Assembly: GCA_021730165.1 (NCBI GenBank)
Contig: CP072535.1
Location: 248,001-312,000 of the forward strand
DNA: 64,000 nt
Direction of reading: 5' to 3'
Source: Candidatus Vesicomyidisocius sp. Pext_18_S21
GTDB taxonomy: Bacteria; Pseudomonadota; Gammaproteobacteria; PS1; Pseudothioglobaceae
Positions 1-64,000 of the stretch are shown here, piece after piece. Within the stretch, counting starts at the first letter, position 1. Every line of letters begins with the position of its first letter. Made by a program: the position numbers and the translations under genes. The notes below the pieces were generated by a model. That model made no database searches and was not told the origin of the DNA. It saw nothing but the letters and a program-made list of their open reading frames with translations.

Positions 1-116
1 CCTTGAGTTAAGCTACTAACAATAGAGTGAATAGGTTTAATACTAACTACAATATTTGGCTCTGCAAAGATATTTGCAGAAAATAATAGCGTTGTTAAGA
101 GAAAACGAGGAATCAT
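1..116 (-). CDS. znuA: Zinc ABC transporter substrate-binding protein, N-terminal fragment (cut by window edge)
   Basis: The first 38 codons of a minus-strand gene run off the left edge. They start at ATG 116-114 with a signal peptide (basic start, then the hydrophobic stretch FLLTTLLFSANIFA), followed by VVSIKPIHSIVSSLTQ. This is the first strand and metal-ligand region of ZnuA-type (cluster A-I) periplasmic binding proteins, whose first zinc-ligand histidine lies in the KPxHS motif. The family delivers Zn2+ (sometimes Mn2+) to a ZnuBC permease. No partner gene or Zur regulator lies on the visible side. The fragment is too short to separate zinc from manganese specificity. Confidence 0.8.
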   Translation of the reverse strand, partial: MIPRFLLTTLLFSANIFAEPNIVVSIKPIHSIVSSLTQ

Positions 117-942
117 AATTATTTTTTCTAAAATTAAGGAAATAATTATACTGCTCAATTTGTTTTTAATAAATAAAAATTATACGTTTAAGTGCTGTAA
201 ATCCAATTATTGTTCTGGAACTTGAAAATTTCTCAAGAGATTATGCTTTATCGTTATTATTTAGGTATATTTTTAATTATATCTAGGAACTTAATGTTTT
301 TAATATTCTGTATTTTCAAACTAAATATGTAGTATCATTATTAATAATAAGAAATAAATATTGCGCATTTTATCATAGTATTATTTTAGGACTATTCTTT
401 AAACTCTTTTCTAATCAGAAATAAGAGTTTCTAGAGGTATTTTTCTATTTGGATTAATGATATTTTCTAATTTTTTAAATATAATCTTAGTTTTTGGTGA
501 TATAAAATACTTGTAGAATATATCGTTTAAATAAAGATTTTTTAGTTTTTATTCTAGTAATAATAGCAATATAAGTGCGTTTGTTGGTTTGTTAATTAAC
601 TTGTGAATAAATTGAGAATGATAATTAAATAATAAGAACGGTTCAATACTTGTGTAATTTTAGTATTTGATATAGTCGTAAAGATAGCTATCCTAGGTAT
701 CCATTATGAGAGATCACATTAAGTATAGATTTATCTTTTAAGTGGCCTTGATATGAAGAATAATATACCACGATGAATTACCAATCTGATATGGTTATTT
801 ATGCTAAATAATGAGTTATGTTAGCGATTTTTATAAGGCGAAATAATTAATTTTCAATTAAGGTATTATAAATTCAAGACTGTTGATATTATAGATTATA
901 ATATCGTACATCTTACTTATTGTTGTTTACATAATAAATATA

Positions 943-1023
943 TAAGGTGAATAAGGTGAATAAGGTGAATAAGGTGAATAAGGTGAATAAGGTGAATAAG
1001 GTGAATAAGGTGAATAAGGTGAA
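943..1023. repeat. Tandem 9-bp repeat, nine perfect copies
   Basis: The unit TAAGGTGAA occurs nine times head to tail without a mismatch and then breaks down at GGTTAAA. In the register GGTGAATAA the unit differs at two positions from the DnaA-box strand TGTGGATAA. It is not inside a gene. There are no unique spacers, so it is not a CRISPR. Copy number is likely to vary between strains through replication slippage. Confidence 0.95.
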
Positions 1024-1133
1024 GGTTAAATCTAACTGCATTGATATAGTATATTTATAAAAATTACTCAGCATAAATTTATGTAAGAATAGTGATACTA
1101 TAAGTAAGTAGTTTAAAATAAAAATTCAAAAAA

Positions 1134-1142
1134 TGTGGATAA
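1134..1142 (-). promoter_or_regulatory. Perfect consensus DnaA box
   Basis: TGTGGATAA on the plus strand is TTATCCACA on the minus strand, the strong R1/R4-type DnaA box of enteric bacteria. It lies 110 bp past the 9-mer array and 32 bp before the next gene. One exact match is weak evidence alone: another occurs by chance inside rsmH (35888-35896). The neighbouring array and gene-less gap make this one more interesting. Confidence 0.45.
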
Positions 1143-1173
1143 GTTAATTTTTTGAATAATTTGGAGGTAAAAA

Positions 1174-1560
1174 ATGATAAGTAAAATACTTAGTTTTGCT
1201 ATAATATTTGTATTAGTAGGCGGTGTAACTGCTGGTGGAGATGATAGTGATATTGGGCTTATTGAACCGATCTTTAATAAAATTGTAGTGAAGAGTGAGT
1301 ACAATCTTGATACAATGACATTAATTGAAACTTCCAGGATGACTGGACAACAAACTGTAGCCGATTCTTCAGTGATATTAGTAGTACATGAAGCTTGCAG
1401 AAATAAACTTAATTTACCCAAAGTTAACATAAAAAGATTTGAACAAGCGTTAGCTGGTGGTATTTTGTATAATACAGGTCCAATTGATGAAATAGGCACA
1501 TTGTTCTCTCCTAAGAGATGGGAGGATTATTTTACTTGTGTAGGAAATCACCGAAATTAA
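1174..1560 (+). CDS. Small secreted protein of unknown function
   Basis: This 128-residue protein has a clear Sec signal peptide (MISKILSF, then the hydrophobic IIFVLVGGVTA) and a polar mature part with two cysteines (near residues 72 and 123) that could form a disulfide in the periplasm. The start is well fixed by GGAGG seven bases before ATG. The gene stands alone, with the gene-less gap before it and a strong terminator after it. I do not recognise the family. The antisense frame over the same bases is a shadow. Clean coding bias, a good ribosome site and the terminator support a real gene. Confidence 0.7.
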   Translation: MISKILSFAIIFVLVGGVTAGGDDSDIGLIEPIFNKIVVKSEYNLDTMTLIETSRMTGQQTVADSSVILVVHEACRNKLNLPKVNIKRFEQALAGGILYNTGPIDEIGTLFSPKRWEDYFTCVGNHRN

Positions 1561-1571
1561 TGCTTATTTAT

Positions 1572-1615
1572 TTAGTCAATAAAAGCTCGTTTTATATCGG
1601 GCTTTTATTGACTAA
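1572..1615. terminator. Bidirectional terminator between the secreted-protein gene and frr
   Basis: An 18-bp inverted repeat (1572-1589 with 1598-1615, one G-U pair) closes an 8-base loop. The arms contain AAAAGC/GCTTTT, so each transcript ends its stem in a run of U. It sits between two convergent genes and probably serves both. Confidence 0.85.
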
Positions 1616-1641
1616 CCATTTCAAGGCTTTAGGTTAAAAGA

Positions 1642-2199
1642 TTAAATTTCTAGTAAAGAATCTTCTTTTTTATTAAGGTTAATTTCTATTTTTTTAATAT
1701 ATTCGTCAGTAATTTTTTGAATATCGTATTCTGCCTTCCTAGCCTCATCTTTTGAAATTTCTTTTTCTTTTAATAATTCTTTAAAATTAGAATTGGCATC
1801 ACGACGAATATTGCGAATAGCAATTTTAGTTTTTTCTGCTTCATCTTTGACGATTTTTACTAGTTCACCTCGACGTTCTTGAGTAAGTGGTGGTAAATGA
1901 ATACGTATCACTTGACCTATGGTTTGTGGGTTAAGTCCTAAATCTGATGTCATAATGGCTTTTTCAATTACAGATACCATATCCTTTTCCCATGGAGATA
2001 CTTTAAGTGTTCGTGAATTCTCTGTACTGATATTAGCTACTTGAGATAGTGGAACCATAGAACCATAATAATTTATATGAATTTGTTCAAGTAATGATGG
2101 GTGTGCACGACTAGCTCTAATTTTACTAAAAGAATTTCCAAGTGAGTTGATACTTTTATTCATTTTATTTTGGGCATTTTGTTGTATTTCATTTAACAT
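1642..2199 (-). CDS. frr: Ribosome recycling factor
   Basis: This 185-residue protein matches the family length (185 in E. coli). RRF works with EF-G to split the post-termination ribosome. Recognisable parts are the N-terminal helix ([17 protein letters not shown]), [18 protein letters not shown], the beta domain segment [19 protein letters not shown], and the charged helix [17 protein letters not shown] with the conserved arginine pair NIRRDAN. It lies 3 bases after pyrH, the usual pyrH-frr operon order. Next to it on the left is the bidirectional terminator. Confidence 0.97.
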
Positions 2200-2202
2200 A
2201 GT

Positions 2203-2916
2203 TTATTTCCTTACAATAGTGCCTAAAAGTTTTCCTTTTAATAAATCTGACAATGTGTTAGTGTTTTCTAGCATGCTAAATACACAAATTTCTAAATCAT
2301 GTTTGCGGCATAGTGCAAATGCAGATACATCCATAATTTGAAGATTTTTTTCAATTGCTTCATCAAAACTTAATGAATTATAACGTATTGCATTTGGATT
2401 TTTAACAGGGTCATCGGTATAAATACCATCTACTTTAGTGGCTTTAAATACAGCATCTGCACCAATTTCAATAGCACGTAATGCTGCACCAGTGTCAGTA
2501 GTAAAACATGGATTACCCGTACCTGCACAAAAAATAATGACTTTACCTTTTTTTAACGCTTGTTTAGCGTGTATGTGATTAATCGAATTACATACACCAC
2601 CACCTATTGACAAACCTGACATGACCAATGCATCAACTTTATTTTTTTGACAAGTATCTGCAATAGCAAGTGCATTAATGACAGTTGATAACATTCCAAT
2701 ATGGTCACTAGTAATTCGATTTATGCCAGTTTTTGTAAGTGTCTCACCTCTAAAAATGTTACCACCACCAATAACAATTGCTATTTCAACATTTTGATTA
2801 AGTACTGATTTTATTATATCAACTATTTTATTTAGTATTACTGGGTCAATTATATTTGTATTGCTAGCCAGGGCTTCACCACTAAGTTTTAATAAGATAC
2901 GTTTGTATTTACTCAT
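2203..2916 (-). CDS. pyrH: Uridylate (UMP) kinase
   Basis: PyrH phosphorylates UMP to UDP in pyrimidine biosynthesis and belongs to the amino-acid-kinase fold, unlike eukaryotic UMP kinases. The 237 residues open with KRILLKLSGEALAS (phosphate-binding lysine and GEAL), then GGGNIFRG near residue 50, and the UMP/ATP-binding segment GTGNPCFTTDTGAALRA near 130. KATKVDGIYTDDP is also diagnostic. Length agrees with the 241-residue E. coli enzyme. It is first gene of pyrH-frr, and divergent from uvrA across an 82-bp promoter region. The usual rpsB-tsf partners are not adjacent. Confidence 0.97.
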   Translation of the reverse strand: MSKYKRILLKLSGEALASNTNIIDPVILNKIVDIIKSVLNQNVEIAIVIGGGNIFRGETLTKTGINRITSDHIGMLSTVINALAIADTCQKNKVDALVMSGLSIGGGVCNSINHIHAKQALKKGKVIIFCAGTGNPCFTTDTGAALRAIEIGADAVFKATKVDGIYTDDPVKNPNAIRYNSLSFDEAIEKNLQIMDVSAFALCRKHDLEICVFSMLENTNTLSDLLKGKLLGTIVRK

Positions 2917-2998
2917 TATTGAGTTTTGAAAATCATAATATTGAGGTAATTTTACCTATCCTTATGGGTATAATAAATCTTTGTCTGATATATTTTAT

Positions 2999-5815
2999 AT
3001 GGATCAAATTAGTATTCGTGGTGCTAGAGTTCACAATTTAAAAAATATTGACATTGATATTCCTAGAAACAAATTGATTGTAATTACTGGACTATCTGGA
3101 TCAGGTAAATCATCACTAGCTTTTGATACTATTTATGCAGAAGGACATCGTCGTTATGTAGAGTCTTTATCAGCTTATGCACGTCAATTCTTATCACTCA
3201 TGGAAAAACCCGATGTTGATCATATTGAAGGGTTATCTCCAGCTATCTCTATTGAGCAAAAATCCACTTCACATAATCCACGTTCAACAGTTGGTACGAT
3301 TACTGAAATTTATGATTATTTAAGATTATTGTTTGCACGTATTGGTATTCCTAATTGTCCAAAACATAAAATTAATCTTGAATCTCAAACCATTCCTCAA
3401 ATGGTTGATAGTATTGTTAAATTACCAATGGGTAGAAAAATTATGTTGTTAGCGCCTATTGTTCAGAACCGCAAAGGTAGCCATGTACAATTATTAAAAG
3501 AGTTAAATCAACAAGGTTTTTTAATGGCTAGAATTGATGGTGTAGTTGTGTATATAGATGAAATGGAAATGCTTAATAGCAAGGTTAACCATAGTATTGA
3601 AATTGTAGTTGATCGTTTAAAAATACGAGAAGATATGATTTCATGTTTATCTGAATCATTAGAAACTGCACTTAATTTAAGCGCAGGTTTGGTACGTATT
3701 GCACCTATGGAAGATGAATCATCCTTAAAAGAAAAGGTATTTTCCGATAAGTTTTCTTGTATTGAGTGTGATTACTCATTAAGTGAATTAGAACCTAGAC
3801 TTTTCTCATTTAATAATCCAGTTGGTGCTTGCCAAGCTTGTAATGGATTGGGTGTGAAAGATACATTTGATGAACAAAAAGTTGTAGCTAGTCCTAGTAT
3901 GAGTTTAGCAGATGGGGCAGTTTATGGTTGGGGACGTTCAAATGCTTATTTTTATCAAATATTAATTTTGGTAGGTAAGTATTACGGCTTTAGTATTGAA
4001 ACACCTTATGAACAATTAAGTGACAAACACAAAAAAATTGTCCTTTATGGTAGTGGTACAGATGACATTGACTTTTCAAGAATCAAAGGACGTAAGGGTT
4101 GGCCTAATAAAGCTAAGCCATTTGAGGGTATCATTCCAAGAATGATGCGTCGTTATGAAACAAGTGAGATTCATAGTGTTAGAGAAGAGCTTTCTCGTTA
4201 TATTGTTAGTAAGGATTGCACTGAATGTCATGGCGATAGATTAAATGAATCAGCTAGAAATGTATTTATTGATGAGAAAAATTTATCAAATATTACTAAG
4301 CTTTCTATTGCTGATATTTATAGTTTTTTAAAAGAGGTAAAGCTGGAAGGAGTTCGTGGTCAAATTGCGGAAAAAATTTTAAAAGAAATTATTCAACGTT
4401 TAGAATTTTTAATTAATGTGGGGTTGGAATATTTAAGTCTTGATCGTAGAGCAAATAGCTTATCAGGTGGTGAATCACAGCGTATTCGTTTAGCTAGTCA
4501 GATTGGTGTAGGATTGATGGGTGTCTTGTATGTGCTTGATGAACCATCAATAGGTTTACATCAAAGAGATAATCAAAAGCTATTAAACACACTTGCCTAT
4601 TTGCGTGATATTGGTAATACAGTGATTATGATAGAACACGATGAAGAAGCAATTAAACAGGCCGATTATGTAATTGATATTGGTCCTGGTGCTGGCGTAC
4701 ATGGAGGTGAAATAGTTGCCATTGGCATACCTGAAGATATTAAAAACAACCTTAAGTCTCTAACAGGTGATTATCTAAGTGGTCGTCAAAGTATTAAAGT
4801 TCCTACTAAACGAAAAAGTGCTAATCAATGGATTCGTATTAAAGGAGCTAAGGGTAATAGCCTTAATAATGTTGATTTGTCTATTCCTATAGGTGTATTA
4901 ACTTGTGTAACAGGTGTATCTGGATCTGGAAAATCAACCTTAATTAATGATACTTTGTATGCTTTGGCAGCAAGAGAGCTTCATCATGCACAAATAATAC
5001 CTGCTGAATATGAATCAGTTGAAGGGTTAAATTATCTTGATAAAATTGTTAATATTAATCAAAGTCCAATTGGACGTACGCCACGTTCTAATCCAGCTAC
5101 TTATACAGGTGTATTTTCGTTAGTACGTGATTTATTTTCACAAACTTTAGAGGCAAGGTTACGTGGTTATAAAGCAGGTCGTTTTAGCTTTAATGTTAAA
5201 GGAGGTAGGTGTGAAGCATGCAAGGGTGATGGATTAATTAAGGTAGAAATGCATTTTCTGCCAGATATTTATGTATCATGTGATGTATGTCATGGTCAGC
5301 GTTATAATCAACAAACTTTAGAAGTATTTTATAAAGGAAAAAGTATTTCACAGGTACTTGGTATGACCGTAGAACAGGCAATTAAGTTTTTCCAACCTAT
5401 ACCTAAAATTAAACAAAAACTACAAACTCTAATGGAGGTTGGACTTTCTTATATTACTCTTGGTCAAAATGCAACTACTTTATCTGGCGGTGAAGCACAA
5501 CGTATTAAATTAGCAAAGGAATTGTCAAGAATAGATACTGGACAAACGCTTTATATTCTTGATGAGCCGACAACCGGTTTGCATTTTCATGATATTAAAC
5601 TTTTATTATCAGTTATTAATAGATTATGCGAACGTAACAATACTATTGTTATTATTGAGCATAACCTTGATGTTATTAAAACTGCAGATTGGATTATTGA
5701 CTTAGGACCTGAAGGGGGTAATAAGGGTGGAAAGATTATTGCATTTGGTACACCAGAAGAAGTGGCACAAGTTAAGGAATCTTATACAGGAGAATATTTA
5801 AAAACTTACGTGTAA
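2999..5815 (+). CDS. uvrA: Excinuclease ABC subunit A
   Basis: UvrA is the ATP-dependent damage sensor of nucleotide excision repair; it loads UvrB at lesions. From ATG 2999 the protein has 938 residues (E. coli 940) and begins [17 protein letters not shown], matching the family start. An in-frame TTG at 2981 would add six residues and is less likely. Visible: Walker [10 protein letters not shown] near residue 33, zinc module CxxC...CxxC near 254-280, signature [14 protein letters not shown], second Walker [10 protein letters not shown] near 637, second zinc site CEAC/CDVC near 737-761, second signature [12 protein letters not shown] and Walker [11 protein letters not shown]. It appears intact. 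uvrB and uvrC are not in the window. Confidence 0.97.
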
Positions 5816-6191
5816 TTTATCTTTGATTTTATTTTTAATCTGAAATTAGATTAATATGTATGTGTTTCTTATATTTATTAGTACAGGTTGTGTGTAAAAA
5901 AAAGATTTTATATTGTTTTTATTAGCGGATTACTCTGTTAATTTTGTTTGCCTGAGTCATGGCCTTTAACTATCTATAATTTGATAGTGTATAGAATCAT
6001 CACTTTGATGGTTAGCTAAAAAGTAGAACTTTCTGTTTTTATAAAGGCTAAAAGCACATAATTTATAGCTTTTTTAGTGTAAGAATATATATTTAGGGTT
6101 CTAAAGTGTTTACTTTAAAAGTAATACTAATAATTGCTAATTATATATGAATTATTTTAAAATAGATAAGAAAGTTAGAATACTACACGAA
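5816..6191. other. Intergenic region, nothing recognised
   Basis: These 376 bp lie between convergent uvrA and purN. They are AT-rich with stops in all frames. I see no RNA gene, no strong terminator hairpin and no gene remnant I can name. A decayed gene beyond recognition is possible. Confidence 0.5.
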
Positions 6192-6803
6192 TTAATTTGA
6201 TAATATTTTTCCATCTAGTGTAGCTTGATTTCCTTTAAGTTTGAGCCTGCCTTGTGTAAACCAATGAATGACCTTTGGGAATAATTTATGTTCCTCAAGT
6301 AGAACGCGTTTTGCTAAAGTTTCCTTTGTATCTGTATCAATAATATTAATACTAGTTTGGGCAATAATAGGACCTTCATCAAGTTGTTCAGTTACAAAAT
6401 GAATGCTCACTCCGTGCTGTTTCTCTTTAGCATCTATTGCTCTTTGGTGGGTATTTAGTCCTTTAAATTTTGGTAATAACGAGGGATGAGTATTAAGTAT
6501 TTTTCCTGAATATTGATGTGTAAATTCAGCACTTAATATACGCATATAGCCAGCAAGAATAATAATTTCAGGATTATATTGATTAATAATATTGTTTAAC
6601 GCTTTGTCAAATTTTTCTCTAGATGAAAAATTTTTATGACTTAGTGTATGAGTAGGAATATTTTCATGTTCAGAGAGCTTAAGACCATAAGCATTGGTGT
6701 GATTACTAATAACTGCTTTAATTTTTAAATCGATAGCAACAGAATGATCAATAATTGATTGTAGGTTTGAACCATTACCAGAAATTAAAACAACACCGTT
6801 CAT
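6192..6803 (-). CDS. purN: Phosphoribosylglycinamide formyltransferase
   Basis: PurN transfers formyl from 10-formyl-THF to GAR, the third step of purine synthesis. The 203 residues (E. coli 212) show VVLISGNGSNLQSIID at the start (phosphate loop), the formyl-THF region LAGYMRILSAEF near residue 85, and the catalytic NTHPSLLPKFKG with the essential Asn-His near 104-106. The catalytic aspartate occurs in TEQLDEGPII. It follows purM by 14 bases on the same strand, the classic purMN operon. Confidence 0.97.
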   Translation of the reverse strand: MNGVVLISGNGSNLQSIIDHSVAIDLKIKAVISNHTNAYGLKLSEHENIPTHTLSHKNFSSREKFDKALNNIINQYNPEIIILAGYMRILSAEFTHQYSGKILNTHPSLLPKFKGLNTHQRAIDAKEKQHGVSIHFVTEQLDEGPIIAQTSINIIDTDTKETLAKRVLLEEHKLFPKVIHWFTQGRLKLKGNQATLDGKILSN

Positions 6804-6817
6804 ATTTAATACGTGAG

Positions 6818-7819
6818 TTAAATAATAACTTGATTACCTTGATTATTCTTAATTTTGCCTACTAACCAAGCTTGTTCACCTATTTCGTTTAAATATTCAA
6901 TAGCATCAGCGCTTTGTTCTTCTGGTACAATAATAATCATACCTATGCCACAGTTAAATACTCGATACATTTCCATCATGTCAATTTTCCCACTATCTTG
7001 TATAAATTGAAAAATACTAGGTAGTTGCCAAGAATTAACGTCAAGTTTTGCGCTCAAGTTTTTAGGAAATACTCTAGGGATGTTTTCCAATAAACCGCCA
7101 CCTGTAATATGTGAAATAGCATATACTGAGAATTTTTTAATTAATGATAGGATTGATTTCACATAGATTTTAGTAGGCTCAATTAGTGTATTTAATTGTT
7201 CATCAGTTGGGTTTGATTGGGATAGTACTTTGCGTATTAGTGAGTAACCATTAGAATGTGGTCCTGAAGATGCTAGAGCAATGATGTGGTTACCTATAGT
7301 GACTTTTGTACCATTAATTATCTTATTTTTATCAGCAATACCTACACAAAAACCAACAAGGTCGTATTCTTCACCTTGATACATGCCTGGCATTTCAGCT
7401 GTTTCACCTCCAATTAGAGCACAACCTGATTGTTTACAACCTTCACCAATACCATAAATAACTGATGTAGCTAATTTAGTATTTAACTTACTTGTTGCAT
7501 AATAATCTAGGAAAAATAATGGCTCGGCCCCTTGAACAATTAAGTCATTTACGCACATAGCAACTAAATCAATACCAATTGTATCGTGTTTATTTAACAT
7601 TTGTGCTATTTTAAGTTTGGTACCAACGCCATCTGTGCTTGAAATTAGGACTGGATGTTTGTATTTATTAAAAGATAATTCAAACATTGCGCCAAAGCCA
7701 CCAAGACCAGCTAACACTTCAGGCCTAGTGGTTGATTTAGCAATTGGTTTGATTTGTTCAATAAGCGCATTACCTTTGGTAATGTTAACGCCTGACTCAA
7801 GGTATGAGAGTGATAACAT
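6818..7819 (-). CDS. purM: Phosphoribosylformylglycinamidine cyclo-ligase (AIR synthetase)
   Basis: PurM closes the imidazole ring, FGAM + ATP to AIR, step five of purine synthesis. It has 333 residues (E. coli 345). Motifs include [10 protein letters not shown] at the start (family YxxAGVD), [16 protein letters not shown] near 60, [36 protein letters not shown] near 139, and [30 protein letters not shown] is diagnostic. It leads the purM-purN operon and is divergent from pgsA with a 53-bp gap. In related bacteria hda and pgsA often neighbour purM, as here. Confidence 0.97.
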
Positions 7820-7872
7820 GATAGTTCTTCCGTATAATTAGTTTTCTTAATTTTTTTTATAGTAAATAAAAA

Positions 7873-8439
7873 ATGAGTTTTTCTTCATTACCTAATTTGC
7901 TTTCAATTTTACGCATTATTTTAACAGTACCAGTTGTTATGACTTTGTTAGATCGTCAATATTTTTTAGCAATGGTACTGTTTTTTATTGCAGGTATTAC
8001 TGATGCTCTAGATGGATGGATCGCTAAACGTTATTTCTTTCAAACTAGATTAGGTTCTATTTTAGATCCGATAGCAGATAAGTTATTATTAGTTAGTAGT
8101 TTTATGGCTTTATATGTGATTAGATTAATACCATTATGGTTATTGGTGTTGGTTTTTTTACGTGATTTTATGATTATTTCAGGTACAGTTGGGTGTTTTA
8201 TTGGCTCAGGAGCCTCTAAAAATGATTTATTATCACCTTCAAAACTTTCAAAAATTAATACTGTATTACAAATTATTTTGGTTTTATTTTTGGTAATAGT
8301 ACAGATTTATCCAGTTCCGATACAATATAGTACTATTTTCTTTATTATTATAGCTACCTCAACTATGCTTAGCGGTGCAGATTATGCATGGATTTGGATT
8401 GAACAAATTATTTTGCAAGAGAAGAAAAATACTCAATGA
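7873..8439 (+). CDS. pgsA: CDP-diacylglycerol--glycerol-3-phosphate 3-phosphatidyltransferase
   Basis: This is a CDP-alcohol phosphatidyltransferase making phosphatidylglycerophosphate at the inner membrane. The 188 residues (E. coli 182) contain the active-site signature as DALDGWIAK, then GSILDPIADK near residues 57-66; the usual A-R after the DG pair is A-K, a conservative change. About four to five hydrophobic helices are visible. The N-terminus SSLPNLLSILRIILTVPVV matches PgsA. Its stop overlaps the start of the hda remnant (ATGA at 8436-8439), showing that the two were once translationally coupled. Confidence 0.9.
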   Translation: MSFSSLPNLLSILRIILTVPVVMTLLDRQYFLAMVLFFIAGITDALDGWIAKRYFFQTRLGSILDPIADKLLLVSSFMALYVIRLIPLWLLVLVFLRDFMIISGTVGCFIGSGASKNDLLSPSKLSKINTVLQIILVLFLVIVQIYPVPIQYSTIFFIIIATSTMLSGADYAWIWIEQIILQEKKNTQ

Positions 8440-9079
8440 ATCAACTTGGATTGTCAATTTTATTGGTAATAAAAATTAGCAAGTTTTAGATTTTGTTAAC
8501 ATATTTTTTACTCAAAAAAGATCAGCATTTGTTTTTATTTCAGGTACTAAATCTAGTGGTAAAACACATGTGTTACAAGGTTTTGCTTTTAGCACAATTG
8601 ATAAGAAATTAAATGTTGTATTTATTGACATAAAGCAAGAGTCGCTAAAAGGAATAATAAGTGATTTAGCTTCTGTTAACTGGATTTGTATTAATAATGT
8701 TGATTGTTTAAGTATCACTCAACAACAAGTGTTATTTGATTTATATAATAGAAATAAGATAACCAATGCTAAATTAATTATTGCCGTAAGCAGTTTAACT
8801 AATGAATTGAACTTGTTAAAGGGTTTGAAAATATGCTTGTCTTTAGCGGTTTCTTTTACATTGGAAGTTCTTAATGATGAACAAAAAAATTATTATTATT
8901 GAGCGTAAAATGGCGGATAAGAATATCAATATAAATAGCAAAATCTATCATTATTTGTTTAAAGTTTTTTATGTGATTTGAATGATATTCTGAATGTGAT
9001 TAGTGTTTTAGAAGAAACTTTATTGTAACAAAAGAGTAATATTTCTATTTCTTTTATTAAACAAACATTAGGTATTTAA
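8436..9079 (+). pseudogene. hda: Decayed hda (DnaA regulatory inactivator)
   Basis: Hda with the sliding clamp promotes hydrolysis of DnaA-bound ATP (RIDA), preventing over-initiation. Pieces lie in order but in different frames. MNQLGLSILL at 8436 carries the clamp-binding QLxL motif and soon hits TAG. The AAA+ core in another frame (about 8480-8902) has FVFISGTKSSGKTHVLQGF (Walker A) and the DnaA-like NNVDCL and LFDLYNRN. It is cut off after a run of seven A, and the tail continues as IERKMADKNININSKIYHYL, then shifts again to LCDLNDILNVISVLEETLL, a TAA, and SNISISFIKQTLGI. That makes at least three shifts and one nonsense codon, so no full Hda can be made. The open core (8570-8902) is probably not functional alone. 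Confidence 0.85.
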
Positions 9080-9483
9080 GATTTTTCTCTAAATTTGAAT
9101 TTTGCAATTTTAGGCATGAGTTTTGAAAAATTAATTTTTTTAAAATCTATATATTTTTTTTTGATAACTTTTACTAGATTAGATATATCTTTGATATGAT
9201 TGTTATTGTCAATGTTAAGTATTTCTTGCAAAGCAAGTAAGCCACCCATTTTAATTTTTAATTGTTGTCCGGTTAATAAATTATTTTGATGGTGTATATT
9301 TAAGACAAAATTGCTATTATCACGCAAATTATTATATAATAATTGACATTGGTTGGAGGATGAGTTATCCAAACAAACACCAAACTCTTTTTCTGCTATA
9401 CAATCCTTTGCACTAAACTTACAATCACATTTACCGCTAAGTACTAGTTTGTCAAAAGTACAAGTATAGTGTTTGTTTGACAT
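9076..9483 (-). CDS. Cysteine-rich conserved hypothetical protein
   Basis: This 135-residue protein has a cysteine cluster at the start (YTCTFDKLVLSGKCDCKF, then C in KDCIAE, FGVCLD and NQC), about six cysteines within the first 50 residues, then a mostly helical basic C-terminus. The spacing suggests a metal or Fe-S site, but I cannot name the family with confidence. It is divergent from cysG (siroheme), which may hint at a sulfur or redox role. Its 3' end overlaps the hda remnant by four bases. The uninterrupted frame beside heavily decayed sequence suggests it is still selected. Confidence 0.65.
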   Translation of the reverse strand: MSNKHYTCTFDKLVLSGKCDCKFSAKDCIAEKEFGVCLDNSSSNQCQLLYNNLRDNSNFVLNIHHQNNLLTGQQLKIKMGGLLALQEILNIDNNNHIKDISNLVKVIKKKYIDFKKINFSKLMPKIAKFKFREKS

Positions 9484-9578
9484 AATAATAAACGTTTTGT
9501 GGTTATTGGATAATTAAAACATTATAATACAATTTTCTATTTTATTTGTGCTAATTCATTAGTAGCGCTAAACATTAC

Positions 9579-10970
9579 ATGAATTATCTACCTATTTTTA
9601 TTGATATTAAGCAAAAGCCTTGTTTGGTTGTTGGTGGAGGGGCTATTGCTTATCGTAAAATCAATCTTTTGTTAAAAGCTTATGCTCAGGTAACTTGTAT
9701 TGCAAAAAGTAGTTGTAAAAATGTAGCTAAATTAGTTAATGATAAAAAAATCATTTATATTGAAAGAAGTATTGAGCCGTCTGACGTTAATGGACAAGTT
9801 TTGATTATTTCGGCTACAAATAACGCGACTCTTAATAAGAAAGTATCTGAGCTAGCTAATCAAAATAATATACCTGTAAATGTAATTGATTCCCCGGATT
9901 TATGTACGTTTATTATGCCTTCAATTGTGGATAGATCTCCTATTTTAATAGCTATTTCATCAGCAGGAAAAGCGCCGGTATTAGTTCGTATAATTCGCGC
10001 AAAGTTAGAAAGTACACTACCGCATGCGTATGGTAAGTTAGCAGAATTAGCTGGTAATTTTAGAGATCAAGTTAAGGCAAAGTTTAGCAAAATTGAAGAT
10101 AAAAGATACTTTTGGGAAAAAGTTTTTTCTGGTATTATTGCTGAGAAAGTATTTTCAGGAAAGATTCAAGAAGCTAAAGCAGATTTGCAAGCACAACTTA
10201 ATAATACTGTTGAGGCTCAAGTAGGCGCAGTTTATTTAGTAGGCGGAGGTCCTGGTGATCCTGATTTATTAACTTTTAGGGCTTTACGCCTCATGCAACA
10301 AGCAGATGTAGTTTTATATGACCGATTGGTTTCAGATAGAGTAATGGAGTTGGTTAGACGTGATGCACAGCTGATTTATGTTGGTAAAGAATGCGATAAT
10401 CATACTGTTCCACAAGGTGATATTAATCAATTGTTGGTAGATTTAGCTAAAAAAGGTAGGAGGGTTTGTCGTCTTAAAGGAGGAGATCCTTTTATCTTTG
10501 GTCGGGGTGGCGAGGAAATTGAAACGTTGGCTGAAAATGGTATACCATTTCAAGTAGTACCTGGTATTACAGCAGCTTCTGGTTGTTCCACTTATTCAGG
10601 TATTCCATTAACACATAGAGATTATTCACAATCTTGCCGTTTTGTGACAGGACATTTAAAAGATGGTAGTATGAATTTGCCTTGGCATGAGTTAGCAATT
10701 GAACAACAAACCATTGTATTTTATATGGCGCTTAATAGTGTAGAGTACTTATCAAGACAGTTAATCCTACATAATATGCGTCCAGATATGCCAGTGGCAT
10801 TGGTTGAAAAAGGGACGACACCTGAGCAAAAGGTTTACACAACAACTTTGAAGGAGTTACCACATTTAGTAGAAAATGAAACCATTCACGCCCCCACCTT
10901 AATTATTATTGGAGAGGTAGTGAAATTAAGAGAAAAATTAAACTGGTTTGACGCTAAACCTATGATCTAA
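9579..10970 (+). CDS. cysG: Siroheme synthase (multifunctional CysG)
   Basis: CysG converts uroporphyrinogen III to siroheme. The N-terminal half (about 1-150) oxidises precorrin-2 and inserts iron; the C-terminal half (about 215-460) is the SAM-dependent uroporphyrinogen methyltransferase. It has 463 residues (E. coli 457). The N-terminus has the Rossmann motif VVGGGAIAYRKI and the half-domain SSAGKAPVLVR. The C-terminal part has VYLVGGGPGDPDLLTFRALR, YVGKECDNHTVPQ, GDPFIFGRGGEE and VVPGITAASG. Siroheme serves sulfite reductases; in sulfur oxidisers it also serves reverse dissimilatory sulfite reductase, so retention fits a thiotroph. Confidence 0.97.
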   Translation: MNYLPIFIDIKQKPCLVVGGGAIAYRKINLLLKAYAQVTCIAKSSCKNVAKLVNDKKIIYIERSIEPSDVNGQVLIISATNNATLNKKVSELANQNNIPVNVIDSPDLCTFIMPSIVDRSPILIAISSAGKAPVLVRIIRAKLESTLPHAYGKLAELAGNFRDQVKAKFSKIEDKRYFWEKVFSGIIAEKVFSGKIQEAKADLQAQLNNTVEAQVGAVYLVGGGPGDPDLLTFRALRLMQQADVVLYDRLVSDRVMELVRRDAQLIYVGKECDNHTVPQGDINQLLVDLAKKGRRVCRLKGGDPFIFGRGGEEIETLAENGIPFQVVPGITAASGCSTYSGIPLTHRDYSQSCRFVTGHLKDGSMNLPWHELAIEQQTIVFYMALNSVEYLSRQLILHNMRPDMPVALVEKGTTPEQKVYTTTLKELPHLVENETIHAPTLIIIGEVVKLREKLNWFDAKPMI

Positions 10971-10983
10971 AAAATAATAAAAA

Positions 10984-11005
10984 TTATAAGCCTTTTTGGC
11001 TATAA
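10984..11005. terminator. Probable bidirectional terminator after cysG
   Basis: TTATAAGCC and GGCTATAA form a short stem with one bulged A around a TTTTT loop. It lies between the convergent cysG and the DUF2892 gene. The stem is modest, so this is a likely, not certain, terminator. Confidence 0.45.
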
Positions 11006-11011
11006 GTATGG

Positions 11012-11215
11012 CTATTTAGCACCAAGTTTCTTTGCAATGATTGCCGCTGGACAAAATCCTGTAAATGCTGATTGAAACAGATTAAAACCAACAAATACAG
11101 TTAACCATAACCAATTGGAATTATAAGCAAATGGACTGATTTCTTGTGCACCTAATAGTAATGAGATAATAATAACGACGCCTGCCGTTGCTGATACAGC
11201 ATTATTGATTGTCAT
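11012..11215 (-). CDS. Small inner-membrane protein, DUF2892 (YgaP-like) family
   Basis: The 67-residue protein starts at ATG 11215, preceded by a GGAGAAAGG ribosome site. A longer frame reaching 11335 would run through tRNA-Leu and is not credible. It has two hydrophobic helices (TAGVVIIISLLLGA and WLWLTVFVGFNLFQSAF) and the family hallmark FTGFCPAAIIAKKLG. This domain often occurs fused or next to rhodanese-type sulfurtransferases, but no rhodanese is adjacent here. Function in the family is unclear, possibly tied to sulfur chemistry at the membrane. Confidence 0.85.
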   Translation of the reverse strand: MTINNAVSATAGVVIIISLLLGAQEISPFAYNSNWLWLTVFVGFNLFQSAFTGFCPAAIIAKKLGAK

Positions 11216-11309
11216 ACACCTTTCTCCATTTTTAATTCTATTATTATAACATAAATTATAGGTATAATTTTGAACCTTTGAACTCTCTTGAATAGTGTTA
11301 GATTTAAAT

Positions 11310-11394
11310 GCGGGAGTGGTGGAATTGGTAGACACGCTGGATTTAGGTTCCAGTGTTTAAAGACATGAGAGTTCGAGTCTCTCCTTCCGTACCA
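11310..11394 (+). tRNA. tRNA-Leu (anticodon TAG)
   Basis: The 85-nt sequence folds as a class II tRNA. The acceptor GCGGGAG pairs with CTTCCGT (two G-U pairs) and the 3' CCA is encoded. The anticodon stem CTGGA/TCCAG holds the loop TTTAGGT, anticodon TAG (CUN leucine). A variable arm follows, then the T-arm GAGAGTTCGAGTCTCTC. A -10-like TAGTGT lies just upstream with TTGAAC at 17-bp spacing. Confidence 0.96.
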
Positions 11395-11416
11395 ATATTA
11401 GGTTATTAATTTGATC

Positions 11417-12220
11417 ATGACAATTATTATTCAACATAGTTTAGATGAAAATATTGCTAAGAAAATTTCAAGCAAATTTCAAGTTTTTAATACTCATATT
11501 CGTCATAAAATAGTATCAGCTAATCTTGATGATTTAAGACAACAATATCAAATTGATTTTAACTATTTGCCTAAGCTTGACCTTTCTAGTATTAAATTAT
11601 TTGTTAGCGATATGGATTCCACCCTGATTAATATTGAATGTATTGATGAAATTGCAGATTTTGCTAATATTAAGCGAGAGGTAGGCATTATTACTGAACT
11701 TACTATGCAAGGTAAATTGGATTTTGCTAGTTCTTTATTTAAGCGTGTCTCCTTGTTAAAAGGACTCAGTGTTGATGTGTTAGATAAGGTTTATACTCAG
11801 CGTTTATCAGTCAGTCTTGGTGGTAGATCGCTTATCTCATTTTTTAAAACTAAGTTTATTAAAACCGCTATTGTATCAGGTGGTTTTACTTATTTTACTA
11901 ATCGTTTGGTTAAAGATTTAGCTATAGATTATGCATGTGCTAATGTATTATCAATTGAAAATAATCAATTAACTGGGGTTACAGAGGGTTTGATAATTAA
12001 TGCACAAGCTAAGTCAGATTTTGTTAAATCATTGTGCGATAAACAAGGTTGGTCATATAGTCAGGTTATTGTAGTGGGCGATGGTGTTAACGATTTAGAC
12101 ATGATGAATATTGCTGGGTTAAGCGTTGCTTATCATGCTAAGCCAAGCATCATAAAGCATGTTGATATTATCATTAACTTTGGCGGTTTAGATAAAATGA
12201 TAGATTTATTCAATCAATAA
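11417..12220 (+). CDS. serB: Phosphoserine phosphatase
   Basis: SerB is the last step of serine synthesis, phosphoserine to serine. From ATG 11417 it has 267 residues; a TTG six bases upstream is less likely. HAD motif I is SDMDSTLI (nucleophile first Asp) near residue 70. The substrate region includes ECIDEIADFA; motif II is IVSGGFTYF and motif III VVGDGVNDLDMM. The N-terminal part is shorter than in E. coli SerB, as in many gammaproteobacteria. It directly precedes ccmF by 6 bases, so the two may share a transcript although functionally unrelated. Confidence 0.95.
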   Translation: MTIIIQHSLDENIAKKISSKFQVFNTHIRHKIVSANLDDLRQQYQIDFNYLPKLDLSSIKLFVSDMDSTLINIECIDEIADFANIKREVGIITELTMQGKLDFASSLFKRVSLLKGLSVDVLDKVYTQRLSVSLGGRSLISFFKTKFIKTAIVSGGFTYFTNRLVKDLAIDYACANVLSIENNQLTGVTEGLIINAQAKSDFVKSLCDKQGWSYSQVIVVGDGVNDLDMMNIAGLSVAYHAKPSIIKHVDIIINFGGLDKMIDLFNQ

Positions 12221-12226
12221 TCTCTT

Positions 12227-14134
12227 ATGTTAATTGAAATTGGACATTTTGCATTGGTACTTGCATTGGTGTTTGCAATGTTGCAAGTGATTTTACCAAC
12301 TATAGGTATGATTAAGTGTGATGTTGTACTTTCTGGGTTATCTAGACCCTTATTATGGATGCAATTCTTTTGGATCCTGATTGCTTTTGTTATTCTTGTT
12401 AATGCTTTTGTTGTGGATGATTTTTCTGTTAGATACGTGGCAAGTAATTCAAATACTCAATTACCCAATATTTTTAAAATGTCAGCTATTTGGGGTGCGC
12501 ATGAGGGATCTTTGTTATTATGGGCTTTAATTTTAGCCGCTTGGAGTGTGGCAGTATCTGTATTTTCTAGACGTTTACCTATTGAAGTATTAAACCATAT
12601 TTTAATTATTCTTGGTTTAATTAGTATCGGGTTTTTGTTGTTTTTGTTATTAACTTCTAATCCTTTTGAGCGATTAGATATTGTACCATTACAAGGACGA
12701 GAACTTAACCCTTTGCTACAAGATTTTGGTTTAATTATTCATCCGCCTATGTTGTATATGGGTTATGTGGGAATGGCTATCCCTTTTGCTTTTGTTGTAT
12801 CATCATTGATTCGTGGACAGCTAGATTCCACTTGGCTTAGGTGGTCACGCCCTTGGACGTTAATAGCATGGGCATTTTTAACGCTTGGCATCACACTTGG
12901 TTCTTGGTGGGCATATTATGAACTTGGTTGGGGTGGTTGGTGGTTCTGGGATCCAGTAGAAAATGCTTCATTTATGCCATGGTTAGTGGCAACAGCATTG
13001 GTGCATTCTTTAAGTGTGAGTGAAAAGCGCAGTGCATTCAAACACTGGACTGTTCTATTGGCTATTTCTAGTTTTTCGTTAAGTTTGTTAGGTACTTTTT
13101 TAGTCAGATCAGGTATCCTTACTTCAGTACATTCATTTGCTACTGATCCTGATAGGGGTTTGTTTATTTTGATATTTTTAGTGATTGTGATTGGTGGCTC
13201 GTTGGCATTATATGCTTGGCGTGCTACTTTACTCATGCGAAGTAGTAATACCTTTTCTCTTTTATCAAGAGAAAGTGGCTTATTAGTTAACAATATATTA
13301 TTAGTGGCGTCAATGTTAAGTGTTTTTTTAGGCACATTCTATCCACTACTATTGGATGCATTAGGTTTAGGTAAAATTTCAGTAGGTGCGCCTTATTTTG
13401 GCTCAGTGTTTGTGCCTATTATGATTTTGGCAGTATTGCTTATGGCCATTATCCCCTTTTTACGTTGGAAGAAAGATACTACACAAAGGGTGGTTGGCTT
13501 ACTAAAGCGTATTTGGATAGGTGTAGGTTTGTTGTTTGTGATTAGTGTATTTTTGATCAATAATATTTTAGTTTTACTGGCTGTTTTTTTGTTTATTTGG
13601 ATAGTTTCACATTCATTAGTGCTTTTATTTCAAAGGTTAGGCCAAAAAGGTAGTATTAATCTTGCTTTCATTGGCATGATCTTTGCTCATATTGGTATTG
13701 CCGTATTCTTACTAGGTGCTACAGTTACAACCCAATACGGTGTTGAAAAAGATGTACAAATGGAAATTGACAAACCAATAACTATAAAAGGTTATGATTT
13801 TATTTTTAAAGGTGTGACACGTTTATTTGGCCAAAATTATCAAGGAAATAAAGGTCATGTAGAGGTTTATTTTGATGATAAAAAAATAGCAGATTTAAGG
13901 CCTGAAAAACGTCAATATACTACAGGCATGCCAATGACTGAAGCGAGTATTGATTCATCATTATATCGTGATATTTATATTGCATTAGGTGAGTCCTTAG
14001 AAGGTGACTCATGGAGTTTAAGAATTTATTATAAGCCCTTTGTGCGCTGGATTTGGTTGGGAGGCTTATTGATTTCATTAGGTGCATTACTAAGTGCATT
14101 TGATAGAAGATATCGATTGAGAATAAAAGAATGA
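12227..14134 (+). CDS. ccmF: Cytochrome c heme lyase subunit CcmF
   Basis: CcmF is the core of the system I heme lyase that ligates heme to apocytochrome c in the periplasm. It has 635 residues (E. coli 647) and many membrane helices. The tryptophan-rich WWD heme-binding domain reads GWGGWWFWDPVENASFMPW near residue 236. Other family marks are IWGAHEGSLLLWALIL and HPPMLYMGYVGMAIPFAF. Its stop overlaps the start of ccmI (ATGA). The ccmABCDE genes are not in the window. ccmG and ccmH, usually between ccmF and ccmI, are missing here. Confidence 0.96.
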   Translation: MLIEIGHFALVLALVFAMLQVILPTIGMIKCDVVLSGLSRPLLWMQFFWILIAFVILVNAFVVDDFSVRYVASNSNTQLPNIFKMSAIWGAHEGSLLLWALILAAWSVAVSVFSRRLPIEVLNHILIILGLISIGFLLFLLLTSNPFERLDIVPLQGRELNPLLQDFGLIIHPPMLYMGYVGMAIPFAFVVSSLIRGQLDSTWLRWSRPWTLIAWAFLTLGITLGSWWAYYELGWGGWWFWDPVENASFMPWLVATALVHSLSVSEKRSAFKHWTVLLAISSFSLSLLGTFLVRSGILTSVHSFATDPDRGLFILIFLVIVIGGSLALYAWRATLLMRSSNTFSLLSRESGLLVNNILLVASMLSVFLGTFYPLLLDALGLGKISVGAPYFGSVFVPIMILAVLLMAIIPFLRWKKDTTQRVVGLLKRIWIGVGLLFVISVFLINNILVLLAVFLFIWIVSHSLVLLFQRLGQKGSINLAFIGMIFAHIGIAVFLLGATVTTQYGVEKDVQMEIDKPITIKGYDFIFKGVTRLFGQNYQGNKGHVEVYFDDKKIADLRPEKRQYTTGMPMTEASIDSSLYRDIYIALGESLEGDSWSLRIYYKPFVRWIWLGGLLISLGALLSAFDRRYRLRIKE

Positions 14135-15297
14135 GTTTATATCTATGGTTTTCTTTAATGGTGATTGCTTCTTTTATTTGGATAATCTGGTTTTTGTATC
14201 GACCGGTTAAATCTAATAAATTTAATTTAGAAAGTTCTAATATTTCCTTAGGCAAGCAAAAATTATTAGAACTTGAGCAAGATTTACATCAAAACTTGAT
14301 TGATAAAAAGCAATTCAACCAGGCTAAAGAAGAGATTTCAATAACATTGGCTATTGAGCTAAAACAAGTAAATAGTATTCAAAATAATATTAATAATAAC
14401 ATATTAATATTAATATTAATATTAATATTATTACCTGTTATGTCCATTGGTTTTTATCAATATCTGACTTCAAAAAATAGCATGAACCAATCATTTTCAA
14501 ATATAGAAGAGTCATTAAGTTTAGAACAAAGTGTTAACAAAATTGTAGAGTATTTGCAAACTAATAGAGATGACGCTGAGGCTTGGAGAATGCTTGGACT
14601 GACGTATTTTGAATTAGGAGAATTAGACTTATCAATCAAGGCTTATGAGAAATCTTTTCAAATTAATCCCAAAGATCCAAGATTATTAGTTGAATATGCA
14701 TCTATAATGATTAGTGCTAATGATCATCAATTTTCAAATCAGTCTATTAAATTAATTAAACAAGCTTTGGAGATTGATCCAAATTCATCAGATTCACTGT
14801 ATTTAGCTGGTATGTTTGCTGCAAGGCAAGAAGATTTTGATTTAGCTAAAGGACTATGGCAACGTGCACTTAATACTTTACCAAAAGATAGCATTAATAG
14901 AGTAGCTTTAGTTAATATTTTATCTGAGTTAAAAGTACTTGAATCAAGTAGGGATATGTCTAAACATTTTATTAGTGTACGTGTTGATGTGTCTGATCAA
15001 ATACTAAAGTTTAGATCTAGTGAAGATTTTATAATGATTTATGTTAAAGCAGTTAAGGGTAGACCTATACCAATTGCGATTAAAAAAATCAAGTTAAAAG
15101 TTTTTACAGGACAAGTAGTTTTAACCGACCAAGATTCCGTCATACAAGGTAATAAACTATCAACATATAATCAAGTAATTGTGGTAGTACGTATTAGTGC
15201 AACTGGTTCTGCTATACGCAGTATAGATGATATACAAGTGCTAAGTAAAGTTATTAATGTGGCTGATGATCCATTTGTTCATTTGAATGTGAAATAA
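14131..15297 (+). CDS. ccmI: Cytochrome c maturation TPR protein CcmI (CycH-like)
   Basis: CcmI binds apocytochrome c C-termini and chaperones them to the heme lyase. The 388 residues follow the family plan: a first membrane helix at residues 4-23, a cytoplasmic linker, a second helix near 90-110, periplasmic TPR repeats (DAEAWRMLGLTYFELGELDLSI; ALEIDPNSSDSLYLAG), and a C-terminal beta domain after residue 270 (FISVRVDVSD...). The second helix is encoded by a perfect hexanucleotide repeat giving alternating Ile-Leu. Start overlaps the ccmF stop, indicating coupled translation. Confidence 0.9.
   Translation: MSLYLWFSLMVIASFIWIIWFLYRPVKSNKFNLESSNISLGKQKLLELEQDLHQNLIDKKQFNQAKEEISITLAIELKQVNSIQNNINNNILILILILILLPVMSIGFYQYLTSKNSMNQSFSNIEESLSLEQSVNKIVEYLQTNRDDAEAWRMLGLTYFELGELDLSIKAYEKSFQINPKDPRLLVEYASIMISANDHQFSNQSIKLIKQALEIDPNSSDSLYLAGMFAARQEDFDLAKGLWQRALNTLPKDSINRVALVNILSELKVLESSRDMSKHFISVRVDVSDQILKFRSSEDFIMIYVKAVKGRPIPIAIKKIKLKVFTGQVVLTDQDSVIQGNKLSTYNQVIVVVRISATGSAIRSIDDIQVLSKVINVADDPFVHLNVK
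14401..14430 (+). repeat. In-frame hexanucleotide repeat (ATATTA)5 inside ccmI
   Basis: Five perfect copies of ATATTA encode Ile-Leu five times and form the core of the second CcmI membrane helix. The six-base unit keeps the frame, so slippage would lengthen or shorten the helix by two residues without destroying the protein. Confidence 0.95.
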
Positions 15298-15301
15298 TTT
15301 G

Positions 15302-16432
15302 ATGAGTAAAACCTTAACATTAGCAAAAAAGTTAGTTACTATAGATTCTATTACCCCGCAAGATAAAGGTTGTCAGTCAATTATGACTAGTTATTTAAAT
15401 GATCTTAATTTTGAGATTACTGATTTAAAATTTGGTGAAGTTGATAATTTTTGGGCAATTCGTGGTCAGGAATCTCCTGTGTTTGTATTTGCAGGGCATA
15501 CTGATGTTGTGCCTGTTGGTAGTGAATCAGAATGGCACATGCCACCTTTTTCTGCTAAAGTTAAAAATGGTATGTTGTATGGTCGTGGAACAGCTGATAT
15601 GAAAGGCTCTTTGGCAGCTATGCTTAGTGCAACTGATAGATTTGTTAAAGATTATTCTAATCATAAAGGGTCAATTGGTTATTTAATCACTTCTGATGAA
15701 GAAGGTCCTGCTATTAATGGTACTGTTAAAGTTGCCCAATATTTAAAAAAAATAAATCAAACAGTTGATTATTGTTTAGTGGGTGAGCCGTCATCCACTC
15801 ATGAGTTAGGAGATATTATTAAAAATGGTCGTCGTGGTTCTTTAAATGGCTCTTTTAGAATTATTGGGAAGCAAGGACATATTGCCTATCCGCATTTGGC
15901 AAATAATCCTATTCATTTAGTCATACCAGCGTTAAATGATTTGTGCAATGAAGTTTGGGACGGGGGTAATGAGTATTTTCCAGCTACTAGTTTTCAAATT
16001 TCTAATATTCAATCAGGAACAGGGGTAACCAATGTTATTCCAAGTGAAAGCAATATTGTTTTTAATTTTCGTTATTCCACAGAATGTACTCAAGAGCAAC
16101 TACAAAGTCGAGTTTGTGCAATTCTAGATAAACGTAATTTTGAATATCAAATCACTTGGGAACATTCTGGTTATCCATTTTTAACCCCAAAGGGTAAATT
16201 GGTTAATGCTTGTTTTAATGCCATTAAAACGGTAAAAAATATAAATACCCAATTATCCACTTCTGGCGGTACTTCAGATGGACGCTTTATTGCCCCAATT
16301 TTAAAGACTAGAGTTATAGAATTAGGTCCTTTAAATGCAACTATTCATCAAGTTAATGAGTGTGTATCCATTCAAGATTTAGAAGATTTAAGTGATATTT
16401 ATTATCATATTCTAAAAAATATACTTACCTAG
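15302..16432 (+). CDS. dapE: Succinyl-diaminopimelate desuccinylase
   Basis: DapE is a di-zinc M20 peptidase-family enzyme producing LL-diaminopimelate for lysine and peptidoglycan. From ATG 15302 it has 376 residues (E. coli 375). Zinc-ligand motifs are FAGHTDVVPVG near residue 64, GRGTADMKGSLAAML near 96, TSDEEGPAINGT near 129 and the C-terminal STSGGTSDGRFI with the final histidine in NATIHQVNE. The dimerisation segment SLNGSFRIIGKQGHIAYPH is intact. dapA is in the same window. Its retention is notable given the damage to mraY. Confidence 0.96.
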   Translation: MSKTLTLAKKLVTIDSITPQDKGCQSIMTSYLNDLNFEITDLKFGEVDNFWAIRGQESPVFVFAGHTDVVPVGSESEWHMPPFSAKVKNGMLYGRGTADMKGSLAAMLSATDRFVKDYSNHKGSIGYLITSDEEGPAINGTVKVAQYLKKINQTVDYCLVGEPSSTHELGDIIKNGRRGSLNGSFRIIGKQGHIAYPHLANNPIHLVIPALNDLCNEVWDGGNEYFPATSFQISNIQSGTGVTNVIPSESNIVFNFRYSTECTQEQLQSRVCAILDKRNFEYQITWEHSGYPFLTPKGKLVNACFNAIKTVKNINTQLSTSGGTSDGRFIAPILKTRVIELGPLNATIHQVNECVSIQDLEDLSDIYYHILKNILT

Positions 16433-16435
16433 TTC

Positions 16436-17110
16436 ATGCGTTTTGACATTATTACTTTATTTCCTAACATGTTTAATATAATTAAGGGTGAAGGTGTTGT
16501 CGCACGAGCTATCAAAAAATCCTACCTTTCAGTTCATATTTGGCAACTTAGAGATTTTAGCAATAACAAATACAAAAATATTGACGATAAGCCTTATGGT
16601 GGTGGTGGAGGTATGGTAATGCAAGTTAAACCCATTCGTGATTGTATTCACAAAATCAAACAATTAAGTCCAAAAACTAAGATCATTTATCTATCACCAC
16701 AGGGTCAGCTACTTAAACATAAACTAACTAAAGAATTATCCATGTTTGGTGCAATTACTTTATTATGTGGACGTTATGAAGGTGTGGATGAGCGCATTAT
16801 TAATCACGATATTGATATGGAAATATCTATTGGTGATTATATTATTAGTGGTGGAGAATTAGCAGCTATGGTTCTTATTGATACGGTTAGCCGTCAAATC
16901 CCAAATGTACTTGGTAATATTAATTCATTAAATGATTCCTTTACAAATAATTTGTTAGATTATCCAAATTACACGCGTCCTAGAATTATTGACAATCAAA
17001 AAGTTCCTGAAGTATTATTAAGTGGACATCAAGCAAATATTAATATTTGGAGAATAGAACAATCTATTAAAAAAACCAAAAAAAAACGTAAGGACCTTTT
17101 AAAAAAATAG
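16436..17110 (+). CDS. trmD: tRNA (guanine-N1)-methyltransferase TrmD, C-terminally short
   Basis: TrmD makes m1G37 in tRNAs reading CNN/GGN-type codons and protects reading frame. The SPOUT knot is intact: YGGGGGMVMQVKPI, IYLSPQGQLLKHK, LLCGRYEGVDERI and SIGDYIISGGELAAMVLIDTV. The conserved DYPNYTRPR, with the catalytic-site aspartate region, is present. The protein has 224 residues against about 255 in E. coli; it stops soon after the IWRIEQS motif in a lysine-rich A-tract, losing most of the C-terminal tail. It is separated from the usual rpsP-rimM-rplS partners and follows dapE by 3 bases. Confidence 0.92.
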   Translation: MRFDIITLFPNMFNIIKGEGVVARAIKKSYLSVHIWQLRDFSNNKYKNIDDKPYGGGGGMVMQVKPIRDCIHKIKQLSPKTKIIYLSPQGQLLKHKLTKELSMFGAITLLCGRYEGVDERIINHDIDMEISIGDYIISGGELAAMVLIDTVSRQIPNVLGNINSLNDSFTNNLLDYPNYTRPRIIDNQKVPEVLLSGHQANINIWRIEQSIKKTKKKRKDLLKK

Positions 17111-17270
17111 TTACATTTGTATTAGATATTATTAGTATTATTTTGTTAGGAATAATAGGATGGTTATAGACATTAAGTTATTAGATACTATAGATTGTTG
17201 TTTATTTGCTAAATAATTTTTATAATCAGACGATATAATTCAATTTAATTACTATAAAAAGGAGAGAAAT

Positions 17271-17609
17271 ATGAAGTTTGTGACAGCAATTCTAAGACCG
17301 CATAAGTTAGACAGTGTTAGAGAGGCGTTATCTGAAGTTGGCGTATCTGGCGTAACAGTGACTGAAGTAAAAGGTTTTGGTCGCCAGAAAGGACATACTG
17401 AATTATATCGAGGAACAGAGTATCAAATTGATTTTTTACCTAAAATTAAATTAGAAATTGCAATTGAGGCGAAAAAACTTGATGAAGTGATTGAAATGAT
17501 TAGTAGTGTGACTAATTCTGGTAAGGTAGGTGATGGAAAAATTTTTGTTTCTAATTTAGATAAAGTAGTTCGTATTCGTACGGGAGAGACAGATAAAAAC
17601 GCACTTTAA
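17271..17609 (+). CDS. glnK: Nitrogen regulatory protein P-II (GlnK, amtB-linked copy)
   Basis: PII trimers sense 2-oxoglutarate and ATP/ADP and, as GlnK, plug the ammonium channel. The 112 residues (standard length) begin MKFVTAILRPHKLDSVREAL and hold the T-loop [18 protein letters not shown], with the uridylylation tyrosine equivalent to Tyr51 (RGTEY). The C-terminal [20 protein letters not shown] is the ATP-binding B/C-loop region. A strong AAGGAGAG site precedes the ATG. It is 10 bases upstream of amtB, the classic glnK-amtB pair. I see no convincing sigma-54 promoter in the 160 bp upstream. Confidence 0.96.
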   Translation: MKFVTAILRPHKLDSVREALSEVGVSGVTVTEVKGFGRQKGHTELYRGTEYQIDFLPKIKLEIAIEAKKLDEVIEMISSVTNSGKVGDGKIFVSNLDKVVRIRTGETDKNAL

Positions 17610-17619
17610 GGAGTTAGTA

Positions 17620-18894
17620 GTGAAGAAATTATTAATAATATTGGCATGCTTACCAATGAGTGTGTTTTCACAGGATATTAACGGTGCTGATACAGCTTGG
17701 ATAATGACATCAACAGCCTTAGTGTTATTGATGACATTACCAGGTTTAGCGTTATTTTATGGGGGTTTAGTTCGCACTAAAAATATTTTATCAGTGCTTA
17801 TGCAATGTTTTACTATTGCAGGTATTGTGAGTATTTTGTGGTTTGTGGTAGGATATTCGATTGCTTTTTCAGGGGATAATCCTTACTTTGGTAATTTATC
17901 TAATATGCTTTTGATGAAAGTTAGTATAAATATGGTTAATAACTCAATTCCAGAATCTTTATTTGTGATGTTTCAAATGACATTTGCCATTATTACACCT
18001 GCTTTGATTATTGGTGGTTATGCAGAAAGAATGAAATTTTCAGCTGTATTGCTGTTTAGCTCTATTTGGCTTTTAGTGGTTTATGCACCTATTACACACT
18101 GGGTGTGGGGTGGTGGTTGGTTAGGTAATATGCTTGATTATGCTGGGGGTACAGTTGTTCATATTACTGCGGGTATTGCTGCACTAGTAGCAGCTATTGT
18201 TTTAGGACCTAGAAAGGGTTTTTTAAAAAGACCTATACCACCCCATAATATGACTATGACTATTACAGGTGCAGCAATGCTTTGGGTTGGTTGGTTTGGG
18301 TTTAATGGTGGTTCAGCTTTAGCAGTAGGAGGGGATGCAGCTATGGCTATTTTGGTAACACATATCTCAGCAGCAACAGGGGCGATTACGTGGATGTTTT
18401 ACGAATGGATTAAGTTTGGCAGACCAACTGCATTAGGTACGGTAACGGGTATGGTTGCAGGTTTAGGAACAATTACACCAGCTTCTGGTTTTGTAGGTCC
18501 AGTAGGTGCTTTAGTGATTGGTTTTATTGCTGGTATTGTGTGTTTTAATGCAGTGATTATCATAAAACAAAAATTTAAAATTGACGATTCGTTAGATGTA
18601 TTTCCAGTGCATGGCGTGGGTGGTATTATGGGCACTTTAATGGTAGGATTTTTTGCTTCTAAAGAATTGGGTATTTTTTCTGGACAAGGTGGCTGGAATC
18701 ATGAAGAAATTTTGATTTATGAGCAATTACAAATCCAATTTATAGGCGTAGTAGCAACAGTTATTTATACGGCTATTGCTACTTATCTTATTCTTAAAAT
18801 GGTTAATGTTATAACAGGCTTGAGAGTAAGTGAAGAGGAAGAACAACAAGGCTTAGATATTATTTCTCATGAAGAAAAAGGATACGACTTGTAA
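17620..18894 (+). CDS. amtB: Ammonium transporter
   Basis: AmtB trimers conduct ammonium across the inner membrane. The 424-residue protein starts at GTG 17620 behind AAGGAG, with a signal peptide (KKLLIILACLPMSVFSQ) that is removed in the family. Visible marks are TLPGLALFYGGLVRTKN, the twin pore histidines in GGTVVHITAG and VFPVHGVGGIMG, and the HWVWGGGW segment. The cytoplasmic tail is short and charged. Ammonium is a plausible nitrogen source for a clam symbiont. A strong terminator follows. Confidence 0.97.
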   Translation: MKKLLIILACLPMSVFSQDINGADTAWIMTSTALVLLMTLPGLALFYGGLVRTKNILSVLMQCFTIAGIVSILWFVVGYSIAFSGDNPYFGNLSNMLLMKVSINMVNNSIPESLFVMFQMTFAIITPALIIGGYAERMKFSAVLLFSSIWLLVVYAPITHWVWGGGWLGNMLDYAGGTVVHITAGIAALVAAIVLGPRKGFLKRPIPPHNMTMTITGAAMLWVGWFGFNGGSALAVGGDAAMAILVTHISAATGAITWMFYEWIKFGRPTALGTVTGMVAGLGTITPASGFVGPVGALVIGFIAGIVCFNAVIIIKQKFKIDDSLDVFPVHGVGGIMGTLMVGFFASKELGIFSGQGGWNHEEILIYEQLQIQFIGVVATVIYTAIATYLILKMVNVITGLRVSEEEEQQGLDIISHEEKGYDL

Positions 18895-18912
18895 GTTAAG
18901 TTTAATTTAATT

Positions 18913-18949
18913 AAACCTGCTAATTATTAAATCATTAGCAGGTTTTTAT
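18913..18949 (+). terminator. Rho-independent terminator of glnK-amtB
   Basis: A perfect 12-bp stem (AAACCTGCTAAT at 18913-18924 with ATTAGCAGGTTT at 18934-18945) closes a 9-base loop and runs into TTTTTAT. It sits 18 bases after the amtB stop. Confidence 0.93.
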
Positions 18950-19007
18950 GTTGATAAAAACGGATTCGTATATAATTCACATTAATTAGTTTTATTAAAT
19001 AGTTGAA

Positions 19008-19898
19008 GTGCATATAAATCACCCACTAACTGGCTCAATGGTTGCCTTAATTACTCCGATGTTTGATGATGGATCGATAGATTTTAGCGCACTAAAATCA
19101 TTGGTAGCATTTCATATTGATGCTGGTACTAAGGCGATTGTTTCAATGGGTACTACAGGAGAAAGCGCAACGCTTAATCAAGATGAGCATATTGAGGTGA
19201 TACGAGCAACGGTTGAATTTGCAAACTCATGTATTCCAGTAATTGCTGGTACGGGTGCAAATTCTACTTCTGAAGCTATTAAGCTTACTAGAGTGGCTAA
19301 AGAAATTGGTGTTGATGCTTGTCTTTTAGTTACGCCATATTACAATAAACCGACTCAAGAGGGGCTATATCAACATTATAAGTTGATTGCTGAGACTGTA
19401 GATATTTATCAAATTTTATATAATGTTCCTAGTAGAACAGCAGTCGATCTTTCTGTAGAAACAGCAATTCGCTTATCCGATATTGATAATATCATTGGTA
19501 TTAAAGATGCGACGGGTAATTTGAGCATTGCACAATCATTAATTAAGCAATGTTCGGATGACTTTTTACTTTATAGTGGTGATGATGCAACAGCAGTTGA
19601 ATTTATTTTGATGGGTGGACATGGCGGTATTTCTGTAACTGCTAATGTTGCACCAAAGCAGGTGGCTTTTGCTTATCAATTTGCACTTGAGAATAAAAGA
19701 GAATTAGCAGAATTAACTAATGAATCACTAACTGATTTACATCAACATTTATTTATTGAATCTAATCCAATACCTGTTAAGTGGGCAATGTATAAAATGG
19801 GAAAGTGTAATAATGGTATTCGTTTGCCTTTAATGACGTTATCAAAACAAGCTAAAATAATATTAGAACAAGATTTATCTAACTTAGGGATTCTCTAA
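19008..19898 (+). CDS. dapA: 4-hydroxy-tetrahydrodipicolinate synthase
   Basis: DapA condenses pyruvate with aspartate semialdehyde, the first committed step of the lysine/DAP branch. The 296 residues (E. coli 292) start at GTG 19008; ATG-started families begin near GSMVALITPMFDD, so a start at Met11 is possible but the GTG keeps the usual length. Motifs are STMGTTGESATL-like SMGTTGESATL near residue 45, the catalytic tyrosine in YNVPSRTAVDL, and the Schiff-base lysine in IIGIKDATGNL near 165. A TATAAT at 18971-18976 may be its -10 box. bamC follows after 2 bases, the conserved dapA-bamC pair. Confidence 0.95.
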   Translation: MHINHPLTGSMVALITPMFDDGSIDFSALKSLVAFHIDAGTKAIVSMGTTGESATLNQDEHIEVIRATVEFANSCIPVIAGTGANSTSEAIKLTRVAKEIGVDACLLVTPYYNKPTQEGLYQHYKLIAETVDIYQILYNVPSRTAVDLSVETAIRLSDIDNIIGIKDATGNLSIAQSLIKQCSDDFLLYSGDDATAVEFILMGGHGGISVTANVAPKQVAFAYQFALENKRELAELTNESLTDLHQHLFIESNPIPVKWAMYKMGKCNNGIRLPLMTLSKQAKIILEQDLSNLGIL

Positions 19899-19900
19899 TA

Positions 19901-21034
19901 ATGGTAATTAGAGAATTAATAGCATTATTTTTGGTATTTTCTTTAGGCGGTTGCCTTTCTATCGGTAATAAAGAAGAGCAAAAACAGAATGAAACAGGTG
20001 AAAGAGATGTTGAATGTTATTCAAAGAAAATATTAACCTCTTTAGAGGTTCCGCCAGATTTAACCAAACCTAGTGCTAAAAATTCTCTAAAGTTAAGCAA
20101 GTATGTTTCTAATTTTCAAGAAGATTTGGTTAATTTTTCTAAAAAAGATAGTTCAATTAAAAAGGTTTCAAATATTTTAAAAACCCCTACTAATATTGAG
20201 GTAATTAAGTCTAGTAGTCTTCGCTGGTTGGTGGTCGATAAAGAGCCAGATGCAGTGTGGGAATTAGCTAAAAGTTTTTTTCAATTTCATGGCTTTGTTA
20301 TTAAGAAGTCTAATAAAAAGACTGGAATTATGGAGACTAATTTTTTAGAAAGTCATCCAGAAATTTCTAATCAATCTTTGGGATTTATTCGTTCTATGTT
20401 TAGAAAGGTAACAAAAATGAAATACACATTGCCAGTCGCTGATAAGTATCGACTTCGTATTGAGCCGATTGATGATAATAAATCTGAAGTTTATCTATCA
20501 TTAAGTTCAATGCGAGAAGTACTGACTAATAAAGGAGGCTATGATGAAAATACTATTTGGCAGTCTCAATCTAAAGATCCAATATTAGAAATAGAAATGC
20601 TTTATCGATTAATGATTTTTTTAGGTAGTGATCAAAGACTTGCTAAAGAAAAAATTCTTACTGCTAGAGAGCAACAAAGATTAACTGTTGTAGTTGCTAA
20701 AGGAGTTGGTGGTTATGCTAAGTTGGTTTTTCCATTAACCCAATATGAAACTTGGAGTAATATAAGTTGGGCTTTAGATCAAATTGGGGCCGATATCGAA
20801 GATAAAGATATTAGAGATGGTAGTTTTTACATTAATTTTTCTAAAGAAGAAGATAAAAGTATATTTTCCAGATTGTTTAGTAATCGTGTAATTATAGAAT
20901 CTTTTCAAATTGTTGTTAGACAAGTTGATAGTAATATAACAGAAGTTTATTTTAATGATTTATCTGAAGATATCAAACAAACAACAATTGACTTTAGTTA
21001 TCAATTTTTAGGCGATATTGCCAAACAGTTCTAG
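19901..21034 (+). CDS. bamC: Outer-membrane assembly lipoprotein BamC (NlpB)
   Basis: BamC is an accessory lipoprotein of the BAM outer-membrane protein insertase. The 377 residues carry a lipoprotein signal with the lipobox SLGGC (Cys17), followed by a low-complexity unstructured segment and LEVPPDLTKP near residue 50, the N-terminal BamD-contact motif of the family. Two helix-grip domains can be guessed (about 105-220 and 255-375). It is linked to dapA exactly as in E. coli. Sequence is divergent from enteric BamC, so assignment rests on architecture, lipobox, PPDL motif and context. Confidence 0.85.
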   Translation: MVIRELIALFLVFSLGGCLSIGNKEEQKQNETGERDVECYSKKILTSLEVPPDLTKPSAKNSLKLSKYVSNFQEDLVNFSKKDSSIKKVSNILKTPTNIEVIKSSSLRWLVVDKEPDAVWELAKSFFQFHGFVIKKSNKKTGIMETNFLESHPEISNQSLGFIRSMFRKVTKMKYTLPVADKYRLRIEPIDDNKSEVYLSLSSMREVLTNKGGYDENTIWQSQSKDPILEIEMLYRLMIFLGSDQRLAKEKILTAREQQRLTVVVAKGVGGYAKLVFPLTQYETWSNISWALDQIGADIEDKDIRDGSFYINFSKEEDKSIFSRLFSNRVIIESFQIVVRQVDSNITEVYFNDLSEDIKQTTIDFSYQFLGDIAKQF

Positions 21035-21048
21035 TTAAACAAAAGCTG

Positions 21049-22953
21049 ATGCTATCACAAAATATTATTGATAAGGTTATTCGACAAGATATATTGGTAG
21101 ATGACTTGTTAGATGAAGAATTAGCTCTATTTTGTCAAACAGCTAACCTAGCTTATCGATCTGGAAAGCCTATTATTAGTGATGAAGATTATGATTTTAT
21201 TTATCTTTCTACGCTTAAAAATAAAGAACCTAATAATCCGTTACTCAAATTCATAGAGCCAGAAGGACGGGCTTTTGCTGAGGAAAAGGTTTTATTGCCA
21301 GAGTTAATGCTTTCTATTGATAAAGCATATTCATGGAATGAAATAAGTAAATGGATAAAACGATTAGAAAAATCAGCTATGCTGATTGGATTGGATTTGA
21401 ACACTATTCAAATTAAAGCCACTCCTAAATTGGACGGTTTTGCTGGATTTGATGATGGTAATCGCCTTTACACACGTGGTGATGGTAAAAAAGGTAGTGA
21501 TATTTCCAGAGTATTCAAGCGAGGATTGTGTGTTTTTAAGGATTCTGAGCGCGGACTTGGTGCGGGTGAAATTGTTGTTAAGAAAAGTTATTTTGAAAAA
21601 TATTTAGCGCATAGTTTTGAATACCCACGTAACTTTCAATCTAGTCTTATTAAAGAAAAAGCTTTAGATGAACAAGCTCAAAAGGCTATTATCGACAAAG
21701 GAGCTTTATTTGTTCCATTTATTAAGTTGCCTATTTGGTCAGGTTCTGTGACTGAATTGGTTGCTAAATTTGAAGAAATTGTTACCCGAGTATTGGTAAT
21801 GGTAGATTTCGATGTAGATGGTGTGGTTTTTGAAGTGATTAATATTGATTTAAAAACAGAAATGGGTGCTAATCGAAAATTTCATCGCTGGCAAATTGCT
21901 TTTAAAGAGAACAAAGATATTGTACAAGTTAAGGTGCTTAGTGTGATACCTCAAGTGGGACGTAGTGGAAAAATAACTCCAGTTGCAGAGGTAGAACCTA
22001 CTTTATTAAGCGGTGCAACCATTGTGCGTGTAACAGGTCATCATTACGGGTTGGTTAAAGAACAAGGTTTGGGTATAGGTAGTGTGGTTGAGTTAACACG
22101 TTCTGGGCTAGTTATTCCTAAAATTATATCCGTGTTAAAGCCAATGCCTGTTGATATTCCTGATAAATGTCCAAGTTGTAGTAGGCGACTTGTTTGGGAG
22201 TCAGATTTTTTAGTATGTGTTAATCATAAGAATTGTCCCGCTCAAATTATTGGAAGAATTGCCTATTTTTTTAAAGTATTAGCTAATAATGACGGTTTTG
22301 GTATTGCTACTATTGAAAAATTATATGCACATAATATTAGGTCAGTTTCACAAATTTATACTTTAAATATAGAACATTTAATGGTAATAGGATTTGGTAA
22401 AAAAACTAGTGTAAACCTTATTAGTCAGCTAAGTCGTTCTATTAGCGAAAAAATTGAAGACTGGCGTTTTTTATCAGCATTTGCTATCCATCGAATGGGA
22501 TTGGGTAATTGTGAAAATCTTTTAAAGTCCTATCGGTTGAATGATATTTTTGATTTAACTTTAGAGCAAATAACCAATATAGATGGTTTTGCTGAACCAA
22601 CAGCAAAAGTTATTATACAAGGATTAGCTTCTATTGTTGACGAGTATAATCAAATATATCAGTATAATTTTAATTTAGATACAACTGTATTTACTAAAGA
22701 TTTACAAACATTAATGCATGAATTATTTGATAAAAGAATTGTATTCACTGGTAAGATGAGTCTGCCAAGGCATGAAATGAAAAAGCATGCTAAATTAGTT
22801 GGTATTAAAGTTTTAACTACTATTAGTACCAGAATAGATTATTTGGTTATTGGAAGGAGAGTTAGGAAAAAGAAAATACAAGATGCTGAAAAATTAGGTG
22901 TAGTATTGATGACTGAAATTGATTATTTATCTAAAATAATCATGCAACAATGA
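21049..22953 (+). CDS. ligA: NAD-dependent DNA ligase, divergent LigA-type
   Basis: This protein has 634 residues (E. coli LigA 671) and LigA order: adenylation domain, OB fold, four-cysteine zinc finger (CPSC...CVNHKNC near 375-397), HhH domain and C-terminal BRCT (KRIVFTGKMSLPRHEMK near 560). The adenylated lysine is in ATPKLDGFAGF near residue 127, with RGDGKKG, GAGEIVV, FDVDGVVFEV and RWQIAFKE behind it. Oddities: the glutamate two before the catalytic lysine is Thr, the usual VPMLSL loop is LPELMLSIDKAY, and RAGDVIP is RSGLVIP. It may be the only ligase evolving fast or a second paralogue; this window cannot decide. Confidence 0.85.
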   Translation: MLSQNIIDKVIRQDILVDDLLDEELALFCQTANLAYRSGKPIISDEDYDFIYLSTLKNKEPNNPLLKFIEPEGRAFAEEKVLLPELMLSIDKAYSWNEISKWIKRLEKSAMLIGLDLNTIQIKATPKLDGFAGFDDGNRLYTRGDGKKGSDISRVFKRGLCVFKDSERGLGAGEIVVKKSYFEKYLAHSFEYPRNFQSSLIKEKALDEQAQKAIIDKGALFVPFIKLPIWSGSVTELVAKFEEIVTRVLVMVDFDVDGVVFEVINIDLKTEMGANRKFHRWQIAFKENKDIVQVKVLSVIPQVGRSGKITPVAEVEPTLLSGATIVRVTGHHYGLVKEQGLGIGSVVELTRSGLVIPKIISVLKPMPVDIPDKCPSCSRRLVWESDFLVCVNHKNCPAQIIGRIAYFFKVLANNDGFGIATIEKLYAHNIRSVSQIYTLNIEHLMVIGFGKKTSVNLISQLSRSISEKIEDWRFLSAFAIHRMGLGNCENLLKSYRLNDIFDLTLEQITNIDGFAEPTAKVIIQGLASIVDEYNQIYQYNFNLDTTVFTKDLQTLMHELFDKRIVFTGKMSLPRHEMKKHAKLVGIKVLTTISTRIDYLVIGRRVRKKKIQDAEKLGVVLMTEIDYLSKIIMQQ

Positions 22954-23063
22954 GTACGAATAGTTCTTATGATATGATTTTGTTATTTTTAATAAAGATT
23001 TTTTCCTTTATAGTTATAATTGTTGTAGTTAATGTCCAAAGCTGGGTGTTTAGTAAAAGGTAT

Positions 23064-23115
23064 AGGTATCTATTTAGATTTCTTGTAAAATGAATTTTAG
23101 ATAGATACCTTTTTA
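23064..23115 (+). terminator. Terminator-like inverted repeat after the ligase gene
   Basis: AGGTATCTAT (23064-23073) pairs with ATAGATACCT (23101-23110) over a 27-base loop and is followed by TTTTTATC. It could end the ligase transcript. It also lies about 110 bp before a PII gene, so a leader/attenuator role cannot be excluded, given an ANTAR antiterminator gene nearby. Confidence 0.55.
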
Positions 23116-23225
23116 TCAGTTTAATTATGTAGCTGAAAGACATTAAAGTTAATCATTAAGTTTGTATTTTTTTATAAGTATAACGACTAGATTTTTTTCG
23201 TTTTTAAAAAAAAAGGAGAAATTAA

Positions 23226-23573
23226 ATGAAAATGGTAACAGCAATTATTAAGCCGTTTAAGCTTGAAAATGTTAGAGAAGCACTTTCTGAAATTGGTATT
23301 TCAGGTATCACAGCTACAGAAGTAAAAGGATTTGGTCGCCAGAAAGGACATACGGAGCTTTACCGTGGTGCAGAATATACTGTAGATTTTTTACCTAAAG
23401 TTAAACTAGAAATTGCCATTATAGCAGATCAAGTAGATAGTGTAGTTAAGGTTATTAGTACTGCTGCTAAATCAGGAGATAAAGGCAAGATTGGTGATGG
23501 AAAAATATTTGTTTCATCATTAGAGCAAGTACTTCGTATTCGTACTGGTGAAACTGGTTCAATAGCATTATAA
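23226..23573 (+). CDS. glnB: Nitrogen regulatory protein P-II, second copy
   Basis: This is a second 115-residue PII, highly similar to the 17271 copy ([41 protein letters not shown] with the Tyr51 equivalent; [20 protein letters not shown]). It differs by a three-residue insertion before GKIGDGK. A GGAGAAATTAA site precedes the ATG. In free-living relatives PII genes are commonly followed by amt; here the 340 bp downstream hold what looks like an Amt remnant. It may now act as the general PII (GlnB) or be an orphan GlnK. Confidence 0.94.
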
Positions 23574-23646
23574 GAAGGTAACATTTAAATTACATTAATA
23601 AATGTAATTTAGTTATTAGATAACTGATGATTTTTTGATATTATAA

Positions 23647-23892
23647 ATAGGATTAATTTGTAGTAAAAATACAGCTTATATTTTAACTAAAAATATTTCT
23701 TATTTTGCAATTATTTGTATGGTTATGTTAGGTGTTTTACTAGAAAGTATTAGTAGTTTAAATAAATATTCGAATTTTTACTTTCATGTTTTTTATGGTT
23801 TCTTGGTAAGGTTATTAACCAATAATAACGTGTATTTGAATATTTGGAATGAAATTAATGCTCAAATGAGTGATGGATATTCTAGTTTTTGA
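23647..23892 (+). pseudogene. amt: Probable remnant of a second ammonium transporter gene
   Basis: An 81-codon open stretch without a good start ends at TGA 23890-23892. It begins IGLICSKNTAYILTKNISYF and reaches AIICMVMLGVLLE. Amt proteins of the long type have G-x-x-R-[SA]KN-x(5)-KN-x(2)-FAI...GYxLMFG at this position, close to this pattern. In the same frame past the TGA, FIWLMFQNLVYNYI resembles the later Amt segment FFLFQ. Position directly after a PII gene supports the idea. The similarity is short and by eye; a chance match is possible. Confidence 0.5.
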
Positions 23893-23916
23893 AGAGTAAA
23901 ATATTTTATATGGTTA

Positions 23917-24562
23917 ATGTTTCAGAATTTGGTTTATAATTATATTTCAATATTTAATTCAGTCTCTTTAGCTGAAGATAAAATTCAATCAGCAGTTAGT
24001 GCTAATATTACTATCGCTAATGATTATGTTTGGCGTGGTAAAACTCAAACCAATGGTAAGAAAGTTGTTCAGATTGGCTTTGATTATGATGTTGGTAACG
24101 GTCTAGTATTAGGTATTTTGAGTTCTAATGTTATAAATGGTGCTGAGTTTAATTACTATATTTCTTATTTAGGTGAGGTAGGAGATTTTGATTATGAAGT
24201 TGGTTATATTGCTTATCGTTATTCAGAAGATGCTATTTTTAACCGTTTGAATTTCGATGAAATTTATATTGGCGGGTCTTATAGTGATTTAGGCTTCACT
24301 TATTATATAGGTAATGGTAAAAAAAATACTTAAAGTAGGTAATTACGTTGAAGCTAGTTATAATAATATAGATGTTTCTTTGACTGTTGGCAAATATTTT
24401 GAATCAGTAACAGCTGATAATAATGATTATAAGATATATGGAATTAGCCTTGGAAAATCTTATAAAGGATTAGACCTTACATTAAGGTTTGCTAAGAATC
24501 ATTTTTCTCATAATATTTTTAATGAGAAAAATACAGTATTTAGTATCAGTAAGTCATTTTAA
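23917..24562 (+). pseudogene. Gcw_chp-type (TIGR02001) outer-membrane protein split at a poly-A run
   Basis: Two overlapping frames together give one protein of about 215 residues. The first (23917-24333) has the family signature SANITIANDYVWRGKTQT near residue 30, then GFDYDVGNGLVLGILSSNV, a beta-barrel-like pattern. The second (24314-24562) continues NYVEASYNNIDVSLTVGKYF and ends in an aromatic residue, as outer-membrane barrels do. The join falls in eight A at 24319-24326; one A fewer fuses them as GNGKKYLKVGNYVEAS. Either a frameshifted gene, a sequencing error, or a gene rescued by polymerase slippage. The signal peptide (up to SVSLAED) is poor. The family often neighbours glnK-amtB. Confidence 0.75.
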
Positions 24563-24654
24563 ATTTAATTTTTTCTCTAAAAAATACCAATTTTAGTTAT
24601 GATTGACCGTTTTTAACGGTAGAATACAATCTTTTTTGATTAAGGATAATTGTT

Positions 24655-25095
24655 ATGCAAGTTCAAGATATTATGTCAACAAACGTAAAAACAGTTACTC
24701 CTGATCAGCTAGTAAAGGACATTGCTATTATCATGGTAATGGATCACATTAGTGGAGCACCAGTGGTAGATGTTAATAATACTTTAGTTGGTATTATTTC
24801 TGAAAAAGATATTTTACAACATATGTTTCCAAAACTAGATGAGGTGATGAGTGATACGTACTTTGATTTCGAAAATATGGAGCATAATTACAAAGATACA
24901 ATGAATGTTAGGGTGAGTGAATTAATGACTAAAGAGGTTGCTAGTATTGATTTAAATATGCCTTGTCTTAAGGCTGCATCAACCATGTGGCTTAAAAATA
25001 TTAGAAGAATACCTATAACTCATAATAATAAATTAGTTGGTATCGTTAGTATTGGTGATGTGCATAGGGCTATCTTTAAATCACGTATTAAGTGA
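24655..25095 (+). CDS. CBS-domain pair protein
   Basis: This 146-residue protein consists of two CBS domains (MSTNVKTVTPDQLVKDIAIIM...GIISEKDILQH and MTKEVASIDLNMPCLKAASTM...GIVSIGDVHRA). CBS pairs bind adenine nucleotides and usually gate another protein. As a stand-alone module its partner is unknown. It overlaps the following ANTAR regulator gene (GTG within TGA), so both are co-translated. Position inside the PII/Amt block suggests a link to nitrogen or energy sensing (inference). Confidence 0.88.
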   Translation: MQVQDIMSTNVKTVTPDQLVKDIAIIMVMDHISGAPVVDVNNTLVGIISEKDILQHMFPKLDEVMSDTYFDFENMEHNYKDTMNVRVSELMTKEVASIDLNMPCLKAASTMWLKNIRRIPITHNNKLVGIVSIGDVHRAIFKSRIK

Positions 25096-25679
25096 ATATT
25101 GCTTTAAAAATTATCTTAGTTGATAAAAATACAGGGCGTTCAGCTATTTTGCGTAGAGCTTTACAAGATAAAGGTCACGAAGTGATTTGTCGTATTAGTG
25201 ATAGTTCAAATTTACAAGATAGCAATGAAATGACGCATGCAGATGTGTTAATTGTTAATGCAGATATTCCTGATGAACAAGTATTTACAAATTTGATAGA
25301 TATTAATAAAACAAAACCTAAGCCTATCGTGATGTTTACCAAGGAATCAAACTCTGAGTTGGCGAATTCTGCTATTAAATCTGGCGTACATGCTTATATT
25401 GTTGATGGGCTTGAAGAGAATAGGGTACAGCCTATTATTGATGTAGCAATTGCTAGATTTAGAGAGTTTCAAGCACTTAAAGATGAGTTAGATGCTACTC
25501 GTAATCAGCTCTCAGAGAGAAAGAAAGTTGAGAAAGCTAAAGGCTTGTTAATGCAGCATAATAAGGATATTAATGAAGATGAAGCTTATCAATCATTACG
25601 TAAAATGGCTATGAATAAAAATAAGCGTATTGTTGATGTGGCTGAAAGTGTGATTAATGCTTTTGAATTGTTAGAGTAA
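25092..25679 (+). CDS. ANTAR-type response regulator (NasT/AmiR-like RNA-binding antiterminator)
   Basis: The 195 residues hold a CheY-like receiver (1-120), a coiled-coil linker (FREFQALKDELDATRNQLSERK) and a C-terminal ANTAR domain (VEKAKGLLMQHNKDINEDEAY and KMAMNKNKRIVDVAESVI) with the conserved A-K-G-hydrophobic-L motif. ANTAR proteins bind paired hairpins in mRNA leaders and block terminators, typically for nitrate or ammonium assimilation. The phospho-acceptor aspartate position reads LIVNADIP, Asn where Asp is expected, so control by phosphorylation is unlikely. No NasS-type sensor is adjacent. It starts at GTG overlapping the CBS stop. Confidence 0.88.
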   Translation: MNIALKIILVDKNTGRSAILRRALQDKGHEVICRISDSSNLQDSNEMTHADVLIVNADIPDEQVFTNLIDINKTKPKPIVMFTKESNSELANSAIKSGVHAYIVDGLEENRVQPIIDVAIARFREFQALKDELDATRNQLSERKKVEKAKGLLMQHNKDINEDEAYQSLRKMAMNKNKRIVDVAESVINAFELLE

Positions 25680-25740
25680 AGTTATATTAATTTTTTATTT
25701 AGTTCTTTCTATTTTAGAATAAGTTTTTTCTATTTTTATT

Positions 25741-26538
25741 TTAATCGTCATTATCTGATATTTTTTCTTCTTTTGAATTGATTTTGTTAGAATTTTTAGG
25801 ATAGTTAATAGATACTTCTTGTTTATTTTGTTTAAACAAAGGGGAAAAAATAAGACCTGCTTCAAATAATAACCAAATTGGAATGGCAATTAAAGTTTGA
25901 GAAATGATATCAGGTGGTGTTAACAACATGCCTAGAATAAAAGCACCAATAATGATATAAGGACGGTTGTTTTTTAATTTTTCAACTGTTGTTATTCCAA
26001 ATATGATAAGAAGAATTGTAGCGATTGGTACTTCAAAGGCTACACCAAAAGCAAAAGAAACTTTGAGAACAAAGTCTAGATAGTATTGAATATCTGGGGT
26101 AAAGTCGACAATATTTGGTCCTATACTAGATAGAAAGCTAAATATAACAGGAAAAACAATATAAAAAGAAAATAACAATCCTGCATAAAATAAAATAGTT
26201 GTTGAGACAACCAATGGTAAAATCATTTGTTTTTCGTGTTTGTAAAGTGCAGGTGCAATAAATGACCATATTTTGTATAAAAGATAGGGCATAGCTACAT
26301 AAATAGATATAATAAGAGACATTTTTAAGGGTGTTAAAAATGGAGATATAATACCGATAGCAATAATATTAGTATCTTGAGGTAAAACGTTAATAATAGG
26401 AGCTGCAATAAAGCTATAAACTTCATTAGCAAAGGGAAAAATACTCATAAAAATAACTAAAATAACAATAACTGAGTGCAATAGAATATTGCGAAGTTCA
26501 ACTAAATGTTGAACAAAAGTCATTTCTTTATTGATCAT
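25741..26538 (-). CDS. tatC: Sec-independent translocase TatC
   Basis: TatC is the twin-arginine signal receptor of the Tat system. It has 265 residues (E. coli 258) with six membrane helices. Marks are TFVQHLVELRNILLHSVIVI near the start (conserved HLxELRxR), the SPFLTPLKMSLI loop near residue 65, FSFYIVFPVIFSFL and FGVAFEVPI (conserved Phe-Glu). A lysine/serine-rich tail follows. It is the last gene of tatA-tatB-tatC, overlapping tatB by one base. Tat exports folded cofactor proteins, which fits sulfur-oxidation enzymes. Confidence 0.96.
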   Translation of the reverse strand: MINKEMTFVQHLVELRNILLHSVIVILVIFMSIFPFANEVYSFIAAPIINVLPQDTNIIAIGIISPFLTPLKMSLIISIYVAMPYLLYKIWSFIAPALYKHEKQMILPLVVSTTILFYAGLLFSFYIVFPVIFSFLSSIGPNIVDFTPDIQYYLDFVLKVSFAFGVAFEVPIATILLIIFGITTVEKLKNNRPYIIIGAFILGMLLTPPDIISQTLIAIPIWLLFEAGLIFSPLFKQNKQEVSINYPKNSNKINSKEEKISDNDD

Positions 26539-26819
26539 TATTTTTGATCAATGTTATTTTTAATGTCATTTAAAGTATTTTTTGTATCATCAAGAACTTC
26601 TAAAATATTAGATTTTTTATCCATAGAGTTCAAGTGTTTTTTCAGTTTTTCTATTTCAAGTTCATCACTAATATCATCTTGAATATTGATAATAAAACGC
26701 TTTACTTTGCCAATGTAAGCACCTATTTCTTTAGCAATTTCAGGCATACGTTTTGGACCAACTATAATTAATGTAATAATACCAATTAAGGAAAATTCCC
26801 AAAAGCCAACATCAAACAT
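26538..26819 (-). CDS. tatB: Sec-independent translocase TatB
   Basis: This 93-residue protein begins MFDVGFWEFSLIGIITLIIVGPKRMPEIAKEIG, with the TatB-specific glutamate in the single membrane helix and the G-P hinge before the amphipathic helix. A short charged coiled tail follows. E. coli TatB is 171 residues; the shorter tail is common in small genomes. It lies between tatA and tatC. Confidence 0.94.
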   Translation of the reverse strand: MFDVGFWEFSLIGIITLIIVGPKRMPEIAKEIGAYIGKVKRFIINIQDDISDELEIEKLKKHLNSMDKKSNILEVLDDTKNTLNDIKNNIDQK

Positions 26820-26822
26820 ATT

Positions 26823-27032
26823 TTATTCTTCTTGTTTTATTTCTTTTTTAATAATTTTAGCTTCAACAATATCGTCTTTTTTATTAATACTATCTGTTGA
26901 TTCCTTCATGGCTTTTTTAAAGCCTTTAATGGCATTGCCTAAATCACCACCAATATCTTTTAATCGCTTCCCACCAAAAAGAAGTAGCACTATTACTAAA
27001 ATGATAATTAATTCAAATGGTCCTGGCATCAT
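26823..27032 (-). CDS. tatA: Sec-independent translocase TatA
   Basis: From ATG 27032 the protein has 69 residues beginning [24 protein letters not shown], a membrane helix followed by the FGxKRL hinge and the amphipathic helix [17 protein letters not shown]. TatA forms the transient Tat pore. The start is set by an AGGAGA site five bases upstream of the ATGATG pair; an upstream in-frame start at 27053 would overlap hisE and lacks that spacing. It follows hisE directly, the gammaproteobacterial hisIE-tatABC arrangement. Confidence 0.94.
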
Positions 27033-27049
27033 AGTTTTTCTCCTATTAT

Positions 27050-27367
27050 TCAATTGTTTCTATTGGTTTTTTCTTTCAAACCAGACAAGCCAAATCGTCT
27101 GGATAATTCATTTGTTATTTGCTCTACTTTTATTTTTTTAAAACTCAATAATACTAAGGTATGAAACCAAAGATCAGCTATTTCATAAATGATTTTATCA
27201 TTTGAACCATCTTTAGTTGCCATAATTACTTCAGTAGATTCTTCAGAAATTTTTTTTAAAATTTCATCTGTACCTTTATTATATAAAGATGCAACATAAG
27301 ATTTGTCTACTTTAGCAGACTTTCTTTGCTCTAAAATTTGCTCTAATTTTATTAGTACTTCATCCAT
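27050..27367 (-). CDS. hisE: Phosphoribosyl-ATP pyrophosphatase
   Basis: HisE hydrolyses PR-ATP to PR-AMP, step two of histidine synthesis. The 105 residues contain the MazG-fold metal motif [13 protein letters not shown] near residue 40 (EE..E) and [14 protein letters not shown] near 62 (E..D). It overlaps hisI by 8 bases and precedes tatA. hisE and hisI are separate genes here, not fused as in E. coli. Confidence 0.95.
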
Positions 27368-27740
27368 AAATATCTATTGGATTTTTTATTATATTAGTGA
27401 TGATTTTCCAATTTTTTTTATCCAGTTGTTGAAAGAAACATGACATTCTGCCTGTATGGCAAGAAATACCTCCAACTTGTTCAATTTTGAGTAGAATAAC
27501 GTCATTATCACAATCTGTAAAAATTTCTTTAATATGTTGTACATGTCCAGACTCTTCGCCTTTGAACCAAATTTTTTGACGTGATCTAGAATAATACACC
27601 GCCTGTTGCTTCTTAATAGTTAGCCTTAAAGACTCTTGATTCATCCAAGCAAACATTAAAATTTCACCTGTTTTAAAATCTTGAGAAATGGCAGGTATTA
27701 AACCTTTTTCGTCAAATTTTATTTGCTTTAATACGCTCAT
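27360..27740 (-). CDS. hisI: Phosphoribosyl-AMP cyclohydrolase
   Basis: HisI opens the purine ring of PR-AMP, step three of histidine synthesis. The 126 residues show LMFAWMNQESLRLTI near 30, YYSRSRQKIWFKGEESGH, the metal motif TDCDNDVILL near 84 and the zinc cysteines in GGISCHTGRMSCFF near 100. It is the first gene of the visible hisI-hisE-tatABC run; hisF and the rest of the his genes are elsewhere. A small palindrome (TTTGAG-AAT-CTCAAA) lies just upstream of its start. Confidence 0.96.
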   Translation of the reverse strand: MSVLKQIKFDEKGLIPAISQDFKTGEILMFAWMNQESLRLTIKKQQAVYYSRSRQKIWFKGEESGHVQHIKEIFTDCDNDVILLKIEQVGGISCHTGRMSCFFQQLDKKNWKIITNIIKNPIDIYG

Positions 27741-27863
27741 TCTTTGAGAATCTCAAATATTATTCTACTTAATTTTACTGCTAGATGATAGTTTTTGTAT
27801 AAGATAATTTATTTTATGTTTTTATTAAGTATTGAGAAATTTGCAAAATTTGATAATTTTTTA

Positions 27864-29195
27864 TTATCTCATAGTGACTAACTCTTCAGCGCTAGTAGGA
27901 TGAATAGCAATTGTATCATCAAATTGAGTTTTAGTTGCACCCATCTTAATAGCTACTGCAAATCCTTGTAGCATTTCATCAATACCGTGACCCATTAGAT
28001 GACAACCAATAATTTTTTCATCATCATCCACACAAACTAATTTTAAAACTGTTGTGGTTTGATGATTAAGTAGAGCATCAGCCATTGGAGTGAATTCTGA
28101 TTTATAAATTTTTACTTTGTTAAATTTTTTATTAGCTTGTGTTTCAGTTAAGCCAATTGTACCAATTGGTGGATGTGAGAATACTACTGTGGCAATATTA
28201 TTATAGTCTAGATGTCTATTGATCATATTGTTATAAAGTCTGTCAGATAGTCTTCTACCAGCTGCGATTGCTACTGGTGTGAGTGGTGTTCGAGGTGTGG
28301 CATCACCAAGTGCAAAGATAGTATCAATATTGGTAGCTTGAAACTTATCTGTTGGAATGAAGCCTTTTTGGTCGTATTTCACGCCTACATTTTCCAGACC
28401 TAAATATTTTGTTATTGGATTTCTACCAACAGCCCAAATAATAGTATCAAATCCAGAAAATTTACCTTTATTAGTAATAATGCTTTTATTTTTTGAAATT
28501 TTTTTAATTTGAGTGTTATGATGAATAGTGATACCATGGTTTAAATAATCTTTATTAAGTGCATTTTGAATCATGGGGTCAAAACCACGTAATAATTTAT
28601 CTGCTCTACTGAAAATAGCCACTTTACTGCCTAGTGAATTTAGCATTCCAGCTAGTTCAATGCCAATATAACCACTACCGATTACAGCTACTTTTTTTGG
28701 TAATTCTTCTAGTGTAAAAAAACCATCAGAAGTAATTCCATATTTAGCACCTTCAATATGTGGTACAGATGGCTCTCCGCCAGGGGAAAGTACGATATGA
28801 TGAGCTGTGTATTGTTTCTCATTAACAGATACTGTATTTTTATTAACCAATTTTCCAAAGCCGTGAATATAGTCAATTCCTAACTTTTCTAAATGCTCTT
28901 TATACCAATTGGTGATACTTTCGATGTAATTATCTCGTTTTGTCTTGAGTTTTTTCCAAGAAAATCCTTTCTGTTCAACATCAAAGCCAAAACCTTTGGA
29001 ATTTTTAATGATTGTTCCAGTATTTGCAGCAAACCACATTATTTTTTTAGGCACGCAACCTGTGTTAACACAGGTACCACCAATCGTTTTTACTTCAATA
29101 ACTAAGCATTTTTTTCCATATTCTGCTGCACGTTCTATGGCAGATAGACCGCCGCTACCAGCGCCAATGACAATCATATCATAATCTTTATTCAT
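27864..29195 (-). CDS. gor: Glutathione-disulfide reductase
   Basis: Gor reduces GSSG with NADPH. The 443 residues (E. coli 450) show the FAD-binding [17 protein letters not shown], the redox disulfide [13 protein letters not shown] near residue 40, the NADPH fold [18 protein letters not shown] near 172, [17 protein letters not shown], and the C-terminal active-site HPTSAEEL with the catalytic His-Glu. It stands alone. With arsC, a GST-fold protein and a GSH-type hydrolase in the window, it points to an active glutathione economy. Confidence 0.94.
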
Positions 29196-29981
29196 TATTA
29201 TCCTTTAAGTAGAAACTATATTTCTTTATTAACTCTTTATCAAAATCCCTAATTCTTCGCTTAATTCACTCTAAGGTTATTATATCATGTTCTTTTTTGC
29301 TCATTGTTGAGTACCAAAATAGATGATAATTCATTACCTTGATGTTGATTATACCTAATCCATTGACCTTCATTATTCCACAAAATATATAATTACTTTA
29401 CGTGTAGTCTTAAGTTTCTTGGCAGTAATTCTAAAGTTTTTTAGTTTGTCCACTATTAGAATGAATAGATTATGCTGCCTATTGATAGGTTTTTAGTTAT
29501 TTTGTTAGCTATAATAATACATGCATCTAAATTTAGTTTAGAAGGTGATTATTTTAGAGAAAATGTAGATATAGATTGATTAGTTAATATTTGCTTTTTA
29601 GAATTGTTCAGATACTTATTATTGTGTTAATTGTCTGTCTTAGATTATATTTTCTGTAATGGCTGTGATTTATTAAACGATATAAATTATCTGTTTGTTG
29701 ATAATAGTTTTGTACATTGGTTTGTGCTAGAATTATTTATTCAGTTATTTGTTTTTACCAATATAGATAGTATTATCTGTTTATATAGGTTAGGTTCTAG
29801 ATTGTCTATAATAATTTGACTATTTCCATTTTTTATGTTTAAATTTAATTTATTGGTTATATTCTTGTTATTTTTTTATCTTACTGTATCTATAGAAAGT
29901 TAATTTATTTAACAAGCTATTTAGTTATTTTTTGGTATCAAGAGTTGTTACTAGTAACATTTTTATTTTCTCTCTTGTGAA
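29196..29981. other. Long intergenic region with unidentified coding-like scraps
   Basis: No credible gene covers these 786 bp. On the minus strand near 29310-29450, two coherent peptides sit in adjacent frames (KNFRITAKKLKTTRKVIIYF, then LWNNEGQWIRYNQHQGNELS), the pattern of a frameshifted remnant I cannot name. On the plus strand, short open stretches (LPIDRFLVILLAIIIHASKF near 29475; a 62-codon frame at 29631-29819) lack good starts and family resemblance. Probably one or two decayed genes. Confidence 0.45.
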
Positions 29982-30365
29982 TTAGATAATAAAATTAACT
30001 TCAATTGTTATATTTTCTGGACCTTTTAAAAATACTTGTTTAGTATTTAAATCAGGTATAAATTTTTCATAAAAATTAATTTCTAACTTATTAATATGTT
30101 TGATGAAAATTGGATAATCGTCTCTGACGAAAGCAATATGATCAAGTAAGTTATTGTAATTATTAGTTCTTATTGATAATTTAGCCTTTTTACTAAGAAT
30201 ATGAATAATTGCTTCTTGCTTGTTTTTTGGTGAATATAACCAATAACCTGGAAAGATAAAATATGGTCTAAATCCTTTTTCTAGACCAATAACTTCTGTA
30301 AAGAAAATAGCAATAGTATTAATATTGTTACATCTTATGGCAATATGACTAAATCTTATATTCAT
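29982..30365 (-). CDS. VOC-superfamily (glyoxalase I-like) protein
   Basis: This 127-residue protein has the paired beta-alpha-beta-beta-beta fold pattern: FSHIAIRCNNINTIAIFFTEVIGLEKGF at the start (first metal His in SHIAI), LDHIAFVRDDYPIFI near 78 and GPENITIEVNFI at the end (metal Glu). The substrate cannot be told from sequence; the family includes lactoylglutathione lyases, dioxygenases and epimerases. It is alone on the minus strand, with the decayed region downstream and a perfect palindrome upstream. Confidence 0.85.
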   Translation of the reverse strand: MNIRFSHIAIRCNNINTIAIFFTEVIGLEKGFRPYFIFPGYWLYSPKNKQEAIIHILSKKAKLSIRTNNYNNLLDHIAFVRDDYPIFIKHINKLEINFYEKFIPDLNTKQVFLKGPENITIEVNFII

Positions 30366-30422
30366 CTTTTTTATTACCTATTTTTAATAAAAACCCATGT
30401 TAGAACATAGAATATGTTACAG

Positions 30423-30446
30423 TCTACTTTAATATATTAAAGTAGA
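30423..30446. repeat. Perfect 24-bp palindrome between prfB and the VOC gene
   Basis: TCTACTTTAATA (30423-30434) is followed immediately by its reverse complement TATTAAAGTAGA (30435-30446), with no loop. It lies 58 bp upstream of the VOC gene start and 69 bp past the prfB stop. It could be a terminator-like cruciform for prfB or an operator for the VOC gene. It lacks a T run on the minus strand. Confidence 0.7.
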
Positions 30447-30514
30447 TTAAGTAGGGTTTAACGGTTAATGGAAAAAAATTATTTTCTTGTTAGAAAAATA
30501 AATAAAGTTATAAT

Positions 30515-31603
30515 CTAGAGTTTTAAACTAGCTTCCATAAATTGATCTAAATTACCCTCTAAAATATTTTGTGTATTGGAAGATTCGATACCAGTACGTA
30601 AATCTTTAACTCTTGATTGGTCTAGTATATAAGAGCGAATTTGATGCCCCCAGCTTATGTCAGATTTGCTCTGTTCTAAACTTTGTTTTTCAGTATTGCG
30701 TTTTTGCATTTCTAACTTATATAGTTTAGATTGTAATTGTTTAATAGCTTGGTTTTTATTAGCATGTTGCGAGCGTCCATTTTGACATTGTACAACGGTA
30801 TTGGTGGGTAAATGGGTGATGCGTACAGCTGATTCAGTTTTATTAACGTGCTGACCACCTGCACCACTGGCACGATAAGTGTCAATACGTAAATCTGATG
30901 GGTTGATCTTGATGTCAATATTATTATCTATTTCAGGGGAAACAAATACGGAGCAAAATGAAGTATGCCGTTTTCCATTAGCATTAAAAGGCGATTTCCT
31001 AACTAAGCGGTGGATACCAATTTCTGTACGTAACCAGCCAAATGCGTATTCACCTTTAAAGTGAATAGTTGCGGATTTAATCCCAGCAACTTCTCCTGCT
31101 GATACTTCCATGAGTTTAATCTTGAAGTTGTGTTTCTCACCCCAGCGTAGGTACATACGTAACACCATTTCTGCCCAATCTTGGGCTTCTGTTCCGCCTG
31201 ATCCAGATTGAATATCTAAGTATGCAGAGTTGGCATCTAAATCGCCACTAAACATACGATTAAATTCAAGTTTTTTAATTGAAGATTGTGCAGAATCTAA
31301 ATCATTAATAATGCTATTTGCTGTTTCAGTATCATTTTCTGTTTGAGCTAATTTTAGTAGTTCTTGCGCATCTTCTAAAATAGCATTCACCTGTTTAAAG
31401 GTTTGGCAAATTGATATTAATTTTGATTTTTCTTGTCCTAAAGATTGTGCCTGGTTAGGATTTTTCCAGATATTTGGATCTTCCATTTCCAGTAAAACCT
31501 CTTCTAGGCGATATTGTTTCTTTTTTAGATTTAAATGTATGGATAGAGTACTTAAACATTTCTTCAAATTTTCAATTCTTTGATAGGTTGGTGATAACTC
31601 CAT
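30515..31603 (-). CDS. prfB: Peptide chain release factor 2, encoded without frameshift
   Basis: RF2 reads UGA and UAA. The 362 residues match E. coli RF2 (365) along the whole length, with the stop-codon motif SPF in [16 protein letters not shown] and the catalytic GGQ in [16 protein letters not shown]. In most bacteria codon 26 region carries CUU-UGA and needs +1 frameshifting; here the corresponding stretch ([16 protein letters not shown]) is read through in frame with no UGA. Autoregulation through frameshifting is therefore absent. It stands 71 bp after rpsO on the same strand. Confidence 0.96.
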
Positions 31604-31674
31604 GGAGATATTGCTTTAGCAGATATAAAAAATCCTTAAATTTAGAGGACTTACATCCTGAAGTTATTATTATA

Positions 31675-31935
31675 TTATTTCCTAAGTCCTAGATGGGAAA
31701 TTAATTTTGAATAGGTAGTTTTGTTATTACTTCTAAGGTAGGTTAGTAATTTTTTGCGTTGAGAAACTAAATTTAGAAGTCCTCTTCTTGAATGGTGATC
31801 TTTTTTATGAGTTTTAAAATGCTTAGTTAGATGTCTAATGCGAGCTGTTAATAAGGCGACTTGTACATTAGTTGAACCAGTGTCACCAATTTTACTCTGA
31901 TATTCTTTAATAATTTCTTGGATATTAATCGACAT
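31675..31935 (-). CDS. rpsO: 30S ribosomal protein S15
   Basis: S15 binds the central 16S domain early in 30S assembly. The 86 residues (E. coli 89) include [16 protein letters not shown] and the rRNA-contact segment [20 protein letters not shown], then [15 protein letters not shown]. pnp, its usual downstream neighbour, is absent from this position; prfB follows instead. Confidence 0.97.
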
Positions 31936-31988
31936 AATAAATTTTTAAAATAAAAATAAAGGAAGAATTATACACTTTTTTAAAAAAG

Positions 31989-32885
31989 TTAATAAAAAGA
32001 TGACTCATTATTTGGCTTGGTTTTAAAGCGCCTGTGAATCCATAAATATTGTTCTGGTGCTTTTAAAATTTGTTGTTGTAATATTTGATTAGTTAATCGT
32101 GCATTTTGTTGACTATTAGTGACAGGATAATTTGTCAAAGCAGGAGAAAACTCTAGTGTATAAGTTATGTATTGACGAGTAAAGGATAAGGGAATAACAA
32201 CCGTATTATCAATACTGGCTAGTCTTTCTGTGGCTTTTATGGTAGCGGTTTGTATATTAAAAAAAGGTGCAAATATGCTGATTTTAATACCTAAATCTTG
32301 GTCATGTGTGTACCAAATTGGCAAGCCTGATTTTAAGACTCGTATTAAAGTTTTTGTGTCTTTTGCTTTAATCATGGTGCTGCCATGTTGTGTGAATATT
32401 TTTTGCATTTGGTTGTCAAATAAAGCATTATTTTGTGGACGGTAAACATCTGCAAAATTAAAGTTTTGCAGCAATATTCTACCAGCAAGCATCATTGTTG
32501 TAAAATGTCCTACGAGTAAAATAATATTTTGTTGTTTATCTAGGGCGTTTTGCAAAATTTCAGTACCTTTAATATGATAGCATCGCTTGAGTTTTTTATC
32601 GTTTAAATAAAAACAATTTGCAGTTTCAAATAAGCCAATACCCAGTGCTTCAAAGTGTTGTTTGACTAATTTTTTTATTTGGTCTTTGTTTTTCTCAGGA
32701 AAGCATTTTGTGAGATTAATAAAAGCAATTTTTCTAAATCTACTTAGAAGTGAATATAGATTTTTACCTATTATTTTGCCTATTATTATTTGGATTTTAA
32801 GTGGCAATTTAGCGCTTAATTTCATTAAGCCAATTAAAGTCCAAGTTGGTATAAATTTAGGATGAAAAAATTTTGTCTTTGTCAT
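31989..32885 (-). CDS. LpxL/HtrB-family lipid A acyltransferase-like protein with an altered catalytic motif
   Basis: The 298 residues align over the whole length with late acyltransferases: N-terminal membrane anchor (FIPTWTLIGLMKLSAKLP), the core VGHFTTMMLAGRILLQNF near 132, DVYRPQNN and WYTHDQDLG (equivalent of the YxPDQD segment), and WIHRRFKTKP at the C-terminus. The family catalytic dyad is His-x4-Glu/Asp; here the residue five after His is Met (ATG codon), so the acid is missing. It may be inactive, use another residue, or have a changed role. It is divergent from dnaG with a 32-bp gap. Confidence 0.85.
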   Translation of the reverse strand: MTKTKFFHPKFIPTWTLIGLMKLSAKLPLKIQIIIGKIIGKNLYSLLSRFRKIAFINLTKCFPEKNKDQIKKLVKQHFEALGIGLFETANCFYLNDKKLKRCYHIKGTEILQNALDKQQNIILLVGHFTTMMLAGRILLQNFNFADVYRPQNNALFDNQMQKIFTQHGSTMIKAKDTKTLIRVLKSGLPIWYTHDQDLGIKISIFAPFFNIQTATIKATERLASIDNTVVIPLSFTRQYITYTLEFSPALTNYPVTNSQQNARLTNQILQQQILKAPEQYLWIHRRFKTKPNNESSFY

Positions 32886-32917
32886 TAAAATATAGTTTTA
32901 AATTTTGATTATGGAAA

Positions 32918-34702
32918 ATGCCATTTATTAACGCAGATTTTAAAGATGATCTACCTAGCCGTGTAGATATTGTTGACATAATTAATCAACGTGTACCACT
33001 CAAAAAGGCGGGTAAAGATTACAAAGCATGTTGTCCATTTCATCATGAAAAAACTCCATCATTTATTGTCTCAGCTGAGAAACAAATGTATAAATGTTTT
33101 GGTTGTGGGGATGGTAATGGCGTGATTAATTTTGTTATGAAGTTTGATAATTTGGGCCTAGTTGAGGCGATAGAGACCATTGCTAGCGAATCAGGTATTA
33201 GTGTAGTGTATGACAAGAATGTCAAACCGATAGATACAAGATTAACTCGTTATTTCGACTTAATGCAACGAGTTGGCCAGTTTTATATTCAGCAATTAAA
33301 GCAATCTCTTGCAAAAAATAAGGTGGTTAGTTATGTTAAATATAGAGGTATTAGCGGTAAAATTGCCAAGCGTTTTGAGTTGGGTTTCGCGCCACCCAAT
33401 AGTAATTTACTATTTGGATTTGAACAAGATTCTCAAGATATTGCTGATTTAAAAGTAATGGGATTGTTAGGTGATGACCAATATCGTTCAGGAAAATATT
33501 ATGATCTTTTTAAAGATCGTCTTATGTTTCCTATTCATAATAATAAAGGTAATATTATTGCTTTTGGTGGTCGGTCATGTAATAATAATTTTAAGGCAAA
33601 ATATTTAAATTCACCTGAAACGCCTATTTTTTCAAAATCAAAAGAACTTTATGGTTTGTATCATATGCGTAAATATTCACGTTCAATTGATTATATTTTA
33701 GTAGTAGAGGGTTATATGGATGTAGTCTCTCTTCATCAAGCGGGTATATCACAAGTAGTTGCTACTTTAGGTACAGCAACTACAGTAGAGCACTTAAATA
33801 TTCTACTTCGAACAACAGATACTATTATTTTTTGTTTTGATGGCGATAAGGCAGGTGAGAAAGCTGCTTGGCGAGCATTAAATATTACTTTGCCAGTGAT
33901 TAAAGCAGGTATAACTATTAAATTTTTATTTTTGCCAGATAAAGAAGATCCAGATACTCTGGTTAAGAAAGAATCAAGCCAAGAGTTTGTAAAACGTATT
34001 GAAAATGCACAATTTTTGAGTAAATTTTTATTTAGCTATATCAAGACAAGAGTAGATTTTAACACGATTGAAGGAAAAACTTTATTTTTAGAAAGGGTAT
34101 CAATATTACTTGGAAAAATAAATTATGAAACTTACCAGCATCAGTTGTTAGAAGGTTTGGCAGGTGAAGTTAATCAAAGTGTTGAACAAATTGAATCTAT
34201 ATTAGAGCGACAAGATATGTCCACTCAACCCAATACATTTGACATATCTAAAAATTATGAAGCACCACCTATGTCTGATTTTTATGATAGTGATGAAAAG
34301 TATCAAGTACCAATGTCAGTTTCCTTGATAAGTAATAACTCATTAATAGATCAAATGATTGGTTTATTGTTAAATTATCCTTCCATGGTTGATAAAACGG
34401 TAATGTTAAGGGTGAGAAAAATTAATAATGCAAATATATTGCAAAAGTTAGCTGATTTGGTTTTATTACAAGAAGACATTACTTTGGAGACTATGGTAGA
34501 ACAATTTCCCCAGAAAAAAGAACAATTGCTTAATTTATATAATAAGAAAAGAGTTTTGAAAAATTATGATTATAAGGATGAATTTTTGGATGCTTTATTG
34601 AAGATTGAGGAAAGACAAAAAGATAAAATTGCTTTATTAATTACAAATGAAGTAGAATATACAAAAAGTTTACAAGCAAGAAAAGGCAAATTTAAAAGTT
34701 AG
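32918..34702 (+). CDS. dnaG: DNA primase
   Basis: DnaG makes RNA primers for replication. The 594 residues (E. coli 581) have the N-terminal CHC2 zinc ribbon (CCPFHHEKTPSF with CFGCG near residue 38-64), the TOPRIM core VVEGYMDVVSLHQAG near 265 (catalytic Glu in VEGY), IFCFDGDKAGEKAAW near 305 (DGD) and DKEDPDTLVKKE. The C-terminal DnaB-interaction domain is more divergent, as usual. It stands alone, without the rpsU-dnaG-rpoD order. Its stop overlaps the end of a decayed minus-strand gene. Confidence 0.96.
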   Translation: MPFINADFKDDLPSRVDIVDIINQRVPLKKAGKDYKACCPFHHEKTPSFIVSAEKQMYKCFGCGDGNGVINFVMKFDNLGLVEAIETIASESGISVVYDKNVKPIDTRLTRYFDLMQRVGQFYIQQLKQSLAKNKVVSYVKYRGISGKIAKRFELGFAPPNSNLLFGFEQDSQDIADLKVMGLLGDDQYRSGKYYDLFKDRLMFPIHNNKGNIIAFGGRSCNNNFKAKYLNSPETPIFSKSKELYGLYHMRKYSRSIDYILVVEGYMDVVSLHQAGISQVVATLGTATTVEHLNILLRTTDTIIFCFDGDKAGEKAAWRALNITLPVIKAGITIKFLFLPDKEDPDTLVKKESSQEFVKRIENAQFLSKFLFSYIKTRVDFNTIEGKTLFLERVSILLGKINYETYQHQLLEGLAGEVNQSVEQIESILERQDMSTQPNTFDISKNYEAPPMSDFYDSDEKYQVPMSVSLISNNSLIDQMIGLLLNYPSMVDKTVMLRVRKINNANILQKLADLVLLQEDITLETMVEQFPQKKEQLLNLYNKKRVLKNYDYKDEFLDALLKIEERQKDKIALLITNEVEYTKSLQARKGKFKS

Positions 34703-34920
34703 TTTTTCATGTTTAGTTTGATTGAGTCGTAATTGGTTAAAATATATTCCATTTCCTCTTTAAATACTATATTTGCTAAAATTTTATCCTTTTCACCACT
34801 ATTAGTGAATATTAGGTAAGCATATTGAGGATAATTAATTATTATTGAGATAATATAAAATACTTAGCCAAACCTTCTCTGTGCTGATAATTTTGTACCT
34901 ATACTAGTATTAATATTTTT
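34699..34920 (-). pseudogene. ftsI: Probable 3' remnant of ftsI (penicillin-binding protein 3)
   Basis: A clean C-terminal peptide on the minus strand, NYPQYAYLIFTNSGEKDKIL then ANIVFKEEMEYIL, ends at TAA 34701-34699. PBP3-type transpeptidases end with NPRYALxVxxDxP...AAPVFKxIMxYxL, the same pattern. Further upstream in another frame, SIGTKLSAQRRFG could be the KTGT-motif region, then TAA. The 270 bp between here and rsmH keep only scraps such as YQLIASHKQLLTEQSK. ftsL-ftsI normally follow rsmH on the same strand, which supports the call. The match is by eye and moderate. Confidence 0.5.
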
Positions 34921-35192
34921 TAATATAGTCTATATTTTTCCCCTTATAACAATAGTTCTATTTGTTTTTATGTAGTTGTATTTTTAATATTTTTAGAGTT
35001 TTGAATTTAATCTAACTACCATTGATTGTTTTCGATTGTTCGGTTAATAATTGTTTATGCGAAGCAATTAATTGATAATTTTTTCTTTTATACGCTTTAA
35101 CTGATTAAATAGTAAATATATGATATGTATTAAGAAATGGCTGAATTATTAATATAATTATTCTTAGCATTCGTATTTTGTATAATATTAAG

Positions 35193-36116
35193 TTAGTTTT
35201 TACTTGCTACTCTTAAAATTGCACTACGAGCACGTTTATTATTGTCAATTTCTGCTTTGCTAGTAAGGTATTTGCCTAAATCTTTTAGATAAGTTTTTTC
35301 AATTTCATGTTCAATAATAGGTAAACCTTTTGGTAAAGTTTTTTGTCGTGAATTTTTTTGAATAAAACGTTTAACAATACGGTCTTCAATTGAGTGAAAA
35401 CTAATAATAGATAGTCTGCCATTCTTGCTTAAAATATTTTTGGATTGTTCCAATACACTTATAAGTTGTTTAAGTTCTTGGTTGATAAAAATACGTATAG
35501 CTTGGAAAGTACGTGTAGCAGGATGTTTGTTTTTTTGCTTTTTGACTACTTTACTAACAATATTGGCAAGTTCTAAAGTAGTTTCTAATACGTGATTTTT
35601 CTGGTATTTTTTTATTTTACTAGCAATATGGCGTGATTTTTTTTCATTGCTAAATTGATAAATAACATTGGCAATTTCTTCTTCATTAGCTGATCTTAGC
35701 CATTGAGTAGCACTTATTCCCGTAGTTTGATTCATTCGCATATCTAGTGGACCATCAACCCTAAAACTAAAACCACGTTGTGAGTTTTCTAACTGAGGGG
35801 ATGAAATACCAAGATCAATTAAAATGCCGTCAATCTTACCTATTAATCCTTGCTTAGTTATGATAGATAGCATTTTGGAAAACGCACTGTGGATAAGGGT
35901 GAGACGATTATCAGCTAAATTCTTATTAGCATATTCAATGGCATTAATGTCTTGGTCAAAGGCAATTAATCTCCCCTTTTTGCTTAATCTGTTCAATATA
36001 CCTTGGGCATGGCCGCCACGACCAAAAGTCGCATCAATATAAATACCATTTGTTTTTATATTGAGCGCACACATTGATTCACTGAACATTACAGATTGGT
36101 GATGTTCAGGTATCAT
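35193..36116 (-). CDS. rsmH: 16S rRNA (cytosine1402-N4)-methyltransferase
   Basis: RsmH (MraW) methylates C1402 in the ribosomal P site. The 307 residues (E. coli 313) contain HHQSVMFSESMCAL at the start, the SAM site YIDATFGRGGHAQGIL near 27, DGILIDLGISSPQLEN near 98 with RGFSFRVDGPLDMRM, and FHSIEDRIVKRFI near 249. It starts by ATGA overlap with the mraZ remnant on its 5' side and is followed by the ftsI remnant. It is the surviving gene of the division cluster head, presumably kept for its ribosome function. Confidence 0.96.
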   Translation of the reverse strand: MIPEHHQSVMFSESMCALNIKTNGIYIDATFGRGGHAQGILNRLSKKGRLIAFDQDINAIEYANKNLADNRLTLIHSAFSKMLSIITKQGLIGKIDGILIDLGISSPQLENSQRGFSFRVDGPLDMRMNQTTGISATQWLRSANEEEIANVIYQFSNEKKSRHIASKIKKYQKNHVLETTLELANIVSKVVKKQKNKHPATRTFQAIRIFINQELKQLISVLEQSKNILSKNGRLSIISFHSIEDRIVKRFIQKNSRQKTLPKGLPIIEHEIEKTYLKDLGKYLTSKAEIDNNKRARSAILRVASKN

Positions 36117-36540
36117 AGTGATAATTGGTTAACCTTTATTAGATTTTGGTTTATTTCGCTAAGCATATCAAAATAATTAAATTGTTTATTCCAAGTATTT
36201 TTGTACCGTACTTTAAAATCAGGTCTTTGATTACCTATGATAGTTTTCCCATTTAGATGGGAATAATATTTTCTTGTTAAAGGAGTTAGAATACGTACTA
36301 CTTTGTCTAATTTGTAACTGGTAGTATGATCAATAAGTTTTTGTTTTAATCGTTTTGTGTAACTGTTTATTAAAGACAAAGTACTGATTTTTTCTCTCAT
36401 ATCTGCCAATTCTTTAAGGGATATAGTAACCAATATTCATCATCTAGATAAACACTTAAAATTATCTTAATTGAGTAAATTTTGTCAATTTGTGGTTGGT
36501 GATGCGTTGTCATTTTTACCTTTTTTAGCATTAACTTATA
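36113..36540 (-). pseudogene. mraZ: Frameshifted mraZ
   Basis: MraZ is a SpoVT/AbrB-fold regulator at the head of the division/cell-wall operon. The C-terminal half is open (36113-36433): REKISTLSLINSYTKRLKQK then YKLDKVVRILTPLTRKYYSH and GKTIIGNQRPDFKVRYKNTW. This follows the family pattern N-x(3)-RxLxRxLxGxA-x-x-x-xLDxxGRIxxPxxLRxYA...VxxxGxxxxFEIW, with the usual Ala and Phe-Glu replaced. The N-terminal half is in the next frame: KIYSIKIILSVYLDDEYWLL then YPLKNW (family CLLLYPLxEWE), reaching a KKGK (KGR-like) near 36525. So at least one frameshift near 36410. Its end overlaps rsmH, the canonical mraZ-rsmH order. Confidence 0.75.
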
Positions 36541-37164
36541 TTTTTTACTTATTTAAACATTAGAGATGTTGCTGGTATTTTTTAGTATAAAGCGACACCC
36601 TTAATATATAAGTCAATATCATATATTTATATTATTTTTAGATACTATTTGTTATTTAAAATAATCTAAAAATCATAACTCATCATGAAAGAGCTGTTAG
36701 TATTGTACCTAGATTATATAAAATTTAATGTTTAAGTGAAATTCGTTTTTTAATAATTATGTAGTTTTGTACTAAGATTAATAGTGTTATTAAGGTTAGT
36801 AATAGAGTAATTAGCTACCATTTTGGTATAGTTAAGAAAAGTTTTTTGACTTTCAATAATATTTATTATAGGAAGTGTTATCCTTCATAAAAATATTTTT
36901 TGTTAATTTATATTAACAGTTTTAAACTATATTCTGAGTACGTCATAATTCATCATGCGAAATTTTAGATTTTGTATATTCTTTAGATGTAATCTTTAGG
37001 TATGATAAGCGGATGATTAGAAAAAGTTTATTTTATATCGTTAAGCCAATAATCTAAACTTTTAAGTCTTTTCCTGTGGGTGATATTTAATTAAATTTTA
37101 TCTTTTGACTATAAAGAGTTGAATTAAAATACAGTGTAATTGTAGTTATCTTTAGTGTTATTAA
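36541..37164. other. Intergenic region before parC
   Basis: About 620 bp with stops in all frames and no recognised remnant or RNA gene. A weak sigma-70-like element (TTGACT at 37105-37110 with A/T-rich -10 candidates ending near 37132) lies 55 bp before parC. Confidence 0.5.
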
Positions 37165-39402
37165 ATGAACCAAATCAACTTTGAACAGCAAAGTATTGCC
37201 CAGTTTAGTGAGCGTGCTTACCTTGATTATTCAATGTATGTTATTCTTGACCGTGCGCTACCTTTTATTGGTGATGGCTTAAAACCAGTACAAAGACGTA
37301 TTATTTATGCGATGAGTGAACTTGGTTTGAAATCCACAGCAAAGTTTAAAAAATCAGCCCGTACAGTGGGTGATGTCCTTGGTAAATTCCATCCGCATGG
37401 CGATAGTGCTTGTTATGAGTCAATGGTGTTGATGGCACAAAAGTTTTCTTATCGTTATCCATTTATTGACGGGCAGGGAAATTGGGGTGCACCAGATGAC
37501 CCTAAATCGTTTGCAGCAATGCGTTATACTGAATCAAAATTGTCTCGTTATGCGGATTTATTGTTGTTAGAAATTAATCAAGGTACGGTTAATTGGATGG
37601 ATAATTTTGATGGCACGCTTCAAGAACCTAAAAATTTACCTGCACAAGTACCTAACTTATTACTAAACGGTGCTTCTGGTATTGCTGTAGGTATGGCAAC
37701 TGATGTACCACCACATAATTTAATAGAAGTGGTAAGTGCTTGTATTGTTCTATTAGATAAGCCATTTATTGATTTAGATGATATCATGCAGATTATTCAA
37801 GCGCCTGATTATCCTACCAATGCTGATATTATATCCTCATCTGCAGATCTTAGACAGATTTATGATACAGGCTATGGATCGGTTAAAATGCGTGCTGTTT
37901 ATCAAAAAGAAAAAGACAGTGTTGTTATTGAGGCATTGCCTTTTCAAATATCTGGTGCTAAGGTAATTGCACAAATTGTAGTACAAATGCGTGCAAAAAA
38001 ACTGCCTTTAGTGGATGATATTAGAGATGAATCAGACCATGAAAATCCAACGCGTATTGTCATTATTCTACGTTCTAATCGAGTTGATGCTGATGCATTA
38101 ATGTTACACTTATTCGCTACAACCGAACTTGAGAAAAATTATCGTGTTAATATGAATGTGATTGGTTTAGATGGCAAGCCGCGTGTTCTACCACTAATTC
38201 CGATGCTCAAAGAATGGTTAAGCTACAGGATGCAAGTTGTGACTAATCGTTTAACTTATCGTTTTGATAAAATTATTATGCGTTTGCATATTTTAAAAGG
38301 TTTGTTAATTGCTTTTTTAAATATTAACGAAGTAATTGCCGTTATTCGTGAGTATGATAAGCCTAAACCAGTGTTAATCAATCATTTTAAGTTGAATACT
38401 ATTCAAGCAGAGGCAATTTTAGAGCTAAAATTACGCCATCTTGCAAAATTAGAAGAAGTTAGAATTCGAACTGAACAACAAGAATTAGTATTAGAAAGAA
38501 AACAATTAGAGTTATTACTTTCAAGTAATTCACGTCTTAAGAATTTGATTAAAAAAGAACTAAAGATTATTATTAAAGATTTTGGCAATGAGCGTAGATC
38601 TAACATTAAAAGTAATGTAAATATTGCTCAAGCTTTTAGTAAGGATAATTTAGCGCTTTCTGAAAATGTTACTGTTGTTCTTAGTAATAAAGGTTGGGTA
38701 CGTCGTATGAAAGGCCATGATATCGATCCAACCATTCTTAGTTATAAGGCGGGTGATAGTTATTTGACTAGTGTGAAAGGTAAAAGTAACAAGATGGTAA
38801 TTTTTATTGATTCAACAGGTAGATCATATTCATTATTTGCTCATTCATTATCTACTGCACTAGAACAAGGAGAGCCATTAACAGTAAAATTACGTCCCCC
38901 TTCAGGGGCTCAATTTGTTGATATTATAATGGGTAAAACGAGTCAAAATATCTTGTTGTCTTCTGATGTAGGGTATGGTTTTATTGCTACTATTGATGAT
39001 TTACTGTCTTCAAGACAAACCGGAAAAGTTTTTCTTTCTTTGTCTAAAGGTGCGCAAGTGATGCAGGTTATTAATGTGGATGATGTAGATAATCAGTTGG
39101 TTGCATTAGCAACAAATCGAGGACGTTTATTAGTATTCTCAATATCTGAATTGCCCATGCTATCTAAAGGTAAAGGAAACAAGTTAATTCAAATTCCTGT
39201 CAATAGTGCTAAGACTAGACAAGAATTTGTGGTTAGTATTTGTATTTTATTTGAAACTCAACAACTAAGAGTTAATGCAGGTAAGCATTATCTGACCATT
39301 AAATCTCACAGTTTAAATGATTATATAAGCAATAGAGCGCGTCGTGGAAAGCTTTTGCCTAGAGGTTATCAAAATGTTTCCTCCATTAAGGTAATTGATT
39401 AA
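37165..39402 (+). CDS. parC: DNA topoisomerase IV subunit A
   Basis: ParC with ParE decatenates daughter chromosomes. It has 745 residues (E. coli 752). It starts with the ParC-type [19 protein letters not shown] rather than the GyrA form. The DNA-cleavage domain has [15 protein letters not shown] near residue 75 and the catalytic tyrosine in [15 protein letters not shown] near 118. The C-terminal wrapping domain is short and lacks a clear GyrA box, as expected. parE is not in the window; gyrA lies 2.4 kb downstream with three biosynthetic genes between. Confidence 0.95.
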
Positions 39403-39503
39403 ATTAAAATATTTTGGATAAGTTAATAATTTCCCTATCAATCCAGTGTGTAATTTTCAGAAGATTATAGGTATAATCATTGTTTTTACCAATTTTTCCG
39501 AAA

Positions 39504-39881
39504 ATGTTCGTCCTAAAAATTGTTACCGATTTTGCATCAGCTCATTCACTTAGGAATTATCCAGGTGATTGTTCGCGGTTGCATGGTCATAATTGGCAAG
39601 TTGAAGTAATGGTTGCTTCTAAAGAATTGAATTACAATGGTATTGTTATTGATTTTAGAGATATTAAAAAACAAACTAAGACTGTTGTGAAACGTCTAGA
39701 TCATCAATATTTGAATAAGATAGTTCCTTTTGATAAACTTAACCCTACTTCAGAAAACTTAGCAAAATATTTATTTGATGAAGTAGGGCGACTAATTAAT
39801 ATTAATGATGTCAAGGTCAAGGCAGTGACTATTTGGGAAACATCTAGAGCATCTGTCACTTATTCCCAAGGAGATTTATGA
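39504..39881 (+). CDS. queD: 6-carboxy-5,6,7,8-tetrahydropterin synthase (QueD/PTPS family)
   Basis: QueD converts dihydroneopterin triphosphate to 6-carboxytetrahydropterin for queuosine. From ATG 39504 the protein has 125 residues; a TTG at 39480 is less likely. Motifs: VTDFASAHSLRNYPGDCSRL with the first zinc His and catalytic Cys, HGHNWQVEV with two zinc His, DFRDIKK, and the catalytic pair in LDHQYLN and VTIWETSRASV. A TATAAT at 39472-39477 sits upstream. It overlaps folE2 (ATGA), whose product makes the QueD substrate, so the two are functionally and translationally coupled. Confidence 0.92.
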   Translation: MFVLKIVTDFASAHSLRNYPGDCSRLHGHNWQVEVMVASKELNYNGIVIDFRDIKKQTKTVVKRLDHQYLNKIVPFDKLNPTSENLAKYLFDEVGRLININDVKVKAVTIWETSRASVTYSQGDL

Positions 39882-40672
39882 GTGCAACTCATTTACCTGA
39901 TACACAAAATAGTGCTGATACTCGTCACATTATTATTGACAAAGTTGGCATTAAAGATATTATTCATCCTATTACTTATATTGATTGTGATGGTAATAAA
40001 ATACCTACAATAGGCATGTTTACTATGACAGTATCTTTACCAGAACACGTTAAAGGTACGCACATGTCGCGTTTTATTGAGATTCTAAATGAAAGTTCTT
40101 GTGAGTTTAGTGCACATAATTTTGACCAAATTATTGACAAAGTAGGAGAAAAGCTTGAGTCAGATACTGCACATATTACGCTTAATTTTCCTTTTTTTAG
40201 GAAGAAAGAAGCTCCATCTTCAAGAGTTCAGTCAATGATGGATTATCAAGTGACTTTATATGGTACGTTAAGCAAGGGTGAGATACAAGTAATGATAAAA
40301 GTTGTGGTTCCTGTCACCAGTTTATGTCCTTGTTCAAAGAGTATTTCTAAATATGGAGCGCATAATCAACGTTCACATATTACTATTAAAGCTAAAGTTT
40401 CTAAAGGAAGTATTTTACATATAGAAGATTTAATTGATTTGGCTGAACGAAAAGCTTCGTGTGAACTTTATGCACTTCTTAAAAGAGATGATGAAAAAAT
40501 GGTAACTGAAAGAGCGTATGATAACCCTGCATTTGTTGAGGATTTAGTACGTGATATTGCAGTTGATTTAAATGCAGATGATAAAATTAGTTATTATTGC
40601 CTTGAGTCGGAAAATTTTGAATCGATTCATAATCATTCAGCTTATGCACTTATTGAAAATCTAAAATGCTAA
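39878..40672 (+). CDS. folE2: GTP cyclohydrolase FolE2 (type IB)
   Basis: FolE2 makes 7,8-dihydroneopterin triphosphate from GTP, shared by folate and queuosine pathways, and works with metals other than zinc. The 264 residues contain VSLPEHVKGTHMSRFIEIL near 50, the metal cysteine in VVPVTSLCPCSKSIS near 148, and HNQRSHITIKAKV. No classical folE is in the window. It is between queD and the DAHP synthase gene, overlapping both. Confidence 0.94.
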   Translation: MSATHLPDTQNSADTRHIIIDKVGIKDIIHPITYIDCDGNKIPTIGMFTMTVSLPEHVKGTHMSRFIEILNESSCEFSAHNFDQIIDKVGEKLESDTAHITLNFPFFRKKEAPSSRVQSMMDYQVTLYGTLSKGEIQVMIKVVVPVTSLCPCSKSISKYGAHNQRSHITIKAKVSKGSILHIEDLIDLAERKASCELYALLKRDDEKMVTERAYDNPAFVEDLVRDIAVDLNADDKISYYCLESENFESIHNHSAYALIENLKC

Positions 40673-41733
40673 AAAGAATCTTAACTAAAATTAGTAACAT
40701 TCGTATCACTAAAGCGGAATCTATTACCCCGCCAATAGGGTTTATTAAAAAATATCCAGTCAAGAAGTCACAATCTAATTTTATCATTGACTCAAGAAAA
40801 ACCATTGCTAATATTATCTCTGGTAAGGATAAGCGTTTATTAGTTGTGGTTGGGCCTTGTTCCATTCATGACTCAAAAGCTGCTCGAGATTATGCATATC
40901 GATTGTTAGAAATAAAAAAAGAATTAGACCGGGATTTATTTATTATTATGCGTGTTTATTTTGAAAAACCACGTACTACGATTGGCTGGAAAGGACTCAT
41001 ATACGACCCTGATTTAAACAATAGTTTTGATATGGAAAAGGGTTTTGATTTAGCTCGAAGTTTGTTATTAGATTTGTCAAAAATAGGTATGCCAAGTGCA
41101 ACAGAATATCTTGATTTAATTACCCCACAATATATATCTGATTTAATTTCATGGGGTGCAATTGGTGCACGAACAACCGAAAGTCAAACCCACCGAGAAT
41201 TGGCGTCTGGTTTGTCTTGCCCAGTAGGGTTTAAAAATGGTACAAATGGTAATATACAAATTGCTATTGATGCGATTATATCGGCTTCAAGTACACATAT
41301 GTTTTGGTCAATTAATAAAAAAGGAGTGGCAAATCGCTATACTACTATGGGTAATTCAAATTGTCATATTATCCTTCGTGGTGCTGCTGATGGACCTAAC
41401 TATAGCAAGCAGAGCATTGATAACGCTACTAAACAATTAATAAATGATGGATTATTAGGCAGGGTTATGATTGATTTTTCTCATGCTAATAGTAAGAAAA
41501 TTTTTAAAAATCAGATGCTAGTGGGTGATGAAATTGCTAAGCAATTAAGTTTAGGTTCAAATAAGATTTTTGGTGTGATGATTGAGTCTAATATTAATGA
41601 AGGTGCTCAAGCAGTAGGCGAGTTAAATTCGTTAGAATATGGTATTAGTATTACTGATAGTTGTCTTGGATGGCAAGATACTGAAAAACTTCTTAAAATA
41701 TTATCGTCATCGGTTCAAGCAAGAAATACGTAG
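40666..41733 (+). CDS. 3-deoxy-7-phosphoheptulonate (DAHP) synthase, type I
   Basis: This enzyme condenses PEP with erythrose-4-phosphate, opening the shikimate pathway. The 355 residues match AroF/G/H (350-356): LLVVVGPCSIHDSKAARDYA near 60, MRVYFEKPRTTIGWKGLI near 93 (PEP/E4P binding), GARTTESQTHRELASGL near 165, FKNGTNGNIQIAIDAI near 187, HIILRGAADGPNY and IDFSHANSKK near 268. Which isozyme (feedback by Phe, Tyr or Trp) cannot be told, so no aroF/G/H symbol is given. It overlaps folE2 by 7 bases. Confidence 0.95.
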   Translation: MLKRILTKISNIRITKAESITPPIGFIKKYPVKKSQSNFIIDSRKTIANIISGKDKRLLVVVGPCSIHDSKAARDYAYRLLEIKKELDRDLFIIMRVYFEKPRTTIGWKGLIYDPDLNNSFDMEKGFDLARSLLLDLSKIGMPSATEYLDLITPQYISDLISWGAIGARTTESQTHRELASGLSCPVGFKNGTNGNIQIAIDAIISASSTHMFWSINKKGVANRYTTMGNSNCHIILRGAADGPNYSKQSIDNATKQLINDGLLGRVMIDFSHANSKKIFKNQMLVGDEIAKQLSLGSNKIFGVMIESNINEGAQAVGELNSLEYGISITDSCLGWQDTEKLLKILSSSVQARNT

Positions 41734-41837
41734 TTTCGAGTTATGATATCGTACTTTTTTGATAAAAAGTTTTGTGTAATAAAATCAATACTTGTATTTA
41801 AATTTGTTAAAATAAAAAGGAAATAAAAGAAGGTCTT

Positions 41838-44417
41838 ATGTCTAAGTATACTGAGAACTCCACTAATTTTGAGTCAAATTCCCCAATAGTTACTATTGAG
41901 AGCGAGATGCGTAACTCTTATCTAGAATACGCAATGAGTGTTATTGTTGGGCGTGCATTACCTGATGTTCGAGATGGGCTTAAACCGGTTCATCGTCGTG
42001 TACTTTACGCTATGGATGTATTGGGTAATGATTATAACAAATCTTATAAGAAATCAGCTCGTATTGTTGGTGATGTGATTGGTAAGTATCATCCACATGG
42101 TGATACTGCTGTGTATGATACTATTGTGCGTATGGCACAATCATTCTCAATGCGTAATATTTTAATTGATGGTCAGGGTAATTTTGGATCAGTTGATGGT
42201 GACTCAGCTGCTGCTATGCGTTATACAGAAATTCGTATGGCTAAACTTTCTCATGAGTTATTGCAAGATTTAGAAAAAGATACTGTTGATTTTATTGATA
42301 ATTATGATGGGTCAGAGTCAGAGCCTTCAGTACTACCAACACGTGTACCTAATCTTTTGGCTAATGGCTCATCAGGTATTGCAGTAGGGATGGCAACTAA
42401 TATACCTCCACATAATCTAAATGAAGTGATTGAAGCTTGTTTAAAAACTATTGACAATGAAGATATTACTATTGACGAGTTGTTAGAAATAATGCCAGGT
42501 CCAGATTTTCCAACGGCAGGAATTATTAATGGTACAAGTGGTATCCGTCAGGCTTATGAAACTGGTAAAGGAAAAATTTACTTACGCTGTGTATCTCACA
42601 TTGAAGGAGAAGAGAAACGAAGTATTATTGTGACTGAATTACCTTACCAGGTTAACAAAGCGAAGTTAATTGGGAAAATTGCAGAACTTGTTAAAGATAA
42701 ACGTATTGATGGTATTACTGGACTTCGTGATGAGTCTGATAAAGATGGAATGAGTATGGTGATTGAATTACGTCGTGGTGAAGTACCAGAAGTAATACTT
42801 AATAATTTGTATAAATTAACTGAAATGCAAACCGTATTTGGTATTAATATGGTGGCAATTGACAAGGGCATGCCAAAGTTGATGACTTTAAAGGGTATTT
42901 TAGAGGCGTTTATTGCACATAGGCGCGATGTTGTGACTCGTCGTTCTATTTTTAATTTGAATAAAGCTAGAGATCGTGTACATTTATTAGAAGGTTTGTC
43001 GGTTGCATTATACAATATTGATAACATTATTGAACTGATAAAGTCTGCACCAAGTTCAACAGATGCAAGAGCAACATTGATAGATAAAACTTGGAGGAGT
43101 TCAGTAATTAAAGAATTAGTTGGTAATCGTGATATGGCAATGTTTAAGCCAGAAAACTTACCAAAAGAGCTGGGTTTACAAATGAGTGGCGATTATCAAT
43201 TATCACAAAAACAAGCGCAAGCTATTTTAGATTTAAAACTTAATCGTTTAACAGGATTTGAAAAAGATAAAATTTTTGATGAATTTAATGAATTATTAGA
43301 GCGTATTAAATATTTACTCGATATTTTACAAACTCCTAAAAGACTTATGCAAGTTATTTGTGAAGAGTTAATAGATATTCAAAGTAACTATGGTGATGCT
43401 CGTATGACACAAATCTTAGAACATAATATTGATTTGACACTTGAAGATTTAATTGTTCAAGAAGAACGTGTGGTTACTTTGTCCCATGGTGGTTATGTGA
43501 AAGCACAATCTTTAAGTGATTATCAGGCACAATGTCGTGGTGGTAAGGGTAAATCAGCTACTAAAGTAAAAGATGAAGATTTTGTTGATCAGCTATTTAT
43601 TGCTAATTCTCATGATATAGTTTTGTGCTTTTCATCCTTGGGAAAGGTATACTGGCTTAAGGTTTATGAGTTGCCAATGGCATCACGTATATCGCGTGGT
43701 AAGCCGATTATTAATTTATTACCACTAGAAAAAGAAGAAATAATTAATGCTATTTTGCCAGTCTTAAAATTTGATGAAAATCATTTTGTTTTTATGGCAA
43801 CCAGTAGTGGTACCTGTAAGAAAACAGCACTTACTAATTTCTCAAAACCGCGTAAAGGTGGTATTATTGCTATTGAATTAAGAAATAATGATCAACTTAT
43901 TGGTGTAGAAATTACCTCAGGTGAGCACGATATCATGCTATTCTCGGCTAATGGAAAATCTATTCGATTTAAAGAGTCAGATGTACGTATTGTGGGGCGA
44001 ACTGCTATCGGTGTACGAGGTATTAAATTAATAGATAACGATAAAGTAGTGTCTCTTATTGTTACTAATCAAGACATTCCAGTTTTGACAGCAACTGAAA
44101 AAGGTTTTGGTAAACGTACACATCTTAATGAATATCGTGTTCAATCAAGAGGTGGTTCAGGCGTTATTTCTATTAAAACTTCAGATAGGAATGGTAAAAT
44201 TATTGGGGCTATTCAAGTAACCAATGAAGATGAAATGATGTTAATTTCTAACAAAGGTATTTTAGTTCGTGCTAGAGCAGCTGATGTTTCTATCATTGGT
44301 CGTAACACTCAAGGCGTGATATTGATTAATATTTCTAAAGATGAAAAGTTAGTTTCTATTGCAAAGATTGTTGAAACAGAAGATGATAAATCTGAATCTA
44401 AAAGTAATTACACATAA
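41838..44417 (+). CDS. gyrA: DNA gyrase subunit A
   Basis: GyrA is the cleavage subunit of gyrase, which introduces negative supercoils. It has 859 residues (E. coli 875). The N-terminal domain has [38 protein letters not shown] near 80 (Thr at the position of E. coli Ser83), and the catalytic tyrosine in [12 protein letters not shown] near 122. The GyrA box, needed for DNA wrapping, reads [10 protein letters not shown] near 562. The acidic tail [12 protein letters not shown] is short. Ribosome site AAGGAAATAAAAGAAGG precedes the ATG. Confidence 0.97.
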
Positions 44418-44546
44418 TATTTGACTTTGTTAGTTTTATGCAAATAAATTAATGTTCTAATTCTAGCTAGTTAAGCTGATGATTATTGTTACTTTTTACA
44501 TTTAATGAGCTTGTCAATCGTTATTAAATGCCATAAATGCTATTAT

Positions 44547-46118
44547 TTAATGTTCTCTGGTTTCTGAAAAAACTAAGTTAGAATGGCGCTCTATGGTTAA
44601 TTGTAAGTTGACATTAGATGGTGCAAGATAAGTGAGCATGCCTTTTGCGTCAATAGCAATATTATTACCTGCTTTGATCTTAAGTTGTTCGATATCCTTT
44701 TTATCACCTGTTATCCAACGTGCTGTTACAATGTTAATAGTTTTAAATTGACAATGAACATCATATTCATATTTTAAACGGTGTACTACTACATCAAATT
44801 GTAAAACACCAACAGTACCAAGAATTTGTGATGAGTTGACAATTGGGCGAAATACTTGGGTTGCGCCTTCTTCTGAAAGCTGATTTAAGCCCTTTCTAAA
44901 GGCTTTAGCTTTGAGTGGATCTTTAAGATGGGCTATTTTAAAGATCTCTGGTGCAAAGTTGGGAATACCCTGAAAAATGAGTTTTTCCCCTTGAGTAAAT
45001 GTATCACCAATGCTAATGCTACCATGATTATGGATACCAATCACATCTCCAGCATAAGCTACTTCTGTCAGAGTACGTTTGTGTGACATAAAGGTAACTG
45101 CATTATTAATTTTTATTTGTTTATTGGTTGCTACTTGTAGGACTTTTATACCTTTTTTATATTGTCCACTAACTATACGCATAAAAGCAAGACGGTCATG
45201 ATGTTTTGGGTTCATATTAGCTTGAATTTTAAAGATAAAGCCGGTTAGCTTAGTTTCATTTGGAGTGACTTTACGAATATTTGATTCCCTGTTTTGTGGT
45301 GTAGGCGCATACTTGATGAAACTATCAAGTAAATTTTGAATACCAAAGTTTGAAATGGCTGAGCCAAAAAATATTGGTGTTTGTTTACCAGCTAGAAATT
45401 TATCTAAATCAAATGGAGTTGTAGTTTCATGAATAAGTTCAACCTCTTCACGCATTTTATGAGCTATATTTTTTCCTAAAATTTCATCAAGTTGAGAATT
45501 GTTAATACCATTAATAGTAATATTTTCACTAATTTCAGAATTCTTTCCTTTTTTATATAGATAAACTTTATCCTCAAGTAGATGGACAACTCCTTTTAAA
45601 CGCTTACCCATACCAATTGGCCAAGTGATTGGAGCACATTCGATATTAAGTATGGTTTCTATTTCATCTAGCAAATCAATTGGTTCCTTACCTTCTCGAT
45701 CTAGTTTATTGATAAACGTTAAAATTGGAGTGTTACGTAAACGACACACTCTCATAAGCTTGATAGTTCGTATTTCCACACCTTTGGCTATATCAATAAC
45801 CATTAGTGCTGAATCTACTGCTGTAAGGGTACGATAAGTGTCTTCAGAAAAGTCTTCATGTCCTGGAGTGTCTAATAAATTTATTACATGATTGTCATAC
45901 TCAAATTGCATAATGGATGAAGTAATTGAAATTCCTCTTTCTTTTTCTATGCGCATCCAATCAGATATTGCATGGGTTTTGGTTTTTCTTGATTTGATAC
46001 TACCAGCTGTTTTAATTACACCTGCGTATAACAACAGTTTTTCTGTGATGGTAGTTTTACCAGCATCAGGGTGAGAAATAATGGCAAAAGTTCGACGTTT
46101 GGATATTTCACTTATCAT
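44547..46118 (-). CDS. prfC: Peptide chain release factor 3
   Basis: RF3 is a GTPase that recycles RF1/RF2 from the ribosome. The 523 residues (E. coli 529) start [20 protein letters not shown] (G1), with the RF3 switch region [36 protein letters not shown] (G3) and [20 protein letters not shown] (G4). The C-terminal [18 protein letters not shown] and EGATQVFRP are RF3-specific. Overlaps the dCMP deaminase gene by 4 bases. Retention of non-essential RF3 in a reduced genome is notable but not odd. Confidence 0.97.
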
Positions 46119-46561
46119 ATTTTAATGATCAGTTTAATGCCAGTTTCATTAAACATTTCTTGTGAAAGTCTAACACTTTGATTCCAATTATCTAATTCTT
46201 TTGAATTCTTAATTACTACTCTTTTAATACCAACTTGAATAATGCCTTTGGCACATTCTGAACAAATAGGTAATCCGTAAACATATAAAGTTGCTCTATC
46301 AAGCGAGGTACCGGAGTATGTGGCATTATAAATGGCATTCATTTCTGCATGAACTACGAATTTGTACTTAATTTCTCTATCATTATAGCGTTCATCAGTA
46401 TCATGAATTCCTCGTGGAAATCCATTAAACCCCTGAGAAAGAACCTCTTTTTTACGGCCAACGGTAATTGCACCTACTTGAGTAGAGGGGTCTTTTGACC
46501 AGGTAGAAACTTTTTTTGCTAGCGATAAGTAACGTTCGTCCCATTTATCCAATATACCCAT
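46115..46561 (-). CDS. dCMP deaminase-like zinc deaminase
   Basis: The 148 residues form a cytidine/deoxycytidylate deaminase fold: [20 protein letters not shown], then the zinc motif [13 protein letters not shown] near 93 (His-Ala-Glu) and [20 protein letters not shown] near 120 (PxxCxxC). Such enzymes make dUMP from dCMP for thymidylate synthesis. The insertion [19 protein letters not shown] is typical of the ComEB/dCMP-deaminase branch. It lies between prfC and the damaged mraY on the same strand. Confidence 0.88.
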
Positions 46562-46563
46562 AT

Positions 46564-47645
46564 TTAATGTATTTTAATTGATGCTAAACCAATCAATACT
46601 AGTATTAAAGTAACTATCCAAAAACGTACAATAATTTTTGGTTCAGAGATATTTTGTTTCTCAAAGTGGTGGTGAAGTGGTGTCATTAGGAAAATGCGTT
46701 TTTTATATCGTTTGTAGTAGCCTACTTGAATAATTACGAATAAGGTTTCGGCTACAAACACCCCTCCCATAATAAATAGTAAAATTTCTTGTCGAATCAA
46801 AATAGCAATTACTGCTAAATTTGCACCTAAAGATAATGATCCTATATCACCCATAAATATTTCAGCAGGATAGGTATTAAACCATAAAAATCCCAAGCTT
46901 GAACCAATGAGCGCTGCACAAATAATAAATAATTCGTTGATACCTGGTATATACGGCATATTAAGGTAATTTGAGAAGTTATAATGACCACTAAAATAAG
47001 CAAAAATAGCCAATGCACCCTGATATGAGTACAACTAACATAATGGCAAGCTCGTCTAAACCATCAGTTAAATTAACCGCATTAGAACTTCCAACAATGA
47101 CAAAATATGATAATATCAAGAATACTTAACGGTAATATTATATCATTAAAAAATGGGATAAGCAATTGGGGTTGAGTAGTTTTTTGAGAAATTAATATTA
47201 TCCAAGTGCTAATTACAATAGCACTCAATGATTGAGTTAAAAATTTTATTGAAGAACTTAACCCATTTGATGATTTATGCTTTATTTTAAGATAATCATC
47301 TATAAAGCCAATTGTACCAAATATAATAGAAGTGACTATAATAACCCATAGATAGATATTAGACCAATGACTCCAAATTAAAATACTAACTATAAATGCA
47401 AATAAAATTAATATACCACCCATGGTTGGTGTACCTGCTTTGATTAAATGTGATTTAGGGACATCAGTTCTAATTACTTGGCTAATAATGCGGTATTGGT
47501 GTAATTTTTTAATAAAAATACGACCCAACATAAGACTAATAAACAACGCACTTAGCATGGCTAGTAAAGCCCTAATAGTTAAGTAGTTTAAGACGTTAAA
47601 TTTGGTATCAAACTGAGTAATAAAATTGATTAATTCTAAAAACAT
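46564..47645 (-). pseudogene. mraY: mraY with two frameshifts
   Basis: MraY makes lipid I, the first membrane step of peptidoglycan synthesis. The N-terminal part (47082-47645) is normal up to [11 protein letters not shown], including [15 protein letters not shown] with the catalytic Asp pair. It then leaves frame near 47105; the next frame reads [20 protein letters not shown], and a second shift at the CCC of 47018-47020 (one extra G on the coding strand) returns to the frame of 46564-47034, [17 protein letters not shown], through [15 protein letters not shown] and PLHHHFEKQ. All catalytic residues survive and only two single-base events block the gene, so the damage is recent or a sequence error. 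DGLDG has also become DGLDE. Confidence 0.85.
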
Positions 47646-47799
47646 AAAATTTAGCGAATATTGTTAATTGATAGTAATTCTAAATTAAAAATTAAAATAA
47701 CATTTTGTAGAAGAGTGCCACCTGTGCTATTGCTATAAATTTTGGCTAAAGAGGACAATAATAATTCGTTTTTCGCCTTTAATTAATTTATAGTACTTC

Positions 47800-48260
47800 A
47801 TTATCAATAAGCTAGATCATGGCGTGCCATAATCTATACTAAACAGTAGTGATGTATTGGGTTTTCGAATATTTGTCCTATCATCCAAATTAATAGATAA
47901 AGCAATTTTGATTAAATTTACTTTTTTGTTTATTTGTTTTTGCTTATTTGCTTATTTGCTTATTTGCTTATTTGCTTATTTGCTTTATTTTAATTAAATA
48001 TTCTGCTTTCATTAGCTTTGTATTTGGATAGTTTTGATTAGAAAATTTATCCAATTTTATTATTTTTTGGATTACCTCTCTGGATCATAAAATTATCAAT
48101 CACTCGATAGAATTTTAAGACATAGTAAAAAGACATTTTAGTCTGGATATTTGAGTATTTTTCGCCCTTGTATTAAAGCCACAAAATTAATTACTGTTAG
48201 TGGTGTTTTTTCTAACTCAAACTTGACAATAATACCCCTGATTGTTGTATAAATTTGGAT
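47800..48260 (-). pseudogene. Remnant of a cyclophilin-type peptidyl-prolyl isomerase gene
   Basis: On the minus strand, TTIRGIIVKFELEKTPLTVI then NFVALIQG (48170-48255) matches the cyclophilin start GTIVIELFPDKAPKTVxNFLALxxG. After a TAA and frame changes, FYRVIDNF and MIQRGNP (48065-48110) match FHRVIDNFMIQGGDP. Further on, near 47830-47870, TSLLFSIDYGTP may be the NGSQFFI...TPWLD segment. Stops and shifts separate all pieces. The gene once sat upstream of mraY. The rest of the 47646-48442 gap holds the 8-bp repeat and nothing else recognised. Confidence 0.7.
47941..47985. repeat. Tandem 8-bp repeat, five full copies plus a partial
   Basis: The unit TGCTTATT runs perfectly from 47941 to 47980 and ends in a partial TGCTT. 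Degenerate copies (TGTTTATT-like) precede it. It lies in the cyclophilin remnant, is not a multiple of three, and has no dyad. Likely a neutral slippage array. Confidence 0.93.
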
Positions 48261-48346
48261 ATAAATCCTATTCTAATTTTAGCTTTCAATGGTAATAAAA
48301 TAATTAATATTAATAGATATATCGCATAAACCGATATGATTAGTGA

Positions 48347-48676
<330 letters not shown>

Positions 48677-48857
48677 TGAAAAATATCCATTTTTGATTAA
48701 TTTATTATAAAAATTTAATACATAAGTTATTTGGTTAAATTTTCTATGTTATGACTAACTTTTTTCTGTTAAACCTATATAATATACCACTTATTCTTTA
48801 ATATTAAATTAAGTTTTATTTTTTTACACTGAAGAAATGTAAATATGATTTACTTTC

Positions 48858-49973
48858 CTATCTTCTTAAAATTTCCTTAAGTGCTGATATGCATAAAACA
48901 ATATTTTCTTTTCTTGAGGAATAACCCATTAAACCAATACGCCAAATCTTACCAGTATAAGCACCAAGACCTGCACTAATTTCAAGATTATAATCATTAA
49001 GTAGGATAGAGCGAACTTTTTCGTCATCATAACCTTTAGGTATAATCACAGAATTTAATTGTGGTAAGCGGTCTTTTTTATTCACTAAAAAATTAATATC
49101 CATTGCTTCTAAACCATTTTTTAAAAGTTCATGATTTTTTTTATGGCGCGCCCAAGAATTCTCAACGCCTTCTTCTAATATCATTACCAATGATTCGTGT
49201 AAACCGTATAACATATTAACAGGTGCAGTATGATGATAAGTACGTTTACTGCCTCCGTTCCAATAGTTCATGATTAAATTAAGGTCTAGAAACCAACTGT
49301 TAACAGATGTTTTTCGTTTGTTTAGTTTTTGAATGGCACGTTTATTAAAGCTAATAAGTGAAATACCTGGCATGGCGGATAAACATTTTTGCGTTCCTGA
49401 ATAAATTGCATCAATCTCCCATTCGTCAACATACAACTCAGTGCCACCTAAAGAAGTAACTGCATCTACAATAGTGATACAGTCATATTGGTGTGCAAGT
49501 TTACATAAGGTTTTAGCATCAGATTGAGCACCTGTTGAAGTTTCAGCGTGTACAAAAGCAACAATATTGGCATTTGGGTTATTTTTTAAAGCATGCTCTA
49601 GTTTGTCAGTACTTACTGCTTCACCCTAATTATCTTCAACAATAATTGCCTTGCCTCCTAAGCGAGTCACATTTTCCTTCATACGCATACCAAATACGCC
49701 ATTAATACAAACAATCACCTTATCGTTAGGCTCAACTAAATTAGTGAAGCAAGCTTCCATTCCAGCTGAACCAGGTGCTGATATAGGCATGGTTAATTTA
49801 TTATCGGTTTTAAAGATAGTTTTTAAGCCTTCTTTGATTTCATCCATTATAGCTACAAAAACAGGGTCAAGATGTCCAATAGTAGGTCTTGCCATAGCGG
49901 ATAAGATTCTTGGATGTACATCAGAAGGACCTGATCCCATGAGAGTTCTTACTGGCGGATTAAATGATTGCAT
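48858..49973 (-). pseudogene. Glyoxylate aminotransferase (class V), interrupted by one amber codon
   Basis: One continuous minus-strand frame of 371 codons, MQSFNPPVRTLMGSGPSDVH to the end, matches alanine/serine--glyoxylate aminotransferases: SAPGSAGMEACFTNLVEP near 50, FVHAETSTGAQSDAKT near 140, IVDAVTSLGGTEL near 172 and the PLP lysine in YSGTQKCLSAMPGISL near 190. The only lesion is TAG at 49628-49626 in VEDN-stop-GEAV, where the family has Trp (TGG to TAG is one change). The enzyme turns glyoxylate into glycine. It is divergent from the damaged glcDEF, with which it would form a glycolate salvage route. No sign of amber recoding machinery is visible. Confidence 0.88.
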
Positions 49974-50023
49974 AATTCTTTTTTCTTTAATAAATTTAAA
50001 GAAACTATTATAATTGCTTATAT

Positions 50024-51454
50024 ATGACAATTGTTAATCAATTAACTCGAGCTTTCCCTAAAGGTGTTGTACTTACGTCTAACGAAAATACACGCCCATT
50101 TGAATGCGATGGTCTAAGTGTGTACAGGCAAAAGCCTTTGGCGGTAGTATTGCCAGATGATGTTATGCAAATTAAGCAAGTATTAAAAATTTGCAAGATT
50201 AATAACATACCAGTTGTAACACGGGGAGCAGGGACGGGTTTATCAGAGGGGCGATGCCACTTGAAAAATCTATTGTGTTAGGGTTATCTAAATTAAATAA
50301 AGTGAAATTAATTGATGTTGAAAATCAATTGGCTGTGGTTGAGCCCAGGTGTAAGGAATATTGCTATTAGTGAAGCAGTGGCACAATATGGGTTGTATTA
50401 TGCCCCAGATCCATCTAGCCAAATTGCTTGTACAATTGGTGGTAATGTGTCTGAAAATTCTGGCGGAGTGCATTGTTTAAAATATGGATTAACAGTGCAT
50501 AATGTTGAAGCAATTAGAATGTTAACTATCGATGGTGATGAATTAATATTATCTTGTCAAGATGATGGGTTAGGACTTTTGGCACTAATGAATGGTTCTG
50601 AAGGTTTGTTAGGTGTTATTACTGAAGTTACAGTTAAGCTCACACCAAATCCTGCATTTGTTAAGATGGTAATGGCAGGGTTTGATTCTGTTCGAGATTG
50701 TGCTAATGCAGTGACTAATATTATTAAAGCAGGTATTATTCCTGCTGGGTTAGAAATGATGGACAGTTTTGCTATTAAGGCAGCTGAAGGATTTGCTCAA
50801 GTTGGTTATCCACTAGATGCTAAGGCGTTATTGCTTTGTGAACTTGATGGTATACAGACGCAAGTTCAATTAGAACTTGATAATGTATTAAAAATTTTAT
50901 CAGGTGCATCGACTTTAAAAGTATCTGAAAGTGAAGAAGAACGACTTAATTTTTGGAAAGGACGTAAGTCTGCTTTTTCTGCAGTAGGCACACTATCTCC
51001 TGATTATTATTGTATGGATGGCACTATTCCGCGTCGTCATTTGGCAGATATGTTGGAAAAAATTCACAAGTTAAGCAAGAAATATCAACTTAGAGTTGCT
51101 AATGTTTTTCACGCTGGTGATGGTAATTTACATCCACTTATTTTATATGACTCTAACGTGACAGGAGAGTTAGAAAGGACTGAATAATTTGGCACTGAAA
51201 TATTAAAACTTAGTGTGGATATGGGAGGTACAATTACGGGTGAGCATGGTGTCGGTGTAGAAAAATTAAATGCTATGTGTCATCAATTTAACACGCAAGA
51301 ATTAGAAATTTTTCACAAAATTAAACACGTTTTTGATAAGAATTCATTACTTAATCCTGGTAAAGCAGTAGCAGAATTACATCGCTGTGCTGAGTTGGGT
51401 GCGATGCATGTACATCGTGGTGAATTGCCATACCCAGAACTGGAGCGTTTTTAA
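50024..51454 (+). pseudogene. glcD: Glycolate oxidase subunit GlcD with two frameshifts and one nonsense codon
   Basis: GlcD is the FAD-binding catalytic subunit that oxidises glycolate to glyoxylate. The frame opens MTIVNQLTRAFPKGVVLTSN, reaches VVTRGAGTGLSEG and is shifted by loss of one G near 50250; the shifted frame gives GAMPLEKSIVLGLSKLNK, until an extra C near 50345 restores PGVRNIAISEAVAQYGLYYA. The frame then runs on through APDPSSQIACTIGGNVSENS and VFHAGDGNLHPLILYDS to a TAA at 51185-51187 (in ERTE-stop-FGTEIL, likely Glu originally), then MGGTITGEHGVGVEKLN and HRCAELGAMHVHRGELPYPE. Nearly all conserved residues remain, so decay is recent. Its stop overlaps glcE by one base. Confidence 0.92.
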
Positions 51455-51987
51455 TGGATTCGAGACTTCAACAGTTACAAACTTTAGTTAAGGAGTCTAG
51501 TAGTTTACATATTAAAAGTACATTACTAGATTATTCTGGTATTGTGGAATATTACGCCGAAGATTTGGTAATTAGTGTTAAGGCAGGCACATCAATTGCA
51601 CAGATTAAAAAACAACTTAAAAGAAATAATCAAGCCTTATCTTTTTATACTGATAATAATGATATAAGTATTGGAGCTGCTTATGCTCAAGGAGCTCAAG
51701 ATTTGTCAGATTGTGTGTTAGGTGTGAAGATTATTGACGGCAATGGGACGTATTTAAATTTTGGTGGTCAGGTGATGAAAAACGTAGCAGGTTATGATGT
51801 GGCACGTTTGTTAGTTGGTTCAAAAGGAAAGTTGGCTTTAATTATGCAAATTAGCTTTAAGGTAATGCCAGTTACTTATGTTAATCAATTACCACCACCT
51901 ATTAAGCGTAAAAATAATTCAGTATTACATCAACAGATTGAGAAAAAATTAAAACAAGTTTTTGATCCTAGAGGGATTTTTAATTAA
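51454..51987 (+). pseudogene. glcE: GlcE remnant: open frame but large internal deletions
   Basis: GlcE is the second FAD-domain subunit of glycolate oxidase, about 350 residues in E. coli. This frame has only 177. It keeps SGIVEYYAEDLVISVKAGTS, DCVLGVKIIDGNGTYLNFGG then QVMKNVAGYDVARLLVGSKG and LIMQISFKVMP, and then jumps to the C-terminal LHQQIEKKLKQVFDPRGIFN. Missing are the glycine-rich FAD-binding loop near the N-terminus, part of the segment before DCVLG, and about 150 residues of the substrate-side domain. All deletions are in frame. A stable small protein might be made, but it cannot be a normal GlcE. Confidence 0.88.
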
Positions 51988-53112
51988 TGCAAACGATAAA
52001 AATTAGCAATATGGAAGCTAATAATATTATTAGAAAGTGTGTACATTGTGGATTTTGCTTGGCTACTTGCCCGACTTATCAATTATTAGGTAATGAATTG
52101 GACTCGCCTCGTGGACGTATTTATTTGATTAAATCGGTCTTAGAAAATCATCATTTTTCTAAGCAAAGCATTGTCCATTTAGATCGTTGTTTAACGTGTA
52201 AGTCATGTGAAACTACTTGTCCATCAGGCGTGGAATACGTTCAATTAGTGAATATTGGACGTAAGCTTGTAGAACAAAAACGTCCATTTTGGCAGAAAGT
52301 ATATAGATATTTTGTCCGCCAATTTTTAACTACTCCTATTTTATTTAATCCAATTGGATTAATTTTTAGGCATTCTCAAATCAAAGGAAAATCTATTAAA
52401 CCAATTATAAAAATTGGTACGGTTTTGTTATTAGGAGGTTGTGTGCAACCTATTCTTGCGCCTAATATTAACCATAGTATATAAAAATATTCTAGCAAAA
52501 TTAGGCTATGAAACTATAGAAACTCCACAAAAACAATGTTGCGGGGCTATTGACCAACATTTAAGCGTTAATCATGATGCTCTGGTTCAGATTAAGCAAA
52601 ATATTGATGCTTGGCTTGAAGTTGAGGCTGAGATGATTATTGTCAGTGCTAGTGGTTGCGGATTAATGGTTAAAGATTACGTATCTATGTTTGAAAGACT
52701 AGACCCTTATTATCAAAAAGTACAACATATTGTTAATAAAACAAAAGATATTGCTGAATTTTTAGCTGATAAAAATTTAAATCAGCTTAATTTAGAAAGG
52801 GTTAATATTATTTATCATAAACCTTGTACATTACAACACGGTCAACAATTAGGAGGATTAGTTAGTTCTATTTTAAATTCACTTGGTTATCAACCAACTC
52901 CTGTTGTTGATTCGCATTTATGTTGCGGTTCTGCAGGTACGTATTCAATTTTTCAGCCAAAATTATCACAACAACTAAGAGCTAATAAGTTAAAACATTT
53001 ACAAATAGCCAACCCTCAAATGATAGTTACTGCAAATATTGGTTGTTTAATTTATTTGCAAAAAGAAGCAAAAATCCCTGTCAAACATTGGGTAGAATTA
53101 TTAAACAATTAG
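51987..53112 (+). pseudogene. glcF: Glycolate oxidase iron-sulfur subunit GlcF, frameshifted
   Basis: GlcF carries two [4Fe-4S] clusters and passes electrons to quinone. The first frame (51987-52484) has CVHCGFCLATCPTYQLLG near 18 and CLTCKSCETTCPSGVEYVQL near 68, and proceeds to LLLGGCVQPILAPNI before TAA. The second frame (from about 52470 to 53112) continues NILAKLGYETIETPQKQCCG, SASGCGLMVKDYVSMF, YHKPCTLQHGQQLGG and DSHLCCGSAGTY, the CCG motifs of the heterodisulfide-reductase-like domain. A single indel near 52466-52484 separates them. glcE ends one base into its start. Confidence 0.9.
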
Positions 53113-53137
53113 GCTTAATAAATTGATATAAATACCT

Positions 53138-54457
53138 ATGAGAGGAAGAAGAAAATTAGAGCCTAAAACTTATGAGTTAAATATAGAGTCATTTTCTCAT
53201 GAGGGGAGAGGGGTTGCACATTTTGAAAACAAAGTAATTTTTGTGAATGATGCGTTACCGGGTGAATTAGTGATTGCTAATCGTACATTTTCATGTGCAA
53301 AATTTGAAGAGGCTGATGCTAAAGAAATATTAAAACCAGCAGACAATAGAATAAAACCAAAGTGCGATGTATTTGGTATTTGTGGTGGTTGTTCATTTCA
53401 GAACTTATCTAGCGAAGACCAGATAAAAGTTAAAAGTAGATGGCTAAAAAAGGTATTTGCTAGGCAGGCTAAAGTTGAACCTAAAACTTGGCTAAAATCT
53501 CTTCAATTCCAAAGTTGGGGTTATCGTCGTAAAGCTAGATTAGGTATTCGATATGTGGCTAAAAAAGATAAGGTATTGATTGGGTTTAGAGAAAGAAAAT
53601 CTTCATTTATCACTAATATGAGTCGTTGTGAAGTGTTGCATCCATCAATAGGGGAACATCTTGAAGTGCTTGCTAATTGTATTGAAAGACTTAGTATTAA
53701 ATCTAGTATTCCGCAATTTGAAGTGGTAATTTCTGAGAGTGGTATAGCTCTTATTTTAAGACATCTTAAATCTTTAAGCGTAAAAGATGAAAAAATATTA
53801 GTAGATTGTGCTCAAGAATTGAACATTACTTTTTATACCCAAAGTAGTGGTTTAGATAGTGTAAAGCCATTAGATAAACCTGCTCTACTAACGTATTCAC
53901 ACCCTAATCATAATATTATTATGGAATTTTTACCTACTGATTTTGTTCAAGTAAACTTTAAACTTAATCAACAAATGGTTAGTCTAGCAGTAGAATTACT
54001 TAAACTTAATGAATTTGATAAAGTGATTGATTTATTTTGTGGTTTGGGTAATTTCACTTTGCCAATTGCAAGATATGCTAAATATGTAGTGGGTATTGAA
54101 GGTGATTTAGGATTGGTTGAAAGAGCAAAGTATAATGCTGAAAAAAATAGTATTAATAATATTGATTTTTATAAGTCAGATTTATGTAAAGAAGTGGTAG
54201 ATTTTGAATGGTTTAAAGGAAAGACTTATAATAAAGCATTGATTGATCCATCTAGATCTGGCGCAATTGAAATTGTAGAATTGCTACCTAAATTAGGCGT
54301 AACAAGATTGGTATATGTATCATGTAATCCTGCAACGTTAGCTCGTGATACGTTTAAGTTAATTGAACTTGGGTTTACGCTTGAAACGGCAGGGGTGATA
54401 GACATGTTTCCTCAAACTTCTCATGTGGAATCTATTGCTTTATTTGCTAAACGATAA
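53138..54457 (+). CDS. rlmD: 23S rRNA (uracil1939-C5)-methyltransferase
   Basis: RlmD (RumA) makes m5U1939. The 439 residues (E. coli 433) contain an N-terminal TRAM domain (YELNIESFSHEGRGVAHFEN), the [4Fe-4S] cysteines in PKCDVFGICGGCSFQNLSS near 76-88 and a later Cys in MSRCEVLH, the SAM site VIDLFCGLGNFTLPIARYAK near 293, LIDPSRSGAIEIVELL near 368, and the catalytic Cys in LVYVSCNPATLARD near 394. It appears intact and stands between the damaged glcF and a nagZ remnant. Confidence 0.96.
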   Translation: MRGRRKLEPKTYELNIESFSHEGRGVAHFENKVIFVNDALPGELVIANRTFSCAKFEEADAKEILKPADNRIKPKCDVFGICGGCSFQNLSSEDQIKVKSRWLKKVFARQAKVEPKTWLKSLQFQSWGYRRKARLGIRYVAKKDKVLIGFRERKSSFITNMSRCEVLHPSIGEHLEVLANCIERLSIKSSIPQFEVVISESGIALILRHLKSLSVKDEKILVDCAQELNITFYTQSSGLDSVKPLDKPALLTYSHPNHNIIMEFLPTDFVQVNFKLNQQMVSLAVELLKLNEFDKVIDLFCGLGNFTLPIARYAKYVVGIEGDLGLVERAKYNAEKNSINNIDFYKSDLCKEVVDFEWFKGKTYNKALIDPSRSGAIEIVELLPKLGVTRLVYVSCNPATLARDTFKLIELGFTLETAGVIDMFPQTSHVESIALFAKR

Positions 54458-54719
54458 ATATTAATATCAACATTTAAATTTTGGATTATTACTAAAATAA
54501 TATCTTGTATAAATCTTATTAAATTTTAATTTTAATCGACGATATGATAGAGGTAGAAGCCGTCAATTGGATGTTTAAAATTAGTGAAAAGATTGGTAAT
54601 AATGAAAACTAGGTATTATACTTATTGCTAGAATACGAATAGGTAAAATTTATTTAGATAAACGAATGTTGTTTATTTTTTTTAAATAGTATTGCTAGTA
54701 GGTTCCCATGTGTGATTAT
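54458..54719. other. Gap after rlmD, decayed sequence
   Basis: About 260 bp with stops in all frames. One scrap (IILIARIRIGKIYLDKRMLF near 54616-54676) is faintly like the start of holo-ACP synthase, which neighbours nagZ in some gammaproteobacteria, but the match is too weak to call. Confidence 0.4.
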
Positions 54720-55265
54720 TGGGTTTAGTAATGACTTTGTTAATTAAAGATATTCGCAAAGTTAATAAAAATTCGTTAATTTATGTTGATTACGGAGGTG
54801 GACGGGTACAGTATTTAAGGTAAGGATTTACTCATTTATTAACTATGGAAAGGTTAGGATAAAGATTGGGATATTGTATAATAAAATCTAAATATAACCA
54901 TAGATAAAGCATTTTACTGTGGCTTTGTATTGGCAAATGAATTATTAGATATTGGCGTAGATTTTTCTTTTGTACCTGTGTTGGATGTTAATTACGATAC
55001 CTACTAAACGATTGACGATAGAGCTTTTCATTTTAATTCTGATGTATTATGAAATTAGCAGGTAGGTTTAATTAATGGAATGCATAAAGCTGAGTATGAA
55101 GTGTGTAGGTATTATTTTTAGTGATGATTTGTCTATGGGCAAGGTGCGTGTGTTTTATTCAAGATATACTTGTATAGAGTAAAAATATTATTGGATAGTG
55201 ATTGTGATTTAATGCTTATATGTAATCATCCAGAATTGGTTATGCAAATTTTTTGATAAAAATTG
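54720..55265 (+). pseudogene. nagZ: Heavily decayed nagZ (beta-N-acetylhexosaminidase)
   Basis: NagZ removes GlcNAc from peptidoglycan breakdown products in wall recycling. Ordered scraps match the family: KVNKNSLIYVDYGGGRVQYL (family DHEGGRVQR), then LANELLDIGVDFSFVPVLDV, a TAA, and IDDRAFH (family GDRAFH), GLINGMHKAEYEVC (family GLxxAGMxACGKHFPG), GIIFSDDLSMG-like SDDLSM, and LDSDCDLMLICNHPELV (family AGCDMVLVCN). The segment with the catalytic KHFPGHG and following His is gone. Many stops and shifts: an old pseudogene. Confidence 0.82.
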
Positions 55266-55365
55266 GAATATGAGTGAAAAATTACAATCAAAATAAGGTT
55301 TTTATAAATTTAAACCTGATAAAATTAAATATCAGAAACATTTTAGTAACTATTAGAAATTTATT

Positions 55366-55647
55366 ATGAATAATGATAACATACAAAGGTTTGAAATTAG
55401 GCTTTTAGCCGTAGTTAGAAAAACCCTCATTGCTGTTGCTAAAGATACCATCACTCAGCCAGGATTAAAACATCCGCTTAGTAAAGCAACACAAGAAATG
55501 ATAACTGATTGTTTAGATATTATAAGTAGTAGACAAATTGCTATTGAAAAATCCTCAGGTATTCATACTAATATGAAACCAATTTATACCGATAAGCAAA
55601 CGGTGCAAAGTTTTTCAATTGATGATTTAAAGAAAACCTTAAATTAA
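55366..55647 (+). CDS. Conserved-looking small protein of unknown function
   Basis: This 93-residue cytoplasmic protein has no signal peptide or membrane helix. It reads NIQRFEIRLLAVVRKTLIAV then AKDTITQPGLKHPLSKATQE and is mainly helical with a charged C-terminus ending SIDDLKKTLN. I do not recognise the family. It has an ATG start without a strong ribosome site, lies between the nagZ remnant and convergent uvrD, and has normal codon use. The intact frame in an otherwise decayed neighbourhood suggests selection. Confidence 0.6.
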   Translation: MNNDNIQRFEIRLLAVVRKTLIAVAKDTITQPGLKHPLSKATQEMITDCLDIISSRQIAIEKSSGIHTNMKPIYTDKQTVQSFSIDDLKKTLN

Positions 55648-55929
55648 ATAGTTTATTTTGGTAAATTTATATAGGTTTGGGTTTTATTAAATCACATAAT
55701 TCTATTTAAATAAATAGAAAATACTTATGCTATAACTAACTAATAAGTTTCTACTTTATTGTTAGTGATTTATCATTATTTTTTGATTTTTTATATGATA
55801 GAACGGTATAGGGTAGATAAAGATGGTATTAATTTATACACATCCTAACTACCTTTTTTAGTCATTTGGTTGGTTTTATCTCTAGATGAGTGTCAAAAAA
55901 GTTATAGTGTAACAAGGTGAGCTTTTTAG

Positions 55930-58080
55930 CTATATAAATTCTAAATTTGCATAGGAACTAATCAACCATTTTATACTGCCTGCTTGTTTAAATTTTATCT
56001 GTACTCTGGAACTATTCCCTTGCCCTTCAAAATTTAATACCGTTCCTAATCCGAATTTGGCGTGTTTAACTAAAGCACCAATATGTAATTGATTATCAGA
56101 TTTAGGTGTAATACTTTGAAAAATATTATTATTATTGTAACTTTTTATTATTATATTGGATTTAACTTTAATCCTATTTAAATATTCATCTGGAATCTCG
56201 CTTAGGAAACGTGAAGGATCAGAGTACAAAAAATCTCCGTGTAAAAATCGTTTTATGCTGTAAGATAGTGATAGTTTTTTCATGGCACGGGTCATGCCAA
56301 CGTAGCATAATCGTCTTTCTTCATCTATTAAATGTGGTTCATTTTTGCTTTGCCTAGAGGAAAATAAACCTTCTTCCATTCCGCTTAAGAATACATAAGG
56401 AAATTCTAAGCCCTTAGCTGAATGCATAGTCATAAGTTGTACATTTTGATTACTAAGTGCATTAGTATTACTGTCAGAATCTATTGATGCTAACGAAATA
56501 AATCCTATTACTTCATTCATATTATTATTCTGTTTATATTTTTTAGCTTCAGTTATTAATTCTTTTAGATTTTCTTTTTTGTTGCTAGTTTTATCATTAG
56601 AATAATGTGCCATTAATCCTGATATATTAAGTAAGTTTACTATTTTTTCAGATAAATCTAAGTTCTTTGTATCATTTTTCATTTTCTTAATTAGGCTGGT
56701 AAATCCATTTAATGCATTTGCAGTACGAGTTGACAGTGTAGATGATATTTGTATAGTTGATTGAAAAAGACTGATATGATTATTTTGTGCAAATGTACGT
56801 ATTTTGTTAACTGTTTTATTTCCAATACCACGAGTTGGAAAATTAACCACACGTTCAAAGGCAAGATTATCATCTGAGTTTTCTATTAAACGTAAATAAC
56901 TTAAAGCGTATTTAATTTCAGCACGTTCAAAAAATTTTAAACCACCATAAATAATATAAGGAATATTGTATTTTATGAGCTCTTTTTCAAAGATACGAGA
57001 TTGGGTATTAAGGCGATACAGAATAGCACAATCATTGGGTAATGAGCCATTAGTGATTAATTTCTGAATGCTCCTGATGATATAGTTTGCTTCATCTATT
57101 TCAGTTTGCGCCTCATATATATCAATTAATTCACCATCGCTAGCATTAGTCCAAAGAGATTTACCCATACGACTGGTATTATGAGCAATCAAGGCGTTAG
57201 AAGCCGTTATAATATTATTTGTTGAACGATAATTTTGTTCTAAACGGATGGTTTTAATGGGAATAAAATCTGTGCATAATTTAGTAATATTTTCAATATT
57301 TGCACCACGCCAGCCATAAATAGATTGGTCATCATCGCCCACACAGAATACTTTATTGTTACCACTAAACATTAATTTAATCCATTTGTATTGGATCATG
57401 TTAGTGTCCTGAAATTCATCAATTAAAATGTGTTTAAAGAGATCTTTATAATAATTAAGTAAGTTTACGTTATTTTTTAATAACTCATAACTACGTATCA
57501 GCAGTTCTGCAAAATCAATCAAGTCATTTGTTTTGCAGTGTACTTCATAAAGCTCAAATACTTTAAGACTTTTTTTAATAAAATAGTTGTAACTAGAGTC
57601 AATATCTTGTAGGCGAATACCTTTGTTTTTTTGATTGTTAATAAACTGCTGAACCTTTTTAATAGGAAACTTAGATTCATCAATATTATTTTCTTTCATG
57701 AGATTTTTGATAATGCGGAATTGGTCTTGTGCATCTAGTATTTGAAAGTTAGAAGTTAATTGAGCTTGTTCATAATGAGTACGTAATAATCGGTGCGCCA
57801 AGCTATGAAATGTTCCAATCCACATATTTGTAATAGGACGCCTTAATAGCATACTTAATCTTTCACACATTTCAGTAGCGGCTTTATTAGTAAAAGTAAC
57901 GGCTAGAATAGCATCAATGTGAATATTTTTTTGTGTGATTAAGTAAGCGATTCTATGTATAAGAACTTTGGTTTTACCACTTCCAGCACCTGCTAGTATT
58001 AAAGCGTTTTTTTCATTATTTAGTGTAACTGATTGGCATTGTTTGTCATTTAGACCATTTGTTATTTCAGATAAATTCAT
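55930..58080 (-). CDS. uvrD: DNA helicase II
   Basis: UvrD is a 3'-5' SF1A helicase acting in excision and mismatch repair. The 716 residues (E. coli 720) show motif I ALILAGAGSGKTKVLIHRI near 28, AVTFTNKAATEM (Ia), LIDEFQDTNMIQYKWIKLM (II), VGDDDQSIYGWRGANIENI (III), RLEQNYRSTNNII (IV), VQLMTMHSAKGLEFPYVFLS (V) and VGMTRAMKKLSLSY (VI). The C-terminal tudor-like patch GALVKHAKFGLGTVLNFEG identifies UvrD over Rep. It is alone and complete. Confidence 0.96.
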   Translation of the reverse strand: MNLSEITNGLNDKQCQSVTLNNEKNALILAGAGSGKTKVLIHRIAYLITQKNIHIDAILAVTFTNKAATEMCERLSMLLRRPITNMWIGTFHSLAHRLLRTHYEQAQLTSNFQILDAQDQFRIIKNLMKENNIDESKFPIKKVQQFINNQKNKGIRLQDIDSSYNYFIKKSLKVFELYEVHCKTNDLIDFAELLIRSYELLKNNVNLLNYYKDLFKHILIDEFQDTNMIQYKWIKLMFSGNNKVFCVGDDDQSIYGWRGANIENITKLCTDFIPIKTIRLEQNYRSTNNIITASNALIAHNTSRMGKSLWTNASDGELIDIYEAQTEIDEANYIIRSIQKLITNGSLPNDCAILYRLNTQSRIFEKELIKYNIPYIIYGGLKFFERAEIKYALSYLRLIENSDDNLAFERVVNFPTRGIGNKTVNKIRTFAQNNHISLFQSTIQISSTLSTRTANALNGFTSLIKKMKNDTKNLDLSEKIVNLLNISGLMAHYSNDKTSNKKENLKELITEAKKYKQNNNMNEVIGFISLASIDSDSNTNALSNQNVQLMTMHSAKGLEFPYVFLSGMEEGLFSSRQSKNEPHLIDEERRLCYVGMTRAMKKLSLSYSIKRFLHGDFLYSDPSRFLSEIPDEYLNRIKVKSNIIIKSYNNNNIFQSITPKSDNQLHIGALVKHAKFGLGTVLNFEGQGNSSRVQIKFKQAGSIKWLISSYANLEFI

Positions 58081-58199
58081 TATTTTTTTTCTTGTCTTAT
58101 AGGGTTAAATGGTTATAATATTATCCTTCTCTTATGTCATTGAGAAATGAGTTGGCATAAGTAAACAAAATTATAAACATTATTTAAGGAGTGTCAATA

Positions 58200-58385
58200 A
58201 TGACTTACTATGCAGGCGTTAAAAAAATGGAAGAAATGGGTGTAAACGATAATTATATACAAGGTTGGGTAGCTGGTTTTTTAAATAATCCAGAAATTGA
58301 AGAGCAAAGAATTACTAATGAATGGAAATCAGGTTATGAAGATGGTAAAGAGCACACAGAGGTTAATTTTATAAACTTTTGCTAA
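58200..58385 (+). CDS. Small conserved protein, possibly sulfur-globule-associated (Alvin_2107-like)
   Basis: The 61-residue protein starts at ATG 58200, set by AAGGAG eight bases upstream; a GTG at 58191 would overlap that site. It reads YYAGVKKMEEMGVNDNYIQG then WVAGFLNNPEIEEQRITNEW and SGYEDGKE. This GW.aGFL.NP..EEQR....Y.aGYEDG pattern resembles, from memory, a small family seen with sulfur globules in purple sulfur bacteria. It lacks a signal peptide. It is 4 bases before epmB, so probably co-transcribed. The functional link to sulfur storage is a guess. Confidence 0.6.
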   Translation: MTYYAGVKKMEEMGVNDNYIQGWVAGFLNNPEIEEQRITNEWKSGYEDGKEHTEVNFINFC

Positions 58386-58389
58386 ATAT

Positions 58390-59334
58390 ATGGAAAATAA
58401 CTGGCAATATTATGCTAGATATGCCCTTAAAGGCGCTACTAAAAGTAACGTTTTTTTTAAGACAAAGATGTTTAAAGACCGCACTTTTCCTATTAAAATT
58501 CCCTTAGAATTTGCACGATTAATTGATAAAAGAAATAAGAATGATCCTTTACTAAAACAAGTCATCACTCCAAAAACTTTATCAAAAAGTACAAGTTTTA
58601 GTTTATCACCACTAGAAGATGAAAAATACTCTCCTGTGGCTGGACTGATACATAAATATCCAAATAGAGTGTTATTAATTGCATCGCAAGTGTGTGCTAT
58701 TCATTGTCAATATTGTTTTAGGCAAAACTTCAATTATATTGAACATGACGCTATTAGCAATTGGGTTGAGATCCAAAATTATATTATTAACGATGTAAAA
58801 ATTAATGAAGTAATATTAAGTGGTGGTGATCCGTTGAGTTTGAGTGATGATAAACTTGCGAGATTGATTGATAATATTGCACATATTGAACATATCAAAA
58901 CACTACGTGTTCATACACGTAACGCTGTTGTAGAGCCTAGTAGAATAACTAGAAAATTAGTAGAAATATTTAATCAATCAAGATTAAATATTGTGATAGT
59001 GTTACATATAAATCATGCACAAGAATTATCTGTGCAATTTGCACAAAAAATCATAGAATTAACTCGTGTTACTTTACTCAGTCAGTCAGTATTATTAAGG
59101 GGTGTAAATGATTCAATAGAAGTATTGACTGAACTTTGCTTGAGTTTGTTTGATTTAGGAATATTACCCTATTATTTACATATGTTAGATAAAGTTCAAG
59201 GTGCACAGGACTTCTTAGTTAAAGAAGACTATGCTATTCAATTACATCAGCAATTAAAGAGCAACTTAAGTGGTTATCTAGTCCCTAAATTAGTGCGTGA
59301 TAGCGGTAGTTATTCTAAAGATTGGCTACTTTAA
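58390..59334 (+). CDS. epmB: EF-P beta-lysylation enzyme EpmB (lysine 2,3-aminomutase-like)
   Basis: EpmB is a radical-SAM enzyme that converts lysine to beta-lysine for EF-P modification. The 314 residues (E. coli 342) contain the cluster motif QVCAIHCQYCFRQNFNY near 104 (CxxxCxxC), EVILSGGDPLSLSDDKLARL near 138 and TLRVHTRNAVVEPSRIT near 172, and the PLP lysine region SGYLVPKLVRDSGSYSK at the end. epmA and efp are not in the window. Its 3' end overlaps convergent tlpA-like gene by 9 bases. Confidence 0.93.
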   Translation: MENNWQYYARYALKGATKSNVFFKTKMFKDRTFPIKIPLEFARLIDKRNKNDPLLKQVITPKTLSKSTSFSLSPLEDEKYSPVAGLIHKYPNRVLLIASQVCAIHCQYCFRQNFNYIEHDAISNWVEIQNYIINDVKINEVILSGGDPLSLSDDKLARLIDNIAHIEHIKTLRVHTRNAVVEPSRITRKLVEIFNQSRLNIVIVLHINHAQELSVQFAQKIIELTRVTLLSQSVLLRGVNDSIEVLTELCLSLFDLGILPYYLHMLDKVQGAQDFLVKEDYAIQLHQQLKSNLSGYLVPKLVRDSGSYSKDWLL

Positions 59335-59901
59335 AATGGCTTTTTCTAAATCTTTTATGTTCATCTCACCTATTTGGTAATCAACTAAATTACCATTTGG
59401 CCCGTAAATATAGGTTGTTGGCATACCAACTATTTCACCAAATTCTTTAAATTGAGTTCTATTTTTATCATCAAAAAGTATAATAGGATAATTTACCATG
59501 AATGTATCAGTAAACTCCATAATAGCTATTTTATCGTCTTGTTCATAGTTAAGTCCTAGAATAAGGATTCGATCTTTGTTCTTTTCATAAAATTTAACAA
59601 AAGTTGGAATTTCTTTTAAACAAGGTGGACACCAAGTTGCCCAAAAGTTAATTACTAAGTATTTTCCTTGGGTGGATATATTAGTATATATATTGTCATC
59701 AAGATCGGTTAGAGAAAAATTAGGAACTTTGATCTTTTTTTCTTCTCGCCATATATCATTAGTAGATCTTACAATGTTATTAATATTGATTGCTTGAGCA
59801 ATATTAAAAGTTACAAATAGTAAGTATATAAAGCTAAATTTAATAATTTTATTGCTTAATTGAAATATGTAATTTATAGGTATAATGGAATTTTTTGTCA
59901 T
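59326..59901 (-). CDS. Periplasmic thioredoxin-like protein (TlpA/ResA type)
   Basis: The 191 residues have an N-terminal hydrophobic anchor or signal (KFSFIYLLFVTFNIAQA), then a thioredoxin fold: VPNFSLTDLDDNIYT, KYLVINFWATWCPPCLKEIP with the redox CPPC near residue 102, and the cis-proline GMPTTYIYGPNG near 163. Such proteins reduce apocytochrome c or other periplasmic disulfides. Since ccmG is absent beside ccmF-ccmI, this could serve that role (inference). Its start is 12 bases from the divergent arsC. Confidence 0.88.
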   Translation of the reverse strand: MTKNSIIPINYIFQLSNKIIKFSFIYLLFVTFNIAQAININNIVRSTNDIWREEKKIKVPNFSLTDLDDNIYTNISTQGKYLVINFWATWCPPCLKEIPTFVKFYEKNKDRILILGLNYEQDDKIAIMEFTDTFMVNYPIILFDDKNRTQFKEFGEIVGMPTTYIYGPNGNLVDYQIGEMNIKDLEKAILK

Positions 59902-59913
59902 ATTTATTTAGCT

Positions 59914-60261
59914 ATGAGTATAATCATTTATCATAATCCAAAGTGTTCTAAATCAAGAACAACGTTAGCTATTTTAGAACAAAAAAATGTTAATTTTAAA
60001 ATAATTAAATATTTAGAAAATCCACCAAGTAGAAATGAACTCAAGCAATTATTAATTGATTTAAATCTTGAAGCTAGATCATTAATACGCAAAGGTGAAC
60101 TTGAATATAAAGAAAATGGTCTAGATGATAAGGAGTTAACTGAAGATCAATTAATTAGTGCTATGGTTAAAACACCAAAATTAATTGAAAGACCTATTGT
60201 AAGAACAAGCAAAGGGGTTGTGATTGGCCGTCCACCTGAAAATATTTTATCCATCCTCTAA
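59914..60261 (+). CDS. arsC: Arsenate reductase, glutaredoxin-coupled (ArsC) family
   Basis: The 115-residue protein from ATG 59914 begins MSIIIYHNPKCSKSRTTLAI, with the single catalytic Cys of ArsC (HNPxCSxSR), then EYLENPPSRNEL-like KYLENPPSRNELKQLLIDL, LIRKGE, and LIERPIVRTSKGVVIGRPPE, where the three-arginine anion site is retained. This is true ArsC rather than Spx/YffB. A TATAAT at 59881-59886 with TTGAAA 15 bp upstream lies inside the divergent tlpA-like gene. No arsB, acr3 or arsR is nearby, so arsenic export is not evident here. Confidence 0.9.
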   Translation: MSIIIYHNPKCSKSRTTLAILEQKNVNFKIIKYLENPPSRNELKQLLIDLNLEARSLIRKGELEYKENGLDDKELTEDQLISAMVKTPKLIERPIVRTSKGVVIGRPPENILSIL

Positions 60262-60287
60262 AAAAATAAGACTTATTTATAGAAGGC

Positions 60288-60947
60288 TTAGTCAATAAAT
60301 AAGGTCGATATATGACCTTTACGTGCTTCAATATTAGAGTAGTAAACATCATCTAAGCTTTTAACCACTGAATTTTTAACTATATCTACTTGTAATAAGT
60401 TTTGACTCCATGCGCTTAGGTTTGTAAGCTCGTCAAACGATAAAGTGTTGTTGGTAAATTTATTAATCCAGCTTAGGCGCATAAATATTGGTGCAAAGGT
60501 AGCATCAATGATTGAAAAATCACTACCATTAAAAAATTGACTACTATTTTTAATAGCTTCAATTTTGCTAAGTTTATTAAATAAAGATTTTTTTGATTTG
60601 TAGAATTTTTCCTTATCACCTGTGATAACATCAAATAGATCATCAAATAGAGTTAATGAAAACTGAATCCATGAACGATTTTTAGCCTTTTGAATAGGAT
60701 CACTAGGATGTAGATTGGTTTTGCTAATATCATTAATAAACTCAGTAATTACATAGGATTCAAAGATAATTTTATCATTTGCTTTTAATAATGGTACTTT
60801 TCCAGTTGGGGAGATTTGTTTAAACCAGTTAGGTAGATTTATCGAGTTGATATAATTTAAATCAAAAGAAAGTTTTTGCTTATTTAACAGAATAATAGCA
60901 CATTGTGCAAATGGACAAAGTTTAAAGCTAATTAGTTCTAGTTTCAT
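60288..60947 (-). CDS. Glutathione S-transferase family protein
   Basis: The 219 residues show an N-terminal thioredoxin-fold domain (LELISFKLCPFAQCAIILLN, with CPFAQ at the glutathione-Cys position, and SPTGKVPLLKANDKIIFES) and a C-terminal all-helical domain with FSIIDATFAPIFMRLSWI (N-cap motif). The Cys and the CPFxQ pattern place it near omega/beta-like GSTs. Substrate unknown. It is convergent with arsC and upstream of the rlmH remnant on the same strand as nadD. Confidence 0.88.
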   Translation of the reverse strand: MKLELISFKLCPFAQCAIILLNKQKLSFDLNYINSINLPNWFKQISPTGKVPLLKANDKIIFESYVITEFINDISKTNLHPSDPIQKAKNRSWIQFSLTLFDDLFDVITGDKEKFYKSKKSLFNKLSKIEAIKNSSQFFNGSDFSIIDATFAPIFMRLSWINKFTNNTLSFDELTNLSAWSQNLLQVDIVKNSVVKSLDDVYYSNIEARKGHISTLFID

Positions 60948-60971
60948 AATTCCTCGAATGGTTATTGTTTG

Positions 60972-61205
60972 TTACTTATGATAATTGATAAGGGCAATTA
61001 ATGGGCAATAAATAGGCACAATAAATTTTTCAATATTAGCAGTTATTAAATTAGAGTTCATTGTAGCTTTAATAAATAACTTGCCTTTTATTTTTTTAAT
61101 TTGTTTACTATTTTTTTCTTTGCGTTTTTGTGTTTTAAAATCAATTAAATTGAAGTTAAGTGAAGCAGATAATTTCTTTTGATAATGATAAAGTTTTGTT
61201 TTCAT
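60972..61205 (-). pseudogene. rlmH: rlmH reduced to about half by an internal deletion
   Basis: RlmH methylates pseudouridine 1915 in 23S rRNA and is about 155 residues. This open frame has 77. Its N-terminal part (YHYQKKLSASLNFNLIDFKT, then QKRKEKN and KIKGKLFIKA) follows the RlmH start (EYxKRLxxxxxLxLIEIxxxKR...IxxEGxxxLxxI), and its last residues (IYCPLIALINYHK) match the conserved end QLYRAWxIxxNHPYHK. The SPOUT knot with the SAM site (GGxxG) between them is missing. It lies after rsfS as in the conserved nadD-rsfS-rlmH order, which supports the call. Confidence 0.72.
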
Positions 61206-61227
61206 ATTAAGTGTTTTCTAACCTTGA

Positions 61228-61528
61228 TTAAAGTTTTTCTAATTTGTAAAATTCTTTAGTTTTTTCTGTCATAAAATGGACTAAAATTTCTACTAAGTCT
61301 ATTAATATCCAATGTCCCAGTTTCATTGCTTTCAATACTTAGTATTATATATTTAATATGCTTGGCTTCAATTTTAATATTATTAGCAATACTAAGTATG
61401 TGTTTAATAGATTTTCTTGTGGTAATAATAGCTTCATTATCAGTATTTTGTTCTAAAATATTTAAAGTAATGGTGTTTTTATCCTTTAGTTCTTTAATAG
61501 TGTTATTAATAACTTTTAATTGCTGCAT
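61228..61528 (-). pseudogene. rsfS: rsfS (ribosomal silencing factor) with one inserted base
   Basis: RsfS binds L14 and blocks subunit joining in starvation. The frame from 61528 reads LKVINNTIKELKDKNTITLN then ILSIANNIKIEAK and SIESNETG, after which it is lost and ends at 61256. In the next frame the true ending is perfectly preserved: WILIDLVEILVHFMTEKTKE then FYKLEKL, with TAA at 61230-61228 (family HWxLxDxGDVxVHxM...R.FYxLExLW). Removing one base (T61315) restores GHWILID. The open 90-residue product lacks the conserved C-terminus. A very recent lesion or a sequence error. Confidence 0.85.
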
Positions 61529-61533
61529 TAAAT

Positions 61534-62166
61534 TTATAAGGCACTAATATAATTAATGATAGATTCTGGTAATAGTCCAGATAAATTTTTTTGACGATTT
61601 ATTTTATCCTGAATAGCACTTGAAGAAATATTAAGCATTTGATTATTTGTAAAAAAGATAAATCCTGTCTTTTGTTTTGTTAAATCATTGATTGTATTAG
61701 TTAATCTAAAACCATATTTTTTTTGATGCGTTAAGACACCTGGTCTGGACATTATTACTAGGTGACAATATTGATAAAAATTTTGATATTCTTCCCAACT
61801 ACTAAGTGTGTTAAAACTATCCATCCCCATGATTAAACAAATAGAATTATTTTGATATTTTGATTGTATGTATTTGAGGGAATTAATAGTGTAAGAGTTT
61901 CTATTTTGTTTAACTTCTCTAGTGTCTATTAAGAGTGTGTTGAATTCCTTAATAGCTAAATGTAACATATCCATACGTTGATTAATACTAAAATTAAGCT
62001 TCTTTTTATGTACGGGTTTAGCACAAGGCATTAAAAATAATTTAGATAATCTAAGTTTAACTTTAAGTTGGGTAGCATTTTTTAGATGTCCGTAATGAAT
62101 TGGATCAAATGATCCGCCAAAAAAACCAATTATTTTAAATAACTTAGAATGCAAACTTTTTTGCAA
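61534..62166 (-). CDS. nadD: Nicotinate-nucleotide adenylyltransferase
   Basis: NadD joins NaMN and ATP to deamido-NAD. The 210 residues (E. coli 213) contain IGFFGGSFDPIHYGHLKNAT near 12 (nucleotidyltransferase HxGH), LMPCAKPVHKK near 45, DTREVKQNRNSYTINSLKYI near 85 and the C-terminal ISSSAIQDKI (ISxTxIR type). It is complete and heads nadD-rsfS-rlmH. It follows the metallo-hydrolase gene by 3 bases. Confidence 0.94.
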   Translation of the reverse strand: MQKSLHSKLFKIIGFFGGSFDPIHYGHLKNATQLKVKLRLSKLFLMPCAKPVHKKKLNFSINQRMDMLHLAIKEFNTLLIDTREVKQNRNSYTINSLKYIQSKYQNNSICLIMGMDSFNTLSSWEEYQNFYQYCHLVIMSRPGVLTHQKKYGFRLTNTINDLTKQKTGFIFFTNNQMLNISSSAIQDKINRQKNLSGLLPESIINYISAL

Positions 62167-62169
62167 TGC

Positions 62170-62892
62170 TTATAATATATCTTTAATTTCTGCTTGGGTT
62201 AGTGGTCCTGTAGGATAAGGAATTCTTCCTTGTTGCATGCTATTTACGTAATTAATAAAATCATCTTCGTTGTCAAGTAATAAGAAAGCATTTCCTTGTT
62301 TTTGTTCACCCATTGTTGTGTTAATTTTTGAGCCGTAGTCATGTCCACAATGTAGCATAACATCATTATCAATATATTTGAGTTTTTGCATGGAGTCGAA
62401 TAATTCTTTAATATTACCACCAGGTAATGAACAATGCCCTGCCCCGTAAACAAACAAAGTATCGCCAGCAATAATATGTCTATCTAATAAATAACAAATA
62501 CCACCAGCACTGTGTCCTGGTGTGTTAATAATTTTAGCTGCTGTATTGCCAATAAGAATAGTCTCGTTATTTTCAACTGTCTTAGGTAAGTTATTAATCT
62601 GTAAATAAGGAATTTCATTAATACCTGCTGTTATTTTAGCACTCGTTGCTTCTACAATTTCATCAACGGCATTGGTATGGTCAAAGTGCCAATGAGTTAG
62701 CCAAATATCAGTGAGTTTGTAGCCTTTATCATTTATTCTTTGAATAAATAATGGTGCATCCCATGCTGGATCAACAATGGCGCAGGTTTTTGTACTATGG
62801 TCAAAGATAAAGTGAATAGAATCTTCTAAAACACCAATATGATAGAGAATTTCTAGTGTATAAGTTTTTTCTTTAAAGGTTTGTATATCCAT
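62170..62892 (-). CDS. Metallo-beta-lactamase-fold hydrolase (glyoxalase II-like)
   Basis: The 240 residues show the di-metal motifs: TCAIVDPAWDAPLFI, WLTHWHFDHTNAVDEI near residue 64 (HxHxDH), NTPGHSAGGICYLL near 118, HIIAGDTLFVYGAGHCSLPG and MLHCGHDYGS near 172. This is the hydroxyacylglutathione hydrolase/persulfide dioxygenase neighbourhood; the substrate could be an acyl-glutathione or a persulfide. The catalytic C-terminal helical domain of true GloB is short. With gor, arsC and a GST it may belong to thiol handling. Confidence 0.85.
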   Translation of the reverse strand: MDIQTFKEKTYTLEILYHIGVLEDSIHFIFDHSTKTCAIVDPAWDAPLFIQRINDKGYKLTDIWLTHWHFDHTNAVDEIVEATSAKITAGINEIPYLQINNLPKTVENNETILIGNTAAKIINTPGHSAGGICYLLDRHIIAGDTLFVYGAGHCSLPGGNIKELFDSMQKLKYIDNDVMLHCGHDYGSKINTTMGEQKQGNAFLLLDNEDDFINYVNSMQQGRIPYPTGPLTQAEIKDIL

Positions 62893-62915
62893 GTAATTAT
62901 TTTAATAATTATGTC

Positions 62916-62943
62916 TTGACTATTTCAACTTAGAGATTATAAT
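62916..62943 (+). promoter_or_regulatory. Sigma-70 promoter of the tRNA-Ala/tRNA-Glu pair
   Basis: TTGACT (62916-62921) and a perfect TATAAT (62938-62943) with a 16-bp spacer lie 46 bp before tRNA-Ala. This is the best promoter match in the window. Confidence 0.82.
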
Positions 62944-62989
62944 TTAAATTTTTTGCTACTAGGTTAGTAATTTAATAATGTTTTGTTTT

Positions 62990-63065
62990 GGGGCTATAGC
63001 TCAGTTGGGAGAGTACGACACTGGCAGTGTTGGGGTCAGCGGTTCGATTCCGCTTAGCTCCACCA
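62990..63065 (+). tRNA. tRNA-Ala (anticodon GGC)
   Basis: A 76-nt cloverleaf with encoded CCA. The acceptor GGGGCTA pairs with TAGCTCC. The anticodon stem CGACA/TGTTG holds loop CTGGCAG, anticodon GGC (GCC/GCU alanine). T-arm GCGGTTCGATTCCGC is regular. Confidence 0.96.
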
Positions 63066-63081
63066 TAAGCAAAAATATTAT

Positions 63082-63156
63082 GTCGCCTTCGTCTATCGGT
63101 TAGGACACAAGGTTTTCATCCTTGTAAGAGGAGTTCGATTCTCCTAGGCGATGCCA
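63082..63156 (+). tRNA. tRNA-Glu (anticodon TTC)
   Basis: A 75-nt cloverleaf with encoded CCA, 16 bases after tRNA-Ala. The acceptor GTCGCCT pairs with AGGCGAT (one G-U). The anticodon stem CAAGG/CCTTG holds TTTTCAT, anticodon TTC. T-arm GAGGAGTTCGATTCTCCT is regular. Probably co-transcribed with tRNA-Ala. Confidence 0.96.
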
Positions 63157-63216
63157 TATTCTAAGTAAGTTTTGATAGATTAGGTTTTGTTGATTATGTC
63201 ATTAGTTTAGATAATG

Positions 63217-63250
63217 TATTTATATTTCTTTTATTTAAGAAATATAAATA
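63217..63250 (+). terminator. Strong hairpin after the tRNA pair
   Basis: A perfect 14-bp stem (TATTTATATTTCTT at 63217-63230 with AAGAAATATAAATA at 63237-63250) closes a 6-base loop. There is no T run after it, so it may act as a 3' processing or stabilising hairpin rather than a classic terminator. Confidence 0.6.
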
Positions 63251-63433
63251 TGGTAATCTAACTTAGAATTGATCAAAGTAGTTTGGTAGAAATATTCCTA
63301 ATAGGGATAAACGATAGCTCTAAAGTACTCCATTCATTTAGGCGTTTTGCTAGTGTATGTGAAGTTAGAGGTCAAATATTAATATTGTGGGATATAGTTA
63401 GTAAAATAGTAGACTATGGTCTCTAAAAAAAAT

Positions 63434-63763
63434 TTATAGGTTTGTTAGTATTATTATTGTAAATGTGATAGTTATGACACCTAAAGCAACTGTTATTTTA
63501 GCTAATACAGTCCAAATTTTTGAACCCGTATAACGATTAGCAGCGTTCCATGTACCTATCATTTGACATACGTTATATGCTAAAGACACTAATATCGTAA
63601 TAATAACCAGTGCTATAGATTCAGACATCTCAGCTCCTAGCATTACTATTTGCCCAATAAGTCCTACTAATACACCATAGAACCAATATGTTTTAGCTAG
63701 ACCAAAATCACCATCAATTAACTTCTTAAAAAAAACTTTTTGTATTTCTTGAACATCATCCAT
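63434..63763 (-). CDS. Small inner-membrane protein of unknown function
   Basis: The 109 residues hold about three membrane helices (YWFYGVLVGLIGQIVMLGA; SIALVIITILVSLAYNV; VALGVITITFTIIIL). Conserved-looking polar motifs are FGLAKTYWFYG near 20 and GTWNAANRYTGSKIWTVLAK near 69. This layout (an FGLAxTYW opening and a W..A..Y.G..W.xLAK loop) recurs, from memory, in small proteobacterial membrane proteins without assigned role. It stands alone in AT-rich surroundings. Confidence 0.7.
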   Translation of the reverse strand: MDDVQEIQKVFFKKLIDGDFGLAKTYWFYGVLVGLIGQIVMLGAEMSESIALVIITILVSLAYNVCQMIGTWNAANRYTGSKIWTVLAKITVALGVITITFTIIILTNL

Positions 63764-63837
63764 ATATTAATTCCTATTATTTTCATATTAAATAGTTGTT
63801 CTAGCTGATAAAACTTAATTGTAGACTAAATTGATAT

Positions 63838-63867
63838 AATACTTTACTTAGGTTTTAATAAAGTATT
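63838..63867. repeat. Short inverted repeat near the right edge
   Basis: AATACTTTA (63838-63846) and TAAAGTATT (63859-63867) form a 9-bp stem with a 12-base loop, in the AT-rich stretch upstream of the minus-strand membrane-protein gene. Could be a regulatory hairpin or chance in AT-rich DNA. Confidence 0.4.
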
Positions 63868-64000
63868 AAGTAATATAATTTAATAATACAAATCAAATTA
63901 CAGCAATAATTGTTACTATCATCTAGATTTGATTTAAGAATAATAATATAAAAAGTTCAAGAGTATTATAGAACTATATCTACTATATAATTCTTCTAAG

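Follow-up and report, generated by a model that had tools for sequence, protein, structure and literature searches.

The vesicomyid clam symbiont Candidatus Vesicomyidisocius sp. Pext_18_S21 (G000) very probably descends from an ancestor that had already lost FtsI and FtsW and relied on RodA and PBP2 only, and that was followed, in the G000 lineage, by a recent and complete loss of peptidoglycan synthesis. The earlier of these losses is recorded in the 64,000-nucleotide stretch of its chromosome analysed here (the window; G000:C1:248001-312000), in which the head of the division and cell wall (dcw) cluster of this vertically transmitted symbiont has decayed. On the minus strand, mraZ (frameshifted), rsmH (intact) and relics of ftsL and ftsI succeed one another in the ancestral order and orientation (Table 1).

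Table 1 Coordinates of the dcw cluster head, its neighbours and two further wall-related loci. Positions are those of the window.
Feature	Position	Strand	State and remarks
dnaG	32918..34702	+	Intact synteny anchor; in relatives its tail faces that of ftsI
ftsI (PBP3), C-terminal relic	34699..34857	-	Residues 573-627 plus stop
ftsI (PBP3), N-terminal relic	34851..34941	-	Residues 3-32
ftsL relic	34961..35127	-	Residues 30-85; single frameshift, single stop
rsmH	35193..36116	-	Intact, 307 aa; 16S rRNA m4C1402 methyltransferase
mraZ relic	36116..36522	-	Residues 15-150; one frameshift at about residue 55
dctP relic	36894..37090	-	TRAP-transporter substrate-binding gene; ancestrally next to mraZ on its upstream side
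DNA gyrase/topoisomerase IV subunit A family gene	37165..39402	+	Intact; next gene past the relics
mraY	46567..47645	-	Broken: 8-nt deletion and 1-nt insertion
nagZ relic (Glyco_hydro_3)	54906..55091	+	G000:C1:302906-303091

G000 is represented by a single contig of 1,023,779 bases (99.93% complete), which was surveyed by targeted searches and in selected stretches. Comparisons were made within a set of 12 genomes of the genus (G000 to G011). Three of these, G001 (Ca. Vesicomyosocius okutanii; 1,022,154 bp), G005 (1,032,764 bp) and G008 (Ca. Vesicomyosocius sp. Agig_15_S12, CP072532.1; 1,033,397 bp), are sisters of G000, the clade of the four having a support of 1.0. All four genomes are approximately 1.0 Mb in size and almost equidistant, with dS values of 0.155-0.170.

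An intact mraZ-rsmH-ftsL-ftsI block is present in free-living and larger-genome relatives. In the loci L024, L033 and L035, mraZ (150 aa), rsmH, ftsL (88-90 aa) and ftsI (623-627 aa) all lie on one strand, with ftsI arranged tail-to-tail with dnaG. The corresponding gap between dnaG and rsmH in the window measures 490 bases and contains both the ftsL and the ftsI relics. A preliminary description of this DNA had proposed that the four-gene block was ancestral and that the rRNA methyltransferase alone had been kept; synteny with the relatives agrees with the former proposal, and rsmH is indeed the sole gene of the block that is still open in the window. Its product matches Methyltransf_5 (PF01795) over residues 5-306 with 348 bits against a cut-off of 27, and the gene is open in all 12 genomes of the genus. 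RsmH acts on 16S rRNA, and thus on the ribosome rather than the cell wall, which would explain why it has outlived its operon. Upstream of mraZ, relics of a TRAP transporter occupy positions 36767-37090. Here dctP is clear and dctQ marginal (score 44 versus 34 for shuffles), while a DctM relic sought between mraZ and the gyrase gene did not score above shuffled sequence. The transporter is intact beside mraZ in relatives, for example at L033.

Relics were identified by frameshift-aware alignment (using our own script) of proteins from intact relatives to the DNA of the window, with 40 dinucleotide shuffles as the control. Such a test was needed because the C-terminal half of MraZ reached only 15.1 bits in a plain Pfam scan (PF02381; cut-off 23). 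A plain Pfam search of G000 accordingly returned no MraZ at E ≤ 0.001, a misleading result given that the gene is frameshifted. The frameshift-aware search, which the preliminary description had recommended, recovered MraZ and FtsI relics with scores well above those of the shuffles. For MraZ, 71 of 136 aligned residues (52%) were identical and the score was 337 (best shuffle 41). As had been suggested, the two halves of the protein lie in neighbouring frames, the N-terminal half in the ORF at 36397-36531 and the C-terminal half in the ORF at 36113-36433. Residues 1-14, which include the first DNA-binding motif, had no recognisable match in the window.

Pairwise omega values for mraZ among G000, G001 and G008 were 0.85, 1.05 and 0.98, compared with 0.06-0.18 among the intact copies of G006, G010 and G011. 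The gene is therefore drifting neutrally in these three small genomes. The combination of one open frame, purifying selection and both DXXXR motifs is not found in G000, and its mraZ is a pseudogene. A functional MraZ in V. okutanii, encoded by a 142-aa frame, was also considered and rejected, since that frame lacks residues 1-14, has a frameshift in its C-terminal part and evolves neutrally. Outside the four small genomes, other lesions disrupt mraZ in G002, G003, G004, G007 and G009, but the gene is kept in G010 (the sister of G002) and G011 (the sister of G009), and must therefore have been lost several times.

Downstream of rsmH, the FtsL relic retains 35 identical residues of 56 and scores 147, against a shuffle maximum of 38. 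The preliminary description had noticed a PBP3-like C-terminal peptide on the strand of rsmH. This peptide was recovered as FtsI residues 573-627 (34857-34702), with 23 identical residues out of 55 and a score of 88 (best shuffle 31), and to it we add the ftsL relic and an N-terminal FtsI relic scoring 56 against a best shuffle of 41. The FtsI pieces meet at 34851-34857; approximately 540 intervening codons, including those for the whole transpeptidase domain, have therefore been deleted. In keeping with this, the transpeptidase domain expected of FtsI/PBP3 (PF00905) had no match at the ftsI locus of G000. The junction falls at the same place in all four small genomes, following the residues KYF at about position 32-34. 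In G001, G005 and G008 the N-terminal piece runs up to residue 33-34; its C-terminal counterpart begins, where best preserved, at about residue 560. Only about 23 C-terminal residues of FtsI aligned for G001 in the frameshift-aware run, in which the ftsL relic was not recovered from that genome. The simplest reading is a single ftsI deletion in the common ancestor of the four. Separately, the FtsI gene of G009 (Ca. Ruthia sp. Plio_17_S18; locus L029, G009:C1:320003-320846) contains frameshifts near residues 33, 69 and 482, with FtsW and PBP2 intact; FtsI seems to have been lost independently there, unless assembly errors are to blame.

The relics of mraZ and ftsI are thus common to the four genomes of about 1.0 Mb, and a NagZ relic is likewise found in all four. 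FtsW is the SEDS partner of FtsI. Among the three genomes examined for it, an FtsW relic occurs in G000 and G001, and G008 shows a weak match to one; none of the four small genomes has a second SEDS gene in intact form. All 12 genomes of the genus lack FtsZ; its absence had already been reported for V. okutanii (PMC1974822, citing Kuwahara 2007) and for Ruthia magnifica. The loss of mraZ, ftsL, ftsI, ftsW and nagZ is therefore old, having preceded the divergence of the four small genomes. In this first step, an internal deletion took out the catalytic body of ftsI before the split, and the regulator mraZ, ftsL, nagZ and ftsW, the last at a different place on the chromosome, decayed into pseudogenes. 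The septal pair FtsI-FtsW was then gone, with the elongation pair RodA-PBP2, MreBCD and lipid II synthesis still intact and under selection. From this we infer an ancestor that polymerised its wall by means of RodA-PBP2 alone.

The preliminary description had paired the decay of the cluster head with that of mraY and nagZ. This holds for nagZ, whose decay belongs to the old events common to the four small genomes, whereas that of mraY is younger and private to G000. Ten peptidoglycan and rod-shape genes are broken in G000 (murD, murF, mraY, murG, murJ, rodA, mrdA, mreB, mreC and mreD), each of which is intact in G001, G005 and G008; the nine besides mraY lie in other parts of the chromosome. 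mraY, present in the other 11 genomes as an intact frame of 367 aa, lies in three pieces in G000, and murG, murJ, rodA, mrdA (encoding PBP2) and murD are also intact in the other 11. murF, mreB, mreC and mreD, compared between G000 and G001, G005, G008 and G003, are broken in G000 only. The damage is substantial, rodA having lost 404 nt and mrdA having acquired five frameshifts and two stops. No class A PBP was found in G000, the only matches to PF00905 being two pieces of PBP2. With PBP2 frameshifted, FtsI deleted, RodA truncated and FtsW a relic, the genome has no intact class B PBP or SEDS gene left. murA, murB, murC, murE, ddl and dacA (a carboxypeptidase gene) are still open, and their products could have some residual function. 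dacA (L075:1085-2212) persists as an open frame next to the truncated rodA, even though G000 should make no wall polymer.

Breakage was concentrated in this pathway, affecting 10 of 16 peptidoglycan genes and 3 of 46 other window genes (Fisher p = 1.5e-5, a descriptive value, the list of 16 wall genes having been drawn up after the first breaks were seen). Among the 47 window genes that are intact in all three sisters, the four broken in G000 are mraY, a class-V aminotransferase gene, glcD and glcF. The last three genes lie at 48861-53112 and resemble parts of a single glycolate/glyoxylate route, the aminotransferase being likely a serine/alanine-glyoxylate enzyme; their breakage suggests that G000, presumably a RubisCO autotroph, has recently lost glycolate (photorespiratory) salvage. 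In a gene for an Hda-like regulator of DnaA (8429-9076), G000 has seven stops and G005 has three, while G001 and G008 keep the frame open, and loss of replication-initiation control is seemingly under way independently in G000 and G005.

Selection on the broken genes was assessed from terminal-branch omega values. For nine of them, omega was 0.279 on the G000 branch (bootstrap 0.245-0.340) compared with 0.161, 0.158 and 0.104 on the three sister branches, whilst 33 intact window genes used as a control gave 0.143-0.151 on all four branches. The dN of MreB was 0.031 in G000 and 0.0004-0.0017 in the sisters. Thus, selection on the nine broken genes is relaxed on the G000 branch. The open wall genes murB, murC, murE, ddl and dacA (murA excluded) gave a likewise raised omega of 0.262 in G000, but with a bootstrap range (0.162-0.449) that overlaps the sisters. 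If selection stopped entirely and at a single point in time, a rough estimate from omega would place the relaxation within the last 16% or so of the branch (pooled set) or about 34% (mreB).

Lesions known from one genome assembly might be sequencing or assembly errors in peptidoglycan genes that are really intact, and several are single-base indels. When nine of the ten broken genes were aligned (murJ being left out), 20 frameshift indels were counted in G000, whereas G005 and G008 had none when compared with G001. Four of the 20 are 1-nt changes in homopolymers of at least 5 bases (5-10 bases), as errors might be; lesion sizes, however, include 404, 11, 11, 8, 5 and 4 nt. Moreover, the lesions cluster in one pathway, with 43 of the 47 comparable window genes intact, in a genome assembled as one contig at the completeness given above. 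The same genes also show raised amino-acid divergence on the G000 branch, and read error does not proceed pathway by pathway. We therefore regard error as a very improbable explanation of the set as a whole, although an individual gene might be affected.

Mosaic wall synthesis is known for mealybug symbionts, and host or horizontally acquired genes might similarly fill the missing steps in G000, a reading that the open murA, murB, murC, murE, ddl and dacA would fit as parts of a partly outsourced pathway. The clam Archivesica marissinica does carry 28 genes of bacterial origin (PMC7826175). However, the broken genes include those for integral membrane polymerases and flippases (MraY, MurJ, RodA and PBP2) that would be hard to supply from outside, and we consider such a mosaic slightly less probable still than error. 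Least credible of all is that transcriptional slippage in poly-A/T tracts, of the kind reported from AT-rich insect endosymbionts, still lets the broken genes yield protein: the genome is low in GC and a few lesions do lie in A or T runs, but 16 of the 20 are other than 1-nt changes in runs of at least 5, slippage would have to contend with the 404-nt loss and with the multiple lesions of mrdA, and omega points to relaxed selection.

We thus favour a second step in which the ten peptidoglycan and rod genes were broken recently, in the G000 lineage alone. Precursor synthesis would be blocked at MurD, lipid I and lipid II would be neither made nor flipped, and no polymerase or transpeptidase would be left; for these reasons, G000 most likely makes no peptidoglycan. 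Cell shape and division would then have to be managed without FtsZ, MreB or a wall, presumably with support from the host vacuole. As far as gene sequences can establish them, the order of loss, the lesions and the relaxation of selection are in place. On balance, we consider it likely that G000 is a Gram-negative symbiont in mid-transition from a wall built by RodA-PBP2 only to no wall, with three nearly equidistant sisters that kept the wall genes and lesions that omega places in roughly the last 15-35% of its branch, and that it divides without FtsZ, MreB and peptidoglycan.

In a published classification, V. okutanii is filed as PG-intermediate (PGi; lipid II genes and one SEDS/bPBP, no class A PBP) and is predicted to have a minimal wall (PMC8406291). 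This class matches the RodA-PBP2-only ancestor. V. okutanii and its relatives G005 and G008 resemble G000 in size class, synteny, lack of ftsZ and relics of mraZ, ftsL, ftsI, ftsW and nagZ (within limits at ftsL of G001 and ftsW of G005) but differ in the intactness of the ten genes from murD to mreBCD. G000 itself, as judged from its genes, fits the PG-negative class (PGn) of the same study (PMC8406291): no class B PBP or SEDS gene is intact, and the majority of the peptidoglycan synthesis genes are lost (10 of the 16 wall and rod genes surveyed being broken). A similar PGi/PGn split is reported among strains of Buchnera aphidicola (PMC8406291). Compared with those classes, G000 presents the step from PGi to PGn with recent lesions, three intact sisters and six pathway genes still open. 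Vesicomyid symbionts have also been said to make no cell wall (PMC7826175, following PMC2642828), and our comparison suggests that both views in the literature can be right, for different species. In Mycoplasma genitalium, a bacterium that has long been wall-less, the dcw cluster is likewise reduced and still contains rsmH (mraW), in the arrangement mraZ-mraW-MG_223-ftsZ (PMC8475190). Unlike G000, where mraZ is dead and ftsZ absent, it keeps both mraZ and ftsZ.

The loss of division genes and the reduction of wall synthesis in vesicomyid symbionts are already known, as is endosymbiont wall loss as a type of event. The staged snapshot within one clade, with an old septal loss set against a young collapse of elongation and lipid II synthesis, appears to be new; neither this distinction nor a paper joining vesicomyid symbionts with mreB was found in the literature searched, which covered few subscription-journal papers, and a prior description elsewhere is possible. 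G000 offers a dated intermediate in endosymbiont wall loss: a single elongation pair sufficed for the ancestor of the clade to build a wall, which one lineage seems only just to have abandoned. Four close symbionts, one of them probably wall-less, would therefore constitute a natural experiment on how cells are shaped, divide and interact with their host when FtsZ, MreB and peptidoglycan are missing.
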